Shown: one piece after another, positions 1 through 64,000 of the stretch
How the letters are laid out: each line of letters begins with the position of its first letter
Position numbering within the stretch: position 1 is the first letter of the stretch
Source of the DNA: Dyadobacter jejuensis
GTDB lineage: Bacteria; Bacteroidota; Bacteroidia; Cytophagales; Spirosomataceae
DNA length: 64,000 bases
Direction: 5' to 3'
NCBI RefSeq assembly: GCF_003149085.1
Contig: NZ_QGDT01000003.1
Coordinates: 1 to 64,000 of the forward strand
Position numbers and translations under genes: made by a program
The notes under the pieces: model-generated
Database searches by the model: none
Seen by the model: only the letters and a program-made list of their open reading frames with translations
Told to the model about the DNA's origin: nothing

Positions 1-120
1 AAAAAGGAATTGGGCCTTTTCAAACATGGTGTCCATTATCAGACAGCAGCTAATGAACTATATCAATTTGTACGCATTTCTGGAAAATCCAGAGAAAAGT
101 TGGATGACTATAATAAATGA
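1..120 (+). CDS. C-terminal fragment of an unidentified protein
   Basis: A reading frame is open from the first base of the window and ends with TGA at 118-120, giving 39 residues that finish in REKLDDYNK. The start lies outside the window. The segment is charged, helical-looking and has no signature I recognise, so no function is given. It could also be a chance open frame, because it is short. Confidence 0.3.
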   Translation, partial: KKELGLFKHGVHYQTAANELYQFVRISGKSREKLDDYNK

Positions 121-458
121 ACAAAAAATGAAAATGCAAAATCCACTATTCCGGGAAATGAGGGGGGCTTACTTTTGAAAATCCAACTAAAATAGCCTTT
201 CTCACAACAGAAACAACGATAATTTTCTCAGATCCGCTTTTATCGGACAACAATGATAAAAAATAAAAGCTGAATACTATAAGTGTCTTCAGGTCAATTG
301 GTTAGGTTTCTGAGGTCGAAAAAGAATTGGGAGTGGAAATGCGAAGGGAGTTAGGTAAGAACCACGGCAAGTGTTCTGCTGTCGTATTAATAAGGGCCTA
401 GCAGGGAAATATAAGATCGTGGATGGTGGTCATGGTAATAAGTGGGGACTCTCCCTAA
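121..458. other. Intergenic stretch with no recognisable gene
   Basis: About 340 bases lie between the leftmost fragment and the 3' end of the MFS gene. No convincing start codon, coding-like frame or strong hairpin was found. A short frame near 315-375 reads EKELGVEMRREL but runs into a stop soon after and has no family signature. Confidence 0.4.
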
Positions 459-1616
459 TCAGGATTGGGCTTTCAAAGCCTTATTGCGCGTGATATGGAT
501 AAGTAGAAGACTGGCAGCCACCAGAAATGCTAGAAGTGCCGATACCTGAAAGCTATATCGAATATCCGTAAATAGCAGCGTGACAAACGAAGAAAAGAAT
601 TGTCCAGCGAATACGCCCATAGAGTAGTAACCTAGGTTTTTCCCTCTGTTGTGGAGATTGCTCTCCTGGAGGGTCATATGATTCAACAACGGAATGGTAC
701 AGCCAAAACCTATTCCCATACAAGTAGCTCCAATAAATAGTACGTAAGTTTGGAAGGTCAGAGAAAAGATAAGAAGTCCTAGGGCAAAGAATATGAAACC
801 TAGGACGATGGTAGGAGCCTCTCCGAGCCAAAGTACGACTTTGGGCAACTGACTAGCAGATAGGACGGCAAGCATTGAAATGAGGGCCATAAAGTATCCA
901 ATTTCGGATTCTATAAACTGAAAGTCAGTGGGTAGGTAAACAGGAAGTCCTACAAATACCACAAAAAATAAGGTCATGGCTAACGCTGCGCTTAAAACCA
1001 CCCGGAGAATATTCGTAGAAACTGGCTGAGGATTGGATTCGGTAGGGGCAGAAATTGCTTTTTTAGTAGTCGGAACGAAAAAGGTAATAAGAGCGAGACA
1101 AAGGAGTGCCATCAAATAAATAAAGAACGGATAATACCATTGTCGTTCTCCCAGAAAGCCTCCAATGCTTAAAAAAAATACACCACCCAATTCTATGGAC
1201 ATGCCTTGCCAGGCAATTAACTTTAATCTCTGCCCACCCTTAAATAGCTGGGCGATAAGGCCAGTGGCAGAGGCTTGAATCAGGGCCGTAGCGGCCCCAA
1301 GTAACAACCGATCGGCTATCACTAGGTAAGGATTGCGAAGCACGATTCCGAGTACGCCAAAGGTTGCGTAGGGGATTAAACCCCAGGTTATCATGGCATA
1401 TGAGCCCTTCCTGTCAATCAACTTACCTGCAAAAGGAGCAAAAAGTACCACGCCTAACGAAGGTAAGGTGATTAACCAGCCGGGATTTTGGGCGAATCCA
1501 AGGTGAGTGGAAATTTCTGTCAAGGAAGGAGCTATCACTGTACCTACCATAATTGTTAAGCTACTTGTTAGTAATATGGCAAATACTCCTACGTTGGATA
1601 CGTTTTGTTCTGACAT
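459..1616 (-). CDS. MFS transporter
   Basis: A multi-pass inner-membrane protein of about 385 residues with alternating hydrophobic segments along its whole length, the size and pattern of a 12-helix major facilitator. The loop after helix 2 contains GKLIDRKGS, the usual MFS motif A (G-x-x-x-D-R-x-G), around residues 65-73. It probably exports a small molecule or drug by proton antiport; the substrate cannot be read from sequence. I place the start at 1616 (MSEQNV) because a purine-rich AGGAAG stretch lies just upstream; an in-frame ATG at 1640 would add eight residues. It is divergent from an AraC regulator, a common arrangement in which the regulator controls the transporter. Confidence 0.85.
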   Translation of the reverse strand: MSEQNVSNVGVFAILLTSSLTIMVGTVIAPSLTEISTHLGFAQNPGWLITLPSLGVVLFAPFAGKLIDRKGSYAMITWGLIPYATFGVLGIVLRNPYLVIADRLLLGAATALIQASATGLIAQLFKGGQRLKLIAWQGMSIELGGVFFLSIGGFLGERQWYYPFFIYLMALLCLALITFFVPTTKKAISAPTESNPQPVSTNILRVVLSAALAMTLFFVVFVGLPVYLPTDFQFIESEIGYFMALISMLAVLSASQLPKVVLWLGEAPTIVLGFIFFALGLLIFSLTFQTYVLFIGATCMGIGFGCTIPLLNHMTLQESNLHNRGKNLGYYSMGVFAGQFFSSFVTLLFTDIRYSFQVSALLAFLVAASLLLIHITRNKALKAQS

Positions 1617-1653
1617 GTTTTCTTCCTTTCTGGGTTTCAATGATTGGTGATGA

Positions 1654-1661
1654 CAAAATTA
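1654..1661 (-). promoter_or_regulatory. -7 element (TAATTTTG) of the MFS gene
   Basis: On the minus strand the bases read TAATTTTG, matching the Bacteroidota -7 consensus TAnnTTTG. It lies about 38 bases upstream of the chosen MFS start. No well-spaced TTG -33 box was found. Confidence 0.4.
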
Positions 1662-1725
1662 CGGCCTTCACTCATGAGGATAATCGGACAATATGCCAAG
1701 ATGATGGTACTATTTGGAAATTTTG

Positions 1726-1733
1726 TATTTTTG
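1726..1733 (+). promoter_or_regulatory. -7 element (TATTTTTG) of the AraC gene
   Basis: TATTTTTG matches the Bacteroidota -7 consensus TAnnTTTG and lies 32 bases before the AraC start, which implies a short leader. The -33 box is not clear. Confidence 0.4.
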
Positions 1734-1764
1734 TTAGAATACTCCTTTCCATATATGAATCGCC

Positions 1765-2652
1765 ATGCACTTTACGCACCCCATCGACCACAATAAATTC
1801 GTCCTTATTACTAAATCGGCCGAGATGAAGGCTTATATCCAAAATTCGTCTAGGGAAGCTTTTTTTGAAATATTTTGGTTGATGAAGTCAACGGGCGTCG
1901 ATGACAAAGGAAATTTTCTTCCAGAGAGCTCAGTCTATCTCATTCCTCCTTTACGATCCACCACGCTTCATTTCTCTGGGGGTGGCACAGGTCTTATCGC
2001 CTTTCGTAGAGAATACCTTGAGGAGGATGATAAGGAGTACGCACTCGATGTTTTTAATCTATTCCAGATGCAAGCTGAAAATTTATGGCTGCCGCTGTCC
2101 ACATCGACCTCCTCTATGTTGGGGCATGTGGTTCGACTGATGGAGTATGAGTATACCCATCAAAAAGGCACCTATTTGGCTCTCAAGGCCTTATTGAAGG
2201 TGTTTCTTCTTCATCTAATCAGAATTCACCAAAATGCTTTTTTGGATCAAAGTTTGGATCAAAAAAGAATTTATGAAATCAAAAAGCTGCTGGATCGGTA
2301 TTTTAATAAGGAGAGAAAGGTCCACTTTTATGCCGAAAAGGTAGGGCTGAGCCCTAAAAGGCTAAATCAGATTTTGTTAAAGAATATAAAGAAGACGATG
2401 ACACAGTTGGTGCACGATAGGTTAGTATTAGAAGCTAAACGGAAAATTGTTAGCAGTGACCTTACCATTAAGGAGATTGCTTACACACTGAACTTTACCG
2501 ACCATTCTTATTTTGGTAGATTCTTTAAAAAGCAAACGGGACTTTCTCCGCAAGCTTATAAAGCCTCAGAGGCCAGAGAAAATAGGATCAATAAGGTGGA
2601 TAATATAGAGCCTACAAAAGGGATAGAGGCGACTAAAGAGAATTTCGAATAG
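1765..2652 (+). CDS. AraC-family transcriptional regulator
   Basis: A 295-residue protein with an N-terminal sensor half (about residues 1-170) and a C-terminal double helix-turn-helix (about 185-280). The second helix-turn-helix has the AraC signature: IKEIAYTLNFTDHSYFGRFF followed by KKQTGLSPQAYK. The N-terminal half is not a recognisable cupin, so the ligand is unknown. The C-terminal tail of about 25 residues is charged. It is divergent from the MFS gene with about 150 bases between starts, so the transporter is the most likely target. AraC assignment is firm; the target is inferred. Confidence 0.9.
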   Translation: MHFTHPIDHNKFVLITKSAEMKAYIQNSSREAFFEIFWLMKSTGVDDKGNFLPESSVYLIPPLRSTTLHFSGGGTGLIAFRREYLEEDDKEYALDVFNLFQMQAENLWLPLSTSTSSMLGHVVRLMEYEYTHQKGTYLALKALLKVFLLHLIRIHQNAFLDQSLDQKRIYEIKKLLDRYFNKERKVHFYAEKVGLSPKRLNQILLKNIKKTMTQLVHDRLVLEAKRKIVSSDLTIKEIAYTLNFTDHSYFGRFFKKQTGLSPQAYKASEARENRINKVDNIEPTKGIEATKENFE

Positions 2653-2811
2653 CTACCTGTATTGACCTATCAAATGCAGACAGTTTTCGGTTCTAAGAGC
2701 GAGCCCTGCCAGGGTCCATTTAAGAGGCTAATATTATGTTATATTTTTATTATATTTATAATTTTTTTAATCTTGTGTTATATTCTTTAAAACGACTTCA
2801 TTCTTTCATAA

Positions 2812-3396
2812 ATGATTACTTATCCCAAACGGTATCAAGAAAGTGAGCTCCTAGCCGAAGTGTCCGCCAATAACGAAGCGGCCTTTGTTAGGCTGTTTCA
2901 TCAATACCATCAATTACTGGGCACTTTTATTTTTAAAATCACCAAATCGAAAGAGTTAACGGAAGAGGTTGTTCAGGATGTTTTTCTTAAAATTTGGTTG
3001 AATCGAGAAACGTTAACGGAGGTGAAGGACTTCAAGGCCTACCTTTTTGTGGTGTCCAAAAATCATGCCCTTAATTGTCTAAAAAAACTGTCAAAAGAAT
3101 GTAGGTTGACGGTAACCTTGGACGAGGAAATAGGGTATGATCTGAGTGAGGGTAAACTGGATGACGAAATGTATGTATTCTTGGATGAGGCCATTGATAG
3201 ACTCCCTGCTCAACAGAAGAGGGTGTATCTGTTAAGCAGGCACGAAAGATTGAAATACAATGAAATCGCATTAAAACTAAATATCTCCAAAGAAACCGTT
3301 AAAAAGTATCTCCAATTGTCCTCCGAGTCCATATCGGTATATCTCCGCAGTAAAATTTCTACACTTGTTTCTGTGGTTTTCTTATTTATTTCCTAA
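2812..3396 (+). CDS. ECF sigma factor, FecI type
   Basis: A 194-residue RpoE/FecI-like sigma factor. Region 2 covers about residues 22-95, with LTEEVVQDVFLKIW and DFKAYLFVVSKNHALN. Region 4 covers about 120-175, with the helix-turn-helix LKYNEIALKLNISKETVKKYL. The last ten residues are strongly hydrophobic, as in many Bacteroidota FecI-like factors. It is followed after 87 bases by a FecR-type anti-sigma and then an STN-containing SusC, the standard trans-envelope signalling trio. When the outer-membrane receptor binds substrate, FecR should release this factor to transcribe the downstream susCD operon. Confidence 0.92.
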   Translation: MITYPKRYQESELLAEVSANNEAAFVRLFHQYHQLLGTFIFKITKSKELTEEVVQDVFLKIWLNRETLTEVKDFKAYLFVVSKNHALNCLKKLSKECRLTVTLDEEIGYDLSEGKLDDEMYVFLDEAIDRLPAQQKRVYLLSRHERLKYNEIALKLNISKETVKKYLQLSSESISVYLRSKISTLVSVVFLFIS

Positions 3397-3483
3397 AATT
3401 TCTATTTTCAATACCCCCTTTTTTGAGATTTTATTGTCTGTATAGTAAATGGCATATGGGCTGTTGGAAATAAGATCATATTC

Positions 3484-4665
3484 ATGAAAGAAGCGGTTTC
3501 AAAAATAGCAATATTATTTCAGAAGTATTATGGCGGAACGGCCACCATAGAGGAGACCAATGAATTGATGGAGCTCATAAATACTTCCCAATATGATTCA
3601 GAAATGTATCAGTTGTTGGAAGAGGCTTGGCGGAAAACTGAATTAGATGCGGATGTTTTTTCATCGGAGTTAAGTCAAAATATGCTGGACCATATACTAG
3701 ATACACAACTGGCCTATAAGGAACCGACAAGGACCCTCCCGATTTACAAATGGATGAAATATGCCGCTACTGTTTTGATTATATTGGGTATCGGACTGGG
3801 CATAAGCTATTGGCAGAGGAACCAGAAGCCAGTGAAGTTAAGCGATCATTCCACCCATGAAATTCTGCCAGGGGGCCATAAAGCGGCGTTGACCTTGGCC
3901 GATGGTACCATTATTCCATTAGATAGCCTGTCGAACGGAAAGCTAGCCGAGCAAGGAGGTGTAGTCATCACCAAGACTGAGAATGGTAAGCTTGTCTACA
4001 AGGTAGTCGGGCCGACGGAAGGGCGCATAAAAGGACATCTCAACAGCATTTCAACTCCAAGGGGAGGGCAATACGAAATTGAGCTACCTGATGGAAGTAT
4101 AGCCTGGCTAAATGCCTCATCTACGATGCGCTTCCCGACCGAGTTTGCTAAAGATGAGCGAAAAGTAGAGATTGAAGGAGAGGTATATTTTGAAATCAAG
4201 AAAGACATTCATCGGCCATTCAAGGTACGATTTGGCCCAAATGAAATCGATGTTTTAGGTACTCATTTTAATGTGATGTACTATTCGGATGAAGATCTTA
4301 CGGCAGCTACTTTGATAGAAGGCTCTGTACTTCTGAATACCAGTACGGCTAGGAACCAATTAAAACCTGGGCAACAAGCCTTGGTGAAGAATACGGGCCA
4401 GACGATCGTAAAAACAGTGGATACAGACAAAATTCTAGCTTGGAAAAACGGTTTTTTTCACTTTGAAGACGATGGCATCCAGTCGGTGATGCGACAGGTG
4501 TCAAGATGGTACGATATTGAGGTGGTGTACGAAGGGACTCCCACTTCGCGTCAGCTTACAGGAAAGGTATCAAGAGAGGTAGGTATCTCTGAATTGATGG
4601 AGATGCTGCAATATGCAGGTATTAAATACAGAATAGAAGGAAAAAGGATCATAGTGTCGAATTGA
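3484..4665 (+). CDS. FecR-family anti-sigma factor with DUF4974
   Basis: A 393-residue inner-membrane anti-sigma regulator. The cytoplasmic N-terminus (about 1-85) should bind the sigma factor. One transmembrane helix lies at about 90-108 (YAATVLIILGIGLGISYW). The periplasmic FecR domain spans about 185-290 and contains STPRGGQYEIELPDGS and LNASSTMRFP. A C-terminal DUF4974-type domain spans about 318-393 (GFFHFEDDGIQSVMRQVSRW). It sits between its sigma factor and the STN-SusC that should signal to it. A complete family member with no anomalies. Confidence 0.93.
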   Translation: MKEAVSKIAILFQKYYGGTATIEETNELMELINTSQYDSEMYQLLEEAWRKTELDADVFSSELSQNMLDHILDTQLAYKEPTRTLPIYKWMKYAATVLIILGIGLGISYWQRNQKPVKLSDHSTHEILPGGHKAALTLADGTIIPLDSLSNGKLAEQGGVVITKTENGKLVYKVVGPTEGRIKGHLNSISTPRGGQYEIELPDGSIAWLNASSTMRFPTEFAKDERKVEIEGEVYFEIKKDIHRPFKVRFGPNEIDVLGTHFNVMYYSDEDLTAATLIEGSVLLNTSTARNQLKPGQQALVKNTGQTIVKTVDTDKILAWKNGFFHFEDDGIQSVMRQVSRWYDIEVVYEGTPTSRQLTGKVSREVGISELMEMLQYAGIKYRIEGKRIIVSN

Positions 4666-4770
4666 GCGTATATAGGTGTACGTTTAATATGACAGGTCCG
4701 TTGTGAACGATAATAAAATGACTGGAAACCTTAAACCAATAGCGATCATGTAGAGAAAAACATCTGATTC

Positions 4771-4854
4771 ATGAATAGGAACAAAAAAATGGGAAAATGC
4801 TGCGAACATTTTCCCAAAGCAGTTCGGATTCATAAAAACCTTGTGAGAAAGTAA
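4771..4854 (+). CDS. Possible leader peptide before susC1 (27 aa)
   Basis: An ATG at 4771 opens 27 codons, MNRNKKMGKCCEHFPK and onward, ending in TAA 30 bases before the susC start. The frame spans the 10-bp inverted repeat at 4790-4816, so translation would interfere with that hairpin. No homolog is recognised and it may be chance. Confidence 0.15.
   Translation: MNRNKKMGKCCEHFPKAVRIHKNLVRK
4790..4816. repeat. 10-bp inverted repeat in the fecR-susC gap
   Basis: TGGGAAAATG and CATTTTCCCA pair perfectly around a 7-base loop. It lies in the 218-base gap between fecR and susC. On the plus strand it is not followed by a T-run, so it is more likely a leader structure or operator than a simple terminator. 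Confidence 0.45.
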
Positions 4855-4883
4855 TTTATGTTTAATCTAAACCATACAAATAT

Positions 4884-7800
4884 ATGGAAATTAATTCTAT
4901 ACCCGGAAACGTATGGCGGTTTCGGCAATGGATACCCCAAAACCTGCTCTTGAAAATGAAGTTGCTAAGCTTTTTCTTGTTTGTGGTCCTGACCCAAGTA
5001 TGGGCAGATGGTTATGGTCAAAAAATAACCATCGATAGGCAAAATGTGACGTTGGAAGTGGCCTTGAAATTGATTGAAAGTCAATCGGAATATTTGTTTT
5101 TGTATGACAAAAGTGAGATTGCCAGTAATAGAAAGATTACTCTAACCGTAAGCAAGGGTACGATTGAAGAAGTGTTGGAAACGTTATTTGACGGTATGCC
5201 AGTAGCTTATAAGATATTTGGTAGGAATATAGTCCTTAGGAAGGTAAGTGCCCCGAATAAAGCGGTGATCTCTCACTCAAAAAGTGAAAAGGAGGCTGAA
5301 ATTCTTGTTGAAGGGCTCGTCACAGATGAAAAGGGTGAGGCACTTCCAGGGGTAAGTATCCTCGTTAAAGGCACCCAAAGAGGGACGGTCACGGATGTGC
5401 AAGGCCATTATCAAATTGCGATTTCCGATCAATCTGCTACCTTGGTATTTAGCTATGTAGGCTATGTGAGTCAAGAAGTTGTGGCAGGGAATCGTTCTGA
5501 GGTTAATATAAAACTATCGCCTGATCAGAAGGCGTTCGATGAGGTGGTGGTCATTGGATATGGTACCGTAAAGAAGTCCGATTTGACGGGATCGGTAGCA
5601 TCAATAAAATCAGAAAGATTATTGGACAAGCCCGTCGTCAATGTTGGCCAGGCCATGTCAGGGAAAATTTCAGGGGTGGAGGTTTCTCAAAATTCAGGTA
5701 CACCAGATGGGAAAATGAGAATTAGAATTCGGGGAGATAATTCTATAAATTCATCTAATGAGCCGCTTTATGTGATTGATGGAATTATTGGCGTGGCCGA
5801 CATAAATCTCTTAAATCCTAATGATATTGCTTCTCTAGAGGTTTTAAAGGATGCATCAGCTACCGCCATTTATGGTGCGCGTGGTGCCAACGGAGTGATA
5901 CTGATCACCACCAAAAGAGGACTAAGTTCCGAGAAGAGTATTATTAGCTATGATGGATATATTTCCATTGGTACATTAGCCAGAAAAATCGAATTGCTAA
6001 ATTCGACAGAATGGTTGCAGATGTATAATTTGACCCAGGATAATGCCGCCAAGTATGATCCAGTTGGCTATGCTCAAGGGAAATACCCCAGAATGAATAC
6101 GGCCTCCTTGCCAAAACTATTTAATGCTGATGGAACACCCATTTATAATACCGATTGGCAGAACGAAGCCTATCAAACGGCCAAAACGACTAATCACTCC
6201 ATTAGCATTAGAGGTGGCAATGAAAAAACGGTTTACAGTGCAAGTCTTGGCTATTTGCATGCCGATGCGTTAATTAAACAAAGCTATTTAAATAGATATA
6301 CGCTTAGACTAAATTTTGATTCGAATTTAAAAACGTGGTTGAAAGTGGGCGGAAATGTGTCCTTAAACCATAACAAAGGAAACGATCATTATGCCAATTA
6401 TGGAATTAAACGCTTGGTGATGGAGGCAATTCCGCTGATTCCTGTTAAGTATCCGGATGGGACCTGGGCAAGCAATCGAGATATACCTGGAGCGGTGCAG
6501 GATACTCCGGCGAGGTACTTGGATGAAATGGTCAATCAAACCAGCAATACGCAAACCATAGCCAATTTTTATACAGATTTCAAGATTAATGATGAATTGG
6601 ATTTCAAGGTTACCTTTGCCACCGATTTAAAGAACAGGAAAACAAATTACTATTCGGGAAAGAACCTGATTCAGTTCAGTAAAAATCAGGGCGGAATTGC
6701 TACCATCAGTACGGAAAATCAAACCTACTGGCAGAACGAAAACTATTTGAATTGGAATAAGGAGTTTAACTCTCGAAACAGATTGAACCTTATGGTCGGT
6801 TTGAGTTGGCAGCAGCGCTCCGCAGAGCTATTGTCAGTTACACAACAGAAATTTATTGATGATTTTTATCAATGGCATAATCTCGGAAGTGGTACCGTTT
6901 CTATTCCTCCTTCTTCGAGCGACTGGCGCTGGTCCTTGAACTCCTATTTTGCTCGCATTAATTATACTCTTGCCGATAAATATCTTTTTACAGCCACAGG
7001 ACGTTATGATGGCTCGTCTAAGTTTGGGCAAAATAATAAATATGCGTTTTTCCCATCTTTTGCTTTTGCTTGGCATGTTTCGGACGAAGAATTCCTAAAA
7101 AACAATTCTAAAATCAGTAACCTTAAGTTTAGAGCCAGTGTAGGACGAACGGGTAATCAGGAAATTTCCAACTATGCTTATGCCCAAAACTTAGGCTTAT
7201 CTAACATCATCTTTAATGATACCTTCTATTCAGCATTATCGCGGAGTACCTTTGGTAATCCAGATCTGAAGTGGGAAAAAACCTCCCAGATCGATGCTGG
7301 TTTGGATTTAGGATTTTGGAATAATCGAGTAGATGTTACCCTAGACTATTATTACAAGGTAACCAGTGATCTGCTGCTATATGCCCCTATTCCGTATACA
7401 TCCGGACTAAGCTCCGTTATGACCAATATTGGTTCAGTAAAGAACCAAGGATTCGAATTGGCGGTAACATCTCATCACATTGAAAAAGAGCACTTTTCCT
7501 GGAATACCACAGTTGTTGCTTCTAGTAACCTCAATAAAATCATTAAGCTGGGCTCTAATAACGAAGACATTTTCCCTGGTCCCCGACATGCCCAAGGAGA
7601 TTTGTCTATTTTGCGGGTCGGACAACCAGTTGGTTCATTTTGGGGATTAACACGACTAGGAACTTGGGGTACGGAAGAGGCCGATGAAGCCGCCAAGTAC
7701 AACCGCTTACCTGGGGACCTGAAGTATGCCGATTTAAACAATGATGGAAAAATCAATAATGATGATAACAGTATTATTGGCAGAGGTACGCCCAATTGGT

Positions 7801-8291
7801 CAATGGGGATTTCTAATCAATTGAAGTTCAAGAATTTCGAGTTAGCTCTTGATATCCGGATCGTTGAAGGGATTGATGTTATTAATGCAGCAACGCACAA
7901 CCGAGAGGACCGCTTCGGGGTGGCCAATGGTGCTCGAAGTATTTTAAATTCCTGGACTCCTTCCCATCAGAATACCATGTTAGCTGAAAGAAGACCCTTA
8001 AAAACATATTATGACTCCTATCCAGATACACATTGGTTACAAGACGGTTCATTTATACGGGGGCAAAATTTACTGGTGGGCTATAACTTTGGTTCCTCGA
8101 CGATCCAACGCCTGAAAGTCGATAGGTTACGAATTTATGCCAGCCTACAGAATTTTTTCTTGATTACCAAATACAATGGATATGATCCTGAAGTCAGTAC
8201 CGCCACGGATCAGACCTTTGGTCAAGGGGTTGATGATTTTGGAGACCCACGACCTCGTACTTTTACAGTTGGTCTTAGTGTTAATTTTTGA
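4884..8291 (+). CDS. SusC-family TonB-dependent receptor with STN domain
   Basis: A 1135-residue outer-membrane glycan importer. After an extended N-terminus and signal segment (LLSFFLFVVLTQVWA, about residues 27-41) comes an STN signalling domain (about 48-115), then a carboxypeptidase-like domain (about 142-218, EGLVTDEKGEALPGVSILVK), then the SusC linker and plug (VVVIGYGTVKKSDLTGSV; the plug motif with NPNDIASLEVLKDASATAIYG near 320). The rest is a TonB beta-barrel ending in an aromatic residue (SVNF). The STN domain ties it to the FecR and sigma factor upstream. It should work with the SusD just downstream as a lidded importer. A start at 4956 (MKLLSFF) is also possible. Confidence 0.95.
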   Translation: MEINSIPGNVWRFRQWIPQNLLLKMKLLSFFLFVVLTQVWADGYGQKITIDRQNVTLEVALKLIESQSEYLFLYDKSEIASNRKITLTVSKGTIEEVLETLFDGMPVAYKIFGRNIVLRKVSAPNKAVISHSKSEKEAEILVEGLVTDEKGEALPGVSILVKGTQRGTVTDVQGHYQIAISDQSATLVFSYVGYVSQEVVAGNRSEVNIKLSPDQKAFDEVVVIGYGTVKKSDLTGSVASIKSERLLDKPVVNVGQAMSGKISGVEVSQNSGTPDGKMRIRIRGDNSINSSNEPLYVIDGIIGVADINLLNPNDIASLEVLKDASATAIYGARGANGVILITTKRGLSSEKSIISYDGYISIGTLARKIELLNSTEWLQMYNLTQDNAAKYDPVGYAQGKYPRMNTASLPKLFNADGTPIYNTDWQNEAYQTAKTTNHSISIRGGNEKTVYSASLGYLHADALIKQSYLNRYTLRLNFDSNLKTWLKVGGNVSLNHNKGNDHYANYGIKRLVMEAIPLIPVKYPDGTWASNRDIPGAVQDTPARYLDEMVNQTSNTQTIANFYTDFKINDELDFKVTFATDLKNRKTNYYSGKNLIQFSKNQGGIATISTENQTYWQNENYLNWNKEFNSRNRLNLMVGLSWQQRSAELLSVTQQKFIDDFYQWHNLGSGTVSIPPSSSDWRWSLNSYFARINYTLADKYLFTATGRYDGSSKFGQNNKYAFFPSFAFAWHVSDEEFLKNNSKISNLKFRASVGRTGNQEISNYAYAQNLGLSNIIFNDTFYSALSRSTFGNPDLKWEKTSQIDAGLDLGFWNNRVDVTLDYYYKVTSDLLLYAPIPYTSGLSSVMTNIGSVKNQGFELAVTSHHIEKEHFSWNTTVVASSNLNKIIKLGSNNEDIFPGPRHAQGDLSILRVGQPVGSFWGLTRLGTWGTEEADEAAKYNRLPGDLKYADLNNDGKINNDDNSIIGRGTPNWSMGISNQLKFKNFELALDIRIVEGIDVINAATHNREDRFGVANGARSILNSWTPSHQNTMLAERRPLKTYYDSYPDTHWLQDGSFIRGQNLLVGYNFGSSTIQRLKVDRLRIYASLQNFFLITKYNGYDPEVSTATDQTFGQGVDDFGDPRPRTFTVGLSVNF

Positions 8292-8302
8292 AAAATGCAA
8301 TC

Positions 8303-9817
8303 ATGAAAAATATACTTCCTAAAATTACTTGGGCCGTCACCTTGTTTTGTATCTCATGTAATGATTTTTTGGATGAACAACCCACCGGCACTTTATCGAG
8401 TACCTCTAACCTGACCAGTGCAGATGCTGCCTTAGCCTTTGCCAATAGCGCCTATGTAAATACCAGTGTATTCAATAGCCTAACTTCTGGTTGGGGGTCT
8501 GTTACCCCTTTGCTATTAGAATATATGACGGGCAAGGTTAGCTCCGAAAATTCTCAGAGCAACTTCAAGGAGTTTCAGGAGCTTACAGTAAGTTCCCGAT
8601 CCCCTTATATTGAAGAGTGGTGGAGGGGCTGTTATGCGGGAATTGCGAATTGTAATCTGGCATTGCAAAAATTACCAGAGTTTAATCAAGTGGATCCTCA
8701 ACTTATATCCCGATATCAAGGGGAGGTTCTCTTTATGCGAGCCATGTATTATTTCTATTTGGTAAGAATCTTTGGAGACGTTCCCAAAATTAAAACATCC
8801 CAAGTGGAGTTGAATGAACTATTTGTCCATAGATCTCCAATCAAAGAAATTTATGACGAAATCATTATTCCAGATCTTCTTGCTGCCGAAAAAACGGCAT
8901 TGCCGCTCAAAGATCTTACTGGTCGAACCTCACTAAGTGCAGTTAAAACCTTGTTAGCGGATGTTTACCTTACTTATGCGGGATATCCGGTCAAGGGGGG
9001 AGATCAATATTATGCCGAATCGGCCAAACGTTCCTTGGAAGTCCTAAGCCACTACACTTTATTTGATAAATATGAAGATTTGTGGAAACCGGAGAATAAC
9101 AATAAGGGTGAATTTATATTTCAAATTCAGTTTTCACTGAATAAATCTTCCAATCAAATGGTGAATATCCCTTTACCATCACGATCTGGAATGTCGGCTT
9201 TCAATTTGGAATACGGTAGTATGATACCTACCAAAGAGTTTGTAGAAAGCTACCGAGAAGGGGATATAAGAAATGATGAAAAACAATTCTTTTTCAGAAC
9301 TTATAAAGGCAATAAAAGTAAATTTTCACCGGGTGCTCCCGAATTGACTTTTATGGACTTTAAGGGCTACTACATATATAAGTTTTTTGATTCATATGCC
9401 ATAGATGTGGCTGGACAGTCAGGCTTGAATTGGACCATTTACCGATTGCCCGACGTCATGCTCATGTATGCAGAAGCGCAGAGCCATGCGGATGGTGCAC
9501 CGAATGACGCCTCATTTGCTGCTCTGAATGCAGTTAGGTATCGGGCTGGTCTTTCACCTTTTACCAATTCCGACCTCGTGGCTTTTACTGCTGCTGTTTG
9601 GGACGAGCGGTATTTCGAGCTTTGTTATGAAAATAAAATGTGGTTTGATATGATTCGAACCCGGAAGATAAGGGATGATATTTCGGGACAATACGTGAAC
9701 TTTATTGGGTATACCACAAAATGGGGCAAAACCTATAGCAACACACAACTCTTGTTCCCCATTCCTCTTAGAGAAATGCAAACGAACCCCAAATTGGTTC
9801 AGAACACCGGATACTAG
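8303..9817 (+). CDS. SusD/RagB-family glycan-binding lipoprotein
   Basis: A surface lipoprotein of about 504 residues that forms the lid of the SusC importer. The N-terminus has a signal peptide and lipobox ending in CISC followed by NDFLDEQPTG, the usual SusD beginning. The protein carries the helical repeat core (FMRAMYYFYLVRIFGDVP around 145-165) and the C-terminal SusD signature (YRLPDVMLMYAEAQ, then AVRYRAGL and YFELCYENKMWFDMIR). I start at ATG 8303; a TTG at 8288 overlaps the susC stop and would add five residues. It is co-transcribed with susC. Confidence 0.94.
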   Translation: MKNILPKITWAVTLFCISCNDFLDEQPTGTLSSTSNLTSADAALAFANSAYVNTSVFNSLTSGWGSVTPLLLEYMTGKVSSENSQSNFKEFQELTVSSRSPYIEEWWRGCYAGIANCNLALQKLPEFNQVDPQLISRYQGEVLFMRAMYYFYLVRIFGDVPKIKTSQVELNELFVHRSPIKEIYDEIIIPDLLAAEKTALPLKDLTGRTSLSAVKTLLADVYLTYAGYPVKGGDQYYAESAKRSLEVLSHYTLFDKYEDLWKPENNNKGEFIFQIQFSLNKSSNQMVNIPLPSRSGMSAFNLEYGSMIPTKEFVESYREGDIRNDEKQFFFRTYKGNKSKFSPGAPELTFMDFKGYYIYKFFDSYAIDVAGQSGLNWTIYRLPDVMLMYAEAQSHADGAPNDASFAALNAVRYRAGLSPFTNSDLVAFTAAVWDERYFELCYENKMWFDMIRTRKIRDDISGQYVNFIGYTTKWGKTYSNTQLLFPIPLREMQTNPKLVQNTGY

Positions 9818-9857
9818 CCTATGCCTGGTGCTAGGTCTGGAAGACTTTAACCATTAT

Positions 9858-9936
9858 ATTAGGATTTTAATGAAATCTATTACTTCAGATCTATCTGCAA
9901 ATGATGATGGAGTTAAAATCCTAATTTATTTTTTAA
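9858..9936 (+). terminator. Long-loop hairpin between susD and the sulfatase genes
   Basis: ATTAGGATTTTAA (9858-9870) and TTAAAATCCTAAT (9913-9925) are perfect 13-base inverted arms, followed by TTATTTTTT. A small CAGAT/ATCTG stem sits in the 42-base loop. It looks like a partial terminator that would lower sulfatase expression relative to susCD. Confidence 0.5.
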
Positions 9937-9949
9937 CTTATAGCATGAT

Positions 9950-11743
9950 ATGTGTCTCATTTTCAGGATCATTCTTACTGCATGGTTGATTAGCTCAAGT
10001 TCGCTGTCTATGGCGCTTTCAATAGATAGTCTGAGGGGTGTCGAAAAAAGAAAGCCCAATGTGATCATCATCATGTCTGACGATCAGGGCTGGGGGGACT
10101 TGAGCATGAATGGTAATCCCAATTTGCAAACGCCTCATATTGATCGGATCGCTAAAAATGGAGCCCGATTTAGCCACTTTTATGTGAGCCCGGTGTGCTC
10201 CCCTACACGTGCCGAATTGCTAACTGGCCGGTACCACCCAAGAGCTGGCGTGTATAGTACTTCCGAGGGAGGCGAAAGAATCAATTTGGACGAAACCACC
10301 ATGGCCGATGTGTTTAAGGAGGCCGGCTATGCCACAGCCGCTTTTGGGAAATGGCATAATGGCATGCAGTATCCTTACCATCCCAATGCACGTGGATTTG
10401 ATGAGTTTTATGGCTTTTGTTCTGGACATTGGGGTAATTACTTCAATTCGCTTTTGGAGCATAATGGTCAAATCGTGCAGGGAAACGGCTTTATTATTGA
10501 CGACTTGACGGATAAAGCGCTAGAGTTTATCGATAACAACCAAAACGATCCTTTCTTTTTGTATTTACCCTATAATACCCCTCACTCGCCCATGCAGGTG
10601 CCTGACAAGGAATGGGCGAGCTTTAAGGACAAATCCCTCATCAAATTGGCCGATGCCCGTACTGGTGAAGAAGATGTAGTCTTTACCCGTGCCGCTTTGG
10701 CTCTTTGTGAAAACATCGATTGGAATGTGGGAAGAATTCAAAACCAATTGAAAAAATTAAAATTGGATAGGGAAACCATAGTCATTTATCTGAGCGACAA
10801 CGGTCCCAATAGCTCACGCTGGAACGGTGGCATGAAAGGAAAGAAGGGCTCCACGGATGAAGGAGGCGTAAAGTCCCCTTTTGTGATCCAATGGCCCGGG
10901 ACTATCTCTTCGGGATTGGAAATAGATCAGGTTTCGGGGGCGGTGGATTTACTGCCTACCCTGGCCGATTTGTCGGGTATTAATTACAGCATTCCCAAAG
11001 CTTTGGATGGAATAAGTCTTAAACCCTTATTGGTCGAAAGCAATCAAAAGTGGCCCGACAGAATGCTATTTTCACATTGGAATGGGAAAGTGTCCGTCCG
11101 GAAGGGCCGGTATGTCTTGGACGATAATAGCAAACTATTCGATTTAACTACCGATCCCGAACAACGAGTTGATATTACTTCCCAGAAGCCTGAATTAACC
11201 AAAGCACTGTCCATGGCCGTTGTGGATTGGAAAGCGGAGGTTTTAAAAGATATTGCAATTGATAATCGACCCTTCCCGGTTGGCCATCCCGATTATAAAT
11301 ATACCCAGTTACCAGCCCGAGATGCAGTTGCGCATGGAACCATAAAGCGATCGAACAAATACCCCAATAGCTCTTACTTTACAAATTGGACGAAAAATGG
11401 CGATTATATCAGCTGGAATGTGGATGTTTTGAGTGAGGGAGATTATGCTGTAGCAGTCTATTATGTTTGTCCAGCCGATGAAATTGGCTCAACGATGCAG
11501 CTTTCATTTGAAGCCGACAAGCTTGACTTTAAAATCGCCAAAGCCAACGCGTCTGGAATGATCAACCAGCAATACGATCGGGTAGAACGTATGGAGTCTT
11601 ATGAAAAGGATTTTAAACCCTTAAAAGCCGGGGTTATTCATCTTAAAAAAGGGGCTGGGGAGCTTATTCTCCGAACTACTGCCCTATCGAAAACCAATGC
11701 TTTGGATTTCAGAATGATGATGCTCACAAGAGAGAGTCCTTAG
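9950..11743 (+). CDS. Type I (formylglycine) sulfatase with C-terminal accessory region
   Basis: A 597-residue exported sulfatase. A hydrophobic signal segment covers about residues 3-23. The catalytic domain has VIIIMSDDQGWGD (metal-binding Asp pair near 44-45) and C83-S-P-T-R, whose Cys should be converted to formylglycine. Further motifs include FGKWHNG and YLSDNGPNS, typical of arylsulfatase-like enzymes that hydrolyse sulfate esters. Residues from about 455 to the end are beyond the usual core and look like a beta-rich accessory domain. It follows susD and lies directly before a second sulfatase, so the operon probably targets a sulfated polysaccharide. A sulfatase-maturing enzyme is not in the window. 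Confidence 0.92.
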   Translation: MCLIFRIILTAWLISSSSLSMALSIDSLRGVEKRKPNVIIIMSDDQGWGDLSMNGNPNLQTPHIDRIAKNGARFSHFYVSPVCSPTRAELLTGRYHPRAGVYSTSEGGERINLDETTMADVFKEAGYATAAFGKWHNGMQYPYHPNARGFDEFYGFCSGHWGNYFNSLLEHNGQIVQGNGFIIDDLTDKALEFIDNNQNDPFFLYLPYNTPHSPMQVPDKEWASFKDKSLIKLADARTGEEDVVFTRAALALCENIDWNVGRIQNQLKKLKLDRETIVIYLSDNGPNSSRWNGGMKGKKGSTDEGGVKSPFVIQWPGTISSGLEIDQVSGAVDLLPTLADLSGINYSIPKALDGISLKPLLVESNQKWPDRMLFSHWNGKVSVRKGRYVLDDNSKLFDLTTDPEQRVDITSQKPELTKALSMAVVDWKAEVLKDIAIDNRPFPVGHPDYKYTQLPARDAVAHGTIKRSNKYPNSSYFTNWTKNGDYISWNVDVLSEGDYAVAVYYVCPADEIGSTMQLSFEADKLDFKIAKANASGMINQQYDRVERMESYEKDFKPLKAGVIHLKKGAGELILRTTALSKTNALDFRMMMLTRESP

Positions 11744-11798
11744 CTTGGACAGTTTTAAAATACCTCAACTATTCTTGATTCAATTTAATAATACTAAA

Positions 11799-13229
11799 AT
11801 GTATAAATGGTTTATAATCATTTGGCTGTTGCCGATGATCAGCAATATAAGGTCCTATGGTCAAACGAATGGACATGAAAAAAATCCACCAAATATAATT
11901 TTTATTTTGGCCGACGACATGGGGTTTGGCGACCCACAGTGTTATAATCCCGAGTCGAAGATCTCTACACCTCATATAGATAAACTGGCTTTGCAAGGTA
12001 TGAAATTCATGGATGCTCATTCAGCAGGCTCCTGGTGTGTACCTTCCCGTTATGGCCTGATGACGGGTCAATATCCACTTCGAAAGCATATGGATGTGAA
12101 AAATGGCGCATTGATTGACCAAGGACAATTGACCATAGCGTCCTTATTAAAGCGAAATGGATATGCCACGGCTATGATTGGTAAATGGCATTTAGGGTTT
12201 GAAGGGGTAAGTGATTGGGGAAAAGTGGATTATAGTAAAAAACTGACCGGAGGTCCAATTGATCGGGGTTTTGATTATTTCTTTGGAATGCATGCATCTT
12301 TGGATATTCCTCCTTACTTTTTTATAGAAAATGACCAGGTGATTTCCGCACCAACCGAAGATATAGCCGGCAATCAGAGTCCCGATGCTACTACAACCAT
12401 TTCAGGGGCCTTTTGGCGAGAGGGTAAAGTTGCCCCGGGATTTAAACATGTCGAAGTGCTGCCCACCTTTACGGATAAGGCCTTGTCCTTTTTGGAAAAG
12501 GAGGCTACCTCCAAAACAACCAAACCCTTTTTTCTATACTTTGCATTGACGGCTCCGCATACACCTTGGGTGACCACTCCGGATTTTGCTGGTAAAAGTA
12601 AGGTGGGGGAATACGGGGATTTTACCATGCAAGTGGATCATACCGTAGGTGAAATTATGAAAGCACTGGACCGACTCGGATTGGATAAAAACACGATCTT
12701 GGTCTTCACCTCTGATAATGGGCCAGTATGGTTCAAAGAAGATATTGAAAAATACAATCACCGAGCTACAGCCCAATTCCGCGGTATGAAAATTGACTCC
12801 TACGAAGGAGCACATCGGGTGCCTTTTATAGTGCGTTGGCCTGGTAAGGTAAAGCCTAATTCTAGTTCCGATCAATTGATGTGTTTTACGGATATATTGC
12901 CCACGCTTGCGGATGTCGTAGGTGATCCTCTTTCCTCTCAAGAAAGCAAGGACAACTTTAGCCTGTTGCCAATCCTACTGGATAAGGGAAACGGAAAGCG
13001 GAACGGCCTAGTTGTTGAGGGTCATACCATTCGAGAAGGAGATTGGAAACTGATATTTGGAAATGGCACAGGGAGTCTTCAAAAAAAATATGGAAAAATA
13101 CCCGCTCCATCCATCGAAGGCGAACTCTATAACCTTAAGGTAGACCCCAGCGAAACGACTAATCTTTACACGAAACAGCCTGAGAAGGTGGCCGAGTTGA
13201 TAAAAAGGATGGAGGGGTACAGGGAGTAG
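11799..13229 (+). CDS. Type I (formylglycine) sulfatase, arylsulfatase A-like
   Basis: A 476-residue exported sulfatase. The start at ATG 11799 (MYKWFIIIWLL) gives a clean signal peptide; an in-frame TTG at 11745 would only add a non-signal extension. Motifs: IIFILADDMGFGD, then GSWCVPSRYGLMTGQYP with the C-x-P-S-R formylglycine site, MIGKWHLGF, and VFTSDNGPVWF near the active site. It matches arylsulfatase A-type family members in length. It follows the first sulfatase by about 55 bases. The two sequences differ clearly, which suggests they act on different sulfate positions of one glycan. Confidence 0.93.
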   Translation: MYKWFIIIWLLPMISNIRSYGQTNGHEKNPPNIIFILADDMGFGDPQCYNPESKISTPHIDKLALQGMKFMDAHSAGSWCVPSRYGLMTGQYPLRKHMDVKNGALIDQGQLTIASLLKRNGYATAMIGKWHLGFEGVSDWGKVDYSKKLTGGPIDRGFDYFFGMHASLDIPPYFFIENDQVISAPTEDIAGNQSPDATTTISGAFWREGKVAPGFKHVEVLPTFTDKALSFLEKEATSKTTKPFFLYFALTAPHTPWVTTPDFAGKSKVGEYGDFTMQVDHTVGEIMKALDRLGLDKNTILVFTSDNGPVWFKEDIEKYNHRATAQFRGMKIDSYEGAHRVPFIVRWPGKVKPNSSSDQLMCFTDILPTLADVVGDPLSSQESKDNFSLLPILLDKGNGKRNGLVVEGHTIREGDWKLIFGNGTGSLQKKYGKIPAPSIEGELYNLKVDPSETTNLYTKQPEKVAELIKRMEGYRE

Positions 13230-13230
13230 A

Positions 13231-13251
13231 ATCGCTCGGGTAGGGAGCGAT
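13231..13251. repeat. Small hairpin after the sulfatase operon
   Basis: ATCGCTC and GAGCGAT form a 7-bp stem with a 7-base loop just after the second sulfatase stop. There is no T-run, so it is at best a weak terminator or an mRNA end-stabilising structure. Confidence 0.35.
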
Positions 13252-13351
13252 AGTAGTCAAAAGAAGGAATATTGGCTATATCCTTACCTATTTTTAAATC
13301 CATGCACGACGCATTTGCAAACAGGCGCTACCTTTTCAAATCCGGGTCCTA

Positions 13352-13768
13352 TTACCCTCGCTTCGTGCGCATGGCCTTTACTTTCGCCAAACCTTGGTCG
13401 GCAACAAACTGGGCGTATTCGGGGGTTTCTACCCCGTAGAGCGCCATTTTGCCCTCGGAATTATAATGAATCCCAAATCCATAGGTCTTCGTTAGGGGGG
13501 AGGTTCTTAAACAGGGTCGACCTTTTGAAAAGTATAGATCTTTTTCTTGCTCTGATTCTTCACCCATTCCTTCACTTCGCAGAGTATGCGTCATAAACAC
13601 CACCTCGTCGGAAGTATAACCATAGGGATGTTGGCTGATCAGCTCATATTGTATTTCAGCAACGCTCGTTTTGCCCACTTTGGTGGGAGGCTGTAGGCCG
13701 CAAGTAGCCTTGGTATCCTCAGCAACTTCGAGAAATGTGTCGTAATAGTTGGTGCTGTTGGTTTTCAT
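13352..13768 (-). CDS. DUF6157 family protein
   Basis: A 138-residue soluble protein starting MKTNSTNYYDTFLEVAEDTK at ATG 13768. An upstream in-frame ATG at 13825 would add 19 residues that do not fit the family start. The conserved block reads YELISQHPYGYTSDEVVF, and the C-terminal region contains KTYGFGIHYN. This matches the DUF6157 family as I remember it; its biochemical role is unknown. It has no signal peptide or membrane segment. It is convergent with the sulfatase operon and has no obvious partner. Confidence 0.75.
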   Translation of the reverse strand: MKTNSTNYYDTFLEVAEDTKATCGLQPPTKVGKTSVAEIQYELISQHPYGYTSDEVVFMTHTLRSEGMGEESEQEKDLYFSKGRPCLRTSPLTKTYGFGIHYNSEGKMALYGVETPEYAQFVADQGLAKVKAMRTKRG

Positions 13769-13864
13769 GGGGCGTAGGCTTAGTTTTTTCGTAGCCAAAT
13801 TTATTATACATTTTTCAATTCCCAATGGATTTTCAAAAAGGGTGTTTCCTTTTTAAGAGTTGGT

Positions 13865-13978
13865 TTATAGGGCGGGGTGGGCAGGGTTTAGCTGCTGCCG
13901 GAGCTTCGGTAAGGTGTTCTGGCAGAAGTACTTGTAGTCCGTTTGAAACTGGATTTTCAAGCCTGAGGTGAGATCCAT
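13865..13978 (-). pseudogene. Possible coding remnant of unknown origin
   Basis: The minus strand from 13978 reads MDLTSGLKIQFQTDYKYF and on to a TAA at 13865, 37 residues in all. The frame extends a little upstream (ICSVP). Composition is protein-like, but it is too short to assign. It sits next to the metallopeptidase remnant, so this zone may be a decayed gene patch. Confidence 0.2.
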
Positions 13979-13993
13979 TGGCACAGAGCATAT

Positions 13994-14042
13994 CTCTAAC
14001 CCTGTCAAAAACGAAGGGATTGTAGTTTTGACAGGGTTAGAG
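13994..14042. repeat. 17-bp perfect inverted repeat
   Basis: CTCTAACCCTGTCAAAA (13994-14010) pairs perfectly with TTTTGACAGGGTTAGAG (14026-14042) across a 15-base loop. It lies nine bases beyond the stop of the metallopeptidase remnant, where a terminator of that lost gene would be. Neither side has a strong external T-run. Confidence 0.6.
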
Positions 14043-14050
14043 TGGATTCA

Positions 14051-14385
14051 TTATTGTCTTTGGTCGGGAATTTCCATGGCGATCCAGCTGTTATTGGCGT
14101 TGCTATGGAAAGGGGTTACAAATTTGATAGGCGTACCATTCACATGAGTGAGTTTCCCATTCCAAGCCAGATGATATAATGTTCTTAGGTCATTTTTATC
14201 ATCACTGGTCAATTCACTCTGATCTCCGTAATTCATGATAGAAAAAGAGTTGTGGGCTCCGTAGACCTCCGATGGCCAGGCGGTTTCCGGTACCTTAGCG
14301 AAAAAGTCCTAAGTCCAAAAATATGGCCAATTTCATGACACATAGTATCGATTTGTTCCTTACAAAAGGTTAATCGGTATGCCGA
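14051..14385 (-). pseudogene. Frameshifted zinc metallopeptidase remnant
   Basis: Reading leftward from about 14385, one frame gives KEQIDTMCHEIGHIFGLR, with the zinc-binding HExxHxxG core. The neighbouring frame then continues DFFAKVPETAWPSEVYG, AHNSFSIMNYGD and LTSDDKNDLRTLYHLAW up to the stop at 14051. Joined, they read as the C-terminal third of an exported metzincin-type protease. The shift lies near 14308, right after GLR, where a third zinc ligand would be expected. The N-terminal part is absent, because the sequence upstream is the unrelated exported protein in another frame. The locus is therefore both truncated and frameshifted and is almost certainly inactive. Confidence 0.7.
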
Positions 14386-15772
14386 CTTTAAGGTTGACAT
14401 AGGCTCTGTTCCATACCGTATCCCCATTTTTTTCTTTATTTTTAATATTCGTCTTTTCCTGGGTATACAGGTCGGGGAGAACGAGCTCAATGATAATATT
14501 AGAGGGCTTCGCATCCGACTTGTCCAGAGTGACGGGGACTATTCCTCCAATCCGTAGATTAGCCACTTTGGTCGATAGATTGGATTTGTAGAGCACGGTG
14601 GCACCAAGCTTCGCTCCTTTAGAAGATAGATAGGTAGCCCCAAGGGATAGGATATCTTCTGCTGACTTTTTGTTGAATTGAACATCGGATAGTCCGTTGA
14701 CGTTAAAGACTTCTTTAGATTCCGAAATCTTATATTTGGTACCAGAAAGGAGTGAGTCACTGACCAATGTAATGGCATCATCACTCAAAAATTGGTTGGT
14801 AAAGCTTCGATCATATTTGGCATATAACACCATATTTCCGTGCTTGCCGAAGGAGGCATAATTAGCCGAGATGCCTAAGGTGTTTTTGCGGAAGTTTTGA
14901 TCCTCTTCAATAGCATTATTTCTATAGATATTAAAGGTCTGATTGCCTGTATTGCCTTCCAAGGTTAAATAAATAAATTTTCTAAAACTCCAAGGAGCGT
15001 CTTTTTCGGCTTCATAGACTTTCTCTGCTATGTATTTAAGTCGTTTTGATTCATTATTGACCATTTCCTGAAGTGGCTTTAAAGCCACTTGGTCCTTGTA
15101 TACCTTTTCCTGGAGTTGGGCAATTAATAGTTGCTTGCCAGGATCAATGGCTTGAAGAGAATCAATTTCATACAGGGACTGTTCGATGTTTTTCTCCAAG
15201 TCACCAATACGTTTCTTCAATTCGGCCTCGCTGTATTGATGTTCCAATAGGGCTTTTACTGCATTGGTTTTCATTAGGAACGAGCTGACTTCAGGAGTTT
15301 TAGGGATATAATAGTATCCGGTATTCTTCGAAAGTCCATAAACATTAAAAACCAGCTTTCCTCCAAAGTCCACCCCGGGGTCAATATCCCCTTTTTTAAA
15401 AACTCGGAATTCATTGTTTTTGTTGAGCTTACCTTTTATATAAGGATAGATTCCAAGGAAAGGGATGCTCTTTTTGTCATTTGCATATACATTGATGAGT
15501 TGTCCCACTTGTATTTCTGGTTGGTTTAAGGATAATATCAATTGGTTGACTGGTAGTGTGTTAGTTCCAGTTAGGGTGGCGAAGTCTTTTTCGAAGATCC
15601 TCTTAAAAGATGGACGGCTTACTAAGCCTTTTGTTGGTTCGGGCCCGGCAATCATAGTGTCAAGAGACTTGCTGAAATATGGTGTAGGGACATAGAGGGG
15701 GTCTGTGGCATTCTTCTGAGCTACTGCCTGAGCCATTGATAGGAAGAGGAATACAAGGATATAGTTTTTCAT
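14360..15772 (-). CDS. Exported protein of unknown function, coiled-coil centre
   Basis: A 470-residue protein with a signal peptide (MKNYILVFLFLSMAQAVAQ) when started at ATG 15772; an upstream in-frame ATG at 15826 would bury that signal. Around residues 185-255 it has a charged heptad-like stretch (EAELKKRIGDLEKNIEQSLYEIDS) suggesting a coiled coil. The C-terminal half has alternating strands (KLGATVLYKSNLSTKV) that could belong to an envelope-associated beta structure. No family is recognised. Its last codons overlap the region where the metallopeptidase remnant begins, which suggests a deletion junction at or just after its stop. Confidence 0.75.
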   Translation of the reverse strand: MKNYILVFLFLSMAQAVAQKNATDPLYVPTPYFSKSLDTMIAGPEPTKGLVSRPSFKRIFEKDFATLTGTNTLPVNQLILSLNQPEIQVGQLINVYANDKKSIPFLGIYPYIKGKLNKNNEFRVFKKGDIDPGVDFGGKLVFNVYGLSKNTGYYYIPKTPEVSSFLMKTNAVKALLEHQYSEAELKKRIGDLEKNIEQSLYEIDSLQAIDPGKQLLIAQLQEKVYKDQVALKPLQEMVNNESKRLKYIAEKVYEAEKDAPWSFRKFIYLTLEGNTGNQTFNIYRNNAIEEDQNFRKNTLGISANYASFGKHGNMVLYAKYDRSFTNQFLSDDAITLVSDSLLSGTKYKISESKEVFNVNGLSDVQFNKKSAEDILSLGATYLSSKGAKLGATVLYKSNLSTKVANLRIGGIVPVTLDKSDAKPSNIIIELVLPDLYTQEKTNIKNKEKNGDTVWNRAYVNLKVGIPINLL

Positions 15773-15791
15773 AAGAAAGGGAGTTAAGTAC

Positions 15792-15807
15792 TTCACAAAA
15801 TTGTGAA
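15792..15807. promoter_or_regulatory. Palindromic element upstream of the exported protein
   Basis: TTCACAA-AA-TTGTGAA is a 7+7 base palindrome located 20 bases before the start at 15772. Its position would suit an operator or a leader hairpin. No regulator is assigned. Confidence 0.3.
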
Positions 15808-15826
15808 AACCATTAGCTCCCTTCAA

Positions 15827-16179
15827 GGGCTATTACCCCATTTAATGAGGGGAGAAATACGGTATAAAATAAAGATTATCAATTTTATTTACCATTGGCT
15901 GTTCCATCTACCTTCGACCTCCTTCATTTACTGATAGTATCTATAGCTTTCTAAGGTATTAAGGCCTGAAATCCAGATCTAAACAATGATCTCAGAAAGA
16001 ATGAAATGTTCTAATAGGATATTTTTCGAATAATATTTGGCTATTATAATAATATACTTATTTATAATTCTGGGGAAGTTATAAAATGCCATTTTTTTTA
16101 TAGGTTCAGTGTAGGGGAAACTTAAAAAAACTTGTCTATCCAGTCACAAGGTCCCAAACCCACATTGAAATAAGCCAGA
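15827..16179. other. Divergent intergenic region
   Basis: About 350 AT-rich bases between the exported protein and the second ECF sigma gene should carry promoters for both directions. Short inverted pieces (CCCC...GGGG near 15835-15855) are present, but no gene, tRNA or strong terminator was found. Confidence 0.4.
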
Positions 16180-16830
16180 ATGACCAGACAATCACCAAGA
16201 GAATTTGAGGAATTCGGAAAGCCTATCTCCCCATTTGGGGGCGACAGTCCTACGATCACCACCGATGATGAGCGACTGCTCCGGGAGGCTTTCGCCGTAA
16301 ACCCCAAGCAAGGATGTTCTCTGCTTTTTAGTAGATATTACGACAACCTGTGCAGTCACGCCATTCGCTTCGTTCATTCCAAGGAGGTAGCTGAAGATAT
16401 CGTCTCCGAAATGTTCGCTTCTTTTTGGCAAGATGGTGTGTTCGAGCATATCAATAGCTCTTATCGCGCTTACCTTTACAAGGCAGTCCGTCACCGTTCC
16501 TATAATTATTTGAAATGGAAGGTGCAGCAAACCGATTCGCTCGATACGATTAGTCTGACTACTGCCTCCAAGTCGGTGCATCCCGATGATGCCCTATTGT
16601 ATTCGGAACTGCATATAAAAGTTGAAATGATCATTCAGCAGCTTCCGCCTCAATGTCGACGGGCCTATATCTTAAAAAGGGTGGAGGGAATGAAATATGA
16701 CGAGATTGCTTCGGAACTCAAAATCAGTATTAAAGCCGTGGAGGCCTTGGTAAGCAGGGCCTTGCTGCGCTTGCGTACCGACCTAAAAGATAACTGGTTC
16801 TTGAGCTTATTGTTGGTGCCGATATTTTAG
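16180..16830 (+). CDS. ECF sigma factor, FecI type
   Basis: A 216-residue extracytoplasmic-function sigma factor. About 30 N-terminal residues precede region 2 (about 45-115: LLFSRYYDNLCSHAIRFV, then AEDIVSEMFASFWQ). Region 4 (about 148-200) contains LPPQCRRAYILKRVEGMKYD and the helix-turn-helix ending SIKAVEALVSRALLRLR. The C-terminus is hydrophobic. It heads glycan locus 2 and should be held by the FecR protein 51 bases downstream. It differs clearly from the sigma factor of locus 1, so the two systems probably do not cross-talk much. Confidence 0.92.
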   Translation: MTRQSPREFEEFGKPISPFGGDSPTITTDDERLLREAFAVNPKQGCSLLFSRYYDNLCSHAIRFVHSKEVAEDIVSEMFASFWQDGVFEHINSSYRAYLYKAVRHRSYNYLKWKVQQTDSLDTISLTTASKSVHPDDALLYSELHIKVEMIIQQLPPQCRRAYILKRVEGMKYDEIASELKISIKAVEALVSRALLRLRTDLKDNWFLSLLLVPIF

Positions 16831-16881
16831 GCGCACGCAACATACCTTACTGACTACTACTTATACCTACTTTAGCTTTAC

Positions 16882-17895
16882 ATGAAAGGATTGATTACGA
16901 GGCAGTTTCTTTTTGATTTTTTGGATGGGAAAACTACCTCAATCCAAAGGAAATTAATAGAGGAATGGATAAAAGAGGCCTCCAATGAAGAAATGTTTTA
17001 TAGCTGTGTCGACGAATGGGAGCGTCGTCATCCACAGTTTGCCCCAAATCGGCAATTGGCACAGCATGCCTTTGAGCAGCTTTTAGAAGGAGAAGAGGTT
17101 CCAGCAAACGCTCGTAAAGATATTTCGGATAGGCCAGTAAGAAGCGTGAGTCCGTTGCTAAAGACTACCTCCTTTTGGATGGTAGCCGCTGTGGGTTTGA
17201 TCCTATTATCCACCTTTGTTTTTAGGGAATCGGTGTTTTATAAGACTTATACTTCGCCGGCGGATCAAACGACTTGTTTCCTATTAAAGGACAGTTCCGA
17301 GGTGCAGTTGTTTGCGAACTCTACCTTAATGGTACCTCGATTTGGATTTGGAAGGGAAGCTAGAGAGGTATATTTACAAGGAGAGGCAGGATTTAAAATT
17401 ACACATCAGAAAAACCATTCCAGATTCCGGGTTATCATGGGGGACGGATATTTGATAGAGGTACTCGGAACAGAATTTACGGCTTTTTCAGGAGAAGAGG
17501 GTAAAAGAGTTTTCTTGTCCAAAGGGAAAGTTAAACTTGAATTACCCCAGGGCAAGGAGTTGTATATGCGACCAGGGAGCCAGTTTAAAGCGACTGTCGA
17601 AGGAGCGTATAATATTACCGTTCCTAAAGTGGCCCCTCCACCGATGTATGATCCAGGCCAAACTTTTTATTTTGATAATACGCCGCTTACCGAGGTGGTT
17701 CAACAAATTGAAAATCGCTTTGGTGTTCAAGTGAAAATAGTGGATAAAAATCTCTTATATACGAGTATAGGAGGCATTTACAAGGTAAAGGAAGCTGAAG
17801 AGTTATTAACCTTGCTAGCGGCATTGTTAGAATTAGAAATTACCCAAAAATCAAATTGTATAGAATTGCGTGAAACTAAACATAATGACCTATGA
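16882..17895 (+). CDS. FecR-family anti-sigma factor with DUF4974
   Basis: A 337-residue membrane anti-sigma protein. The cytoplasmic part is about residues 1-92, the single transmembrane helix about 94-113 (FWMVAAVGLILLSTFVF). The periplasmic FecR domain (about 125-225) includes DSSEVQLFANSTLMVPRFGF and LQGEAGFKI, and the C-terminal DUF4974 domain (about 260-330) includes FYFDNTPLTEVVQQIENRFG. Its TGA overlaps the ATG of the following susC (ATGA), so receptor and anti-sigma are likely translationally coupled, unlike locus 1 where 218 bases separate them. Confidence 0.92.
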   Translation: MKGLITRQFLFDFLDGKTTSIQRKLIEEWIKEASNEEMFYSCVDEWERRHPQFAPNRQLAQHAFEQLLEGEEVPANARKDISDRPVRSVSPLLKTTSFWMVAAVGLILLSTFVFRESVFYKTYTSPADQTTCFLLKDSSEVQLFANSTLMVPRFGFGREAREVYLQGEAGFKITHQKNHSRFRVIMGDGYLIEVLGTEFTAFSGEEGKRVFLSKGKVKLELPQGKELYMRPGSQFKATVEGAYNITVPKVAPPPMYDPGQTFYFDNTPLTEVVQQIENRFGVQVKIVDKNLLYTSIGGIYKVKEAEELLTLLAALLELEITQKSNCIELRETKHNDL

Positions 17896-20800
17896 AAACT
17901 CCAATTTTACGAACGTGGCTGGTTTGTACAGGCCTGATAATCTCTCGAGTAGGCCTATCGCAGGATATGGCCTATGTCCGAGCGACTCCCAATTCATTTA
18001 CCAATCAGCAAAAGGCGCCTACCAGCCAGAAGTTGAAGGACGTGTTATTGGACTTAGGTCGAAAATATGAAGTTAGCATTATATTTGAAGAGTCTACTAT
18101 TCAAGGAATTGTCATCCCAATTACAAATAGCAGCCGTTCTGGGAAGATAGAACAACGCTTGGAGCGAATATTAGAACCTAATGGCCTGGAGTTTAAAAAA
18201 GCGGGAGCCAGTGCATTTGTGGTTCGTAAGAAGGAGGTAAAGGCAAAATTAGAAAAGGAGGCGCTCAAAACTTCCGGCCTCCTGCCGACCGCCGGAAGCA
18301 TTCCCTTAGCTCTAAAGGAAAGTGAGCCTACCCGTATAGCAGAGGTTGTTGTAAAGGGGAAAATTACCGACGAAAAAAATGAGGGCCTGCCCGGTGTGAG
18401 TATCTTGGTAAAGGGGAGCAACAAAGGGACAGTTTCCGATATGAATGGAAACTTTAGCATCGATGTTGGAGGGCCAAATGCCATTCTGGTTTTCTCCTAT
18501 ATTGGTTACGAAACCAAAGAGGTGGCAGTGGGCCAACAGAGTAACATAATGGTTCGGCTCACCGAAAATATTAGCAGCCTTAGTGAGGTGATGGTCGTCG
18601 GGTATGGTACCCAAAAAAGAGGAGATATTACCGGTTCTATTGGTTCGCTTTCAGCTAAGAATATTAAGGAAATCCAAGTGACTAACTTCGAAAATGCCAT
18701 TCAAGGGCAGATAGCGGGGGTACAGGTGCAGGAGCCCAGTGGGGAGCCAGGTGCAGCCACTACTATCCGGGTTCGTGGCTTAGGGTCGGTGTCGGCAGGG
18801 AATGAACCACTCTATGTGATCGATGGTTTTCCGGTGACCAAAAATATGGATCCTGGTATTCAAGGGGATATAACCCGGAGAACCACGGCATTTGCCTTGC
18901 CTGCTTCCAATCCCTTGGGAACGATCAACCCCAACGATATAGAATCGATAGAGGTACTAAAGGATGCATCCGCAGCGGCCATATACGGTTCTCGGGGTTC
19001 CAATGGGGTCATACTGATTACTACCAAAAAGGGTAAAAGGAGCTCTAAGCCCGTCATTGGATTCGACGCCTATTTCGGTATCCAGTCTATTGCTAAAAAG
19101 GTGGACTTGATGAACGCCGCGGAACTCACCGAGTATGTCTACGACTCTAAGAACAATGCTTACTTACAGGATATTGCGGGGGCTAACATCAACGATGACA
19201 ATGCCACTCGGTATACCAAAACGACCAATGGTAGCTATTATATCCCCGACGACTTCGCTAATCCCGATGGTACCGATACCGATTGGCAGAAATTAATATT
19301 CCATTCGGCGCCAGTACAAAGCTATAATGCTTCGGTGTCGGGTGGGAATGAGACCATGAACTACTATTTTTCAGGGGGTTATTTTAATCAAAAAGGGATC
19401 ATTGATAGAAGTGGGTTTGAGCGCTACAGCTTTAGGGCCAATTTGGAAGCATCTCCAGTAAAGAAACTGAAAGTAGGCTTTGGCTTGAGCCCGTCGTTTA
19501 CCAATACCCAACGTAGCCCAGCGGGAGCCCCGTATTTTGCCGATCCCCCTGGAATCGTCTATTCGGCCTTGGTTCACTCCCCAACGGTGAAGCCTTATCT
19601 GGCCGATGGAACCATTAATCAGACCGACAATCAATCGCATTTGCTCACTTCCGATGGCCGCGGTGCTAATATGACCGCCGCAAGTAATCCATTGGCAATT
19701 ATTAATTATGTTACTGACGATCTCCGTCAATTCAGGGTCTTCGGAAATCTTTTTGCCGAATACGAAATCTTATCAGGCCTAAAATACAAGATATATACGG
19801 GAGTAGATGTGAACAGCTACAACCGATCCTTCTATATGGCCAAGGCATTCCTGAATCGTACCGCCACCAGCGGTGATCCCTATGCCCAATCTAATGCCTC
19901 TTTAAATTATAACTGGCTGGTAGAAAATACAGTTTCCTACGATAAGAGCTTCGGTAAGGCACATAACGTATCGGCCGTGATCGGTTACAGTGCACAAAAA
20001 GATCGCCTAGATGCCAACCAAGTGTACGCCCAAAACCATCCCGACGACCTTTCACCTACTATTAGCGGTGGCCAGGTGACTAGTGGTGGGGATAACCGCC
20101 AGGAATGGTCCCTGGTATCGGCCTTGGCTCGGGTTAACTATAGCTATATGGATAAGTATTTAATTACCGCAACCATTCGTTCCGATAGATCGTCAAGGTT
20201 TGGCGCAGGCAATAAAACGGGTACCTTCCCTTCTTTCTCAGCTGGTTGGAGGTTGTCGGAAGAGTCCTTTATGAAAGGGATTACTTTTGTCAGTGACATC
20301 AAGCTTCGCGGTAGCTGGGGAAAAACGGGTAACTTCTTGATCCCTAATTACGCTTCTATTGGCTTGTTGAGCCCTTACAACTACGTGCTCAATAATGTAT
20401 TGGTGAATGGTATAGCGCCAGTAACAATTAATAATGAAAAGCTGACCTGGGAAAAAACAACCCAAGTGGACATCGGTTTGGACTTTGGCTTATTCCGTAA
20501 CCGCCTGTCCGTCTCTGCCGACTGGTATAATAAGACTACCTCCGACTTACTCTTAAATGTACAAGTTCCCGCTTCGGTTGGATTCTTAACCGCCTTGCAA
20601 AATATTGGTAAAGTAGAAAATAAAGGGGTTGAATTGACCCTGTCGAGTCGCAACTTGGTAGGGGAGTTCACCTGGACCACCGATTTAAACATATCTTCTA
20701 ATAAAAATAAAGTACTTAAACTTGGGCCAACAGGCGATCCTATATTGAGTTCTGGAGGGGCGGGTATTCGTCACATCACCCAAATAGGCGCTCCTATTGG

Positions 20801-21482
20801 TAGCTACTATGGCTATGTGGTGGAGGGTATATACCAAACCCAAGCGGAGGTCGATGCGGCTCCAGATGACGCACTCGCTCCTAGTGCCCGCCCTGGAGAC
20901 TTCCGTTTTAAAGATGTTAATGGCGATGGTAAGATTGACGCCGACGACCGTACGGTAACAGGAAATTACCTGCCTGATTATATCTGGGGGATTACCAACC
21001 GTTTTGGCTTTAAAGGCTTCGATATGAGTATCTTTTTCCAAGGCGTGCAAGGCTCCGAGATCCTTAACCTTACCCGAAGACATTTGGGTAATGGCGAAGC
21101 CGCTACCAACTCCTATGCCGACTGGACAGAAAGATGGAGATCGGTAGAAAACCCGGGCAATGGGGAAATCCCTCGGGCCGATCGGTTGACGGATTTGCAC
21201 GGTGGAAATACCCGTCCGTCATCCTTCCAGGTTGAAGATGGTTCTTACTTTCGTTTGCGGAGTGTATCGATGGGCTATACTTTCCCCAAAAGCCTGCTGG
21301 GTAGCAGAATCCAGTCTCTGCGTGCTTATGCCTCGGCTACCAACTTGTTTACCAGTACCAAATACATTGGCTTTAACCCTGAAGTCAACAATCAGGCCGG
21401 TCTTACTGGCGTTCAGGGCGAAGATTATGGAGCGTATCCCTTGTCGAGAAACTTCACTTTTGGACTTAACGTAACTTTTTGA
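17892..21482 (+). CDS. SusC-family TonB-dependent receptor with STN domain
   Basis: A 1196-residue outer-membrane importer. The signal peptide is short (TWLVCTGLIISRVGLSQ). An STN domain lies at about 45-115 (LGRKYEVSIIFEESTIQG), then a linker, a carboxypeptidase-like domain (about 152-228, VVKGKITDEKNEGLPGVSIL), the SusC motif VMVVGYGTQKRGDITGS, and the plug (NPNDIESIEVLKDASAAAIY). The barrel ends in GLNVTF. The STN domain links it to the upstream FecR and sigma factor. With its SusD partner it should import an oligosaccharide, possibly one handled by the deacetylase and NagX-like protein downstream. Confidence 0.95.
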   Translation: MKTPILRTWLVCTGLIISRVGLSQDMAYVRATPNSFTNQQKAPTSQKLKDVLLDLGRKYEVSIIFEESTIQGIVIPITNSSRSGKIEQRLERILEPNGLEFKKAGASAFVVRKKEVKAKLEKEALKTSGLLPTAGSIPLALKESEPTRIAEVVVKGKITDEKNEGLPGVSILVKGSNKGTVSDMNGNFSIDVGGPNAILVFSYIGYETKEVAVGQQSNIMVRLTENISSLSEVMVVGYGTQKRGDITGSIGSLSAKNIKEIQVTNFENAIQGQIAGVQVQEPSGEPGAATTIRVRGLGSVSAGNEPLYVIDGFPVTKNMDPGIQGDITRRTTAFALPASNPLGTINPNDIESIEVLKDASAAAIYGSRGSNGVILITTKKGKRSSKPVIGFDAYFGIQSIAKKVDLMNAAELTEYVYDSKNNAYLQDIAGANINDDNATRYTKTTNGSYYIPDDFANPDGTDTDWQKLIFHSAPVQSYNASVSGGNETMNYYFSGGYFNQKGIIDRSGFERYSFRANLEASPVKKLKVGFGLSPSFTNTQRSPAGAPYFADPPGIVYSALVHSPTVKPYLADGTINQTDNQSHLLTSDGRGANMTAASNPLAIINYVTDDLRQFRVFGNLFAEYEILSGLKYKIYTGVDVNSYNRSFYMAKAFLNRTATSGDPYAQSNASLNYNWLVENTVSYDKSFGKAHNVSAVIGYSAQKDRLDANQVYAQNHPDDLSPTISGGQVTSGGDNRQEWSLVSALARVNYSYMDKYLITATIRSDRSSRFGAGNKTGTFPSFSAGWRLSEESFMKGITFVSDIKLRGSWGKTGNFLIPNYASIGLLSPYNYVLNNVLVNGIAPVTINNEKLTWEKTTQVDIGLDFGLFRNRLSVSADWYNKTTSDLLLNVQVPASVGFLTALQNIGKVENKGVELTLSSRNLVGEFTWTTDLNISSNKNKVLKLGPTGDPILSSGGAGIRHITQIGAPIGSYYGYVVEGIYQTQAEVDAAPDDALAPSARPGDFRFKDVNGDGKIDADDRTVTGNYLPDYIWGITNRFGFKGFDMSIFFQGVQGSEILNLTRRHLGNGEAATNSYADWTERWRSVENPGNGEIPRADRLTDLHGGNTRPSSFQVEDGSYFRLRSVSMGYTFPKSLLGSRIQSLRAYASATNLFTSTKYIGFNPEVNNQAGLTGVQGEDYGAYPLSRNFTFGLNVTF

Positions 21483-21522
21483 TGGTGGGAATACCCATAT
21501 TCATTTTTAAAATCGAACCGAT

Positions 21523-22932
21523 ATGAAATATAAACACCTTCTTTTGATACCCCTCATGGCCGGGTCGTTATGGTCATGTAGTGAAGATTTTACCGATCTA
21601 AATCCCGTATCCCAACGTAACGTCAACGGTTTCTATGAGACCGCCGGGGATATGAATACGGCTATCAACGCCGCTTACAAGGTGCTGCAGAATTCTGGGG
21701 CTTATAATCAGAGTTACTGGATTATGAATGAAATGCGCTCGGATAATACCGACCAAGGGCCAGATGGTACCGGGCTGGGAGCAGAGCTGACGGTGATCGA
21801 CAATTTTTCTGAAATTGCAACCAGCGAAATTGTTACCGCCGGTTATACCGACTCCTTTTTAGGAATTGCCCGCAGCAATATTGTCCTCGACCGCATCGAG
21901 GCAATTGAGATGGATGCTGCTTTAAAATCGCGTATCGTCTCTGAAGCGCTTTTTTTGAGGTCATTATTTTATTATAACCTAGCCATCACTTTTGGGAACA
22001 TCCCCATGCCCTTACATGAAGCCAAGTCGGTGACAGAAGGGGGCAGCCTTACCCAGGTTACTGCTACAGAGGTTTATCAGCAGATAGCCAGCGACTTGGT
22101 AACCGCAGAGGCCGGGCTACCCATTAAGTACGCCAACGTGGCCGATGTGGGTAGGGCTACCAAAGGTGCCGCTGCCACTTTGTTGGCCAAGGTGTACCTT
22201 ACCTTGGGCGACAAGGCCTCAGCCACTACCGTTTTGAAACGAATTGTAGCGGGTTATGGCTATTCCCTATTACCAAATTATGGGAATTTATGGGGTATCG
22301 CTAATAAAAACAATGCTGAGTCTATCTTCGAGGTGCAATATAAAGGCGGTGGGACGGGCACCGGAAATGCATTTACAAATGCATTCTCTCCCTTGCTCAA
22401 ACAAACCACTGGAGCCTATAAAAACAGACCAACCATCGAAATGATGGAGGCATATGAGCCAGGGGATGATCGTTTCTTGAAATCGATGGATACTAGTTAT
22501 GTCAATACCTCGGGCATCTTGCTCACCAGCTCGATCAATAACGTTCGTTTTATTAATAAATATGGCAAGGAAAATGCCTTTAATGAAGCGGATGCCTCTT
22601 ATAATTTTGTAGTTTTTCGCTATGCCGATGTCCTTTTGATGCTGGCCGAAGCCCTAGGTGAATCTGAGGAAGCCTATGGGTATATCAATCAGGTACGTGC
22701 CCGTGCCAAATTGGATCCGATTAGTGCCGCCACACCCGGTACATTTGCCGAAAAACTGCTGCACGAACGTCGGGTAGAGCTCGCCTTTGAGAACCACCGC
22801 TGGGCCGATTTGTTGCGCTTTGGTAAAGCAGCCGAAATGCTGTCAGCCCAAGGGAAAACCATCCGAACTTTGTATCTGATTCCACAGCGGGAAATGGATA
22901 TCAATTCGACTTTTAAACAGAATACCCTTTAA
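21523..22932 (+). CDS. SusD/RagB-family glycan-binding lipoprotein
   Basis: A 469-residue lipoprotein with signal MKYKHLLLIPLMAGSLWSC, followed by SEDFTDLNPVSQRN, the usual SusD mature start. The core contains EALFLRSLFYYNLAITFGNI, and the C-terminal signature FRYADVLLMLAEALGE, INQVRARAKLDPI and RRVELAFENHRWADLLRFG. The protein ends in the typical IPQREMDINSTFKQN motif. It begins 40 bases after its susC partner and closes the core uptake module of locus 2. Confidence 0.95.
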   Translation: MKYKHLLLIPLMAGSLWSCSEDFTDLNPVSQRNVNGFYETAGDMNTAINAAYKVLQNSGAYNQSYWIMNEMRSDNTDQGPDGTGLGAELTVIDNFSEIATSEIVTAGYTDSFLGIARSNIVLDRIEAIEMDAALKSRIVSEALFLRSLFYYNLAITFGNIPMPLHEAKSVTEGGSLTQVTATEVYQQIASDLVTAEAGLPIKYANVADVGRATKGAAATLLAKVYLTLGDKASATTVLKRIVAGYGYSLLPNYGNLWGIANKNNAESIFEVQYKGGGTGTGNAFTNAFSPLLKQTTGAYKNRPTIEMMEAYEPGDDRFLKSMDTSYVNTSGILLTSSINNVRFINKYGKENAFNEADASYNFVVFRYADVLLMLAEALGESEEAYGYINQVRARAKLDPISAATPGTFAEKLLHERRVELAFENHRWADLLRFGKAAEMLSAQGKTIRTLYLIPQREMDINSTFKQNTL

Positions 22933-22956
22933 TTTTTTTTTGTAAATAGTATTACA

Positions 22957-23009
22957 TTGTCACGGTTCCAACTTTTCCTTCTATAACGTTAGAGGAGGAA
23001 CCGTGACAA
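22957..23009. repeat. 13-bp inverted repeat after susD2
   Basis: TTGTCACGGTTCC and GGAACCGTGACAA pair perfectly around a 27-base loop, 24 bases after the susD stop. The T-run here (22932-22942) precedes the hairpin, so it is not a canonical plus-strand terminator. It may protect the susCD mRNA end or attenuate the downstream deacetylase. Confidence 0.5.
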
Positions 23010-23114
23010 CCTATTCATCAATAGCTTTTCTAGCCCTACCGACTATTCCTAAACTCTTAATTGATACCCTGATCTTTCAGGTAGTGATTCATTCCTTCAC
23101 TTATTTGTTATTCC

Positions 23115-25616
23115 ATGCATCCTAAATTTAAATACGTGCTGCTTTACCTTTGTTTGGGGTATTTTATGGCAACAACCGGTTCCAGGGCTCAGATGCCTTC
23201 GAAGCCGTCTTCTTCGAAAATTTTACAAGATATTAAGAAGCTCAACGTCCTGGGGAACATCCTCTATATGGCGGCACACCCTGACGACGAAAATACCAAT
23301 TTTATTGCCTACATGGCCAATGAAAAGCTCTATAATACCAGTTACCTAGCCCTCACGCGTGGAGACGGGGGGCAAAACCTGATCGGTCCCGAAATTAGGG
23401 AGCAATTGGGGATGATTCGCACCCAGGAACTCCTCCAAGCCCGAAGGGTTGATGGAGGCAAACAATACTTCTCCCGGGCTAACGACTTTGGATTTTCCAA
23501 AAATCCGAAGGAGGTATTTACCATTTGGGAAAAGGAAAACCTATTGGCAGATGCCGTATGGGTAATCCGAAACGTAAAGCCCGATGTGATCGTGACCCGA
23601 TTCCCACCCGACTCTCGGGCAGGGCATGGGCATCATAGTGCGTCGTCCATCCTGGCCGAAGAGGCTTTTGATGCGGCAGCCGACCCAAAGCGCTTTCCTG
23701 AGCAGCTTCAGTACGTACAACCCTGGCAAGCCAAACGCCTGATGTGGAATATCAGCATGTGGGGAATTACCAACAGGGCCGAGTTTATTAAAAATGCCAA
23801 AGACTATCTGAAGATAGATGTTGGTAGCTATAATGTGCTTCTGGGGAAATCGTATGGGGAGATATCAGCCGAAAGTAGGAGCATGCACAAAAGCCAAGGT
23901 TTCGGAACCGTCGGAACACGAGGAATATCGGTGGAGTACCTCGAACATACCAAAGGAGAAAAAACGGCGACGGACCTTTTTGAAGGAGTAAACACGACTT
24001 GGACGCGGGTCAACGGGGCTGGGGCAACGAGTGCTATGGTGGACGAACTAGTAAAGAAGTATGATCCTGCTAGTCCCTCTGCTAGTGTACCTGCACTCCT
24101 CCAATTGAGAGCTAAAATAGGAGAGTTGCCCGAAGGTTTTTGGAAAACAACCAAGCTAAATGAAGTAGATGAAATTATAAAAAACTGTCTCGGCCTATAT
24201 TTGGAGGCTGTAGCGGCCGACTTTGCCTATACCCCAGGGGAGGCGATGACGGTGTCGGTAGAGGCCATCAACCGCTCTCCGATCCAGGTATCTTTACAGA
24301 GTCTGGTATTCCCTTTTGAGGGTAAGGACTCTACTCTGGCTCTTAGCCTCACCAATAATGCCAGCCTTTCCTTCGATATAAAAACGAAGATTCCCGCCAA
24401 TAAAGAACTGTCTCAACCCTATTGGTTAAGAGAGGAAATTGGCTATAAGGGTCTGTTTTCGGTAGAGAATCAATTGGAAATTGGCTTGCCTGAAAACCCT
24501 CCTGCGGCTACAGTACGCTTTAAGTTAATAGTAGAAGGGCAATCGATCCCTTACGAGGTACCCGTGATCTTTAAGAAAAAGGATCCTGTTATTGGGGAAG
24601 TGTACCAACCTTTGGTGATTACCCCGCCCGTTTATGCGAGCATTAATCAGCAGGTTTACATGTTCGACGAGCAGAAGCCTAAGCAAGTAAAGGTAGCCAT
24701 TAAGGCAGGGAAAGATCATTGTGAAGGTATGGTTCAGTTAGATTTGCCAGAAGGATGGCGCGCCACCCCCAAAACCATCCCCTTTACCCTGAAGGCGAAA
24801 GGCGCAGAATGTACCGTGGAGTTCGAATTGTATCCTCCCAAGGAATCACAAGAAATAGAGATAAAGGCCTTGGTGAAGCTAGAAGGAAAAACCTACGACC
24901 AAAGCTTAGGAATCATTAGCTACAGCCATTTTCCGGCTCAGGTGTTTTTTCCAAAAGCCGTAGCCAAGGCGGTTAAGCTCGATCTGGTCAAGAAAGGAAA
25001 TCATATTGCTTACCTGATGGGAGCTGGCGACTTGGTGCCAGAAAGCCTGAGACAGATCGGTTATCATGTCACGATCCTGGAAGATAAGGATATAAATGCT
25101 GCTAACCTCCAGCAATTCGATGCCGTGGTGGTGGGGGTTCGGGCTTATAATACCAACGAACGAATGAAGCACTATCAAGCTACTTTAATGGATTATGTAA
25201 AGAATGGTGGCAACCTCATTATTCAATACAATACCGATAGGGGATTGGTCATGGATGAATTAGGACCCTATCCATTCGAGCTAACCCGCGATAGAATTAC
25301 TGTAGAAGGGGCCGAAGTGCGCTTCCTGAAAACCGCTAGCCCGGTGCTGAATAGTCCTAATAAAATTACTGCTAAGGATTTTGATAACTGGGTTCAAGAA
25401 AGAGGATTGTATTTTCCTCAGAATTGGGCTCCCCAATATGAAACCGTCATCTCGTCCAACGATCCGGATAGCCCTGCATTGGATGGAGGCATATTAATGG
25501 CCAAATATGGTAAGGGTAATTATGTGTATACTAGTTTGTCATGGTTTCGCGAATTGCCCGCTGGAGTTCCTGGAGCCTATCGTGTATTCGTAAATCTTTT
25601 GTCCCTTGGAAAGTAA
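23115..25616 (+). CDS. Exported PIG-L/LmbE-type deacetylase, two-part protein
   Basis: An 833-residue protein with a signal peptide (YVLLYLCLGYFMATTGSRAQ). The N-terminal third is a PIG-L (GlcNAc-PI de-N-acetylase) domain: HPDDE at 55-59 and the zinc-ligand region GHGHHSAS at about 170-177. Family members remove the N-acetyl group from amino sugars. The region after about 380 carries beta-sandwich-like segments, and the last 200 residues (YLMGAGDLVPESLRQIGYHV, VVVGVRAYNTNERM) resemble a GATase-like fold. This long architecture is common in Bacteroidota. It overlaps the next gene, an NagX-like membrane protein, and lies downstream of SusCD2. Confidence 0.85.
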   Translation: MHPKFKYVLLYLCLGYFMATTGSRAQMPSKPSSSKILQDIKKLNVLGNILYMAAHPDDENTNFIAYMANEKLYNTSYLALTRGDGGQNLIGPEIREQLGMIRTQELLQARRVDGGKQYFSRANDFGFSKNPKEVFTIWEKENLLADAVWVIRNVKPDVIVTRFPPDSRAGHGHHSASSILAEEAFDAAADPKRFPEQLQYVQPWQAKRLMWNISMWGITNRAEFIKNAKDYLKIDVGSYNVLLGKSYGEISAESRSMHKSQGFGTVGTRGISVEYLEHTKGEKTATDLFEGVNTTWTRVNGAGATSAMVDELVKKYDPASPSASVPALLQLRAKIGELPEGFWKTTKLNEVDEIIKNCLGLYLEAVAADFAYTPGEAMTVSVEAINRSPIQVSLQSLVFPFEGKDSTLALSLTNNASLSFDIKTKIPANKELSQPYWLREEIGYKGLFSVENQLEIGLPENPPAATVRFKLIVEGQSIPYEVPVIFKKKDPVIGEVYQPLVITPPVYASINQQVYMFDEQKPKQVKVAIKAGKDHCEGMVQLDLPEGWRATPKTIPFTLKAKGAECTVEFELYPPKESQEIEIKALVKLEGKTYDQSLGIISYSHFPAQVFFPKAVAKAVKLDLVKKGNHIAYLMGAGDLVPESLRQIGYHVTILEDKDINAANLQQFDAVVVGVRAYNTNERMKHYQATLMDYVKNGGNLIIQYNTDRGLVMDELGPYPFELTRDRITVEGAEVRFLKTASPVLNSPNKITAKDFDNWVQERGLYFPQNWAPQYETVISSNDPDSPALDGGILMAKYGKGNYVYTSLSWFRELPAGVPGAYRVFVNLLSLGK

Positions 25617-26763
25617 TAGCATCGATTTCGTAAAAGAACAAGAAGGGTTGCCCACCAAAATAAGGAGTCAGCGCCTTCAGTCCTTAGATGCCTTAAGGGG
25701 CTTCGATATGTTCTGGATTACTGGTGGTGGCAGTCTGGTGCATGCCTTATCGGCGGCCCTGGGATGGGGTTGGCTGCAGGTCATGGACCAGCAGCTTACT
25801 CATCCCGAATGGAACGGGTTCCATGCTTATGACCTGATCTTCCCCCTTTTTATTTTTATGGCAGGGGTGTCTACCCCGTTTTCCCTAGATAGCCGCTTGG
25901 CCAAAGGAGCTGACAAAGGTGTGCTGGCGCGCAAGGCTATTCAACGAGGCCTGATCCTCGTCCTATTGGGGATCGTATACAATAATGGTTTATTCCAGCT
26001 CCCGTGGCAGGAGATGCGCTTTGCCAGTGTGCTCGGTCGGATAGGACTGGCGGGTATGTTTGCCCAGCTGATTTATATCTATTCTCCGGCAAGGATGTTG
26101 GTGGTCTGGTTGGGTGCCATTCTGATGGGCTACTGGCTGTTTATGGCCTTCTTTCCAGTGCCAGGCTGCGAGTCGGGCATGCTGACGATGGAATGCAATC
26201 CGGCGAGTTACCTCGATCGACTACTGCTGCCAGGGAGATTGCATAAGACGATTCATGACCCCGAAGGGCTGGTGTCCACCATACCGGCTATAGCCACCGG
26301 ACTTATGGGGATCTTTGCTGGTAAGCTGCTACGGGATAAAGAGTCCTTGCTTACTGCTAACAGGAAGGTCGTTAGGATGGTACTGGCTGGCCTAGCCGCT
26401 TTGGCTGTGGCTGGTGCTTGGGATATCGTATTTCCCATCAACAAAAACATATGGTCGAGCTCTTTTGTCTTGTTTTCAGGAGGGTGGAGCCTACTCTTGT
26501 TGGCCTTGTTTTATTGGGTTATCGACGTACTTCAGTTTCGTAAATGGACTTTTTTCTTCGTGGTAATCGGCATGAACTCCATTGTAATCTATATGTCCAG
26601 GAAAATCGTAGACTTTAACTATACTGCCCAATTTTTTACGGGTGGTCTGCTGAGTCATATCTCCGAGTCAGCAGCCACAGTAGGTGCCGTACTCACTTTT
26701 ATCCTGATTCAATGGCTCTTTATGTGGGTGTTGTACCGGAACAAATGGTTCCTCAAAATCTAG
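25606..26763 (+). CDS. NagX/HGSNAT-like (DUF5009) multi-pass membrane protein
   Basis: A 385-residue membrane protein with about ten hydrophobic segments. The opening block LQSLDALRGFDMFWITGGG is the signature of the family that includes NagX and heparan-alpha-glucosaminide N-acetyltransferase. Other conserved pieces are AYDLIFPLFIFMAGVSTPFS and IPAIATGLMGIFAGKLL. Family members are thought to transfer acetyl groups across a membrane to glucosamine or to transport acetylated sugars. I start at TTG 25606, which overlaps the deacetylase stop by 11 bases; no suitable ATG lies before the conserved block. The overlap suggests coupled expression with the deacetylase. Confidence 0.85.
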   Translation: MESNSIDFVKEQEGLPTKIRSQRLQSLDALRGFDMFWITGGGSLVHALSAALGWGWLQVMDQQLTHPEWNGFHAYDLIFPLFIFMAGVSTPFSLDSRLAKGADKGVLARKAIQRGLILVLLGIVYNNGLFQLPWQEMRFASVLGRIGLAGMFAQLIYIYSPARMLVVWLGAILMGYWLFMAFFPVPGCESGMLTMECNPASYLDRLLLPGRLHKTIHDPEGLVSTIPAIATGLMGIFAGKLLRDKESLLTANRKVVRMVLAGLAALAVAGAWDIVFPINKNIWSSSFVLFSGGWSLLLLALFYWVIDVLQFRKWTFFFVVIGMNSIVIYMSRKIVDFNYTAQFFTGGLLSHISESAATVGAVLTFILIQWLFMWVLYRNKWFLKI

Positions 26764-26809
26764 TATAGGTGAAGCTGTCAGGGCTCAGGAGGCCCCGATA
26801 ACCCCCATT

Positions 26810-26847
26810 AGCCTGTTGGCCCGCAAGGGTGGACAGGCTTTTTTTTT
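26810..26847 (+). terminator. Rho-independent terminator of glycan locus 2
   Basis: AGCCTGT (26810-26816) pairs with ACAGGCT (26833-26839), followed directly by an uninterrupted T-run to 26847. It lies about 45 bases after the NagX-like stop and fits the end of the operon. Confidence 0.85.
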
Positions 26848-26958
26848 GACCGATCAACCTAGCTAAACCAAAATTGGCGAACTGCAAATTAAATAAGTGT
26901 TATTTCTCTAAGCAGTTTTCGATATAACAACCCATTCTACTACTTTTGATGTAAACGA

Positions 26959-27354
26959 ATGGGGTATATGACTATGAAGCCTTATTTTTCTTTCGCTTGT
27001 TTTATGCTCCTTTCTTTAGGTAGGTTTGGTCAGGTATACGTCAAAGGGGTCAATATCAATGAACTCCCCGAGGTCAAGCGCATTCATCTGATGACCGAGG
27101 AGTACTTCCCCTTGGCGGGAGATAACTTCTTAGACCTTTGGCTCGACTATGGTCAAGAGGATAGGTTTACGCCCAAAATGTTTAAACAAAACAGCAATAT
27201 TACCGATTCCTTAGGGGTCCAAAAGAACTTTCGGACTACGGGTCAGCTGATAAACTTTATGGAGAATCAGGGCTGGCAGCATTATCTGACGGTGGCTGCT
27301 GGGACCGAGAAAAACAACGAATTTCGTCATTTCTTTCGTAGAAAGGAACCTTAG
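26959..27354 (+). CDS. Small exported protein of unknown function
   Basis: A protein of up to 131 residues with a hydrophobic signal segment (PYFSFACFMLLSLGRFGQ). Starts at 26959, 26968 or 26974 are all possible; the last gives the most typical signal peptide (MKPYFSF). The mature part of about 105 residues is polar and contains GDNFLDLWLDYGQEDRF and FRTTGQLINFMENQGWQH. No family is recognised. It stands alone after the locus 2 terminator and before the AraC operon. Confidence 0.65.
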   Translation: MGYMTMKPYFSFACFMLLSLGRFGQVYVKGVNINELPEVKRIHLMTEEYFPLAGDNFLDLWLDYGQEDRFTPKMFKQNSNITDSLGVQKNFRTTGQLINFMENQGWQHYLTVAAGTEKNNEFRHFFRRKEP

Positions 27355-27408
27355 GCAGGTCGGGTTACTGTCGGTCCCATATAGGATAACTTTCCGTAAA
27401 ATATGTTA

Positions 27409-27432
27409 GCTTAACAGGAATTTCTGTTAAGC
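27409..27432. promoter_or_regulatory. Inverted repeat upstream of the AraC operon
   Basis: GCTTAACAG and CTGTTAAGC form a perfect 9-bp inverted repeat with a 6-base centre, 19 bases before the TAACTTTG -7 element. Position over the -33 region suits an operator; a following CTTTT also allows a terminator for the small upstream gene. Confidence 0.45.
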
Positions 27433-27450
27433 CTTTTAGCTAGAGGCCTC

Positions 27451-27458
27451 TAACTTTG
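27451..27458 (+). promoter_or_regulatory. -7 element (TAACTTTG) of the AraC operon
   Basis: TAACTTTG is an exact match to TAnnTTTG, 16 bases before the AraC start, implying a very short leader. The -33 TTG is not evident. Confidence 0.5.
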
Positions 27459-27474
27459 TAAAAAATCAAGAGCC

Positions 27475-28392
27475 ATGGCAGAGGATATCCTATATATAAA
27501 GTCGATCAGTCAGTTGCATTCCCTATTCGGATTCGACAGACCCACCCATCCGTTGATTTCGGTAATCGATGTGAGCCAATTTGAAATTAGCCCAGACTGG
27601 ATCGGTAGGAAAATCAGCACCGATTTGTATTCCATCGCCATGAAAGATGCCAGCTGTGGGATGGACTATGGACGGAATACCTACGATTTTGACGAAGGGG
27701 TGTTGATCTTTACGGCACCGTACCAGGTAACTTCTACCAAAAGGGCGCAAACTCGGAATGAAATTACGGGATGGATGGTATTTTTTCATCCCGATTTGAT
27801 ACGCAATACCCACTTGGGACAGGGTATTGACGACTATGGTTTCTTCTCTTACGATGTTTATGAGGCCCTGCACCTTTCCGATTCGGAACAATATACCTTG
27901 AATGAATGTGTTCAACTCATTCAAAGCGAAATTGCAGCGCGTATCGACAACCACAGCCAGCGGGTCATTGTTAGCACCTTGGAGCTACTGTTAAACTATA
28001 GTGCGAGGTATTATGAGCGCCAGTTTAGCACCCGAAAGGCACAAAATGTGGACGTGGTCAGTCGCTTTGAAGCGCTGCTAAAAGGCTATTTTAAAGAGGG
28101 TAAATTGGCGGAATTGGGGTTGCCCTCCATCGAATACTTTGCCGAAGCCATCCATTTGTCTTCTAACTATCTTAGCGATCTTTTAAAAAAGGAAACGGGA
28201 CATACGGCCAAGGACCATATCAATTTATTCATTGTAGAAAAGGCTAAGACCTTGCTTGTAGCCGATACGGACTCCATCAGTGGCATAGCCTATCAGTTGG
28301 GTTTTAACTACCCCCATTACTTTAGCCGTATGTTTAAATCTAAAACCGGACTGACGCCCCAGGAGTACCGTCAGCACCACCATCTAAACTAA
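27475..28392 (+). CDS. AraC-family transcriptional regulator
   Basis: A 305-residue regulator. The N-terminal half has the cupin-like sensor layout often seen in Bacteroidota AraC proteins (YDFDEGVLIFTAPYQ, ITGWMVFFHPDLIRNT). The C-terminal double helix-turn-helix (about 205-300) contains EYFAEAIHLSSNYLSDLLKK and SISGIAYQLGFNYPHYFSRM, then KSKTGLTPQEYR. It starts an operon with a NAD(P)-binding protein five bases downstream, and probably regulates that operon. The inducer is unknown. Confidence 0.92.
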   Translation: MAEDILYIKSISQLHSLFGFDRPTHPLISVIDVSQFEISPDWIGRKISTDLYSIAMKDASCGMDYGRNTYDFDEGVLIFTAPYQVTSTKRAQTRNEITGWMVFFHPDLIRNTHLGQGIDDYGFFSYDVYEALHLSDSEQYTLNECVQLIQSEIAARIDNHSQRVIVSTLELLLNYSARYYERQFSTRKAQNVDVVSRFEALLKGYFKEGKLAELGLPSIEYFAEAIHLSSNYLSDLLKKETGHTAKDHINLFIVEKAKTLLVADTDSISGIAYQLGFNYPHYFSRMFKSKTGLTPQEYRQHHHLN

Positions 28393-28397
28393 AATCT

Positions 28398-29057
28398 ATG
28401 AAACTAATAATTACGGGTGCTTCGGGAATGGTAGGCCAGGCCGTTCTTTTGGAGTGTTTGGACGATGCCTCTGTGACCGAAGTGTTGGTGATCAACCGGC
28501 GGCCCATCGATAAGCCAAATGTGAAGCTTAAAGAACTATTGGTGCAGGAATTTGCCGACATGGCGGCTCATGCCGATCATCTAAAGGGATATGATGCTTG
28601 TTTACATTGTATGGGGGTTTCGGCAATGGGGATGTCGGAGCAGGAATACACGACCATTACCTATGGCTATACCAAAATATTGGCCGATGTACTTTATGGA
28701 AACAATCCGGATATGACTATGATCTATGTTTCGGGTGTTGGGACGGATAGTTCGGAGAAGGGGCGAAGCATGTGGGCTAGGGTGAAGGGACGGACTGAAA
28801 ACTATGTACTTAACAAGGGGTTTAAGGATGCCTATGCCTTCCGCCCAGGATTGATTTTAACCGAGAAAGGTGTGAAGTCGAGGACTGGTTGGTATAATAC
28901 CGCATACGCAGTATTACGTCCGTTTTACTCAGTTTTGGGCAAACTGAATAATGCCAATACAAGTAGTGAGCTAGGGAAGGCCATGCTGGTACTTTGCCAA
29001 AAACCGAACGCAAAGAAGGTGATTCATCCTGTCGATATTACCCGACTTAGTCTTTGA
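28398..29057 (+). CDS. NAD(P)-binding Rossmann-fold protein, atypical SDR
   Basis: A 219-residue soluble protein with an N-terminal Rossmann fold: LIITGASGMVGQAVL (G-x-x-G-x-x-G). Later it has DACLHCMGVSAMGMSEQEY and a GRTENYVLNKGF block corresponding to the usual catalytic region, without a clear Y-x-x-x-K. This resembles the NmrA/HSCARG-like atypical short-chain group that binds cofactor and may sense redox or isomerise a small substrate. It starts five bases after the AraC gene, so the two are co-transcribed. Confidence 0.82.
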   Translation: MKLIITGASGMVGQAVLLECLDDASVTEVLVINRRPIDKPNVKLKELLVQEFADMAAHADHLKGYDACLHCMGVSAMGMSEQEYTTITYGYTKILADVLYGNNPDMTMIYVSGVGTDSSEKGRSMWARVKGRTENYVLNKGFKDAYAFRPGLILTEKGVKSRTGWYNTAYAVLRPFYSVLGKLNNANTSSELGKAMLVLCQKPNAKKVIHPVDITRLSL

Positions 29058-29118
29058 AGGGGAAGGCCGGGGCTCTGAATTTTGACCGTATGACGACATT
29101 TTAATTAATTATTACCTA

Positions 29119-30234
29119 ATGAAAAAATTATTGGTTTGGATCGGCCTGAGTTTATTGGCTACTATCCTGATATTGATAGGAGGCACGGTCTTTTTTATGA
29201 ATACGAGCCCGCAAATAGGACAAAGGCCCGAGGGGGCCGATCTGGAGCGAATACGGCTGTCGAGCCATTACGGTGCCAATGGTTTTGTGAACATAACAGA
29301 AACCAACACCGGGGATATCTGGGAGGTACTCAAAACCTTGCCTTCTATGCTATGGGCCAAAAATACGAGTCCACTTCATCCCCTGCCCGCAGCCTTTGAA
29401 GACCAGTCCCAGGCAGCCATCGATAGCCTGACTTATATCACCTGGTATGGACATTCGGCATTTATGATTGAATTGGACGGAAAACGCATCCTGATCGACC
29501 CCATGCTGGGCCACGTAGCCGCTCCGGTCTCGTTTGGGAGCAAACGGTTTGCCTATCAAAACGAGATTCCTATCGATCAATTAGACGCCATAGATGTAGT
29601 CCTATTATCGCACGATCATTACGATCATCTCGACTATCCCACCATCCTGCGACTTAAAGACAAGGTAAGGCATTTTATAACGCCATTGGGCGTAGGGTCT
29701 CATCTAAAGGCCTGGGGAGTTGCCCCCGAAAACATTACAGAGCTCGACTGGTGGGAAGAGAGCCGAAGGGATGGTATCCGTTATACGGCTTGTCCGGCGA
29801 GGCACTTTTCGGGCCGAGGCCTCACCGATCGCGATGCCACCCAATGGGCTAGTTGGGTGCTGCAATCCGAGGCCGAAAAAATATACTTTAGCGGGGATGG
29901 AGGGTATGGAACCCACTTCGCAGAGATAGCTGATAAGTTTGGACCGTTCGATTTTGCCATGCTCGAATGCGGACAGTACAACCCAGCCTGGAGCAACATT
30001 CATATGATGCCCGAAGAGACGGTACAAGCCGGTCTGGATTTGAAGGCCCGGCTGTCGATGCCCATCCATTGGGGGGCGTTTAGCTTAGCACCCCATGCCT
30101 GGACGGAGCCTATTACCAGGTTTACCAAAGCTGCCGATAGACAGAAGCTGCCCTACGTTTTGCCGACTATCGGCCAGCGATTCGCACTGGGCCAGCAATT
30201 CCCCAAAAGCCTCTGGTGGCTGCAGGGAGTGTAG
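29119..30234 (+). CDS. MBL-fold metal-dependent hydrolase, NAPE-PLD/UlaG-like
   Basis: A 371-residue protein with an N-terminal membrane anchor or signal (LVWIGLSLLATILILIGGTVFF). The metallo-beta-lactamase fold follows: YITWYGHSAFMIELDGKRIL, then the zinc motif SHDHYDHLDYP (H165, H167, D169, H170), CPARHFSGRG, YFSGDGGYG, and the late MPIHWGAFSLA. The pattern matches UlaG- or NAPE-phospholipase D-like hydrolases, whose substrates range from lactones to phospholipids. It is the third gene of the AraC-led cluster, 61 bases after the NAD(P)-binding protein. Confidence 0.87.
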   Translation: MKKLLVWIGLSLLATILILIGGTVFFMNTSPQIGQRPEGADLERIRLSSHYGANGFVNITETNTGDIWEVLKTLPSMLWAKNTSPLHPLPAAFEDQSQAAIDSLTYITWYGHSAFMIELDGKRILIDPMLGHVAAPVSFGSKRFAYQNEIPIDQLDAIDVVLLSHDHYDHLDYPTILRLKDKVRHFITPLGVGSHLKAWGVAPENITELDWWEESRRDGIRYTACPARHFSGRGLTDRDATQWASWVLQSEAEKIYFSGDGGYGTHFAEIADKFGPFDFAMLECGQYNPAWSNIHMMPEETVQAGLDLKARLSMPIHWGAFSLAPHAWTEPITRFTKAADRQKLPYVLPTIGQRFALGQQFPKSLWWLQGV

Positions 30235-30505
30235 AAGCAAGGGAAGGGGGGACGTAAAACAATAAAGTTGACGTTTAAAGTAGCGGGTCACATTGATCAC
30301 GTTAAGTGGGAGATAACTTGTAGAAGCACAAATAATGGCTTTTGAAGGGTTCAGGCTGACAATTTTAATTAATATAAAAGGGCTATTGGGCTCTATTATT
30401 TTTATTTCAGGGTTTTGTGTGCTGAAAACCGGAATTGGTGTTATATGGTCCGGTTCGGTTTATTGACTTTTGTATTATCAATCAAACGTTTCAACCATAG
30501 CAAAT

Positions 30506-31330
30506 ATGAAAAAGACTATTTTAATAACAGGAGCCAGCTCAGGCATAGGAAAGGCGAGCGTAAAGAAATTTCAGGCCGAAGGGTGGAATGTGATTGCTAC
30601 CATGCGGTCGCCGGAGAATGAGACGGAACTCAATGAATTAGAGGATGTTCTGATAGCAAAGCTCGACGTTCAAGATCAGCAGAGCATCGACAAGGCCGTG
30701 CAGGCCGGTCTGGCCCAATTCGGTCGTATCGACGTCGTCCTTAATAATGCGGGCTATGGCTTGCTAGGGACCTTTGAATCGGTAGCCAAAGACAGCATTC
30801 AACGACAATATGACGTCAATGTATTTGGACTCTTTGATGTGACCCGCACCGTATTGCCGTATTTTAGGAAACAAAAATCGGGGATGTTTATCAATATTTC
30901 TTCTGTTGGCGGTAAAATAACCTTCCCCTTGACCTCCTTATACCACTCTACCAAATTTGCCGTGGAAGGATTTAGTGAATCCGTACATTATGAACTGGCG
31001 CCCCTGGGCATTAAGGTGAAGATTGTAGAACCGGGCTCGGTAACTACCGATTTTGGAGGTAGGTCCTTGGATTTTCAGCACGATACCAATTTGGACGAAT
31101 ACAACGACTTTGTAGGACCCGTTATGGAGTCTTTTCAAGCCTTGATGGATCCTGCAAAATCGAGCCCTTCGGAGCTGGTTGCAGAGGTTATCTATGGTGC
31201 CGCCACCGACGGCAGCGACCAGCTGAGGTACCGTGCTGGTGCCGATGCCGAGCAAATGCTCAGTGCAAGAGGTGCTATGTCGGACGAGGCCTTTATCGAC
31301 ATGATGAAGCAGCAGCTTGATATTAAATAG
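30506..31330 (+). CDS. Short-chain dehydrogenase/reductase
   Basis: A classical SDR of 274 residues, started at ATG 30506 (MKKTILITGASSGIG). It has the cofactor motif TGASSGIG, the NNAG motif (VVLNNAGYG), the catalytic Ser in NISSVGG and the Y-x-x-x-K pair in LYHSTKFAVEGF. It should oxidise or reduce an alcohol or carbonyl with NAD(P)(H); the substrate is unknown. It follows the MBL hydrolase after about 270 bases without recognisable genes, so it may have its own promoter. Confidence 0.92.
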   Translation: MKKTILITGASSGIGKASVKKFQAEGWNVIATMRSPENETELNELEDVLIAKLDVQDQQSIDKAVQAGLAQFGRIDVVLNNAGYGLLGTFESVAKDSIQRQYDVNVFGLFDVTRTVLPYFRKQKSGMFINISSVGGKITFPLTSLYHSTKFAVEGFSESVHYELAPLGIKVKIVEPGSVTTDFGGRSLDFQHDTNLDEYNDFVGPVMESFQALMDPAKSSPSELVAEVIYGAATDGSDQLRYRAGADAEQMLSARGAMSDEAFIDMMKQQLDIK

Positions 31331-31482
31331 CAGAATCGAATGGATATCTCTTTCTGGGTTGGGTTATAGGAGCCTAGCACAGGGAGAGGTTCTATTTGGA
31401 AGGATGCACCAATCTTTTCAAAGATATACCGTCGATAATTTTTGACACTTAACCAGTTGAATTCAAGTGTGCACCAGTGAAT

Positions 31483-31959
31483 TTAGGGGAAATCATTTAT
31501 AATTTTTCTTCGCTCCAAAAACTCGTCAAGGGATTCCCAAATTGCCGGGGAATAGTCAAAGTTAGCCCCATATTCAAATTCTATAATTTCACCAGAATCC
31601 AATTTTTCTTTACCTAACAAATAATAGCTATCGCCAATATGATAGCTGAAATATTTTTTTGCTGTGCTGAAAGTAATGGTATCTCCTATATGATATTTTT
31701 TAAGAATGCTTGGGTCATTTTTGAAGTCCTCCTCCGATGAAACATCAATATAATACGCGCTAAACCTATTGGAGCTTTCGATACTTCGCTTGAGTGCCGA
31801 GGGTTGTTTTACTATATACGCTTTGTTCAAATAAGGTTTAAAGCGTTGGTCGTGGGACAGATCGGTAGTGGATGAATATGCTATAAACCAAAGGAACAGG
31901 CCCATAAAAACGAGTGCCGCAATGAAAATACCTGCTATAATCATTTTTGATTTCTTCAT
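31483..31959 (-). CDS. Membrane-anchored protein of unknown function
   Basis: A 158-residue protein with one N-terminal transmembrane segment (MIIAGIFIAALVFMGLFLWF, about residues 6-25) and a mostly polar C-terminal part. Features include KKYHIGDTITFSTAKKYFSY and ESLDEFLERRK. No family is recognised. The gene is noticeably more AT-rich than its left neighbours, like the cassette to its right, so it could belong to the same acquired stretch. Confidence 0.6.
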   Translation of the reverse strand: MKKSKMIIAGIFIAALVFMGLFLWFIAYSSTTDLSHDQRFKPYLNKAYIVKQPSALKRSIESSNRFSAYYIDVSSEEDFKNDPSILKKYHIGDTITFSTAKKYFSYHIGDSYYLLGKEKLDSGEIIEFEYGANFDYSPAIWESLDEFLERRKIINDFP

Positions 31960-32263
31960 GTATAGGCAAAAATAGACGCTGACTGAGGTTAATGTTCCTC
32001 CAAAGGTATTTTACTTTTTTCGAATTTGGGAGTATGGGCAAATTTGATGCTCCGTTAATGAACGGCTAAGCCTGGGTTTGGGGATGGTACTTGTCGGGCA
32101 TGAATATCCTTTACCTGGTCATAAGCAGAGTTAAGATTAAAAGTAATTAGATTCATTTCTACGAGTGAATCCCTTGGCTCCTTTAGGGGTAATTTCCGGG
32201 GCCATGGTATCCATAGTCGGCCTGAAAATTATGTATATTTACAGATAATTTAAAAAGTGATAC
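31960..32263. other. Intergenic stretch before the AT-rich cassette
   Basis: About 300 bases with no supportable gene. A 25-codon minus-strand frame near 32130-32210 (MDTMAPEITPKGAKGF) ends early and is not annotated. The right end is AT-rich and should hold the promoter of the IrrE-type gene. Confidence 0.35.
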
Positions 32264-33433
32264 TTGAAAATCGAACAAAACATAGAGAGGCTAAAGTACT
32301 TACTGACACTATTTAAGATGTCGGTTGAAGAACTTTTGCCTTTAATAAATGAAGGCTTGGCTAAGCCTATTACAAAAGAACAAATATTAAGCCCAAATAT
32401 TGAACTTGGGCACCTTAAAAGAATTGACAAGATTTTTAAGAAAGGTATCCATTACTATTTAGACCCTAAAGTTCCAGATGTTTCTAAAGATGCTAGCATC
32501 TTTTTTAGAAAAGCCAAATTCGATGTGAATTTAAGTTTGGGTGCTAGAATAATAGTAAATCATTTTGAAGAGTTTAAAATCTCCTTATCTGCAATTGCTG
32601 CACTTTCTGATATAAAATTTGACAGGATTTTGCCAGTGTTTACATTGAATAGCAATCCAAAAGAGGTTGCGGCAGAGGTGAGAAAATTAATTAGTCCTGA
32701 AGCAAAGATTAAGGATAAAGATTTTCTAACTGAGTTGATTAAAAAGCTTGCAGAGAAAAATATTTTTGTATTTGAGTTCGTGGAGACCTGGAATAAAAAA
32801 GAAAAGGCAAATATTGACGGTTTTTTCCTTCAACCAAATGTAATCGTACTCAAAAGGCAACAAACTTCTTTTAAAAGAGAAATATTTACTCTTGCACACG
32901 AATTGGGCCATTTTCTTCTGAATGAAGAGGAAATAGACCGAATAGATTATCAAGACTTCGCTAATGATAAATTATCAAAGATTGAATACTGGTGTAATGA
33001 ATTCGCTTTTTATTTTCTTGGTGGTGAATTTGTAAAGATCATTGAAACTATTGATCATTCAACGGCTCATAATGATTATAATATCGACCTAATTCGCTCA
33101 ATATCAGAAAGTACTCATTTAAGTAGAATTGCAATTTTTACAAAATTGCTTTTGCTTAACAAAATTAGTAGAGCTAATTATGACCATGTTAAGGCTGGAT
33201 TTGAAGAGGATTTTAGAATTAAAAATGACGAGCTTAAAAAGAAAAGAGAACTAGATAAACAGAATGGTATTATTTCAGGTGGTTCAACGCCATTGCCGAT
33301 TAAGTCTCCACTATTGGTATCGACTATCCAGACAGCATTTTACGAAGGCGTAATAAATGAGTATGAGTTTTGTAAAAAGTTAAACATAAAACCCGACAAA
33401 ATAGACCGCTTCCTCTATGAAAGTAGTAATTGA
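32264..33433 (+). CDS. ImmA/IrrE-family metallopeptidase
   Basis: A 389-residue soluble protein with a central zinc-peptidase domain: IFTLAHELGHFLLNEEE (H212-E-x-x-H216) and a downstream WCNEFAFYFLGG (E246 as probable third ligand). The first 150 residues are helical and resemble the regulatory part of XRE/IrrE-type antitoxins without a clear helix-turn-helix. IrrE/ImmA proteins cleave repressors or act as antitoxins. The only reasonable start is TTG 32264, because a stop codon precedes it by three bases. It overlaps the PIN-like gene by 17 bases. Both are AT-rich compared with flanking genes, suggesting acquisition. Confidence 0.85.
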   Translation: MKIEQNIERLKYLLTLFKMSVEELLPLINEGLAKPITKEQILSPNIELGHLKRIDKIFKKGIHYYLDPKVPDVSKDASIFFRKAKFDVNLSLGARIIVNHFEEFKISLSAIAALSDIKFDRILPVFTLNSNPKEVAAEVRKLISPEAKIKDKDFLTELIKKLAEKNIFVFEFVETWNKKEKANIDGFFLQPNVIVLKRQQTSFKREIFTLAHELGHFLLNEEEIDRIDYQDFANDKLSKIEYWCNEFAFYFLGGEFVKIIETIDHSTAHNDYNIDLIRSISESTHLSRIAIFTKLLLLNKISRANYDHVKAGFEEDFRIKNDELKKKRELDKQNGIISGGSTPLPIKSPLLVSTIQTAFYEGVINEYEFCKKLNIKPDKIDRFLYESSN

Positions 33434-33992
33434 CACCAGTTCTTTATTGTCATTGGTTCGGTATTACTTGCCATTTGACAAGAAAACGGTTTTATATGAG
33501 GCAATTATGTCAAAAATTGCAAATGGAGAAATATTAATTATTGATAAAATAATTGATGAGTGTGCCTATTTGTCTAAAGGGGTTGTCTTGTCTTTTCTTG
33601 CTTTTTTGACTGATAAAAAATTTACTAAAACGCATAAAGTCCCACTGAATACTGAATTTATTTTGCCGACTTCACCTGCTAAATTTTATCGAATGGTAGA
33701 TAACCAGTTTGTGAATGGTGTTCAGAAAAACCGACTAACTGAAACGCAATACGATTCTGTAAAAAACGATTTTATGAATTCGGCTGATATGAAATTGATT
33801 TTAACTAGTTTAAATGTTAAAAAAGATAATCCAACTGAGGAAATATATCTGGTTACGGAGGAAACTGAGATTAGTAATGACAACAAAGTATTCAAAAAGA
33901 TACCTGCAATTTGTTATCAATTAGGCATTAATACAATAAATATCCAACAACTGATCGTCAAGTTTGAAGGCCTAACCTTCGAAATAAGATAA
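33417..33992 (+). CDS. PIN-domain-like protein (DUF4411-like)
   Basis: A 191-residue protein beginning MKVVIDTSSLLSLVRYYLPF, which has the PIN nuclease opening with an acidic residue (D6) after a hydrophobic strand. A second acidic block follows at IIDKIIDECAYL near 45-55, and AD near 122. The layout resembles DUF4411 proteins, which are commonly found next to IrrE-type peptidases. If active it would be a metal-dependent RNase and the toxin of the pair. It overlaps the IrrE-type gene by 17 bases, indicating coupled translation. The family call is by motif memory and moderate. Confidence 0.65.
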   Translation: MKVVIDTSSLLSLVRYYLPFDKKTVLYEAIMSKIANGEILIIDKIIDECAYLSKGVVLSFLAFLTDKKFTKTHKVPLNTEFILPTSPAKFYRMVDNQFVNGVQKNRLTETQYDSVKNDFMNSADMKLILTSLNVKKDNPTEEIYLVTEETEISNDNKVFKKIPAICYQLGINTINIQQLIVKFEGLTFEIR

Positions 33993-34109
33993 TACAATAT
34001 ACGCTTCCCATAATCCCAGGCCTAATAACCCCAATGATGTAAAGATTCGCCATAATTCTGTAAGCTTTTTCAAAAAAAAATTATAGACCTTTGTACTTTA
34101 CAAATTATC

Positions 34110-34511
34110 ATGAAAAAGATTCTGGCAATCTTATTGGTCTTCTTCTATCTCGGTACTACATCGGGATTTAGCCTGCATATGCATTACTGCATGGGGGAGC
34201 TGATCGATTTGGGGCTTACGAAATCGGATTTTGAACATTGTGGAAATTGTGGAATGGAGAAAAGCCATTCGACGAAAAGCGGCTGCTGTAAAGAGGAATC
34301 GAAGAAAATTCAGACCGACGACGCCAGTCCCGGGGTCGATGCCGGTTTCAATACCTTGCTGCTGTCGCCTGCCGTGTTGGAAATGAAGATACTTCCGCCA
34401 TTCACTTTGACCACCGTCCTATCTCCCCAAAAGGATTACCCCGTCGGTCCGGCGCCACCCCGCAGTAAACCGATCCGAGTTTATAAGCTGAATTGTACCT
34501 ACCTCATTTGA
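34110..34511 (+). CDS. HYC_CC_PP family exported protein
   Basis: A 133-residue protein with a signal peptide (KKILAILLVFFYLGTTSG). The family name motifs are visible: HYCMGE near residue 26, GCCKEE near 61 and PAPPRS near 118. An extra CGNCGMEKSH motif lies between. The Cys/His content suggests metal binding, and such proteins often sit beside heavy-metal efflux genes, as here, directly before the CusA-like pump. The molecular role is not established. Confidence 0.85.
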   Translation: MKKILAILLVFFYLGTTSGFSLHMHYCMGELIDLGLTKSDFEHCGNCGMEKSHSTKSGCCKEESKKIQTDDASPGVDAGFNTLLLSPAVLEMKILPPFTLTTVLSPQKDYPVGPAPPRSKPIRVYKLNCTYLI

Positions 34512-34696
34512 TATTCTCCCCAACAGCCGATGTTCTAAATCGAGCTGTCAAAGCGTCCTATGCTCCACTGCCTTGTGGTGGGTCGAGATAAGACTCCTCG
34601 CATAGTTTGACGAATTCTTTTATTATTTCCCCTTAGTAATCTGCCCATCGACGGTGGTCAGCGTCGTAGGCTCCTCGTTCGGTTTTGACTATCAAG

Positions 34697-34713
34697 CCGA
34701 CCCAGGGGGTCGG
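34697..34713. repeat. Hairpin in the cusA leader
   Basis: CCGACCC-AGG-GGGTCGG forms a 7-bp GC-rich stem about 35 bases before the cusA start. A second small GGCT/AGCC stem follows near 34720-34733. They could regulate translation or processing of the efflux mRNA. Confidence 0.35.
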
Positions 34714-34748
34714 TGAACTGGCTGTTTTTAGCCTTTAAACTTAAAAAC

Positions 34749-36044
34749 ATGGTACATCATATAATTTCATGGTCCTTAAGGAATCGCTTTATCGTACTGA
34801 GCCTCGCCTTAGCGCTCTTGATATGGGGTGGATTTGCCGTCAAAAAGAATCCTATAGATGCCATCCCCGATCTATCCGAAAACCAAGTGATTGTTTTTAC
34901 GGAGTGGATGGGAAGGGGACCACAGCTCATCGAAGAACAGGTGACTTACCCCTTGGTTACGAACCTGCAGGGGCTTCCCAAAACCAAATATGTAAGAGGA
35001 ACCTCTATGTTTGGGATGAGCTTTATTTACATCATATTCGATGATGATGTGGACGTATACTGGGCTCGTTCCCGGGTGCTGGAGCGGCTGAGTACCGTAA
35101 CAGGCACTTTGCCCGAAGGGGTGACGCCCCAGCTTGGGCCCGATGGTACAGGCGTGGGCCATGTGCTATGGTATACCCTCGATGCGCCAGGCATGGACCT
35201 GGGAGAGCAGCCGGCGCTGCAAGACTGGTACATCAAGTTTGCCTTGCAAAATGTAGAAGGAGTGAGTGAGATAGCCTCCTTTGGTGGGTTCCAAAAGCAA
35301 TATCAGATCACAGTCGATCTCAATAAACTGCTGTATTACGGGCTTACCGTGCCGCAAGTGATAGGGGCCGTTCGCGCCAATAATAACGAGTCGGGTGGGC
35401 GGAAGTTTGAGATGAGCGATATAGGTTATATCATCAGAACCACCGGTTACCTGCAATCTATCGAGGAAATAAGTAGTATTCCTGTCCTCAACCAGAATAG
35501 CATACCAGTGCGAGTGTCGGATGTTGCGACCGTTCAAATGACCGGGGAGGCTCGACTGGGTATATTTGACCAAGATGGAGAAGGGGAGCGAGTGGGAGGC
35601 ATCGTGGTGATGCGCTACGGCGAAAATGCCGCTGAAGTTATAGAGAAGGTGAAGGCCAAGATGCTCGAGACGTCCAAAGGGTTTCCTAAAGGTGTGAAAT
35701 TCGATATTGTTTATGACCGGGGCAAGCTCATCCAGGAATCCATCGATTCTATCAAGCATACCCTCGTCGAGGAGATGATCGTGGTGTCGCTGGTGGTACT
35801 TATATTTCTATTTCACTGGCGCAGTGCCCTCAGCATCATTATTCAAATCCCCATTACGATTGCCGCCAGTTTTATCTTATTAAATGCCTTTGGGATTTCG
35901 TCTAACATCATGTCGTTGACTGGGATAGCCTTAGCCATTGGGGTCATTGTAGACAATGGTATCATCATGAGCGAAAATGCTTATAAGCACCTTTCGCAGC
36001 GCTATGAAGAGTGGCAAGAAGAGCAAAAAAAGACAATAATATGA
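34749..36044 (+). CDS. cusA: CusA/CzcA-type RND efflux pump, N-terminal half
   Basis: A 431-residue frame starting at ATG 34749 (MVHHIISWSLRNRF; an in-frame ATG at 34713 is less likely). It contains TM1, the KKNPIDAIPDLSENQVIVFT motif typical of heavy-metal RND pumps, the first periplasmic domain (GTGVGHVLWYTLD) and helices TM2-TM4, ending with the proton-relay helix LAIGVIVDNGIIMSENAY. It stops at TGA 36042 in the TM4-TM5 cytoplasmic loop. Family members are single proteins of over 1000 residues, so this is half a pump. The remainder continues in the -1 frame. The junction has the slippery A_AAA_AAG and an ATGA overlap, so frameshifting, coupled translation, mutation or sequencing error must be considered. 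Confidence 0.88.
   Translation: MVHHIISWSLRNRFIVLSLALALLIWGGFAVKKNPIDAIPDLSENQVIVFTEWMGRGPQLIEEQVTYPLVTNLQGLPKTKYVRGTSMFGMSFIYIIFDDDVDVYWARSRVLERLSTVTGTLPEGVTPQLGPDGTGVGHVLWYTLDAPGMDLGEQPALQDWYIKFALQNVEGVSEIASFGGFQKQYQITVDLNKLLYYGLTVPQVIGAVRANNNESGGRKFEMSDIGYIIRTTGYLQSIEEISSIPVLNQNSIPVRVSDVATVQMTGEARLGIFDQDGEGERVGGIVVMRYGENAAEVIEKVKAKMLETSKGFPKGVKFDIVYDRGKLIQESIDSIKHTLVEEMIVVSLVVLIFLFHWRSALSIIIQIPITIAASFILLNAFGISSNIMSLTGIALAIGVIVDNGIIMSENAYKHLSQRYEEWQEEQKKTII
36026..36032 (+). promoter_or_regulatory. A_AAA_AAG slippery heptamer at the cusA frame junction
   Basis: In the zero frame the codons read CAA AAA AAG, so the heptamer A_AAA_AAG is correctly phased for -1 slippage, as in E. coli dnaX. 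After slippage the next codons are GAC AAT AAT ATG AAC, which lead into the second half of the pump. The zero-frame stop follows at 36042. No convincing downstream stem-loop was seen; the upstream AGAAGAG stretch is purine-rich. Confidence 0.5.
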
Positions 36045-37975
36045 ACTGGTATAAAAAAAAGAAAGACATGATTCCAAGCTGGATTTCGGAGGAAGAGCGC
36101 TTGGCGATCATAGAGAAATCGAGCAAACAAGTGTCTCGTGGGGTATTCTTTGCCACCATTATCATCATTACCTCGTTTCTCCCGGTGTTTATGCTTACTG
36201 GGCAGGAGGGCAAGTTGTTTCACCCATTGGCCTATACCAAAACCTTTATTTTGGTAGTCGATGCCTTGCTGGTCATTACCCTGGCACCGGTCCTAATCTC
36301 CTTTATTTTGAAGGGGAAGTTCCGTCCCGATCACGAAAATCCGGTGAATAGACTATTAGAAAGGGTATATGAGCCGATTGTGAGGGCCGTCTTGAAGTGG
36401 AGAAAAACGACCTTGGCGGTCAATATAGTAGCCCTTTTGGCCACCATACCCCTACTAACTAGCCTCGGAACCGAATTTATGCCCCCCTTAGATGAGCAGA
36501 GTATCTTGTTTATGCCGGTTACCTTGCCCGATATTTCCAATTCGGAAGTCAAGAGAATCTTACAGGTTCAGGACAAAATTATTAAGTCGGTGCCCGAAGT
36601 AGAGACGGTACTGGGGAAGGCGGGACGAGCGAGTACGGCCACCGACAATTCGCCCATTAGCATGATCGAGACCATCATCAAGCTGAAGCCTAAGTCGGAA
36701 TGGCGCCCTTCCATCACCAAAAAGGATATCGTGAAAGAGCTGGATGCGAAGTTACAAATTCCGGGCGTGATCAACGGATGGACGCAACCCATCGTCAATC
36801 GTATCAACATGCTTTCTACGGGTATAAGGACGGATGTTGGGGTGAAAGTCTATGGGAAAAACTTGGATACCATTGCTAGGGTTTCGGAGAAGATAAAAAG
36901 TACCCTAGAAGGTACCGCCGGGATTAGCGATTTGTATGTGGAGCCTGTTACCGGTGGTAAATATCTTACCATAAGTCCTCGAAGGGAGGACTTAAGTAGG
37001 TATGGTCTTCGGGTCGATGACGTGAACGAGGCCATAGAATTTGCCTTGGGAGGGGCGTCCATTGCGAATACGATAGAGGGCCGGAAGCGGTTTTCAATCA
37101 ATGTAAGACTGGCGCAGTCTTATCGGAATAGCATAGAGACCATCAAGAGACTGCCGCTCATGTCGCCGGTCTTGGGGGAGGTTCCACTATCGGCGGTGGC
37201 CGACGTAGCCTTTGAAAATGGTCCGCCTATGATCAATTCCGAAAATGCCATGCTCCGAGGGGCCGTATTATTTAATGTACGTGAGCGAGATTTGGGGGGG
37301 ACGGTTCAAGAAGCCATCGAAAAAATGAGCCGGGCCAAAGGGATACTACCCCCGGGATACTATATAGAATGGAGTGGGCAGTACGAAAATCTGATCAGAG
37401 GACAACAAGCCTTAATCTGGATAGCACCATTGGTATTATTGATCATATTTTTGGCCCTTTATCTCGCATTTAACTCACTTAGAGAGGCCTTTCTTAGCCT
37501 TATTACGGTGCCGTTTGCACTCATTGGCGGAGCCTATATGATCTATTTTTGGGGTGTTAACCTTTCGGTAGCGGTGGCTGTAGGGTTTATAGCCCTTTTT
37601 GGAATAGCAGTGGAGACGGGAATTGTGATGGTGATCTACTTAAACGATGCGATGGCCCAATTGGTGAAGTCCAAGGGGAATTCGGCCGATAGTATCACTC
37701 CGGCCGACCTCCGAAAGTATGTCGTTCATGGGGCCGTAAAGCGGCTGCGTCCCAAATTGATGACCGTATGCGTTTCCCTGTTTGGACTGGTGCCCATCCT
37801 ATGGTCCAATGGCGTGGGGGCCGATGTGATGACGCCCATCGTGTTGCCGATGATTGGAGGGGTGTTGACTTCCTCTACCCATATTTTATTGGTAACCCCA
37901 TTGATTTTTCTAATGACAAAAGAATATGAGTTACGTAAATACGGAAAACTGCAGATCCATGATACCCAACATTAA
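36041..37975 (+). CDS. cusA: CusA/CzcA-type RND efflux pump, C-terminal half
   Basis: A frame of about 644 residues from ATG 36041 (MNWYKKKKDMIPSWI), whose ATG overlaps the previous TGA; the same frame is open back to GTG 36011. It holds TM5-TM6 (FFATIIIITSFLPVFMLTGQ), the second periplasmic domain (TPLIDE-equivalent GTEFMPPLDEQSILFMPVTL; METAL-site region with INMLSTGIRTDVGVKVYGK), and TM7-TM12 including IALFGIAVETGIVMVIYL. All C-terminal conserved parts are present and undamaged. There is no sign of decay beyond the frame break, which argues for function as a split or frameshifted pump. The tolC-like gene begins inside its last codons. Confidence 0.87.
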   Translation: MNWYKKKKDMIPSWISEEERLAIIEKSSKQVSRGVFFATIIIITSFLPVFMLTGQEGKLFHPLAYTKTFILVVDALLVITLAPVLISFILKGKFRPDHENPVNRLLERVYEPIVRAVLKWRKTTLAVNIVALLATIPLLTSLGTEFMPPLDEQSILFMPVTLPDISNSEVKRILQVQDKIIKSVPEVETVLGKAGRASTATDNSPISMIETIIKLKPKSEWRPSITKKDIVKELDAKLQIPGVINGWTQPIVNRINMLSTGIRTDVGVKVYGKNLDTIARVSEKIKSTLEGTAGISDLYVEPVTGGKYLTISPRREDLSRYGLRVDDVNEAIEFALGGASIANTIEGRKRFSINVRLAQSYRNSIETIKRLPLMSPVLGEVPLSAVADVAFENGPPMINSENAMLRGAVLFNVRERDLGGTVQEAIEKMSRAKGILPPGYYIEWSGQYENLIRGQQALIWIAPLVLLIIFLALYLAFNSLREAFLSLITVPFALIGGAYMIYFWGVNLSVAVAVGFIALFGIAVETGIVMVIYLNDAMAQLVKSKGNSADSITPADLRKYVVHGAVKRLRPKLMTVCVSLFGLVPILWSNGVGADVMTPIVLPMIGGVLTSSTHILLVTPLIFLMTKEYELRKYGKLQIHDTQH

Positions 37976-39215
37976 GCTGATTATTGGACTATTGATTATG
38001 GCATGGCCGGGGCTTGTCCATGCTCAGGACCCGAGGGTGTTGAGCCTTGACACGATAATAAGCCGAATAAGTCGGAACAATAGTCTGCTACAATCCTACG
38101 CGTTAAAGGCCGAGAGCTATGCGCACAGTGCCGACGCCGCCACTGCTTGGATGGCCCCTATGGTGGGGGTAGGAACTTTTATGACGCCCTATCCCGGTCA
38201 AAACCTGGGAGAAGGGGTCGGCAAAGGAAATGTCATGTTCGAAATAGCACAAGATATACCCAACCGAGCCAAGCTAGAGGCTAAGCGAAATTTTATTGGC
38301 TCTCAGGCCGATGTCGAAAGGGCTACTCGAGAGGTGACCCTGAATACCTATAAGGCCATGGCCAAGCGGCTATATTATAATTGGCTGATTGCCGATGCGC
38401 GCATAGGAGTCCTCCAGGAAAATGAACGACTATTGGTGTTAATGAAAAAGATAGAGGAGGTTAGGTATCCTTATAACCAGGTTGCGCTAGGAGGGGTGTA
38501 TCAGGCGGAGGCCAAAATTCTTGAAAATAGGAATAGGATGGTGATGCAAGAAGGTATTATTGGGAAGGCCAAGGGTTATTTGAACAGTCTGATGAATGCT
38601 GAAGGGAGTCATGACTTTACAATTGACACCACGCTGCATCCCAAATTTTTACCCACCGTTACTTATGATACTACCCTGCTGGCAGATACCAGGAAGGATA
38701 TATTTCAGATGGATGCTCGCATACGCACTATGAAGCTAAATATAGTTAGTAGCAGACAACAAAAGAAACCCGACTTTAAAATCCGGTTCGATCATATGTC
38801 CTCCCTATCGGCCATGATGCCCAATGCCTTTAGTGTAATGGGGATGATGAGTATCCCGATCGCCCCATGGGCCTCCAAAATGTATCAATCGGATATTAAA
38901 GCCATGCAGCTCAATGTAGCCGGTATGCAGAAGGAAAGGGCTGCTAAGTTGGTAGAAACCCAGGGGGCATTAGTTGGGATGCAAGCTGAAATTGGATCGA
39001 TCCAACAGCGACTGGCCACCATGGAGCAGAAAATTATTCCGGCCTTACAAAAATCGATGGACGCCTATTTTGCCAACTACCAGGAAAACAAAGAAAAGCT
39101 ATCGGTGGTGATCGATGCTTGGGAGGCACTTACGATGATGAAAATGACGGTGCTCGATGAGAAACTAAAACTTTATGAACGGATAGCGGATTATGAAAAA
39201 GAACTATATCGGTAG
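37959..39215 (+). CDS. TolC-family outer-membrane efflux channel (CusC-like)
   Basis: A 418-residue protein starting at ATG 37959 with signal IPNIKLIIGLLIMAWPGLVHAQ. Long amphipathic helices alternate with short strands, as in outer-membrane factors: DTIISRISRNNSLLQSYALK near the N-terminus and the two long coiled segments rich in A/E/K/Q. The C-terminal part contains YFANYQENKEKLSVVIDAWE. It forms the outer-membrane duct for the RND pump. It overlaps the pump's 3' end by 17 bases and the next adaptor gene by 23 bases, so the operon is tightly packed. Met-rich stretches (SAMMPNAFSVMGMMS) fit copper or silver export. Confidence 0.88.
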   Translation: MIPNIKLIIGLLIMAWPGLVHAQDPRVLSLDTIISRISRNNSLLQSYALKAESYAHSADAATAWMAPMVGVGTFMTPYPGQNLGEGVGKGNVMFEIAQDIPNRAKLEAKRNFIGSQADVERATREVTLNTYKAMAKRLYYNWLIADARIGVLQENERLLVLMKKIEEVRYPYNQVALGGVYQAEAKILENRNRMVMQEGIIGKAKGYLNSLMNAEGSHDFTIDTTLHPKFLPTVTYDTTLLADTRKDIFQMDARIRTMKLNIVSSRQQKKPDFKIRFDHMSSLSAMMPNAFSVMGMMSIPIAPWASKMYQSDIKAMQLNVAGMQKERAAKLVETQGALVGMQAEIGSIQQRLATMEQKIIPALQKSMDAYFANYQENKEKLSVVIDAWEALTMMKMTVLDEKLKLYERIADYEKELYR

Positions 39216-40488
39216 CCTAACAGTGGTGCTATTCATGACGATAGTGATATTGGCGGCCTGCCAATCGGAATCGGGTAAGGAGGACCATGCCCACCATGAC
39301 GAGCAAGGGTATACTTGCCCCATGCACCCTCAAATATTGGAGGAAAAGCCGGGGAAGTGTCCGGTTTGCAAGATGGACCTGGTGCCTAAAAGCGCCAGAC
39401 ATGAACTGACCCTTGACAGTACCTATGACGCTGCGTTGATGCCTGTGAATGAACAGGTGATATCACAGATTACGCTCGTTAGGGCGGATAGCGGCACCAG
39501 AATCATGAATGCCGAGGTGGAAGGTGTGGTCACCTACGATACCAAAAAACAGGTCAGGCTGGCCTCCAGAGTAGGGGGTAGAATGGAGCGCTTGCTGGTC
39601 AAGTACAATTACCAGCCCGTCTCTAAAGGCGAGCTGATCATGGAGATTTATTCCCCAGAATTAGCCTCCGCCCAGCGGGAGTTGTTGGTATTGCGAGGTG
39701 ATAGTAACAACCTGGCCTTATTCGAAAAGGCCAAACAACGGCTTTCACTCTTGGGTATGAGCCAAAGGGAGGTCGATCAGGTGTTAAGGACTGGGCAGGT
39801 GCAGTATAAGGTGCCGGTTTATAGCCCTACCAATGGGTATATAGTAGAAACAGCGGTGGCTCTTCCAAAAGCGGGTCTTAAGACTGTAGCCACTGCGGGT
39901 GCCGCGATGGGTGCCTCGGGGAATATTGGAGGGATGGTACCACCAGCGACTGCCTCAGTAAGCCTGTTGCGAGAGGGCCAATATGTAAGTTCGGGGCAAA
40001 CGCTCTTTACCCTGTACCAGTTAGATGCCCTCGTGGCCGAATTTGCCCTATCGGCCGATATCGCCTCCCAGGTGAAACATGGACAAAAAGTTTTTTATCA
40101 ACCTATCGGACAGGGCGATGTCCTGCTAAGCGGGAGTATTGGTCTCATCGATCCGGTTTTTCGGGCTGGCGAAAAGTTTAGCCTTATTCGAGTTTACACC
40201 AAGGACAAGAATTTAATTCCGGGGCAACTTCTGAAGGCCCGTATTCCACTGATCATGAGGGGAGGTTATTGGCTGAATGCTGCCGCACTGTGGCAAACGG
40301 GTACTAGTTCTGTCGTTTTCAAAGAGGAAGAGGGCGTGCTGGTCCCACACCAGGTAGAAACAGGGATCATGATGGATGGTCAGGTACAGGTATTGACCGA
40401 TATTGAAGGCTGGAAGATAGCCTCCAATGCGGCCTATTTGATTGACAGCGAGAGTTTTGTGAGGTATCAAGAAATTATAAAAAACTAA
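39193..40488 (+). CDS. RND periplasmic adaptor with heavy-metal-binding domain (CusB-like, first copy)
   Basis: A 431-residue lipoprotein (signal ending VILAAC). After a His-rich DHAHHDEQG stretch comes a heavy-metal-binding domain with YTCPMHPQI and GKCPVCKMDL. The adaptor part follows: beta-barrel and lipoyl-like segments (GVVTYDTKKQVRLASRVGGR), a helical hairpin (about 155-200) and YSPTNGYIVETAVALPKAG. It links the inner-membrane pump to the outer-membrane channel and may load metal. It overlaps the tolC-like gene by 23 bases. Confidence 0.9.
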   Translation: MKKNYIGSLTVVLFMTIVILAACQSESGKEDHAHHDEQGYTCPMHPQILEEKPGKCPVCKMDLVPKSARHELTLDSTYDAALMPVNEQVISQITLVRADSGTRIMNAEVEGVVTYDTKKQVRLASRVGGRMERLLVKYNYQPVSKGELIMEIYSPELASAQRELLVLRGDSNNLALFEKAKQRLSLLGMSQREVDQVLRTGQVQYKVPVYSPTNGYIVETAVALPKAGLKTVATAGAAMGASGNIGGMVPPATASVSLLREGQYVSSGQTLFTLYQLDALVAEFALSADIASQVKHGQKVFYQPIGQGDVLLSGSIGLIDPVFRAGEKFSLIRVYTKDKNLIPGQLLKARIPLIMRGGYWLNAAALWQTGTSSVVFKEEEGVLVPHQVETGIMMDGQVQVLTDIEGWKIASNAAYLIDSESFVRYQEIIKN

Positions 40489-40492
40489 GCTT

Positions 40493-41698
40493 ATGAAACG
40501 GAATGAGTTTATACTATTAGCCGCCTCATGGGTTTCAGGGGTGCTGCTGCTTGGCTGCTCGGCCGATCAGCAAAAGAGCGACCTGGCCAAGGTTACCTAT
40601 ACTTGCTCCATGCACCCTCAAATCGTTCAAAATAAGCCAGGCACTTGTCCCATATGTGGGATGGACTTGGTGGTAGTGGTTAACAGTACTTCTGGAGCCA
40701 CCATCACCTTGGGGCCTAGCCAAATGGCCTTGGCCAATATATCGGTAAGGCCTGTTGGAAAGGGGATGATGACTCATTCTAAGCCACTCAATGGTCGATT
40801 GGTAGTGAACCCCGAACGTACGACCGTGGTGTCGAGCCGAATAGCAGGTCGTCTGGAATTGCTGTATGTGAGAGAAACAGGAGTGAGGATAGCCCAGGGG
40901 CAGCCCTTATACAAAATATATTCGGAGGAGCTTGCTGCTTTACAACAGGAGTATCTTTTAGCGCATGAACAGGTAATCCAATTTCCGTTGGACTCCCGAT
41001 TTGCTGCCATAGAGAAGGCCTCCATTCAAAAGCTAAAGCGCTATGACCAGAGTGCTTCGGATATAGAAAATCTGAATCCGACGAAAAAACAGGAGCCTTA
41101 TGTACTATACCGTGCTCCCATGAGTGGTACGGTGGCCGATGTGGGCGTGTTCGAAGGCCAGTACGTGTCCGAAGGCAGTCCGATATTGCGCATCGAAAAC
41201 TATTCCACACTATGGGTAGAGGCCGATATATATCCAGAAGAAGCGCGGTGGGTAGGGAAAGGGAAAAAGGTGGAGGTGCAAATTCCTGGCTCGGAAGGAG
41301 ATGCTGTACCCATGACGATCGATTTTATTACTCCCGTTATTGAAAGTGCAGGACAAGTGGTCAGGGTAAGGGGCACCATTGCCAATAGTACCGGACAGTG
41401 GCAACCTGGGATGCAAGCACAAATACTATTGCCTGTCGAAGGCAAGACCGATGCTATCACCTTGCCAGTTGATGCGGTGATACGCGATAGCCATGGGGCA
41501 CAAGTCTGGGTTCAAACCAAGCCCGGAACCTTTACAGCCCGATCCGTAGGCCTAGGAATAGAAAATGACAAACAAGTAGAAATCATACATGGGCTATCAG
41601 AAGAAGATAAGGTGGTGGCGACGGGCGCCTATCTTTTGTACAGTGAATATATCTTAAAAAAGGGGGCTGACCCCATGGCAGCGCACCAACATAACTAA
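40493..41698 (+). CDS. RND periplasmic adaptor with heavy-metal-binding domain (CusB-like, second copy)
   Basis: A 401-residue lipoprotein (signal ending VLLLGC). The metal-binding domain reads VTYTCSMHPQIVQ and GTCPICGMDLVV. Then come the adaptor motifs: VSSRIAGRLELLYVRETG, the helical hairpin (about 130-190), LYRAPMSGTVADVGVFEGQY and VQIPGSEGDAVPMTIDFITP. It starts four bases after the first adaptor but is only distantly similar to it. Two adaptors in one operon suggest a mixed adaptor ring or separate metal-delivery roles. Confidence 0.9.
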   Translation: MKRNEFILLAASWVSGVLLLGCSADQQKSDLAKVTYTCSMHPQIVQNKPGTCPICGMDLVVVVNSTSGATITLGPSQMALANISVRPVGKGMMTHSKPLNGRLVVNPERTTVVSSRIAGRLELLYVRETGVRIAQGQPLYKIYSEELAALQQEYLLAHEQVIQFPLDSRFAAIEKASIQKLKRYDQSASDIENLNPTKKQEPYVLYRAPMSGTVADVGVFEGQYVSEGSPILRIENYSTLWVEADIYPEEARWVGKGKKVEVQIPGSEGDAVPMTIDFITPVIESAGQVVRVRGTIANSTGQWQPGMQAQILLPVEGKTDAITLPVDAVIRDSHGAQVWVQTKPGTFTARSVGLGIENDKQVEIIHGLSEEDKVVATGAYLLYSEYILKKGADPMAAHQHN

Positions 41699-41731
41699 TC
41701 AAATATTTGTTAAATCTAAATTTATAATCCT

Positions 41732-42298
41732 ATGAAAAAGTTAATAAAATGGAGCATGCCTTTGGCTGTCGTATTTGTATTGTCGGCATGTAACGGACAG
41801 AAAAATCAGCAAGAAAATTCCCTTGATCACCACGATGGAATGGGCATGGAACAAACGGCAGAAATGCCGATGGAGGAAGTTCAAAAGGTGGTCATTAAGG
41901 ACGCCTCCCTGAATGCCGTGTATCAGCATTACGTACATTTGACTAATGCCCTCATCGATTCGGATGTGGCAGAGACACAATCAGCCGCAGCGGCCATAGA
42001 GGTAGGGATGAAGGATATGGGGGCATCTGAGAAAATGGTAAAAACAGCCGCTCAAATCACGGAGGCTAAGGACTTGGAAAAACAAAGATTACTTTATGCG
42101 ACGCTGAGCGACGATTTGATTCCCTTAATTAAAAAAGCGGGACTAAGTAGTGGAGAACTTAATGTGGATTTCTGTCCTATGGCCGGTGATCAAAAGGGAG
42201 CCTACTGGCTTGCCGGACATAAGGACATTAAGAACCCCTATATGGGCAGCAAGATGATGACCTGCGGGTCGGTTAAAGAGACCTTGAAAAAGTTGTAG
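41732..42298 (+). CDS. DUF3347 lipoprotein of the metal-efflux operon
   Basis: A 188-residue lipoprotein (signal ending VFVLSAC). A His/Met-rich linker (DHHDGMGMEQ) precedes the DUF3347 domain (about 55-140), which includes VYQHYVHLTNALIDSD. The C-terminal part has VDFCPMAGDQKGAYWL and NPYMGSKMMTCGSVKETL, with Cys and Met residues placed for metal binding. This combination is known from CusB C-termini and stand-alone periplasmic proteins near copper efflux genes. It is the last gene of the operon. Confidence 0.87.
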   Translation: MKKLIKWSMPLAVVFVLSACNGQKNQQENSLDHHDGMGMEQTAEMPMEEVQKVVIKDASLNAVYQHYVHLTNALIDSDVAETQSAAAAIEVGMKDMGASEKMVKTAAQITEAKDLEKQRLLYATLSDDLIPLIKKAGLSSGELNVDFCPMAGDQKGAYWLAGHKDIKNPYMGSKMMTCGSVKETLKKL

Positions 42299-42540
42299 TC
42301 ATTTTGGTAATTGGTCAGCCTGATCGGCAGAACCAGGGGGGGACTAAGGTCATCGGCTCACAATCAAAACCCCGATAGAGGTCTATCATATCTTAGTTAC
42401 TTTGGTAGCCTAGGTGCACAGGGGCCAGATAGGATAAGATATTTAGGGATCGATTTGGCTAGGGGTTGATAATTGTATTGATTTTGCATTTGGTACTCCA
42501 GGCAGATTGGAAAATATGAAGTGATAATACGAAAGGAAAG

Positions 42541-42586
42541 CAATAAAAGCAATCCCCTTTGGAGATCGACTCCATAGGGGATTGCT
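42541..42586 (-). terminator. Terminator of the receptor/sialidase-fold operon
   Basis: Bases 42548-42564 and 42570-42586 form a 17-base stem with one mismatch and a 5-base loop. On the minus strand it is followed by TTTTATTG. It lies directly after the stop of the sialidase-fold gene. Confidence 0.8.
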
Positions 42587-42591
42587 ATCAA

Positions 42592-43791
42592 TTATAGGGC
42601 AACAGGTGTTATTTGAAGGGTCGATTTTCCATCCCTGTTCTTGGTCTCACTTGCTACCAGTAAGGTGTTGTCCAAAAGCAGCGCCGAAGGTGCGGATCCT
42701 ATTCCGTCTAACTTTGCCATTTGCTGTACATCTCCCGATCTAATATCGATCGGGCGATACCTAATCTGACTCCCTTTTTCGGAGTCGGAAGTTTGCCAAA
42801 CGAATATGGCTTGTTTTTCATTGCTTGCCAAGGTAGCGTTGCTCGCTTGGTTGTCTAGAATAAGGAGTCTATTCCCTTCTTCGGTAGCTAGGCGAATCCC
42901 AGGAGCCGTGGGTGCGGCCGAAAACCAAGCCACAAAATTGCCCAAGGCCGTAGCCGATGAGGTTGGGCCTGAATGTGGACAGCCATTGATCTCCCAATTG
43001 TCGGCCAATATAATGGTAGGCTCAGAAAAGCTTAGACCATGATCCGTCGATACCCGATGGGCCATGTCGCGGATGTTATTGATGTTGGAGCGATAGTAGA
43101 TATTGAGCTTTCCTTGGAAGTCGGTTAACAAGCTCACATTACAGCAGTCGCACACGAAGGGGTCGATAACTCGCTCAGAACCAAACTGACCCTGAACAGC
43201 CGTCACTATTCTGAGGTCCCTTTCGTGCGGGTTCCCATTGTCCTTGAGGTATGCTACGGCCACCTCGTCGTTGGCCATGATGGTGGCGTCGAAAAAACCA
43301 CGAATGATACCAGTTGTTTTGTCTTTATGTACCGTTCGGGGAGTGGTCCAGGTCTGGCCCTTATCCTTGGATACTACATACATGATCTGGAGCTCCGACG
43401 GCCGCCCACCTCCATGGTCGCTATGCTCGTCGTGGGCGGCAGTGGCCACAGGGTTGTCGGCATACACCGCTACTAAGGTGCCATCTTTTTGTGCTAGTAC
43501 TTTGGGACGCATGAGCCTGGAACTACTCAAACCTGCACTTTTGACCACCAAAAGTTTTTTGGAAAAGTGCTGGCCTGCATCGCTCGATGTAGCCCAATAC
43601 AAGTATTTGACACCATGGTCATCGGCTTCCGTCCATGATAGCCCTACCTGGCCCTTCTCCAGGGCCAGTAGGGTGGGTAGGGAGTAGGAACGCGTCGTAT
43701 CTTCAAAATTACGAGTACCCGAGGCTTGAAGGGAATAAGCCCAAAGTAGTACGGCCATTGTGAAGAGGACGCTTCTAAATTGTTTATTCAT
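42592..43791 (-). CDS. Exported sialidase-fold (BNR) protein with Cys/His clusters
   Basis: A 399-residue exported protein (signal MNKQFRSVLFTMAVLLWAYSLQA). Three Asp-box repeats are visible: SSDAGQHF, SKDKGQTW and STDHGLSF, the hallmark of six-bladed sialidase-like propellers. Unusual are the HDEHSDHGGG loop near residue 120, the CDCC motif near 215 and NGCPHSGP near 268, which together look like metal ligands. True sialidase catalytic residues (FRIP motif, Arg triad) are not evident, so enzymatic sialidase activity is doubtful. The gene follows a TonB siderophore-type receptor by 47 bases and lies convergent to the copper-type efflux operon. A role in metal binding at the cell surface or periplasm is inferred. 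Confidence 0.78.
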   Translation of the reverse strand: MNKQFRSVLFTMAVLLWAYSLQASGTRNFEDTTRSYSLPTLLALEKGQVGLSWTEADDHGVKYLYWATSSDAGQHFSKKLLVVKSAGLSSSRLMRPKVLAQKDGTLVAVYADNPVATAAHDEHSDHGGGRPSELQIMYVVSKDKGQTWTTPRTVHKDKTTGIIRGFFDATIMANDEVAVAYLKDNGNPHERDLRIVTAVQGQFGSERVIDPFVCDCCNVSLLTDFQGKLNIYYRSNINNIRDMAHRVSTDHGLSFSEPTIILADNWEINGCPHSGPTSSATALGNFVAWFSAAPTAPGIRLATEEGNRLLILDNQASNATLASNEKQAIFVWQTSDSEKGSQIRYRPIDIRSGDVQQMAKLDGIGSAPSALLLDNTLLVASETKNRDGKSTLQITPVAL

Positions 43792-43838
43792 CAGCTTAAG
43801 TATAGGAGGTTGAAATGTTTTAAATAAAAATCCAAAAT

Positions 43839-46388
43839 TTAGAATCGATAGGTAAGTACTCCCGAGACATTCCGCGGCTGGATTTTATCTATAAAGGAAG
43901 TCCGATAGGCATCGTATCCTACTTTGTTGAATATATTATTGGCCAAGCATCTAACACCCCAATTTTTGTTGATCTGGTATCCTATTTGGGCATTTACCAA
44001 GGTATAGGCCTTGTTGAGCCAAGGCTTGTTACTAGTGTCAACACCATGGGTTGTATAGCCGGCTTGAGTCCAGTCGTTATAGGGACGCGACCCTAGGTAG
44101 TATACTCCGGCGCCGAAATTCAAATGGGCCAATTTGCCTTCGCGAACCGTATAGTTAACCCATCCATTGAAAGTATGGTGAGGGGTATTATTGGGGGCCG
44201 ATCCTTCTACATTGACTTCGGTATTCCGATAGGAAGCGTCGATATAGGAGTAACCCAGGATGGTTTCAAGATTTTCGAGAATTCTTCCGGTTAATTCTAT
44301 TTCTACTCCCTGGCGGCGGTCGTCACCATTGGCACGGTACACGTTCCTTCCCTCTATGGTAATTGGTGCATTATTGATGTCGTAAAGTTGCTCAATAATG
44401 TTACTCTGTTCTATTCTATAGAGGGTTAAATTGAACCTTAACCGGTTATTCAACCAATCGGACTTGATACCAGCCTCTAATTGATTGACGAAACCATTCC
44501 CAAAAGTATTGCCGTTTGCGTCGATTTGACTGACGTTTTCAGGACGTGTACTGTTGGTATAAGAAGCGAAGACATTCAGCCCTTTTTTGACGGATACCAT
44601 CATTCCGACGATGGGGTTCCAAAAGTTGGTACGGGTGAAAGCAGAACTTAGCGGATCGTTACTCTGATTGGTACTGTAGCGTAACCCTGCAAAAAGCTTG
44701 ACCCGGTCGGCTAGGGTGATGACGTCCTGGGCCGTCAGTCCCATATTGGTGGTTTTGCTGATGGTCTCACCGGTTGAGGTAAAATTGGCCGTTCCATAAG
44801 GAAGGGTGTTGCTGATGGATTCTGGATCGAAAATATCGATGACCCCAGGGATGCTGATCGTATTGTACGATGCTTGGGTAAGGTCTGTGATTTTATAGTC
44901 GACTCCCACCATAAAAGTATGCTTCAGAATTCCCGTTTGTAGGGATTCGCCTACCAAATCGAACTGAACTACCGTGTTTTTGTCGATTCTTGGGAGGCTG
45001 TGACTGATGGACCGGGTGTAAAGGTGCAGTTGTTGATCGTTTACCCCTGGGCTACTTGCGACCGGTGTTAAGGAGGTTCTGATGGCGTCAGCATCGAAAT
45101 TGGATCGGTATACCGCTCCACGTACATATAGTTTTTGGGCAGGGTCAAGGTATCTTTTAAATCGAGCCGTGAAAGTCGAATGCTTTGTGATAGAGAGATC
45201 CGACTTGAATCCTAACATTCTATCATCGGGTATGTCGTAGATCTCATTGCGGCGATTGGTCAGATACTGCAGGTTGGAGCTGCTAACAGGTAGGGTAGGG
45301 TCAAAGTTGGGGTTGGGGTCCACCGCCATATTGACTGTTCCCGCATCAATCGACTCATTGACGTTATAATAATCCATTTCCAGAGTTATTGTAGTTTGTT
45401 CGTTGGGACGGAAGGCCAATGATGGGTTGATATAAAAGGATTCCTTTTGCATGCCCTTTCTGAATTTACCACCAGTCTGATAGGCCCCGTTGATGCGGAA
45501 GGCGATGGTTTTGGACTCGTTCAGAAGGCCTTGGAAGTCGAAAGTTGGTCTAAAAAGATTGAAACTTCCACCCCGTACCGAGACGGCCCCTTCGGTTTCG
45601 AATTTTGGAGTCTTGGTCACCACATTGACAATTCCTCCTGGCGCCCCAAGGTCGGTCGCCTGTCCTGAGGCCTGTCCGAGGCCTTGAGTTACCGATGCGG
45701 AACCTTTCATGACCTGTATACTCTCTACTCCCTGCATGTCGGTAGGGTAGCCCATACCTCTAAAATCGGTCATTACACGTACGCCGTTCTTCAGCGTAGG
45801 GATTCCTCGAAACCCTCGGGCCGAAATACTCTCTTTTACTCCTCCATAAGTAGAATAGGTGTATACCCCTGGAATATTTCGAACCCCTTCAATTACTGAC
45901 AGAGCGCCTTGCTTTTCTATGAGACGGTCTGAGATCACCGAAATGCTTTGTATCTGATCGCTGGGCTTAAGAGGAAGACGGGTAATGGCCTCCAGCTTGT
46001 CAGGTTGTTTATTCCTGTCGCCAAATACCTCTACGGTCTGTAATTCGTTAGTCTGGTCCTTTAAAATGACCTTGATCCTACGGTTCTCATTGCTACCTAA
46101 TTCAATGGTTTCCTCCTTAGTTTGAAAACCTAGCAATGAAAATCTTAGCGTTACGGCTCCAGATGGCAGGCCCGATAAATGGAAACGGCCTGAGGCATCG
46201 GTGGTAGTGCCTTGCCCGGTATTGGCGATGCTGATATGAACCTGCACTAAGGGCTCACCGTTTTCCGAAGCTACTTTTCCCAGTATAGAGCCATTCTGTT
46301 GGGCCCAGGCCTGGGTGTTAAGGAGTGCTAAAAGGATCAAGATCCCCACAGCTATTTGATTGATTCGAGGTAGATTTAAAATATGCAT
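43839..46388 (-). CDS. TonB-dependent siderophore-type receptor
   Basis: An 849-residue outer-membrane receptor. A signal peptide (ILILLALLNTQAWAQ) is followed by a carboxypeptidase-like domain (about 33-110, GSILGKVASENGEPLVQVHI). The plug (about 135-265) contains SIAVISD-type SISVISDRLIEKQGALSV and GGIVNVVTKTPKFETEG, typical of FhuA/FpvA-like siderophore receptors. The barrel ends with VSGVLTYRF, terminal Phe included. It is divergent from an AraC regulator of the PchR kind and is co-transcribed with the sialidase-fold protein. The substrate is probably a ferric siderophore, or possibly another metal chelate given the neighbours. Confidence 0.92.
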   Translation of the reverse strand: MHILNLPRINQIAVGILILLALLNTQAWAQQNGSILGKVASENGEPLVQVHISIANTGQGTTTDASGRFHLSGLPSGAVTLRFSLLGFQTKEETIELGSNENRRIKVILKDQTNELQTVEVFGDRNKQPDKLEAITRLPLKPSDQIQSISVISDRLIEKQGALSVIEGVRNIPGVYTYSTYGGVKESISARGFRGIPTLKNGVRVMTDFRGMGYPTDMQGVESIQVMKGSASVTQGLGQASGQATDLGAPGGIVNVVTKTPKFETEGAVSVRGGSFNLFRPTFDFQGLLNESKTIAFRINGAYQTGGKFRKGMQKESFYINPSLAFRPNEQTTITLEMDYYNVNESIDAGTVNMAVDPNPNFDPTLPVSSSNLQYLTNRRNEIYDIPDDRMLGFKSDLSITKHSTFTARFKRYLDPAQKLYVRGAVYRSNFDADAIRTSLTPVASSPGVNDQQLHLYTRSISHSLPRIDKNTVVQFDLVGESLQTGILKHTFMVGVDYKITDLTQASYNTISIPGVIDIFDPESISNTLPYGTANFTSTGETISKTTNMGLTAQDVITLADRVKLFAGLRYSTNQSNDPLSSAFTRTNFWNPIVGMMVSVKKGLNVFASYTNSTRPENVSQIDANGNTFGNGFVNQLEAGIKSDWLNNRLRFNLTLYRIEQSNIIEQLYDINNAPITIEGRNVYRANGDDRRQGVEIELTGRILENLETILGYSYIDASYRNTEVNVEGSAPNNTPHHTFNGWVNYTVREGKLAHLNFGAGVYYLGSRPYNDWTQAGYTTHGVDTSNKPWLNKAYTLVNAQIGYQINKNWGVRCLANNIFNKVGYDAYRTSFIDKIQPRNVSGVLTYRF

Positions 46389-46490
46389 TGTTTGTTTATT
46401 TGGACTAATTATAATTTAATGCAAAATTGCACCTCGATTGGGGTACAACGCTATCGTAATTGGGATTAATTATATTGAAAACGGGAGTAA

Positions 46491-47423
46491 ATGAACTGGA
46501 AGTTTAAAGCATTGGAGAATGGGGAGGAGGAGAGCGGCCTTGTGGATAGTGGCATGCTCCAAGAAATATCGGTTCTGGAAGACCCTGCCGTGCTGTTTTG
46601 GGAAAAGAATGAGCATTATGAGATCCTGGCCTATAAAAATGTAGTTGGTGGGCGTCTGATCCTAGAGCCAACAGCAGAAGAGTATTTTTTACAATTGTAT
46701 TTTTGTCTTTCAGGTAGCACGACCTTGATCGACACCTTAGGGCAACAATCGTATGAAGCCGGACAATGTGCTGTGCAAAGATCGGGTTTAATGCTAGGTA
46801 CGCATCAAATAGAGTTTGCGGAGGCAGGTTGCCAGGCGTTAATCATGTACCTCTCCGAGGAATTTATGGGTCGATATACCGCTACCGAAGAGTGGAAACC
46901 AGTTTATAAGGATATAAAAACAGGAAGCTCTTCTATAAAAGTTTCAGTACCCATGCAGCAGCATATGGATCAACTCTTAAATTGTAGTAAACCAGAGCCA
47001 TGGAGACGCTCTTTTATCGATTTGAAGGTGGCAGAGCTTTTATTAAGCCTATTGGACGCTAGTCAGGATGCCAGTCCCGTAGTTCGTGAACCACTACATC
47101 GTGATCAAATAAAACTTGTCGAAGCCAAAAAAATTCTAGATGTGGAGTTCCGAAAGCCCCCTACGATTGTCAATCTTTCCAGAAGGGTAGGCCTCAATGA
47201 GTTTAAACTCAAAAAGATATTTCGTCAGGTCTATGGAACCACCATTCGAGGGTATATTACGAATGTTCGTATGGGAAAGGCACAGGACTTGCTGCTTAGT
47301 AGAGAATATAATATTGCTGAAGTAGCCGATTTGGTAGGCTATGGCAGTCCTTCCCATTTTACATTGGCCTATAAGAAGCATTTTAACTATTTGCCCAGTG
47401 ATATTTTACAGAGTATGAATTGA
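46491..47423 (+). CDS. AraC-family regulator, PchR-like
   Basis: A 310-residue regulator with an N-terminal sensor half (ILEPTAEEYFLQLYFCLSGS) and a C-terminal double helix-turn-helix (about 215-305): PTIVNLSRRVGLNEFKLKKI and YNIAEVADLVGYGSPSHFTL. The variant FKLKKIFRQVYGTTIRGY resembles PchR-type regulators of siderophore uptake, which sense the iron-loaded siderophore. It is divergent from the TonB receptor with 102 bases between starts, so regulation of that receptor is the simplest reading. Confidence 0.9.
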   Translation: MNWKFKALENGEEESGLVDSGMLQEISVLEDPAVLFWEKNEHYEILAYKNVVGGRLILEPTAEEYFLQLYFCLSGSTTLIDTLGQQSYEAGQCAVQRSGLMLGTHQIEFAEAGCQALIMYLSEEFMGRYTATEEWKPVYKDIKTGSSSIKVSVPMQQHMDQLLNCSKPEPWRRSFIDLKVAELLLSLLDASQDASPVVREPLHRDQIKLVEAKKILDVEFRKPPTIVNLSRRVGLNEFKLKKIFRQVYGTTIRGYITNVRMGKAQDLLLSREYNIAEVADLVGYGSPSHFTLAYKKHFNYLPSDILQSMN

Positions 47424-47748
47424 AGGGATAAAATGGGAAGTAGGATAAAAGGATTTTTACTGATATTAAATATGGCTAAGTGTCAAAATGTGTTTTTAAA
47501 GTTTTTTTAATAAATATTTGATCAAAATATTGTTTTGTTTTGAAGGTTGCGTTATTATGCTTAAACTTGCCTATCCTTAAAAAATTCTAGTATGATGTAC
47601 CTATTCCCAAAATATCGGAAGACTTTTCGCCAGTTTCATGAATGGGCTCGTACACGCAGATTATTTAGGGAAATTAATTGCGGTTTTACTGACTATTCCT
47701 AATCCTAAAACAATTTAAAACCAAAACAATCCTAACCCATTATTCAAT
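47424..47748. other. Upstream region of the third susCD pair
   Basis: About 325 AT-rich bases. It should hold the promoter and a long leader of susC3. A 36-codon frame at 47592-47702 is listed separately. No sigma/anti-sigma genes or strong hairpins were seen. Confidence 0.4.
47592..47702 (+). CDS. Possible small protein or leader peptide before susC3
   Basis: ATG 47592 opens a 36-residue frame, MMYLFPKYRKTFRQFHEW and on, ending GFTDYS and TAA 46 bases before susC. It is basic and aromatic-rich. No homolog is recognised. It could be a leader peptide controlling susC3, or chance. Confidence 0.25.
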   Translation: MMYLFPKYRKTFRQFHEWARTRRLFREINCGFTDYS

Positions 47749-50700
47749 ATGCGAACATTTAAAAAATGTGTAGCCGGAACCTATCGAGGTTCCGTGCGTT
47801 ACACCTTAGCGCTCCTACTGGGAGCATCTTATGCCGGGCCCATGTTGGCGGCCCCTTTGCCAATAGACGTTCTACAGGTGGACCGTAAGGTGATCGGTAC
47901 CATTACTGACGAATCGGGAGAGACCATGCCCGGGGTGACCGTCCTACTTAAAGGGACAAGTCTTGGAACCACTACTGATATCGACGGAAACTTTCAGTTA
48001 AACATTCCCGAGGCTCAGCTTGGCAATGCGGTTATGGTTTTTAGCTTTATTGGTTATGAGCAGCAAGAAATACCTTTGGGCAGTCAGGCCAGAATTGATT
48101 TGATATTAAAGTCGTCGGTTAGCGTTTTAGACCAAGTAGTGGTTGTAGGTTATTCTTCGAAAAAGGTAAAGTATCTCTCAAGTTCAGTAGCCACTATCGA
48201 TAATAAAAAGCTTAGAGATGTTACTTCTAATGAACTTCCTAATTTATTACAAGGGAAGGCTCCAGGGGTGGTTGTCTCGACTAGTTCAGGTGATCCAACG
48301 AGTGCAGCACGTATATTGATAAGGGGTGCGGGTACCATTTCGGCAGGCACTACTCCACTGACCGTGGTAGATGGAAACATAGGTGGGTCCTATAATCCGG
48401 TTGATATCGAGAATGTTACGGTGTTGAAGGATGTGGCTGCTACTGGACTCTATGGCTCACGTGCCGCCAATGGAGTCATTATCGTGACGACTAAGTCGGG
48501 GCAGCCTGGTAAAACAAAATTCAGTTTTAATAATACCCTAGGATTTGCTACGGCTACCACTGGGAAATTCAAATTGATGGACGCCCAACAACTTTACGAC
48601 TACCAATCTACATTTTATGACCGTGACCCTTCGGTAGTTAACACCAATACGAACTGGTGGAATGAGGCGTTTAGAACTGCCGTGGTCAACAATCATAATT
48701 TGTCGGTATCTGGGGGCAACGAAAAAACCACATTTTATATATCAGGAAACTATTACAAGGAGCAGGGAACTTTAGTCGAAAACGACAAAACGGGATATAA
48801 CTTCCGTACGAATTTGCAGTCCAAGTTGACAGACAAATTAACGGCTAAGGTGCTCTTCAACGGTACATTTACAAAAGATAATTATGCCAATAGCAATACC
48901 TTATACGATGCCTATAATAATATGCCTTTCGACCCAGCTTACGACGAAGATGGAAATCCGACGGATGGACGCACCTATCCAGATTGGCAAGGACGGGATC
49001 GGGAAAACTTCTTGCATTCCATCCAATACAATTATTCCAATGCCAAGAGTCTGACTATCAATACCGATATCAATTTGGATTATGCCATTACCGATGAGTT
49101 AACCTTTTCAACCTATAACAGGATATATTTTGGCAATGGGCAGTCGGCAAGTTATAATGATACCCGTACCAAACAGGGTGGTGCTAACGGCGGGGAGCTC
49201 TATAATGGGTCGACCTATGGGAATCGGTTGTTGACTTCTAATCGCCTGCGTTATGAGAAGGATTTTGGCCTGCATGGTATTAGCTTATTAGGGGTGGCCG
49301 AGGCCGAAAAATCTTATAACAGCAGTGCCTCATCGTCGGGTAAGGGATTGCCCCCTGGCAGGGATGTGATGTCGGTGGCTACGACGGTATTGTCGAATCC
49401 CACAGGAGAGTACGAGCAGGTAATGTTCCGGAAGTATCTGGCCACAGCCGACTACAACTATGACAACCGGTATTTTTTGGTTGGGTCCGTGGTGAATGAA
49501 TTTTCATCATTATTTGGAAGAAATAACCCAACGGCCAATTTTTACCAACTAGGGGCCTCTTGGGTATTTAGTAACGAGGACTTTTTAAAAGACAACAAGA
49601 CACTCACCTTCGCCAAGGTTAGGGTGAGTAATGGTACGGTGGGTAATGCCGACGGAATCAGCAATTTCGCTTCTTTGGGACTTTACAGTATCTCGCAAGC
49701 GGCCAGCTATTCGGGCTTGCCCGGTGCAGCGCCATCGCAAAAAGGAAACCCTGATCTTACTTGGGAAAAAATACGTTCGTCCAATATTGGTTTTGACCTG
49801 AGTTTTTTCAACCGGATAGATCTGGTAGCCGATGCGTATGTTAAGGAGGCTAGTTCACTCCTGTACCGTCAACCCTTAGCAGCCACAACCGGATACAGCT
49901 ACGTATGGGTCAATGCCGGCTCAGTTCGTAACAAGGGTTTTGAGTTTAGCCTTACTTCTACCAACATAAAAGGGAAAGACTTTAGTTGGGAGACAAACTT
50001 GAACATGGCCTTTAATAGAAACAAGGTTTTGGAGCTTAGCGACGGATCGGAGGTATTCAATTCGGGAGCCAGTCAGCCTATAGCCGTAGGTCATAATATG
50101 GACGAATGGAATATGCCTATCTGGGCAGGTGTGGATCCAGAAAATGGAGATCCTTTATGGGAAAAAATAACCTACGATGCCAATGGCAATGCTGTGAAAA
50201 GCGTGACCAATCAATATTCGGAGGCCCAAACCGCCGATTCGCGTCAATTTACAGGAAAGTCAGCTTCTCCTAAGTTTACTGGTGGGTTGTCCAATACCCT
50301 TGATTATAAAGGGTTTACGCTGTCGGCATTTTTGAATTTTGTGTATGGCAATACGATCTATAATGGTAGTCGCTTCTATTTTGACAACGACGGATTATAT
50401 GAGAGTTATAATGCGATGGTATTGGCCGATGGCTGGAACCGTTGGGAAAAGCCTGGTGACATTGCTACTCACCCTAAGCCTGTTGTAGGTGGAAATAAGG
50501 ATTCCAACCAAACCTCATCTAGATATTTAGAAGATGGTAGCTACATTCGTCTTAGAAATATTCGTTTGGGGTATTCAGTACCTAGCCAAGTGGTCAATAA
50601 GCTTGGATTTAATGCCATATCTGTATTTGTAAGTGGGGACAATCTTTGGACAGGAACCAAGTTTTCGGGGCCAGACCCGGAGGTGTCTTTGACCCAAGTT

Positions 50701-50778
50701 AACCAAAGCTCGGGGGTTTCAACGATTCGTTACCCCATTAGTAAAAAAATCCTTTTTGGTGTTAACTTTTCATTCTAA
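47749..50778 (+). CDS. SusC-family TonB-dependent receptor without STN domain
   Basis: A 1009-residue outer-membrane importer. After the signal segment (LALLLGASYAGPMLAA) comes a carboxypeptidase-like domain (about 45-125, VIGTITDESGETMPGVTVLL), the motif VVVVGYSSKKVKYLSSS and the plug (NPVDIENVTVLKDVAATGLY). The barrel ends FGVNFSF. It lacks the STN domain of the other two SusC proteins and has no adjacent sigma or anti-sigma gene, so its regulation differs. Its SusD partner begins 11 bases after its stop. Confidence 0.95.
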   Translation: MRTFKKCVAGTYRGSVRYTLALLLGASYAGPMLAAPLPIDVLQVDRKVIGTITDESGETMPGVTVLLKGTSLGTTTDIDGNFQLNIPEAQLGNAVMVFSFIGYEQQEIPLGSQARIDLILKSSVSVLDQVVVVGYSSKKVKYLSSSVATIDNKKLRDVTSNELPNLLQGKAPGVVVSTSSGDPTSAARILIRGAGTISAGTTPLTVVDGNIGGSYNPVDIENVTVLKDVAATGLYGSRAANGVIIVTTKSGQPGKTKFSFNNTLGFATATTGKFKLMDAQQLYDYQSTFYDRDPSVVNTNTNWWNEAFRTAVVNNHNLSVSGGNEKTTFYISGNYYKEQGTLVENDKTGYNFRTNLQSKLTDKLTAKVLFNGTFTKDNYANSNTLYDAYNNMPFDPAYDEDGNPTDGRTYPDWQGRDRENFLHSIQYNYSNAKSLTINTDINLDYAITDELTFSTYNRIYFGNGQSASYNDTRTKQGGANGGELYNGSTYGNRLLTSNRLRYEKDFGLHGISLLGVAEAEKSYNSSASSSGKGLPPGRDVMSVATTVLSNPTGEYEQVMFRKYLATADYNYDNRYFLVGSVVNEFSSLFGRNNPTANFYQLGASWVFSNEDFLKDNKTLTFAKVRVSNGTVGNADGISNFASLGLYSISQAASYSGLPGAAPSQKGNPDLTWEKIRSSNIGFDLSFFNRIDLVADAYVKEASSLLYRQPLAATTGYSYVWVNAGSVRNKGFEFSLTSTNIKGKDFSWETNLNMAFNRNKVLELSDGSEVFNSGASQPIAVGHNMDEWNMPIWAGVDPENGDPLWEKITYDANGNAVKSVTNQYSEAQTADSRQFTGKSASPKFTGGLSNTLDYKGFTLSAFLNFVYGNTIYNGSRFYFDNDGLYESYNAMVLADGWNRWEKPGDIATHPKPVVGGNKDSNQTSSRYLEDGSYIRLRNIRLGYSVPSQVVNKLGFNAISVFVSGDNLWTGTKFSGPDPEVSLTQVNQSSGVSTIRYPISKKILFGVNFSF

Positions 50779-50789
50779 ACTACAGGATC

Positions 50790-52298
50790 ATGAGATCAAA
50801 TTCAATATATAAATTTTTGTTAATGGGAAGCCTCGCCTTAGGGTCGGCATCCTGTAAGGAGTATTTTGAGCCCACGACGGCTATTGATGAAGAATCTGCC
50901 CTAACCAATGCGGGGGACGTCGAAACGGCTACCATCGGGACCTATGCCGTGTTGTTAAATGCCGCCTATGTTCGTAGTGTACATTTCTTAATGGAGTTTC
51001 CTAGCGATGAAGTTGCTCAGGGTCAGTCTTCCAGCGATGACCTTACCCGGGCCTACCGATACACCCATATCAATACTTCTGGTCATGCGACCAATTTTTG
51101 GGGCCAGGCTTATAAGGTAATCGCGGCGGCCAACAAAATTATTGCCTACGTCCCTGATGACGCCTCTACTACACTCCGCCAGCTTAAGGGGGAGAATATG
51201 TACCTCAGAGCTATGATGCACTATAATTTGGTACGGGTATTTGGTAGACCATATAGCCAAGGAAATGGCGAAAACCCAGGCATCCCCCTACTACTAGAAG
51301 GGTTGTCGGAAGAGGAGCAAAATGACATTTCTAGAAGTTCTGTGAAGGAAGTTTATGATTCGGTTATAAGCGATTTGTTGAAAGCCGCCGATCTGATGTC
51401 CGAAAACAAATCTAACTCTTTTGCCTCCAAAGAAGTAGCCTATGCCTTGTTATCTCGGGTTTATCTGTACAAGGAAGATTATGTAAATGCAGTTAAATAT
51501 GCTGATTTGGTCATTGATTCCGGACGGTATAGCCTTACTCAGGGTTCAGAGTTCAGTGGTTACTTTAAGACGGCTCCTGCCAGCAACCCAGAGACGATCT
51601 TTGCAATTCGTCATATGCCCGTTCAGGATAGAGGCTTTTCGGCTATTGGCTCTATGTACTTCAGCAGCGACCCTTCTGGCACCCCACAGGGCCAGGGCGT
51701 GAGTGGCTGGGCTGAAATATATGCCTCGCAGAAATATATCGATTTCCTTTCGCAACACCCTGACGACCTGCGGAAGAATTTTATAAGCCCTTATATGGTG
51801 GACGGCGAACTTCAGCATAATAAGAAATTGACGCCTACCACGCCCATGTATTATATCAATAAGTATTCGTTGCAGGAAGGTGTGATCAATTTGAGTTCGC
51901 CGGTCTATCTCAGATTGGCCGAAATATACCTGAATCGGGCTGAAGCCAATGCGCAACTGGGAAATACTCAAGAGGCCTTAGAGGATGTTAATTTGATACG
52001 CACCAGAGCTGGACTTCCTGATAGCGAGTTGTATACATCTAGTAATATGGGCTCCAAGAGTTTAATGGATGTGGTATTGGAAGAGCGCTGGTTAGAACTT
52101 GCTTTTGAGGGGCATAGGGCTTATGATCTTTTTAGAAATAATAGACCCATGGAGCGGGATTATCCTGGAACCCATTCCTTAAATAATACGCCGACTACCA
52201 ATACTCAGCAGCGTGTAATGCCTACCGATGACCGAGTGATATTTTTTATTCCTCAGGTAGAGATTGATAGGAATAGTAATTTAACCCAAAACCCATAA
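50790..52298 (+). CDS. SusD/RagB-family glycan-binding lipoprotein
   Basis: A 502-residue lipoprotein (signal MGSLALGSASC, then KEYFEPTTAIDEESA). The SusD core includes ENMYLRAMMHYNLVRVFGRP. The C-terminal motifs are VYLRLAEIYLNRAEANAQLG, VNLIRTRAGLPDSEL and LEERWLELAFEGHRAYDLFR, followed by IPQVEIDRNSNLTQN. It pairs with the SusC just upstream. No hydrolase follows, so the substrate cannot be inferred from context. Confidence 0.95.
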   Translation: MRSNSIYKFLLMGSLALGSASCKEYFEPTTAIDEESALTNAGDVETATIGTYAVLLNAAYVRSVHFLMEFPSDEVAQGQSSSDDLTRAYRYTHINTSGHATNFWGQAYKVIAAANKIIAYVPDDASTTLRQLKGENMYLRAMMHYNLVRVFGRPYSQGNGENPGIPLLLEGLSEEEQNDISRSSVKEVYDSVISDLLKAADLMSENKSNSFASKEVAYALLSRVYLYKEDYVNAVKYADLVIDSGRYSLTQGSEFSGYFKTAPASNPETIFAIRHMPVQDRGFSAIGSMYFSSDPSGTPQGQGVSGWAEIYASQKYIDFLSQHPDDLRKNFISPYMVDGELQHNKKLTPTTPMYYINKYSLQEGVINLSSPVYLRLAEIYLNRAEANAQLGNTQEALEDVNLIRTRAGLPDSELYTSSNMGSKSLMDVVLEERWLELAFEGHRAYDLFRNNRPMERDYPGTHSLNNTPTTNTQQRVMPTDDRVIFFIPQVEIDRNSNLTQNP

Positions 52299-52779
52299 TT
52301 TAGATACCCTTAATGTATTGAAATGGTGCCGTCTCTAAGTAAGTTAGGACGGCACTTTTTTATGTCCCTCCCCCTCTGAAGGAAGTTTTGATAATAGGAT
52401 GTTCTTAACTTGGTTGAATTGGGGATACCTTGCCCTCTTTCAATAGCCAGCCGATTATTTTTAAAATAATAGAATGATATGAAATTTACAGCGTTTATAT
52501 ACTGACTGAGTTGCTCGTGTTTATAGGTTTTAACGATTAATAAATATACCAGCTTTTGAATCTTGAGATGGTTCCACGTTAGTTGATAGGCTAGTGTGTC
52601 CTGAAAAGTAGTGCAAATCTAATGGGTGCTAACCTCATATTATTGCGTATTAACCCCATAATAGGATTCGTTGACGACATATATTTCTAGAGATAACGAA
52701 AGAATTGTACTTTTAATCAAAACAAACACAGAAGGCATTAGCCCTGTAATATTAAAAATAATATATCTTACTATTCGGA
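52299..52779. other. Gap after susCD3
   Basis: About 480 bases. It holds the susD3 terminator (52326-52361) and otherwise AT-rich sequence without a supportable gene. The segment around 52590-52620 (TGTCCTGAAAAGTAGTGC) superficially resembles an insertion-sequence end, but no transposase or second end was found. Confidence 0.4.
52326..52361 (+). terminator. Rho-independent terminator of susCD3
   Basis: GTGCCGTC (52326-52333) and GACGGCAC (52348-52355) form an 8-bp GC-rich stem followed by six T residues, 28 bases after the susD stop. Confidence 0.88.
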
Positions 52780-52968
52780 ATGAAAACAAGTGAAAAGGAA
52801 CTGAAGGAGATCCATAGGCTGTTGCAGCTGTACTTAAACGAAATTGAAGCTTCCAATCTTAAACCTTTATCGGCTCAGATGTACCAGACTCAGTCCATCA
52901 ACTTCGTAAGATGGATAAGCGGGGACTTTGTGCCCGGCGGGCACCTGCGAAAGGCACAGGAAAAGTAA
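52780..52968 (+). CDS. 62-residue protein resembling a recombinase core-binding (SAM-like) domain
   Basis: A short protein, MKTSEKELKEIHRLLQLYLN onward, with the pattern LSAQMYQTQSINFVRWISGD then FVPGG. This resembles the N-terminal SAM-like DNA-binding domain of tyrosine recombinases (a Y/T-rich helix followed by F-x-R-W), but no catalytic domain follows. Comparable stand-alone proteins occur in many bacteria; their role is unknown. A terminator lies downstream at 53015-53038 and a strong palindrome between them. It does not look like a shadow of another gene. Confidence 0.6.
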   Translation: MKTSEKELKEIHRLLQLYLNEIEASNLKPLSAQMYQTQSINFVRWISGDFVPGGHLRKAQEK

Positions 52969-52973
52969 TTGAA

Positions 52974-52994
52974 CGATATGGTGTCACCATATCG
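52974..52994. repeat. 21-base near-perfect palindrome after the 62-residue gene
   Basis: CGATATGGTG-T-CACCATATCG is a perfect 10-bp inverted repeat around a single T, five bases after the stop codon. With almost no loop it is more likely a protein-binding site than an RNA hairpin. Confidence 0.55.
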
Positions 52995-53014
52995 CAACTT
53001 TGCTCAAACGTTAG

Positions 53015-53038
53015 GGCCTCCATTGGGGGGCCTTTTTT
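53015..53038 (+). terminator. Terminator of the 62-residue gene
   Basis: GGCCTCC (53015-53021) and GGGGGCC (53026-53032) pair with one G-T contact, followed by six T residues. It lies about 45 bases after the small gene. Confidence 0.8.
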
Positions 53039-53054
53039 AGAATTAGTAACCTTC

Positions 53055-55142
53055 TTAACTCGATTTTGTTAGGGGTAAGCTAATGATAAACTGGGCAAAA
53101 GCACCCACTTCGCTTTCTACCCAAATACTTCCTTGATGATCCTGAATTATTTTCTTACAAATGGATAATCCAAGGCCATAGGACTCTTCACCCAGTGTGC
53201 CCGCCCTATTGCTATTACCAGGTTGGTCAAATATCGAGTCGATCATTTCGGGAGGGATTCCTATTCCTTCATCACGAATTTCTATTTGGGCATAGTCTGC
53301 CTTTTTCTGATGTAGGGTTACTTGAATACGTTTTCGGGGTTTGCTGAACTTAATGGCATTAGAAATCAGATTATTTATGGCCCTACTAAGAAGCAACGGC
53401 TGTGCCATGGCAAAGAGCGAAGGAACGGCATGTATGACTATTTCTAGCTGTTTGAGTTGGGCAGAAAATTTCAATTCATCCACACAGTTCTGGATCAGTG
53501 CCGACAGCTCGATCGACTGAAAAGGTTCCTCGTCGTCCTTCTCAATATTAATCAAACCTTCAACCATCATGACGGCCTTGTCGTTGGACTGCTGCATCAA
53601 TACCAGCATATCCTGATGTTCAGGATCTATTGGTTCGGGGATGACTAGGTATTTGCCGTATTCCTGAATTTTTAGCATCGGAGTATGAAGCTCGCTAGCG
53701 ACACGTCCAATGAGCTCGTCCATTTGACGATTAGTAACCTGAAGGTCGGCCAGGCTGGTGCTAAGCAGCCAATTCCTAAAGTCCAGCTCTTGATGGAAGC
53801 TATTGACTTGTATAAGCCCTTTCTGCGCCATTCGGTAGTAGTAGACGGTGAGTATAACGCCCAAAACTACAAATAGGGTGATGATTAGGATAAATACCAG
53901 CCAAGAAGTACGATATTGGTTATTTACAAATAGCTGCTGATGAAGCCCCTCCTGATCGAGCCGAACAAACTCATCCTTTAGTCGAAACGATTGTAGATTG
54001 GATAAGGAGTTTCTTTTTTGCGAAGTACGTTCCAATACCTGAGTCAGCTCCTGGTAAGCTTGTTCATATTGGTGATTTGCCGCCTTAAGTCGACTTACCT
54101 CCGACAAAAGTTCCGATTTAAGTTCTGGCTGAGGTAGTACTGCCAGGGACCGATCCAGCTGATTGAGCCAGTGGTTGGCGGAGTCGGCTAGGTGCATCTT
54201 CCTGTATAGCCGACCAAGGGTCATCATGGTTTTTTGGCTGTCCTTGTTGAGTACCTGTTTTTGCTCTTGCCAAGCCTGGGCCTTTAGGGCATGTTTAAGG
54301 GACTCTTTGAGGTGTCCATTTTTTTCTAATCGACTCGATTCTTGTATGTCCAAAACTGCTTTGGCTTCCTTAATATAGGTATCCTTAGAAGGAAATCGTT
54401 GGGCGCCATCCTGCAAGAAGGTTTCAGATTTTTGGGTGTAATATATAGCGCTGTCCATGTCGTTAAGCTGATCGAAACTTAGTGCAAGGTTATTTAATAA
54501 TTCTTGTCGTAAAGCATAGCTTTCGAAGTCATTAGTACAATTGGCCGTGAGCTGAAAGCTCTTTCGAAAGGATTCTTTAGCATCCTGGAACAGTCCCTGC
54601 CGATAATACACCATTCCTAGGCGATATTGATGATGGCCTTGGCTGCATGGATCGACAACCTCAGGAATGCGCATACGGGCGTCATAATAATTTTTGAAGG
54701 CCGCTTTATAATTGCCTAGTTGAAAATTAAAGTCGCCCTTTAAAAACAAACTGAGGATATACAAATGCAAATATCTTGGTTCCGCCTTGTCATGAGACCA
54801 TATATCGTGTATGCTGTCGAGGGTGGCTACCGCCAATTCTGGTTCCTGTCGGGATTCGTAATAATTTCCCCCAAGGAACAAAAACCTGCGCATAGAGTCT
54901 AGGGGGCTATGCATAGTCCTACTCGAAAAAGCTGAGTCGAAATATGCTTTCGCTTTACTCTCCTCCCCTTTATCCAAATATTGTCGCGCCCCACTAACCA
55001 TAGCATCTATGAGAAGCTCAGATTGGTCATTCTGCTTCGGTTTATGCTCGCAACCAAATAGTAATAATCCGATGGCAATACCGCAACAGCATCTAAATAG
55101 ACGCTTACTGAAAACTATTTGTCGAGCTTTCGTCCATTCCAT
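53055..55142 (-). CDS. TPR-containing sensor histidine kinase, lipoprotein-like N-terminus
   Basis: A 695-residue sensor kinase. A lipobox-like signal ends at C31 (GIAIGLLLFGC). Tetratricopeptide-type helices cover about 45-370 (HHQYRLGMVYYRQGLFQDAK, NNLALSFDQLNDMDSAIYYT). One transmembrane helix lies at about 414-437. The kinase core follows: phosphoacceptor H487 in ASELHTPMLKIQEYG, the N box AINNLISNAIKFSK, and the G boxes EIRDEGIGIPP and GLGLSICKKI. No response regulator is adjacent, so it is an orphan kinase. The TPR sensor probably reads a periplasmic protein partner. Confidence 0.92.
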   Translation of the reverse strand: MEWTKARQIVFSKRLFRCCCGIAIGLLLFGCEHKPKQNDQSELLIDAMVSGARQYLDKGEESKAKAYFDSAFSSRTMHSPLDSMRRFLFLGGNYYESRQEPELAVATLDSIHDIWSHDKAEPRYLHLYILSLFLKGDFNFQLGNYKAAFKNYYDARMRIPEVVDPCSQGHHQYRLGMVYYRQGLFQDAKESFRKSFQLTANCTNDFESYALRQELLNNLALSFDQLNDMDSAIYYTQKSETFLQDGAQRFPSKDTYIKEAKAVLDIQESSRLEKNGHLKESLKHALKAQAWQEQKQVLNKDSQKTMMTLGRLYRKMHLADSANHWLNQLDRSLAVLPQPELKSELLSEVSRLKAANHQYEQAYQELTQVLERTSQKRNSLSNLQSFRLKDEFVRLDQEGLHQQLFVNNQYRTSWLVFILIITLFVVLGVILTVYYYRMAQKGLIQVNSFHQELDFRNWLLSTSLADLQVTNRQMDELIGRVASELHTPMLKIQEYGKYLVIPEPIDPEHQDMLVLMQQSNDKAVMMVEGLINIEKDDEEPFQSIELSALIQNCVDELKFSAQLKQLEIVIHAVPSLFAMAQPLLLSRAINNLISNAIKFSKPRKRIQVTLHQKKADYAQIEIRDEGIGIPPEMIDSIFDQPGNSNRAGTLGEESYGLGLSICKKIIQDHQGSIWVESEVGAFAQFIISLPLTKSS

Positions 55143-55639
55143 GCTTTGAGATTTTTGTTACTGTAATTATCAATGATAGTAATTTATCGAAAAAATAATA
55201 AAAATATCTCGATAAATAGATAAAGTCATACCTATAAAAGATATAGTATAAATTCTGCTAATTTAGTCATACTATATGCTTTGTCGCCGGAGTGCGGCGA
55301 ATTATTATTTACTGGATCGCCTCCTGTAGTAAGCCTTTGCCCACTGAAATTGTGGAAATTGGATCCTTATTGCTGCACAACTATTTTCTTTATGGATAGA
55401 ATTTTGTCCAAAAGGGGTATGCCTCTTTATCTTTAGATTCGAGATTTCAAAAAAGTAACTTGAAAAGGTAGCCCGAATTGATTATTTTGCGGTTTTTAAA
55501 TAAATTTATTAATTATCCTCGCTTTAGCTTTTTGTACTTTTTGACTTTTCTGGGACAATAAAAGTGAAGACATCGGGTTTTTAAGATTATATTATTCCTT
55601 CCCCATCTTTAATTTGTGGCAGAGGCCCATAGTATTTGT
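55143..55639. other. Divergent intergenic region between kinase and DUF3078 gene
   Basis: About 500 AT-rich bases. ATTTATCGA (55182-55190) and TCGATAAAT (55209-55217) form an inverted repeat 40-75 bases upstream of the kinase start, a possible operator. A small TCGCCG/CGGCGA stem lies at 55284-55300. No gene is supportable. Confidence 0.4.
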
Positions 55640-56608
55640 ATGATTGCAGGTTCAACGTTATCAAAATATAATTATCGAATTGTTAGTGCTTTCTTTCTTT
55701 TAAGCTTTCTATTTTCAGGGGTTGCTCAGGCGCAGACGGGTTACGACTTTCAGAAATTGGTCGACCTTTCCAATAAAATTAATGCGAACCGTCTTAAGCT
55801 CACCGCCGATACTACTTGGCATAAAATTCAGCTCGGCGCTAACTTTAACCAGGGGTCCTTTAGTAGCAACTGGACAGGTGGAGGGGTGAGTTCGGTAGGG
55901 ATAGGAACGTTTTTGAATGCCCTCTTCGAAAAGAAACGAGGGAAAAATGCCTGGAGAACCGACTTTCAGTCACAGTTTGGCTTCGTGAAGAACCAGGGGC
56001 AGGAGAGTCGTAAAAATATGGACCGGATTTTTATTGACTTCAAATACAGCCGAACCTTGAGCCCTAAATGGGTGATGTTTGCGAATATTAACGGACAAAG
56101 TCAGTTTGCTTCTGGCTACGACTATTCAACACAAGGGGATTCACTGGAAATAAAGAAAAAGGTTTCCAACCTTTTGTCCCCAGCCTACATCACCGAATCT
56201 ATTGGACTGGAATATAAGCCAGTTCCTTATTTTTTCCTTGATTTTGCTCCCGGGGCCTTTCGGCAGACTGTCGTTGCCGATCGCAACTTGTATGTCAATA
56301 CTCCCGATCAAAAGAACTATGGCGTTCCTATCGGCCATCGGATTCGATATGAGTTGGCATTGATGCAAATAGTAGCCAACTACAATAAAGAGATCTTCAA
56401 GCAGGTGAATTTGAAATTCAGGTATCAATTTTATTCCAATATAATCAACCCATTCAATGCCGATCACCGCTTAGACGCCTCTCTGACGGCCAAGGTCAAC
56501 AAGTTTGTCAATGTGAACCTGAGTTCTATCGTGATTTATGACGACGACCAAAGCGGGGATATACAGTTTGCCCAAGGCTTGAATATTGGCTTTTTATACT
56601 CCTTTTAA
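55640..56608 (+). CDS. DUF3078 outer-membrane-type protein
   Basis: A 322-residue exported protein started at ATG 55640; an in-frame GTG at 55616 would add eight residues. The signal is IVSAFFLLSFLFSGVAQAQ. The conserved DUF3078 region begins WHKIQLGANFNQGSFSSNWT and continues with alternating beta strands rich in aromatic residues (WVMFANINGQSQFASGYDYS), ending NIGFLYSF, as expected for a small outer-membrane beta-barrel. Function of the family is unknown. It is convergent with the phosphoesterase operon. Confidence 0.87.
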   Translation: MIAGSTLSKYNYRIVSAFFLLSFLFSGVAQAQTGYDFQKLVDLSNKINANRLKLTADTTWHKIQLGANFNQGSFSSNWTGGGVSSVGIGTFLNALFEKKRGKNAWRTDFQSQFGFVKNQGQESRKNMDRIFIDFKYSRTLSPKWVMFANINGQSQFASGYDYSTQGDSLEIKKKVSNLLSPAYITESIGLEYKPVPYFFLDFAPGAFRQTVVADRNLYVNTPDQKNYGVPIGHRIRYELALMQIVANYNKEIFKQVNLKFRYQFYSNIINPFNADHRLDASLTAKVNKFVNVNLSSIVIYDDDQSGDIQFAQGLNIGFLYSF

Positions 56609-56613
56609 GTGTT

Positions 56614-56661
56614 ACGAGAAAGCCCCGGCGACCTTTGAATGGGCTGCCGGGGCTTTCTCGT
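56614..56661. terminator. Bidirectional hairpin terminator
   Basis: A perfect 16-bp stem joins 56614-56629 (ACGAGAAAGCCCCGGC) with 56646-56661. It lies between the convergent DUF3078 and phosphoesterase genes, six bases after one stop and ten bases from the other. T residues are limited, but stem strength is high. Confidence 0.75.
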
Positions 56662-56671
56662 TTACCTCTAT

Positions 56672-59443
56672 TTATTTTTGTTTCTTCTTCAGCTTATTCT
56701 TCTTTCTTAGATTTTCATCGTCTTCCATTCGCCTTTTTTGCATGGTTTCGGTTCTATCCATTTCTTCAGATTCCGAAAAGGCCTTCCAGTCAAATTCTTC
56801 ATCAAAAGGATCTAAGGCCTTCTGGGGATCGAAAAGCCGTGTGTCGATGGGAACCGCCCTATAAGGTGTGAAATCGGGAGTGGCCGTCAATAAGTCGCTC
56901 AAACTGGTGGCAGTAGCGTCGTATTGGTTCAAATAGGGGATGCCTAGGATATGCCAGAAAGTTTTAAATATGCTACCAAAACTATAATGGTCATGACCGA
57001 CATAGTTCCGCTTTACGTAGGGCGATATGGTCATTAATATACTCCTATGGGCATCCACATGGTCTACGCCACCTTGGGGGTCATCTTCGGTGACTACAAT
57101 GAGCATGTTTTTCCAGTAAGGGGTATGGGATAGGAACTCGATGGTACGTCCCAGGGCCAAGTCATTGTCGGCCATATAGCTCTCGGTAAAGGGGAATCCG
57201 GCATGAGCGCGTTCGCGGGTACCGTGGTCGTTGGGTAGCATTAAGGTGAGTACCGACGGCAGGGTTTTATCTTCACCGATCCATTTCTCTTTGAACTCAT
57301 CCATAAAAACATCGGCCCTGAACTGGTCGGGAATCGACATATTATAAGTCGGGAATATCCTGGAAGATTTATCGTATAGGGGAGCGGGCAAGGGGTAGTT
57401 GACCAAGTATAACTCCCCAATATGCTTCATCGTACTATCCGAATAGTTAGCAGCCATTTCCACCCCAAATCCAAAGTTGAAGAAGTCCTTTTTGTTCCTT
57501 TCCAGGTGGTCCCAAATAGATCCTGCTTCATTATAGTCCTCAGGATAGATGCTGCCCGTAGAGCCGTAGAATGCGAGGTTACCAGGGGCCTTGGAGTCCG
57601 ATCGCATGCTTCTCTGACCACCATAAGCGGCCGTGGTGCCGGTTTCTACCCATTCGTTGGGGTAGGTATTCACGAGCCAGCGGTGCCCGTCGGCCGACAC
57701 GTCTGAGTCGCAATAGAAGTTGTCGGATATCGCAAACTGCCTCGCCAATGCTGCATGGTTGGGCATTACATCCACGCCTTTTAAGGACAGGGTGTTGGCT
57801 TTATTGCTAAAGTCTTTTCGTAGCCCGTACCTGGCGATGGTGGAGTCTCCGTTTCCGCCCTCATGTTGTCCAAAGACTTCATCGTAGGTCCTGTTTTCTT
57901 TAGAGATAAACACAATGTGCTTGATAGGGCTTTCCGATGCGCCGGGATAGAGCGGGATAGGATGTTCGGACTTTTTGAGCGCTACATCCGTGAATCGAAA
58001 ATTATTATCCTTAACCTTTAGCGTCAATTCTTTGAGTTCCCGATCGGTCGGGATGTCCATTACCGACACTGTTCCTTTCATTAGGCTACCAATGTAGCTA
58101 CCTTCAGGCCCAAGGGTATGATCGCGGCCACCATTGGGTCCACTGCCTAAGCCTTTGGCATTGGTGACTATGAGTTTTGTCCCATCGGGGCTAGTTTTTA
58201 CCTTGGAGGGGAACCAGCCAACCGGAATGTGTCCTACCACCTGCTTGGTTGGGATATCGATCACCGCTACGGCATTTATTCCCGATTCGGCTACATAAAG
58301 TCGATTTTGGTCGGGCGATACGGTGAGTCCGAAAGGGATAATGCCCCTTAACTGGCCTAGCCGTGGTTCGGGATTTAAAAAAATATTTTCGACGATGGTA
58401 TCCTTCTTCATGTCGATAACCGACACGCAATCATTATTTCCATTGCTTACGAATACGTAGTCGTCGGTGGCGGCCAGGGAGTTGGGGCTGCTGCCTCCTA
58501 CCGCCGGGAAGTCTTCTACGAGCTGCCCCACCAGTATTCCGGTCTTAATCTTGGACTTGATTTGAGGTTTAGGGCCATTTAGGTCATAACTCCAAACTGA
58601 AAAAGCCTCCGGTGCATTGGGGTCGCCTAAGGGTGGAACCCCTTCAGAAGGGATTCCCTCTATCATTTCCTTAGATCCATAACGGGTAGAGGGCCATTTA
58701 TGCCCGGTCTCTTTAAGATTCTTTTTGTCTAGGTCGGTAAAGGGTTTATATTCAAACACGCCGACATTCGCTACATAGATCCGTTTTTCATTGGGCGATA
58801 AACAAACCCCGAACGGGTAGCGACCCGTGGGGACATTGTGAAGTATTTTTTTTGTTTTGGTGTCGATCACCAATAATCTGAAACCAATTTGATCGACCGC
58901 ATACAGGGTACTTCCGTCTTTAGAAAGCGTCATGTCGCCTATATAGCCATGGCTATAGTCGAGGCCGTTATCTTGGGCCTCACAGGCAATGGACCCCTTA
59001 CTGTCGCCAGTTTGAGGATCGAAAAGGAATATTTTATTGGCTTGCCCTCCCGCCACATACATGGTCTGGTTGTCGGGGGCAATGGCTAAGCCCATAAAAC
59101 AAGCCTCCAAAATACCTTTATCGGTACTGTTCCCTTCGGGGATTTGTCGGATACTCGCCTGCTGCTCCAGCACCTGCGAAAGGATAGAAATAGACAAAGG
59201 GCTGGTACCCGAATTGGCCGTTACGGCCAGTTTCCCATCGGCACTAACAGTCAATCCGTAGGGGTGAGGGGCAACGGTATGTTGTTGGCCATAGGGGGTT
59301 AGGAATCGGCCATTTGGAATGGTGGTAACCCCATTTTTATTTTTCGAAATGTATGCTTTTCCGGCTGGGGAGTCGGCCACCCATTTCTGAGCCTGGGCCA
59401 GTGGAGCGGCCAGCAGGGCGGTTATGATTAATAGATGCTTCAT
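56672..59443 (-). CDS. YncE-type beta-propeller fused to phosphoesterase domain (second copy)
   Basis: A 923-residue exported protein (signal MKHLLIITALLAAPLAQA). The N-terminal half (about 25-480) is a YncE-like propeller with repeats such as VFVSNGNNDCVSVIDMKKDT and LYVAESGINAVAVIDIPTKQ. The C-terminal part (about 510-880) is a phosphoesterase of the AcpA/phospholipase C type: HIVFISKENRTYDEVFGQ, DNFYCDSDVSADGHRW and DPQGGVDHVDAHRS provide the metal and nucleophile regions. It ends in a very charged tail (MQKRRMEDDENLRKKNKLKK). It should hydrolyse phosphate esters in the periplasm or at the surface. It is the last gene after its paralog and a TonB receptor. Confidence 0.88.
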   Translation of the reverse strand: MKHLLIITALLAAPLAQAQKWVADSPAGKAYISKNKNGVTTIPNGRFLTPYGQQHTVAPHPYGLTVSADGKLAVTANSGTSPLSISILSQVLEQQASIRQIPEGNSTDKGILEACFMGLAIAPDNQTMYVAGGQANKIFLFDPQTGDSKGSIACEAQDNGLDYSHGYIGDMTLSKDGSTLYAVDQIGFRLLVIDTKTKKILHNVPTGRYPFGVCLSPNEKRIYVANVGVFEYKPFTDLDKKNLKETGHKWPSTRYGSKEMIEGIPSEGVPPLGDPNAPEAFSVWSYDLNGPKPQIKSKIKTGILVGQLVEDFPAVGGSSPNSLAATDDYVFVSNGNNDCVSVIDMKKDTIVENIFLNPEPRLGQLRGIIPFGLTVSPDQNRLYVAESGINAVAVIDIPTKQVVGHIPVGWFPSKVKTSPDGTKLIVTNAKGLGSGPNGGRDHTLGPEGSYIGSLMKGTVSVMDIPTDRELKELTLKVKDNNFRFTDVALKKSEHPIPLYPGASESPIKHIVFISKENRTYDEVFGQHEGGNGDSTIARYGLRKDFSNKANTLSLKGVDVMPNHAALARQFAISDNFYCDSDVSADGHRWLVNTYPNEWVETGTTAAYGGQRSMRSDSKAPGNLAFYGSTGSIYPEDYNEAGSIWDHLERNKKDFFNFGFGVEMAANYSDSTMKHIGELYLVNYPLPAPLYDKSSRIFPTYNMSIPDQFRADVFMDEFKEKWIGEDKTLPSVLTLMLPNDHGTRERAHAGFPFTESYMADNDLALGRTIEFLSHTPYWKNMLIVVTEDDPQGGVDHVDAHRSILMTISPYVKRNYVGHDHYSFGSIFKTFWHILGIPYLNQYDATATSLSDLLTATPDFTPYRAVPIDTRLFDPQKALDPFDEEFDWKAFSESEEMDRTETMQKRRMEDDENLRKKNKLKKKQK

Positions 59444-59461
59444 GGTTGAGTTGGTTTTGGC

Positions 59462-61933
59462 TTAGTCGTCGTCTTCTTCATCTTTTTGTTCGAGCCTTAC
59501 GAATGCACCACGCCTTGGGGCGGGCATTACGCTGTTTTCACCTTTCACCGTTTGCCAGACGATCTCACTGAATACATAGTCGTCTATAGCGTCGGGCTGG
59601 CTAAGGTCGAAGGAGTCGGATCGCTTAGAATTTTTATTGACAGCCACATTCTTTTGATACAGATCCACACCCGGTTCCTTGGCCTCGAAAGGAGTGGTAT
59701 TGGGGGTGGCCTGAAAACAACGCCACATGGGCCTGGCGGCGGCGTCGTATTGGCTCATCGGTTTTAGTCCTAAAATAAGCTCTATGGTACGCAACATTCC
59801 GGAGGTTGAATACATGGTATGATCCACGAAATTGCGCTTTACATAGCCCCCCGCCACGAAGGCTATGGAGCGATGGGCGTCCACATGATCGGGGCCATTC
59901 TGAGCGTCATCTTCTAGAATAAACACCACGGATTCCTTCCAAATCTTACTCTTTGACAGATGTTCTACGAAGCGGCCAACCGCCAGGTCGTTGTCGGCTA
60001 CGGCAGCATAGGGGGTAGGCTTGCCTACACTGGCTCCAGAGGTATGGTCGTTTCCGAAACGTACGGTCGTTAGTGCTGGAACGGCTCCAACGGCCAGTAG
60101 AGAATCGAAATCGGCCTCCCAGGCCTTTTGTCGGTCTATGTCCATATAGCCTAAGTTGTACCCCTTAAAGGAAGGCGCATAATGTTCGTTTAACGACGCT
60201 ATGGTCGCTTTTTCTCCGGCAACAAACCAGCCATAGGTGCGGTAGCTTATCCCAGCCCGCTTGCAATGATCCCAGATGAAGCCATCGCGAGGATGAGCTA
60301 TTTCGCGGCTACCCTCGTAGTCGTAGGTGCCTCCTCGGCCTCCATAGCTCGTTACCCAGCTTTTTTCGACATAGTCGTTGGCATAGGCCGCCGAGGACCA
60401 GTTATGGCCGTCGGCACTTACCTCGGCGTCTACATAGAAATTGTCGAGGAGCACAAACTCCCTGGCCAAAGCGTGCTGGTTGGGGGTTACTTTTTCGGGG
60501 AAAAGGCATAGGCTAGGATCTCCATTGCCTTCTTTCATGTCGCCAAGTACCTGGTCGTAGGTCCTGTTTTCTTTTACAATATAAAATACATGTTTTATAG
60601 GAGAGGAGGCACCTACCTCCATAGGGATAGGATTTCCTTTCTCTCCCTCTGCTTTGAGTTCCTTGCTTTTGGTATAGGGGGTGTTGCTGTATACTAATCT
60701 GGAGTAGGTGTCCATGGTGGCTTGGTCGGGTCGGTCGATTATGGACAGGGTACCTTTAAAAAGCCCACCGATGTATTCTTCCCGGCCAGTGTATGCCTGC
60801 GGGTTTGGCCCCTTGTCCATGGGAACCTTCGCCAAAGATGGATTAGGCCCCTTGGGATTGGCTTTGGAAGAGAAACCCTTGCCATTGGTTACAAAAAGCC
60901 TGTTTCCGATGGTTTTGACGGCGGTGGGATACCAGCCTGTAGGGATAAAACCGATGGATCGGCTTCGGCCTTTCTCACTAATATCGAATACTGCCAGACA
61001 GTTATTGTCGGCGTTGGCTATATACAGGACATCTTCTTCAGCATTGAGCGCTACTGCATTAGGCGTGCTTCCCACCGGGGCCTCTGGGTAAAGGGAGGTG
61101 GTTAGTGTCTCTGCAATCTTTTTATGGTGAAGGTCTATTACCGACACCGTGTTATCGTTTCCGTGTGCTACGTATAGGTACTTGCCATCCTTAGTTACTA
61201 CCATATCGTTAGGGTTTTTGTCAGTAGGGATATGGTGGCTCAACCTACCCGATTTTAGGTCGTATACCGCTATGGCAGCGCCGCCCCACAGCGAAATATA
61301 GAGCTCCTGCTGCGTGGGCGACAACACACAGCCATAAGCTTCGGCTTTTAGCTTTACTTTCTTAAGGACTTTTTTGGTAGTGGTACTGCAGATATAGAGG
61401 CTGCTGTCTTCCTTGGTTACCACGTATAGTCGCTCTTGGCCTTCATCGACGACCAGCCCCGTAGGAGAGATTTTGTTTGGCCAAGGTTTTCCTAATACGA
61501 TCGAATCGGTTTTTTGGAGTTTCTTATCCGCTACCGAATAGACGATGATGCGGTTATCGTTGCCACCAGAAGCGTAAAGCCTGGTATCGTCGTGGTTGAA
61601 ACTAAGGCCCACATACGCCTTCGCAATTGGTTGTGAATCGAGAATGGTTTCGTTTTTGGCATCAATTAAGGTGATGCTTTGTATGGCCTGACCGTTATTG
61701 GTAACCGCCAGGTATTTTTGTGATGGAGATACCACCAGATTAAGCGGCAAATCGTCTAAGTCCAGGCTGCGGCCTACCGGTGTTAAGGACCACCCATTGG
61801 GTAAATGTACCGATTTACCCTTTAACTGAGTATATAAAGGGTCGCTGATTTGAGTCGTAGCGTTTCGTTTACAGCCGAGCCATATTAGGGAAAGTGCTAT
61901 AAAGGTCAGGGGAATAGTGAATATTCTTTTCAT
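59462..61933 (-). CDS. YncE-type beta-propeller fused to phosphoesterase domain (first copy)
   Basis: An 823-residue lipoprotein started at ATG 61933 (MKRIFTIPLTFIALSLIWLGC); an in-frame ATG at 61999 would disrupt the signal and overlap the receptor. The propeller half has KYLYVAHGNDNTVSVIDLHH and LYIANADNNCLAVFDISE. The phosphoesterase half has HVFYIVKENRTYDQVLGD, DNFYVDAEVSADGHNW and EDDAQNGPDHVDAHRS. It shares domain order and motifs with the next gene, 18 bases downstream, so the two arose by tandem duplication. This copy is lipid-anchored, the other is secreted, suggesting different locations. Confidence 0.88.
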   Translation of the reverse strand: MKRIFTIPLTFIALSLIWLGCKRNATTQISDPLYTQLKGKSVHLPNGWSLTPVGRSLDLDDLPLNLVVSPSQKYLAVTNNGQAIQSITLIDAKNETILDSQPIAKAYVGLSFNHDDTRLYASGGNDNRIIVYSVADKKLQKTDSIVLGKPWPNKISPTGLVVDEGQERLYVVTKEDSSLYICSTTTKKVLKKVKLKAEAYGCVLSPTQQELYISLWGGAAIAVYDLKSGRLSHHIPTDKNPNDMVVTKDGKYLYVAHGNDNTVSVIDLHHKKIAETLTTSLYPEAPVGSTPNAVALNAEEDVLYIANADNNCLAVFDISEKGRSRSIGFIPTGWYPTAVKTIGNRLFVTNGKGFSSKANPKGPNPSLAKVPMDKGPNPQAYTGREEYIGGLFKGTLSIIDRPDQATMDTYSRLVYSNTPYTKSKELKAEGEKGNPIPMEVGASSPIKHVFYIVKENRTYDQVLGDMKEGNGDPSLCLFPEKVTPNQHALAREFVLLDNFYVDAEVSADGHNWSSAAYANDYVEKSWVTSYGGRGGTYDYEGSREIAHPRDGFIWDHCKRAGISYRTYGWFVAGEKATIASLNEHYAPSFKGYNLGYMDIDRQKAWEADFDSLLAVGAVPALTTVRFGNDHTSGASVGKPTPYAAVADNDLAVGRFVEHLSKSKIWKESVVFILEDDAQNGPDHVDAHRSIAFVAGGYVKRNFVDHTMYSTSGMLRTIELILGLKPMSQYDAAARPMWRCFQATPNTTPFEAKEPGVDLYQKNVAVNKNSKRSDSFDLSQPDAIDDYVFSEIVWQTVKGENSVMPAPRRGAFVRLEQKDEEDDD

Positions 61934-61971
61934 TTTTATATTAGGTGAGTCGAGATTTGCTTGTAGTTTTC

Positions 61972-63993
61972 TTAAAATTGAGCCGATACGGTAACCCAAA
62001 GGCTACGTCCCGCTCCGTTGATACCCGATCCGTGGGTTCGATAGTCGGTATTAAATAGGTTTTGAGCCATAGCCTGGAGACTCAACACTTTCCAGTCATA
62101 TCCCATACGAAGGTTGACGGTCGTCCATCCTGGTGTGCCCCCAACGGGGATTCTGTTGTCACTTTTATCTCCTGCCGACAGCCTGGTTTGTTTATAGGCC
62201 CAAAGCAATTCGGGTCTTAAAAACAGGTTCCCAGGACGGTACTCGATTCCCAGGCGGCCGTTGAGCGGGGGAATGCGCCGAAGTGGTTCCTGGTTGCTGA
62301 TACTCTTGCCATAAGTGTAAGTTCCTGCTCCAAAAATCTTCCAATGCGCTTGAAAGAGATAATCTATTTCAATTTCGGCCCCTCTGATCTGTGCTTTTTC
62401 GGTGTTTTCCTTGCGGTATACATCTACACCGTCTATTTGTTCTCCGGCTACGCGTTCCCGGGTGATAAGATTGTTAAGGTAGTTCTGGAACAGCGCCATA
62501 TTCAAATGCAGGCCTCCTGTCTGTAGCTTATAGCCTAGCTCATAATTGTATGATTTTTCGGGTTTTAATCCGTAAGCGGGGAGCTCGTAGCGGAAGTCCA
62601 CGATCCCAAGGGTGCCCATATCGTCGATATTTGGTGCCCTAAAGCCTGAGTGAAACGAAGTATATATATTGGAACGAGGGCTGGCCTGATAGGCAATAGC
62701 GGCATTCGCGACTACAGCAGTTGGGCTGATGCTCACCTTTCCAATGGCCTCGTCGGTAAGTTTGATCCTAAAGCCGTTGATTCTTCCACCAATGTCAAAT
62801 TTCCATTTATTGCTTATAAACTGATGCAAGGAATAGACTCCATAGTTGAGATTGGTACTTCCGTTGGGATATAAGCCACGTTTGTCCGTTCTACTACCCT
62901 TTTCTAGATCTACCGTGTTTCCCTTGCTATTTACCCAATCCTGATATACTTCGATTCCAGAACTAGCAGTCCAATTTTTAGTAAATTCCGAATGGATATT
63001 CAGGGTGAGTCCGAGGGTATTAATTTTATCCTCGTCTTGGCTGAGTAGACTGCTTCCGTTTCTCTGGCTGCTTCGTCCTTCTTTAGTCGACTGGAACGAA
63101 CTTGTAAAGGCGATATTCCGAATCCATTTGGAAGCATGCGTTCCTTGCAGTTTCAGATAGCTCAGGCTCCTGTTCTGAGGATGAAATTCGTTGATTTTGT
63201 AGTTGTCGAGCTGGTACTTATAAAATACGGGAACATGTTTTTGCTGGACCGTCTGATGGGCCAGGGTAAGGTTCCACCGTGGGGTCAAATAGATTTTTCC
63301 TTTAATATCGAAAGCCAAGTCTTTGTAGCCACTAGGGGACTGTCGACCGGTGCTATCACCTCCTACTAGGTCTCCGAAGTTTTTTAAGCTAAGACCCGCC
63401 ATCAGGGCTACACGTTGGTGGCTCATCCCTGCCTGGGCTCGGAGGCTCTTTTCCATTCCGGAAGTGGCCACACGCGCCCGCAAGAGTCCAGTATATTGGC
63501 GGGAGTCGCTAAATGATAACTGGTGGGTGAACAACTGGATGGTGCCTCCTAGCGCATCGGTACCATAAGCGACCGATCCGCCACCGCGCAACACCTCTAC
63601 TCTTTGAAGGCTCCATGGGTCTACCGTGTTCAGGTATTGGTTGGGTCCGTATCTAAAGGTACTGTTATTAAGGCGAATGCCGTCTATCAGCGTGAGGGTC
63701 TGATTGCCGGTAAGTCCTCTTACAAAAGGTGACCCGCCTCCTTGTGTCGTTTTTTGAACAAATACCCCCGTGCTTCCCATGAGCGCATCGGGTGTAGTGC
63801 TTCCTTGTTGGCTTTTTAGAGTCGTGCTGTTGATACTGGATATGGAAGCGGAAGTGGAGAGGGCGGTTTCTTGGGTACGATGTGCCGTAACGTTGATCTG
63901 ATTCAATAATTCGGTCCTTAGGGTATCGGTAGGCTGGGCCAATACTGGCAGACTGGATATAATCAGGATAGAAAGGAATAGGATTAGTTTCAT
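61972..63993 (-). CDS. TonB-dependent receptor of the phosphoesterase operon
   Basis: A 673-residue outer-membrane receptor complete at the window edge (signal MKLILFLSILIISSLPVLAQ). The plug has INVTAHRTQETALSTSASIS, GSPFVRGLTGNQTLTLIDGI and RVEVLRGGGSVAYGTDALGG; the barrel ends LWVTVSAQF with terminal Phe. It lacks STN and carboxypeptidase-like domains. It resembles HmuR/FecA-type receptors in plug motifs. It is followed after 38 bases by the two propeller-phosphoesterase genes, suggesting uptake of a phosphorylated compound or its released product. The substrate is not determined. Confidence 0.9.
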   Translation of the reverse strand: MKLILFLSILIISSLPVLAQPTDTLRTELLNQINVTAHRTQETALSTSASISSINSTTLKSQQGSTTPDALMGSTGVFVQKTTQGGGSPFVRGLTGNQTLTLIDGIRLNNSTFRYGPNQYLNTVDPWSLQRVEVLRGGGSVAYGTDALGGTIQLFTHQLSFSDSRQYTGLLRARVATSGMEKSLRAQAGMSHQRVALMAGLSLKNFGDLVGGDSTGRQSPSGYKDLAFDIKGKIYLTPRWNLTLAHQTVQQKHVPVFYKYQLDNYKINEFHPQNRSLSYLKLQGTHASKWIRNIAFTSSFQSTKEGRSSQRNGSSLLSQDEDKINTLGLTLNIHSEFTKNWTASSGIEVYQDWVNSKGNTVDLEKGSRTDKRGLYPNGSTNLNYGVYSLHQFISNKWKFDIGGRINGFRIKLTDEAIGKVSISPTAVVANAAIAYQASPRSNIYTSFHSGFRAPNIDDMGTLGIVDFRYELPAYGLKPEKSYNYELGYKLQTGGLHLNMALFQNYLNNLITRERVAGEQIDGVDVYRKENTEKAQIRGAEIEIDYLFQAHWKIFGAGTYTYGKSISNQEPLRRIPPLNGRLGIEYRPGNLFLRPELLWAYKQTRLSAGDKSDNRIPVGGTPGWTTVNLRMGYDWKVLSLQAMAQNLFNTDYRTHGSGINGAGRSLWVTVSAQF

Positions 63994-64000
63994 TTGAATG

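Follow-up and report, generated by a model that had tools for sequence, protein, structure and literature searches.

CusA of Escherichia coli (PDB 3K07 and others; HME-RND, TIGR00914) is a single chain of about 1047 amino acids. The heteromeric RND pump MdtB/MdtC is encoded by two pump genes in one operon, each specifying a complete one-piece RND protein, and to our knowledge the proton-driven tripartite RND pumps are known only with a single-chain protomer. In dnaX, the heptamer A_AAA_AAG is the site of a programmed -1 frameshift. In PMC8277102, the RND-fold machine SecD/SecF is described as a heterodimer and also in fused, single-chain form, with an arrangement of 2 x 6 transmembrane (TM) helices. 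A search of mainly open-access literature gave no description of a split HME-RND pump among the matches listed, and none is described in the covered portions of PMC8277102, PMC4446572, and PMC6847099.

The window analyzed here, a 64,000-nucleotide stretch of Dyadobacter jejuensis DNA, contains two overlapping pump genes that together align end to end with CusA (Table 1). They share the metal-site methionine triad and the relay residues of CusA and lie in the same kind of operon, with TolC-like and CusB-like proteins. However, the pump is encoded as two chains that part in the TM4-TM5 loop, and half 2 has a basic N terminus. MdtB/MdtC likewise has two pump genes per operon but no split protomer, and whereas SecD/SecF divides into 2 x 6 TM, the CusA-type cut is 4+8 TM and falls inside the first repeat. 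Judged from sequence, the locus very probably encodes a conserved two-gene, two-chain CusA-family (putative copper/silver) RND pump, with the A-run at the break belonging to the start context of gene 2.

The gene pair and its operon

The start of half 1 was set at the ATG at 34749 rather than at the mechanical GTG at 34713, from which the phmmer query was taken, because relatives begin at the matching methionine. The start of half 2 was placed at 36041 because congeners align there. The two products (431 + 644 aa) sum to 1075 aa, in line with the total of about 1075 aa in the initial annotation. The Pfam ACR_tran match covers model positions 1-423 in half 1 and 418-1019 in half 2, and neither half alone reaches the TIGR00914 cut-off of 701.45 bits (434.3 and 610.3). 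By homology to the CusA topology, half 1 presumably comprises TM1, the first periplasmic porter/docking region, and TM2-TM4; half 2 comprises TM5-TM12 and the second periplasmic region. An outer membrane factor (OEP) and two HlyD_D23/HMBD proteins downstream mark a CusA/CzcA-type operon. The genome has a single copy of the 300-base sequence around the break. A family search found ACR_tran at 11 further places over its full length and at one more as a weak, partial match. A second genomic copy of the same pump gene was ruled out, as the next match of the half-2 protein in its own genome was at 33%. AlphaFold models of the halves taken singly had low mean confidence (61.6 and 63.9), probably due to shallow alignments, and add nothing to the reading.

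Table 1. Features at the split pump locus (positions in the window)
Feature	Position	Strand	Remarks
Small HYC_CC_PP family protein, directly 5' of half 1	34110..34511	+	NCBIfam NF047658, 48.6 bits, cut-off 28
Half 1 (CusA-N), first pump gene, 431 aa	34749..36044	+	phmmer to CusA 6-432, E 5.7e-124
A-run, -16 to -10 of second start codon	36025..36031	+	A also at -6 and -3
A_AAA_AAG heptamer, zero frame of half 1	36026..36032	+	Read directly; not conserved in relatives
ATGA, stop of half 1 overlapping start of half 2	36041..36044	+	Read directly; also in 39/89 unique junctions
Half 2 (CusA-C), second pump gene, 644 aa	36041..37975	+	phmmer to CusA 438-1043, E 3.1e-160
TolC/CusC-like outer membrane factor, overlaps half 2	37926..39215	+	Pfam OEP PF02321
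CusB-like periplasmic adaptor with heavy-metal-binding domain	39193..40488	+	Pfam HlyD_D23, HMBD
Second CusB-like periplasmic adaptor with heavy-metal-binding domain	40493..41698	+	Pfam HlyD_D23, HMBD
Small DUF3347 protein, downstream of adaptors	41732..42298	+	Pfam PF11827

At the break (36024-36044), the zero-frame codons of half 1 read CAA AAA AAG ACA ATA ATA TGA. Direct reading bore out three features annotated initially: the heptamer arises from CAA AAA AAG, the zero-frame stop overlaps the ATG of half 2, and the second ORF lies in the -1 frame relative to the first. The second ORF is open upstream as far as 36008. The break was also placed correctly: on the CusA chain it falls between residues 432 and 438, which we take to be the TM4-TM5 cytoplasmic loop. 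The heptamer itself is unremarkable by chance, with 4 in-frame copies among the 19,091 codons of 39 long ORFs in the window; one in-frame copy lies inside half 2 itself, at 36055-36061. The recurrence of the break in other genomes is not a matter of chance.

The seven pump residues tested are intact; the initial annotation had claimed as much for all conserved motifs of both halves. The CusA residues were M573, M623, M672, and E625, which we take to form the metal site, and D405, E939, and K984, taken as the relay; equivalents of all seven are conserved in the window. Half 1 carries the TM4 relay aspartate D402, and half 2 carries the methionine triad M158, M208, and M257 together with the relay residues E525 and K572. 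The matching columns were invariant in 27 half-1 and 31 half-2 aligned sequences. In the four pairs of relatives that were not saturated, dN/dS was between 0.019 and 0.031 for both halves (L052 and L054 gave half-1 values with pN about 0.72, which were dropped as misalignments), indicating that both halves are under purifying selection in related split pairs. No dN/dS is given for the window because synonymous sites were saturated between it and its relatives.

The break is conserved in many Bacteroidota

When half 2 was searched against relatives, all 10 places of at least 62% identity lay in frames of 649-672 aa, and in a phylum sample 29/29 places of at least 55% identity lay in frames of 643-728 aa. 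In the half-1 search of the same 24 genomes, the frames at 29 places measured 425-475 aa, so that, compared by eye, each of the 29 copies of half 2 was matched by one half 1. This set includes two genomes of reversed order (G248 and G264), in which half 2 is followed by the TolC-like gene, two adaptors, and then half 1. G041, a draft of 160 contigs, also carries both halves; other genes follow half 1 on one contig, and half 2 begins another. Some genomes have several coexisting half pairs, with three each in G202 and G309. The TM4-TM5 break thus recurs at a fixed position across many Bacteroidota, being common to many genomes of other orders, and the halves exist as independent genes. Because the same-place two-gene split is so widespread, the odd break most likely reflects an arrangement that is old and functional.

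We compared 89 unique adjacent junctions, which are not independent since many come from close relatives. They were drawn only from the loci of the half-2 relative and phylum-sample searches; 18 duplicates, five loci with no half-1 match in the search (L024, L122, L124, L139, and L146), and the unsplit L149-L154 were left out, and the plasmid loci L167-L171 and further later loci were viewed separately. The halves overlapped in the -1 frame at 62 junctions and in the +1 frame at 17, and the remaining 10 had no overlap; in 4 of these, a stop separates two halves that share frame 0. Gaps of 71, 83, 230, and 307 nt separate the halves in L073, L133, L113, and L097, respectively, and ORFs with a methyltransferase domain lie between them in L055 and L132/L165. 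With half-2 starts picked by a simple rule, the stop and start formed ATGA at 39 junctions, overlapped otherwise at 10, and stood 0-12 nt apart at 33, 13-90 nt apart at 2, and over 90 nt apart at 4, with no ATG at 1.

One-piece members were found at 4/64 family places and one outgroup place in one profile search, which gave one further, truncated place (G585), and at 3/56 places in a second; other rows of these searches were classed by frame length. The split is therefore common but not universal. Half-1 identity overlaps between the two forms, continuous members reaching 57% (G327) and the lowest split member standing at 56% (G065), with G284 (54%, frame of 426 aa at a contig edge) not counted as split. 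A distant half-2 match in G320 (52%, query 11-494) lies in a frame of 913 aa that appears truncated.

In the tree, one-piece relatives are nested within the split clade in three places (L228, L229, and L231; L230; L243-L245). At least 4 changes are required, and splits alone would take about 8 (by eye); one split with three re-fusions is preferred over repeated splitting because it needs fewer changes, although it is not proven by the trees. The node joining the basal split member L148 to the rest is weak (0.58; 0.76 and 0.80 in other trees), which leaves room for more than one split.

Translation of the second half and rival explanations

The initial annotation left three outcomes for the break, one of them a mutated or misread A-run. 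On this view, a one-piece gene was inactivated by a recent mutation or was misread in sequencing; the run is a homopolymer, and such runs are error-prone. However, the break is common to many genomes of other orders without the run, half 2 has its own start and basic N terminus as in relatives, and dN/dS is low in relatives. Because the break is present in relatives lacking the run and both halves of related pairs are under purifying selection, this explanation was rejected, and we regard its probability as negligible. Programmed -1 frameshifting at A_AAA_AAG would, as in dnaX, yield a full-length product, here the whole pump, and the two-part form would be a by-product. In its favor, the heptamer is genuine and in the correct frame, as in dnaX; the overlapping -1 relation is the most frequent one (62/89); and a joined protein is tolerated, as one-piece relatives show. 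Unlike in dnaX, however, neither the heptamer nor the frame relation is conserved. In the alignment of relatives that had been proposed as a check, none of the 8 other congeners carrying the region had A_AAA_AAG, while their junctions were ATGA in 6/8 and TAA-TT-ATG in 2/8. Among the 62 overlapping -1 junctions, A_AAA_AAG occurred only in D. jejuensis, and any X_XXY_YYZ heptamer within the last 60 nt was present in just 8. No stimulatory hairpin was predicted at the right distance; the predicted one begins only 36 nt past the end of the heptamer, has a z of -1.65, and is equaled in folding by 12/200 shuffles. Moreover, a -1 slip cannot join halves in the +1 or 0 frame, nor gapped, gene-interrupted, reversed, or unlinked halves, all of which are present in relatives. 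The nonconserved heptamer, the varying frame, and the lack of a well-placed hairpin led us to reject frameshifting as the main mechanism, and a full-length pump made in this way is very unlikely. A minor slipped product may still be formed in this D. jejuensis strain alone.

The A-run is best read instead as the A-rich start context of gene 2, and the heptamer as a by-product of Gln-Lys-Lys codons within that context. In 82 unique half-2 start contexts, A was the commonest base at the positions of the A-run and at -6 and -3 (-3, 59/82; -6, 48/82; -12, 65/82; -13, 61/82). The covered part of PMC6847099 describes Bacteroidetes mRNAs without Shine-Dalgarno sequences, an A-rich initiation motif of Bacteroidota, and promotion of initiation by A at such upstream positions in F. 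johnsoniae. Coupled reinitiation calls for an overlapping or near-adjacent stop and start, which is the arrangement found at the break. Of the two-subunit pump made by termination-reinitiation, as initially proposed, the two chains are strongly supported, and we infer reinitiation at the ATGA from the ATGA overlaps in 39/89 junctions. Dependence of half 2 on half-1 translation is not universal, since reversed-order genomes exist.

The halves could also be separate proteins that no longer form one pump, for example a leftover or one with another role, and the usual adjacent order is indeed lost in three genomes. However, the halves remain one to one even with the reversed-order genomes included, G041 has both, the jointly needed relay residues are divided between the halves and do not vary among the aligned sequences, and one-piece relatives are nested inside the clade. 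We consider separate proteins very unlikely indeed. The nested one-piece relatives, the one-to-one co-occurrence, and the relay and metal-site residues conserved over both chains suggest that the halves form one pump.

A probable two-chain pump and its meaning

In the two-chain pump that we favor, gene 1 would supply TM1-TM4 and the first periplasmic region, and gene 2 TM5-TM12 and the second. Ribosomes finishing half 1 would start half 2 at the ATGA, recognizing the A-rich context. The two chains would then fold together into one protomer, with a proton relay built across them from D402 of chain 1 and E525 and K572 of chain 2. Three such protomers would join the operon's TolC-like and CusB-like proteins to make up the pump.

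If this is right, evolution has kept a proton-driven tripartite RND pump as a pair of chains that are translated independently and share the relay, with the cut falling inside one repeat. Such a pump would offer a natural system for tests of RND assembly, with separate expression and labeling of the two blocks. There are also two warnings for annotation. Split pairs miss the CusA model cut-off and in some records carry no annotation or the names of two permease subunits, and the A-rich Bacteroidota start context can mimic a slippery frameshift site. More speculatively, and with less likelihood than not by some way, these pairs may represent a widespread class of obligate two-chain RND metal pumps with a functional TM4/TM5 cut, in which the TM1-TM4 and TM5-TM12 modules could be exchanged, dosed separately, and mixed, and which would have been split and re-joined repeatedly.

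Organization of the pump genes

The window carries a Cus-type operon whose CusA-like pump is spread over two ORFs, half 1 (TM1 to TM4) and half 2 (TM5 to TM12). Downstream come a TolC-like gene, a pair of CusB-like adaptors, each with a heavy-metal-binding domain, and the gene for a DUF3347 protein. Direct reading of the sequence upheld the initial annotation at the base level: the heptamer A_AAA_AAG lies at the junction, half 2 is in the -1 frame relative to half 1, and stop and start overlap as ATGA. In an alignment to CusA, half 1 matched positions 6 to 432 of the chain and half 2 positions 438 to 1043; by the CusA topology, the cut therefore falls in the TM4-TM5 cytoplasmic loop, with almost no pump sequence lost. 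The residues essential in CusA are conserved in the window pump and invariant in 27 half 1 and 31 half 2 aligned sequences, and the relay residues are divided between the two chains.

The overlapping ORF pair upstream, the first with a HELGH zinc-peptidase-like motif read by eye, is possibly a toxin-antitoxin or stress module. The open frames that hold two further RND genes of the same genome (G000 L007 and L008) run to 1467 and 1462 aa, exceeding a pump alone.

Coordinates of the pump ORFs and associated features in the window
Feature	Position	Length
Upstream ORF with HELGH motif	32264-33433	
Upstream ORF, overlapping partner	33417-33992	
Half 1, CusA-like pump ORF	34749-36044	431 aa
Half 2, CusA-like pump ORF	36041-37975	644 aa
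Pump, both halves	34749-37975	
Heptamer A_AAA_AAG	36026-36032	
ATGA overlap	36041-36044	

Frameshifting, local mutation, or two genes

After removal of 18 duplicates, 89 unique adjacent junctions were counted, many of them from close relatives. Half 2 overlapped half 1 in the -1 frame in 62 and in the +1 frame in 17; the remaining 10 had no overlap, 4 of these being in frame 0 with an intervening stop. The window's own junction was the single one of the 62 overlapping -1 junctions with a usably placed A_AAA_AAG, and any X_XXY_YYZ heptamer was found within the last 60 nt in 8. At one other locus (L055), A_AAA_AAG is also in the zero frame but is followed by 686 nt and another gene. The pump region is present in 9 of 48 genomes of the genus, including the window's own; A_AAA_AAG was absent from the other eight, whose junctions were ATGA (6) or TAA-TT-ATG (2). 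In-frame copies of the heptamer are not uncommon in the window, which has 4 in 19,091 codons, one within half 2. The dnaX-type -1 frameshifting to a full-length pump, initially listed as one of three outcomes, was therefore not borne out, as the heptamer is not conserved, the frame relation varies, and the predicted hairpin, itself unremarkable, starts 36 nt downstream of the heptamer.

A mutated or misread A-run would make the break a local accident, and its recurrence in relatives and across the phylum shows that it is not. When half 2 was searched against 59 relatives, all 10 places with at least 62% identity lay in frames of 649 to 672 aa, and in a phylum sample of 395 genomes all 29 places with at least 55% identity lay in frames of 643 to 728 aa; more distant matches in that sample had frames of 1031 to 1101 aa, except one of 913 aa. 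Half 1 gave 29 places in this sample (frames of 425 to 475 aa); they fell in the 24 genomes that had half 2, and the copy numbers agreed. The 80 named loci of a genome scan, the best 80 of 572, come from genera including Dyadobacter, Chitinophaga, Pedobacter, Flavobacterium, Olivibacter, and Flavihumibacter. One typical Bacteroidota split pump (L112) lies in a metagenome record whose title names an actinobacterium, Williamsia sp.; the bin is probably misnamed.

Comparative sequence evidence shows that the halves are separate genes. In L055 and at the single locus L132/L165 they are parted by a methyltransferase-domain ORF, and intergenic gaps of 71, 83, 230, and 307 nt separate them in L073, L133, L113, and L097, respectively. 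In both G248 and G264, half 2 comes first, then a TolC-like gene and two adaptors, and half 1 last, the middle genes being identified by eye from sequence. The halves of G041 lie on different contigs, half 1 with other genes behind it and half 2 at the very start of its contig, its upstream neighbor being out of view. A single-base slip could not yield any of these arrangements. The intervening methyltransferase ORFs (L055, ~3280-3967; L165, minus strand; Pfam Methyltransf_11/25) differ from each other and come from lineages that are far apart; on a Hymenobacter radiodurans plasmid (L167), too, the annotation has a class I methyltransferase, upstream of the pump.

Stop and start overlapped as ATGA at 39 of the 89 junctions. 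They were 0 to 12 nt apart at another 33 junctions and overlapped otherwise at 10. This spacing suggests that the second chain comes from ribosomes just finishing the first, which would start half 2 at the ATGA overlap; of the two-subunit pump proposed earlier, the separate genes are supported by interposed ORFs, gaps, and swapped order, and we infer reinitiation from the spacing. The A-run occupies -16 to -10 of the half 2 start codon, with further A at -6 and -3; among 82 unique half 2 start contexts, A was found at -3 in 59, -6 in 48, -12 in 65, and -13 in 61. A ribosome profiling study of Flavobacterium johnsoniae, whose phylum lacks Shine-Dalgarno sequences, describes an A-rich motif between -14 and -11 and promotion of initiation by A at -3, -6, -12, and -13 (PMC6847099). 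In the light of this motif, our preferred reading of the A-run is that it forms the start context of half 2.

Selection and evolutionary history

For both halves, dN/dS was 0.019 to 0.031 in four unsaturated pairs of relatives, the range being taken from these pairs as synonymous sites were saturated in comparisons against the window. Between the window pump and those of congeners (L046-L051), 82 to 90% of synonymous sites differ, above random codon choice, and the proteins are 86 to 89% identical; this perhaps reflects a strong codon-usage shift or an old transfer.

One-piece members are nested in the split clade: G774, G531, and G461 (L228, L229, and L231); G455 (L230); and G829, G926, and G950 (L243-L245). 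They made up 4 of 64 places in one family search, plus one outgroup and one truncated place, and 3 of 56 in a further search. Together with the conserved residues of both chains, these nested one-piece forms suggest that the halves still act as one pump. Parsimony on the tree required at least four changes, one split and three re-fusions. By FastTree local supports, the split clade had 1.00 without L148 and 0.58, 0.76, and 0.80 with it in three trees; the swapped-order pair L212/L213 was nested within it (pair support, 1.00), and weak inner nodes went down to 0.07 in one tree and 0.13 in another.

Precedents and annotation

SecD/SecF is described as a two-chain RND machine of 2 x 6 TM (PMC8277102), whereas the metal pump of the window is cut inside the first repeat. 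Among the matches listed in searches of an open-access library, none described a tripartite metal pump with a conserved break within its first repeat.

On Spirosoma linguale pSLIN01 (L169:1548-4911), both halves are in the DNA with no gene listed, and the gene table passes over locus tag Slin_6821. On the H. radiodurans plasmid (L167:3001-4997), the match to half 2 falls into two pieces whose frames differ, the annotation covering only a 1098-nt part, and this copy looks broken.

Twelve plasmid records matched at the DNA level; at the matching place, 7 of them list two permease genes, 4 list none, and 1 lists one. Automatic annotation can hide the split pump, since each half alone misses the CusA family cut-off and some records list no gene there.
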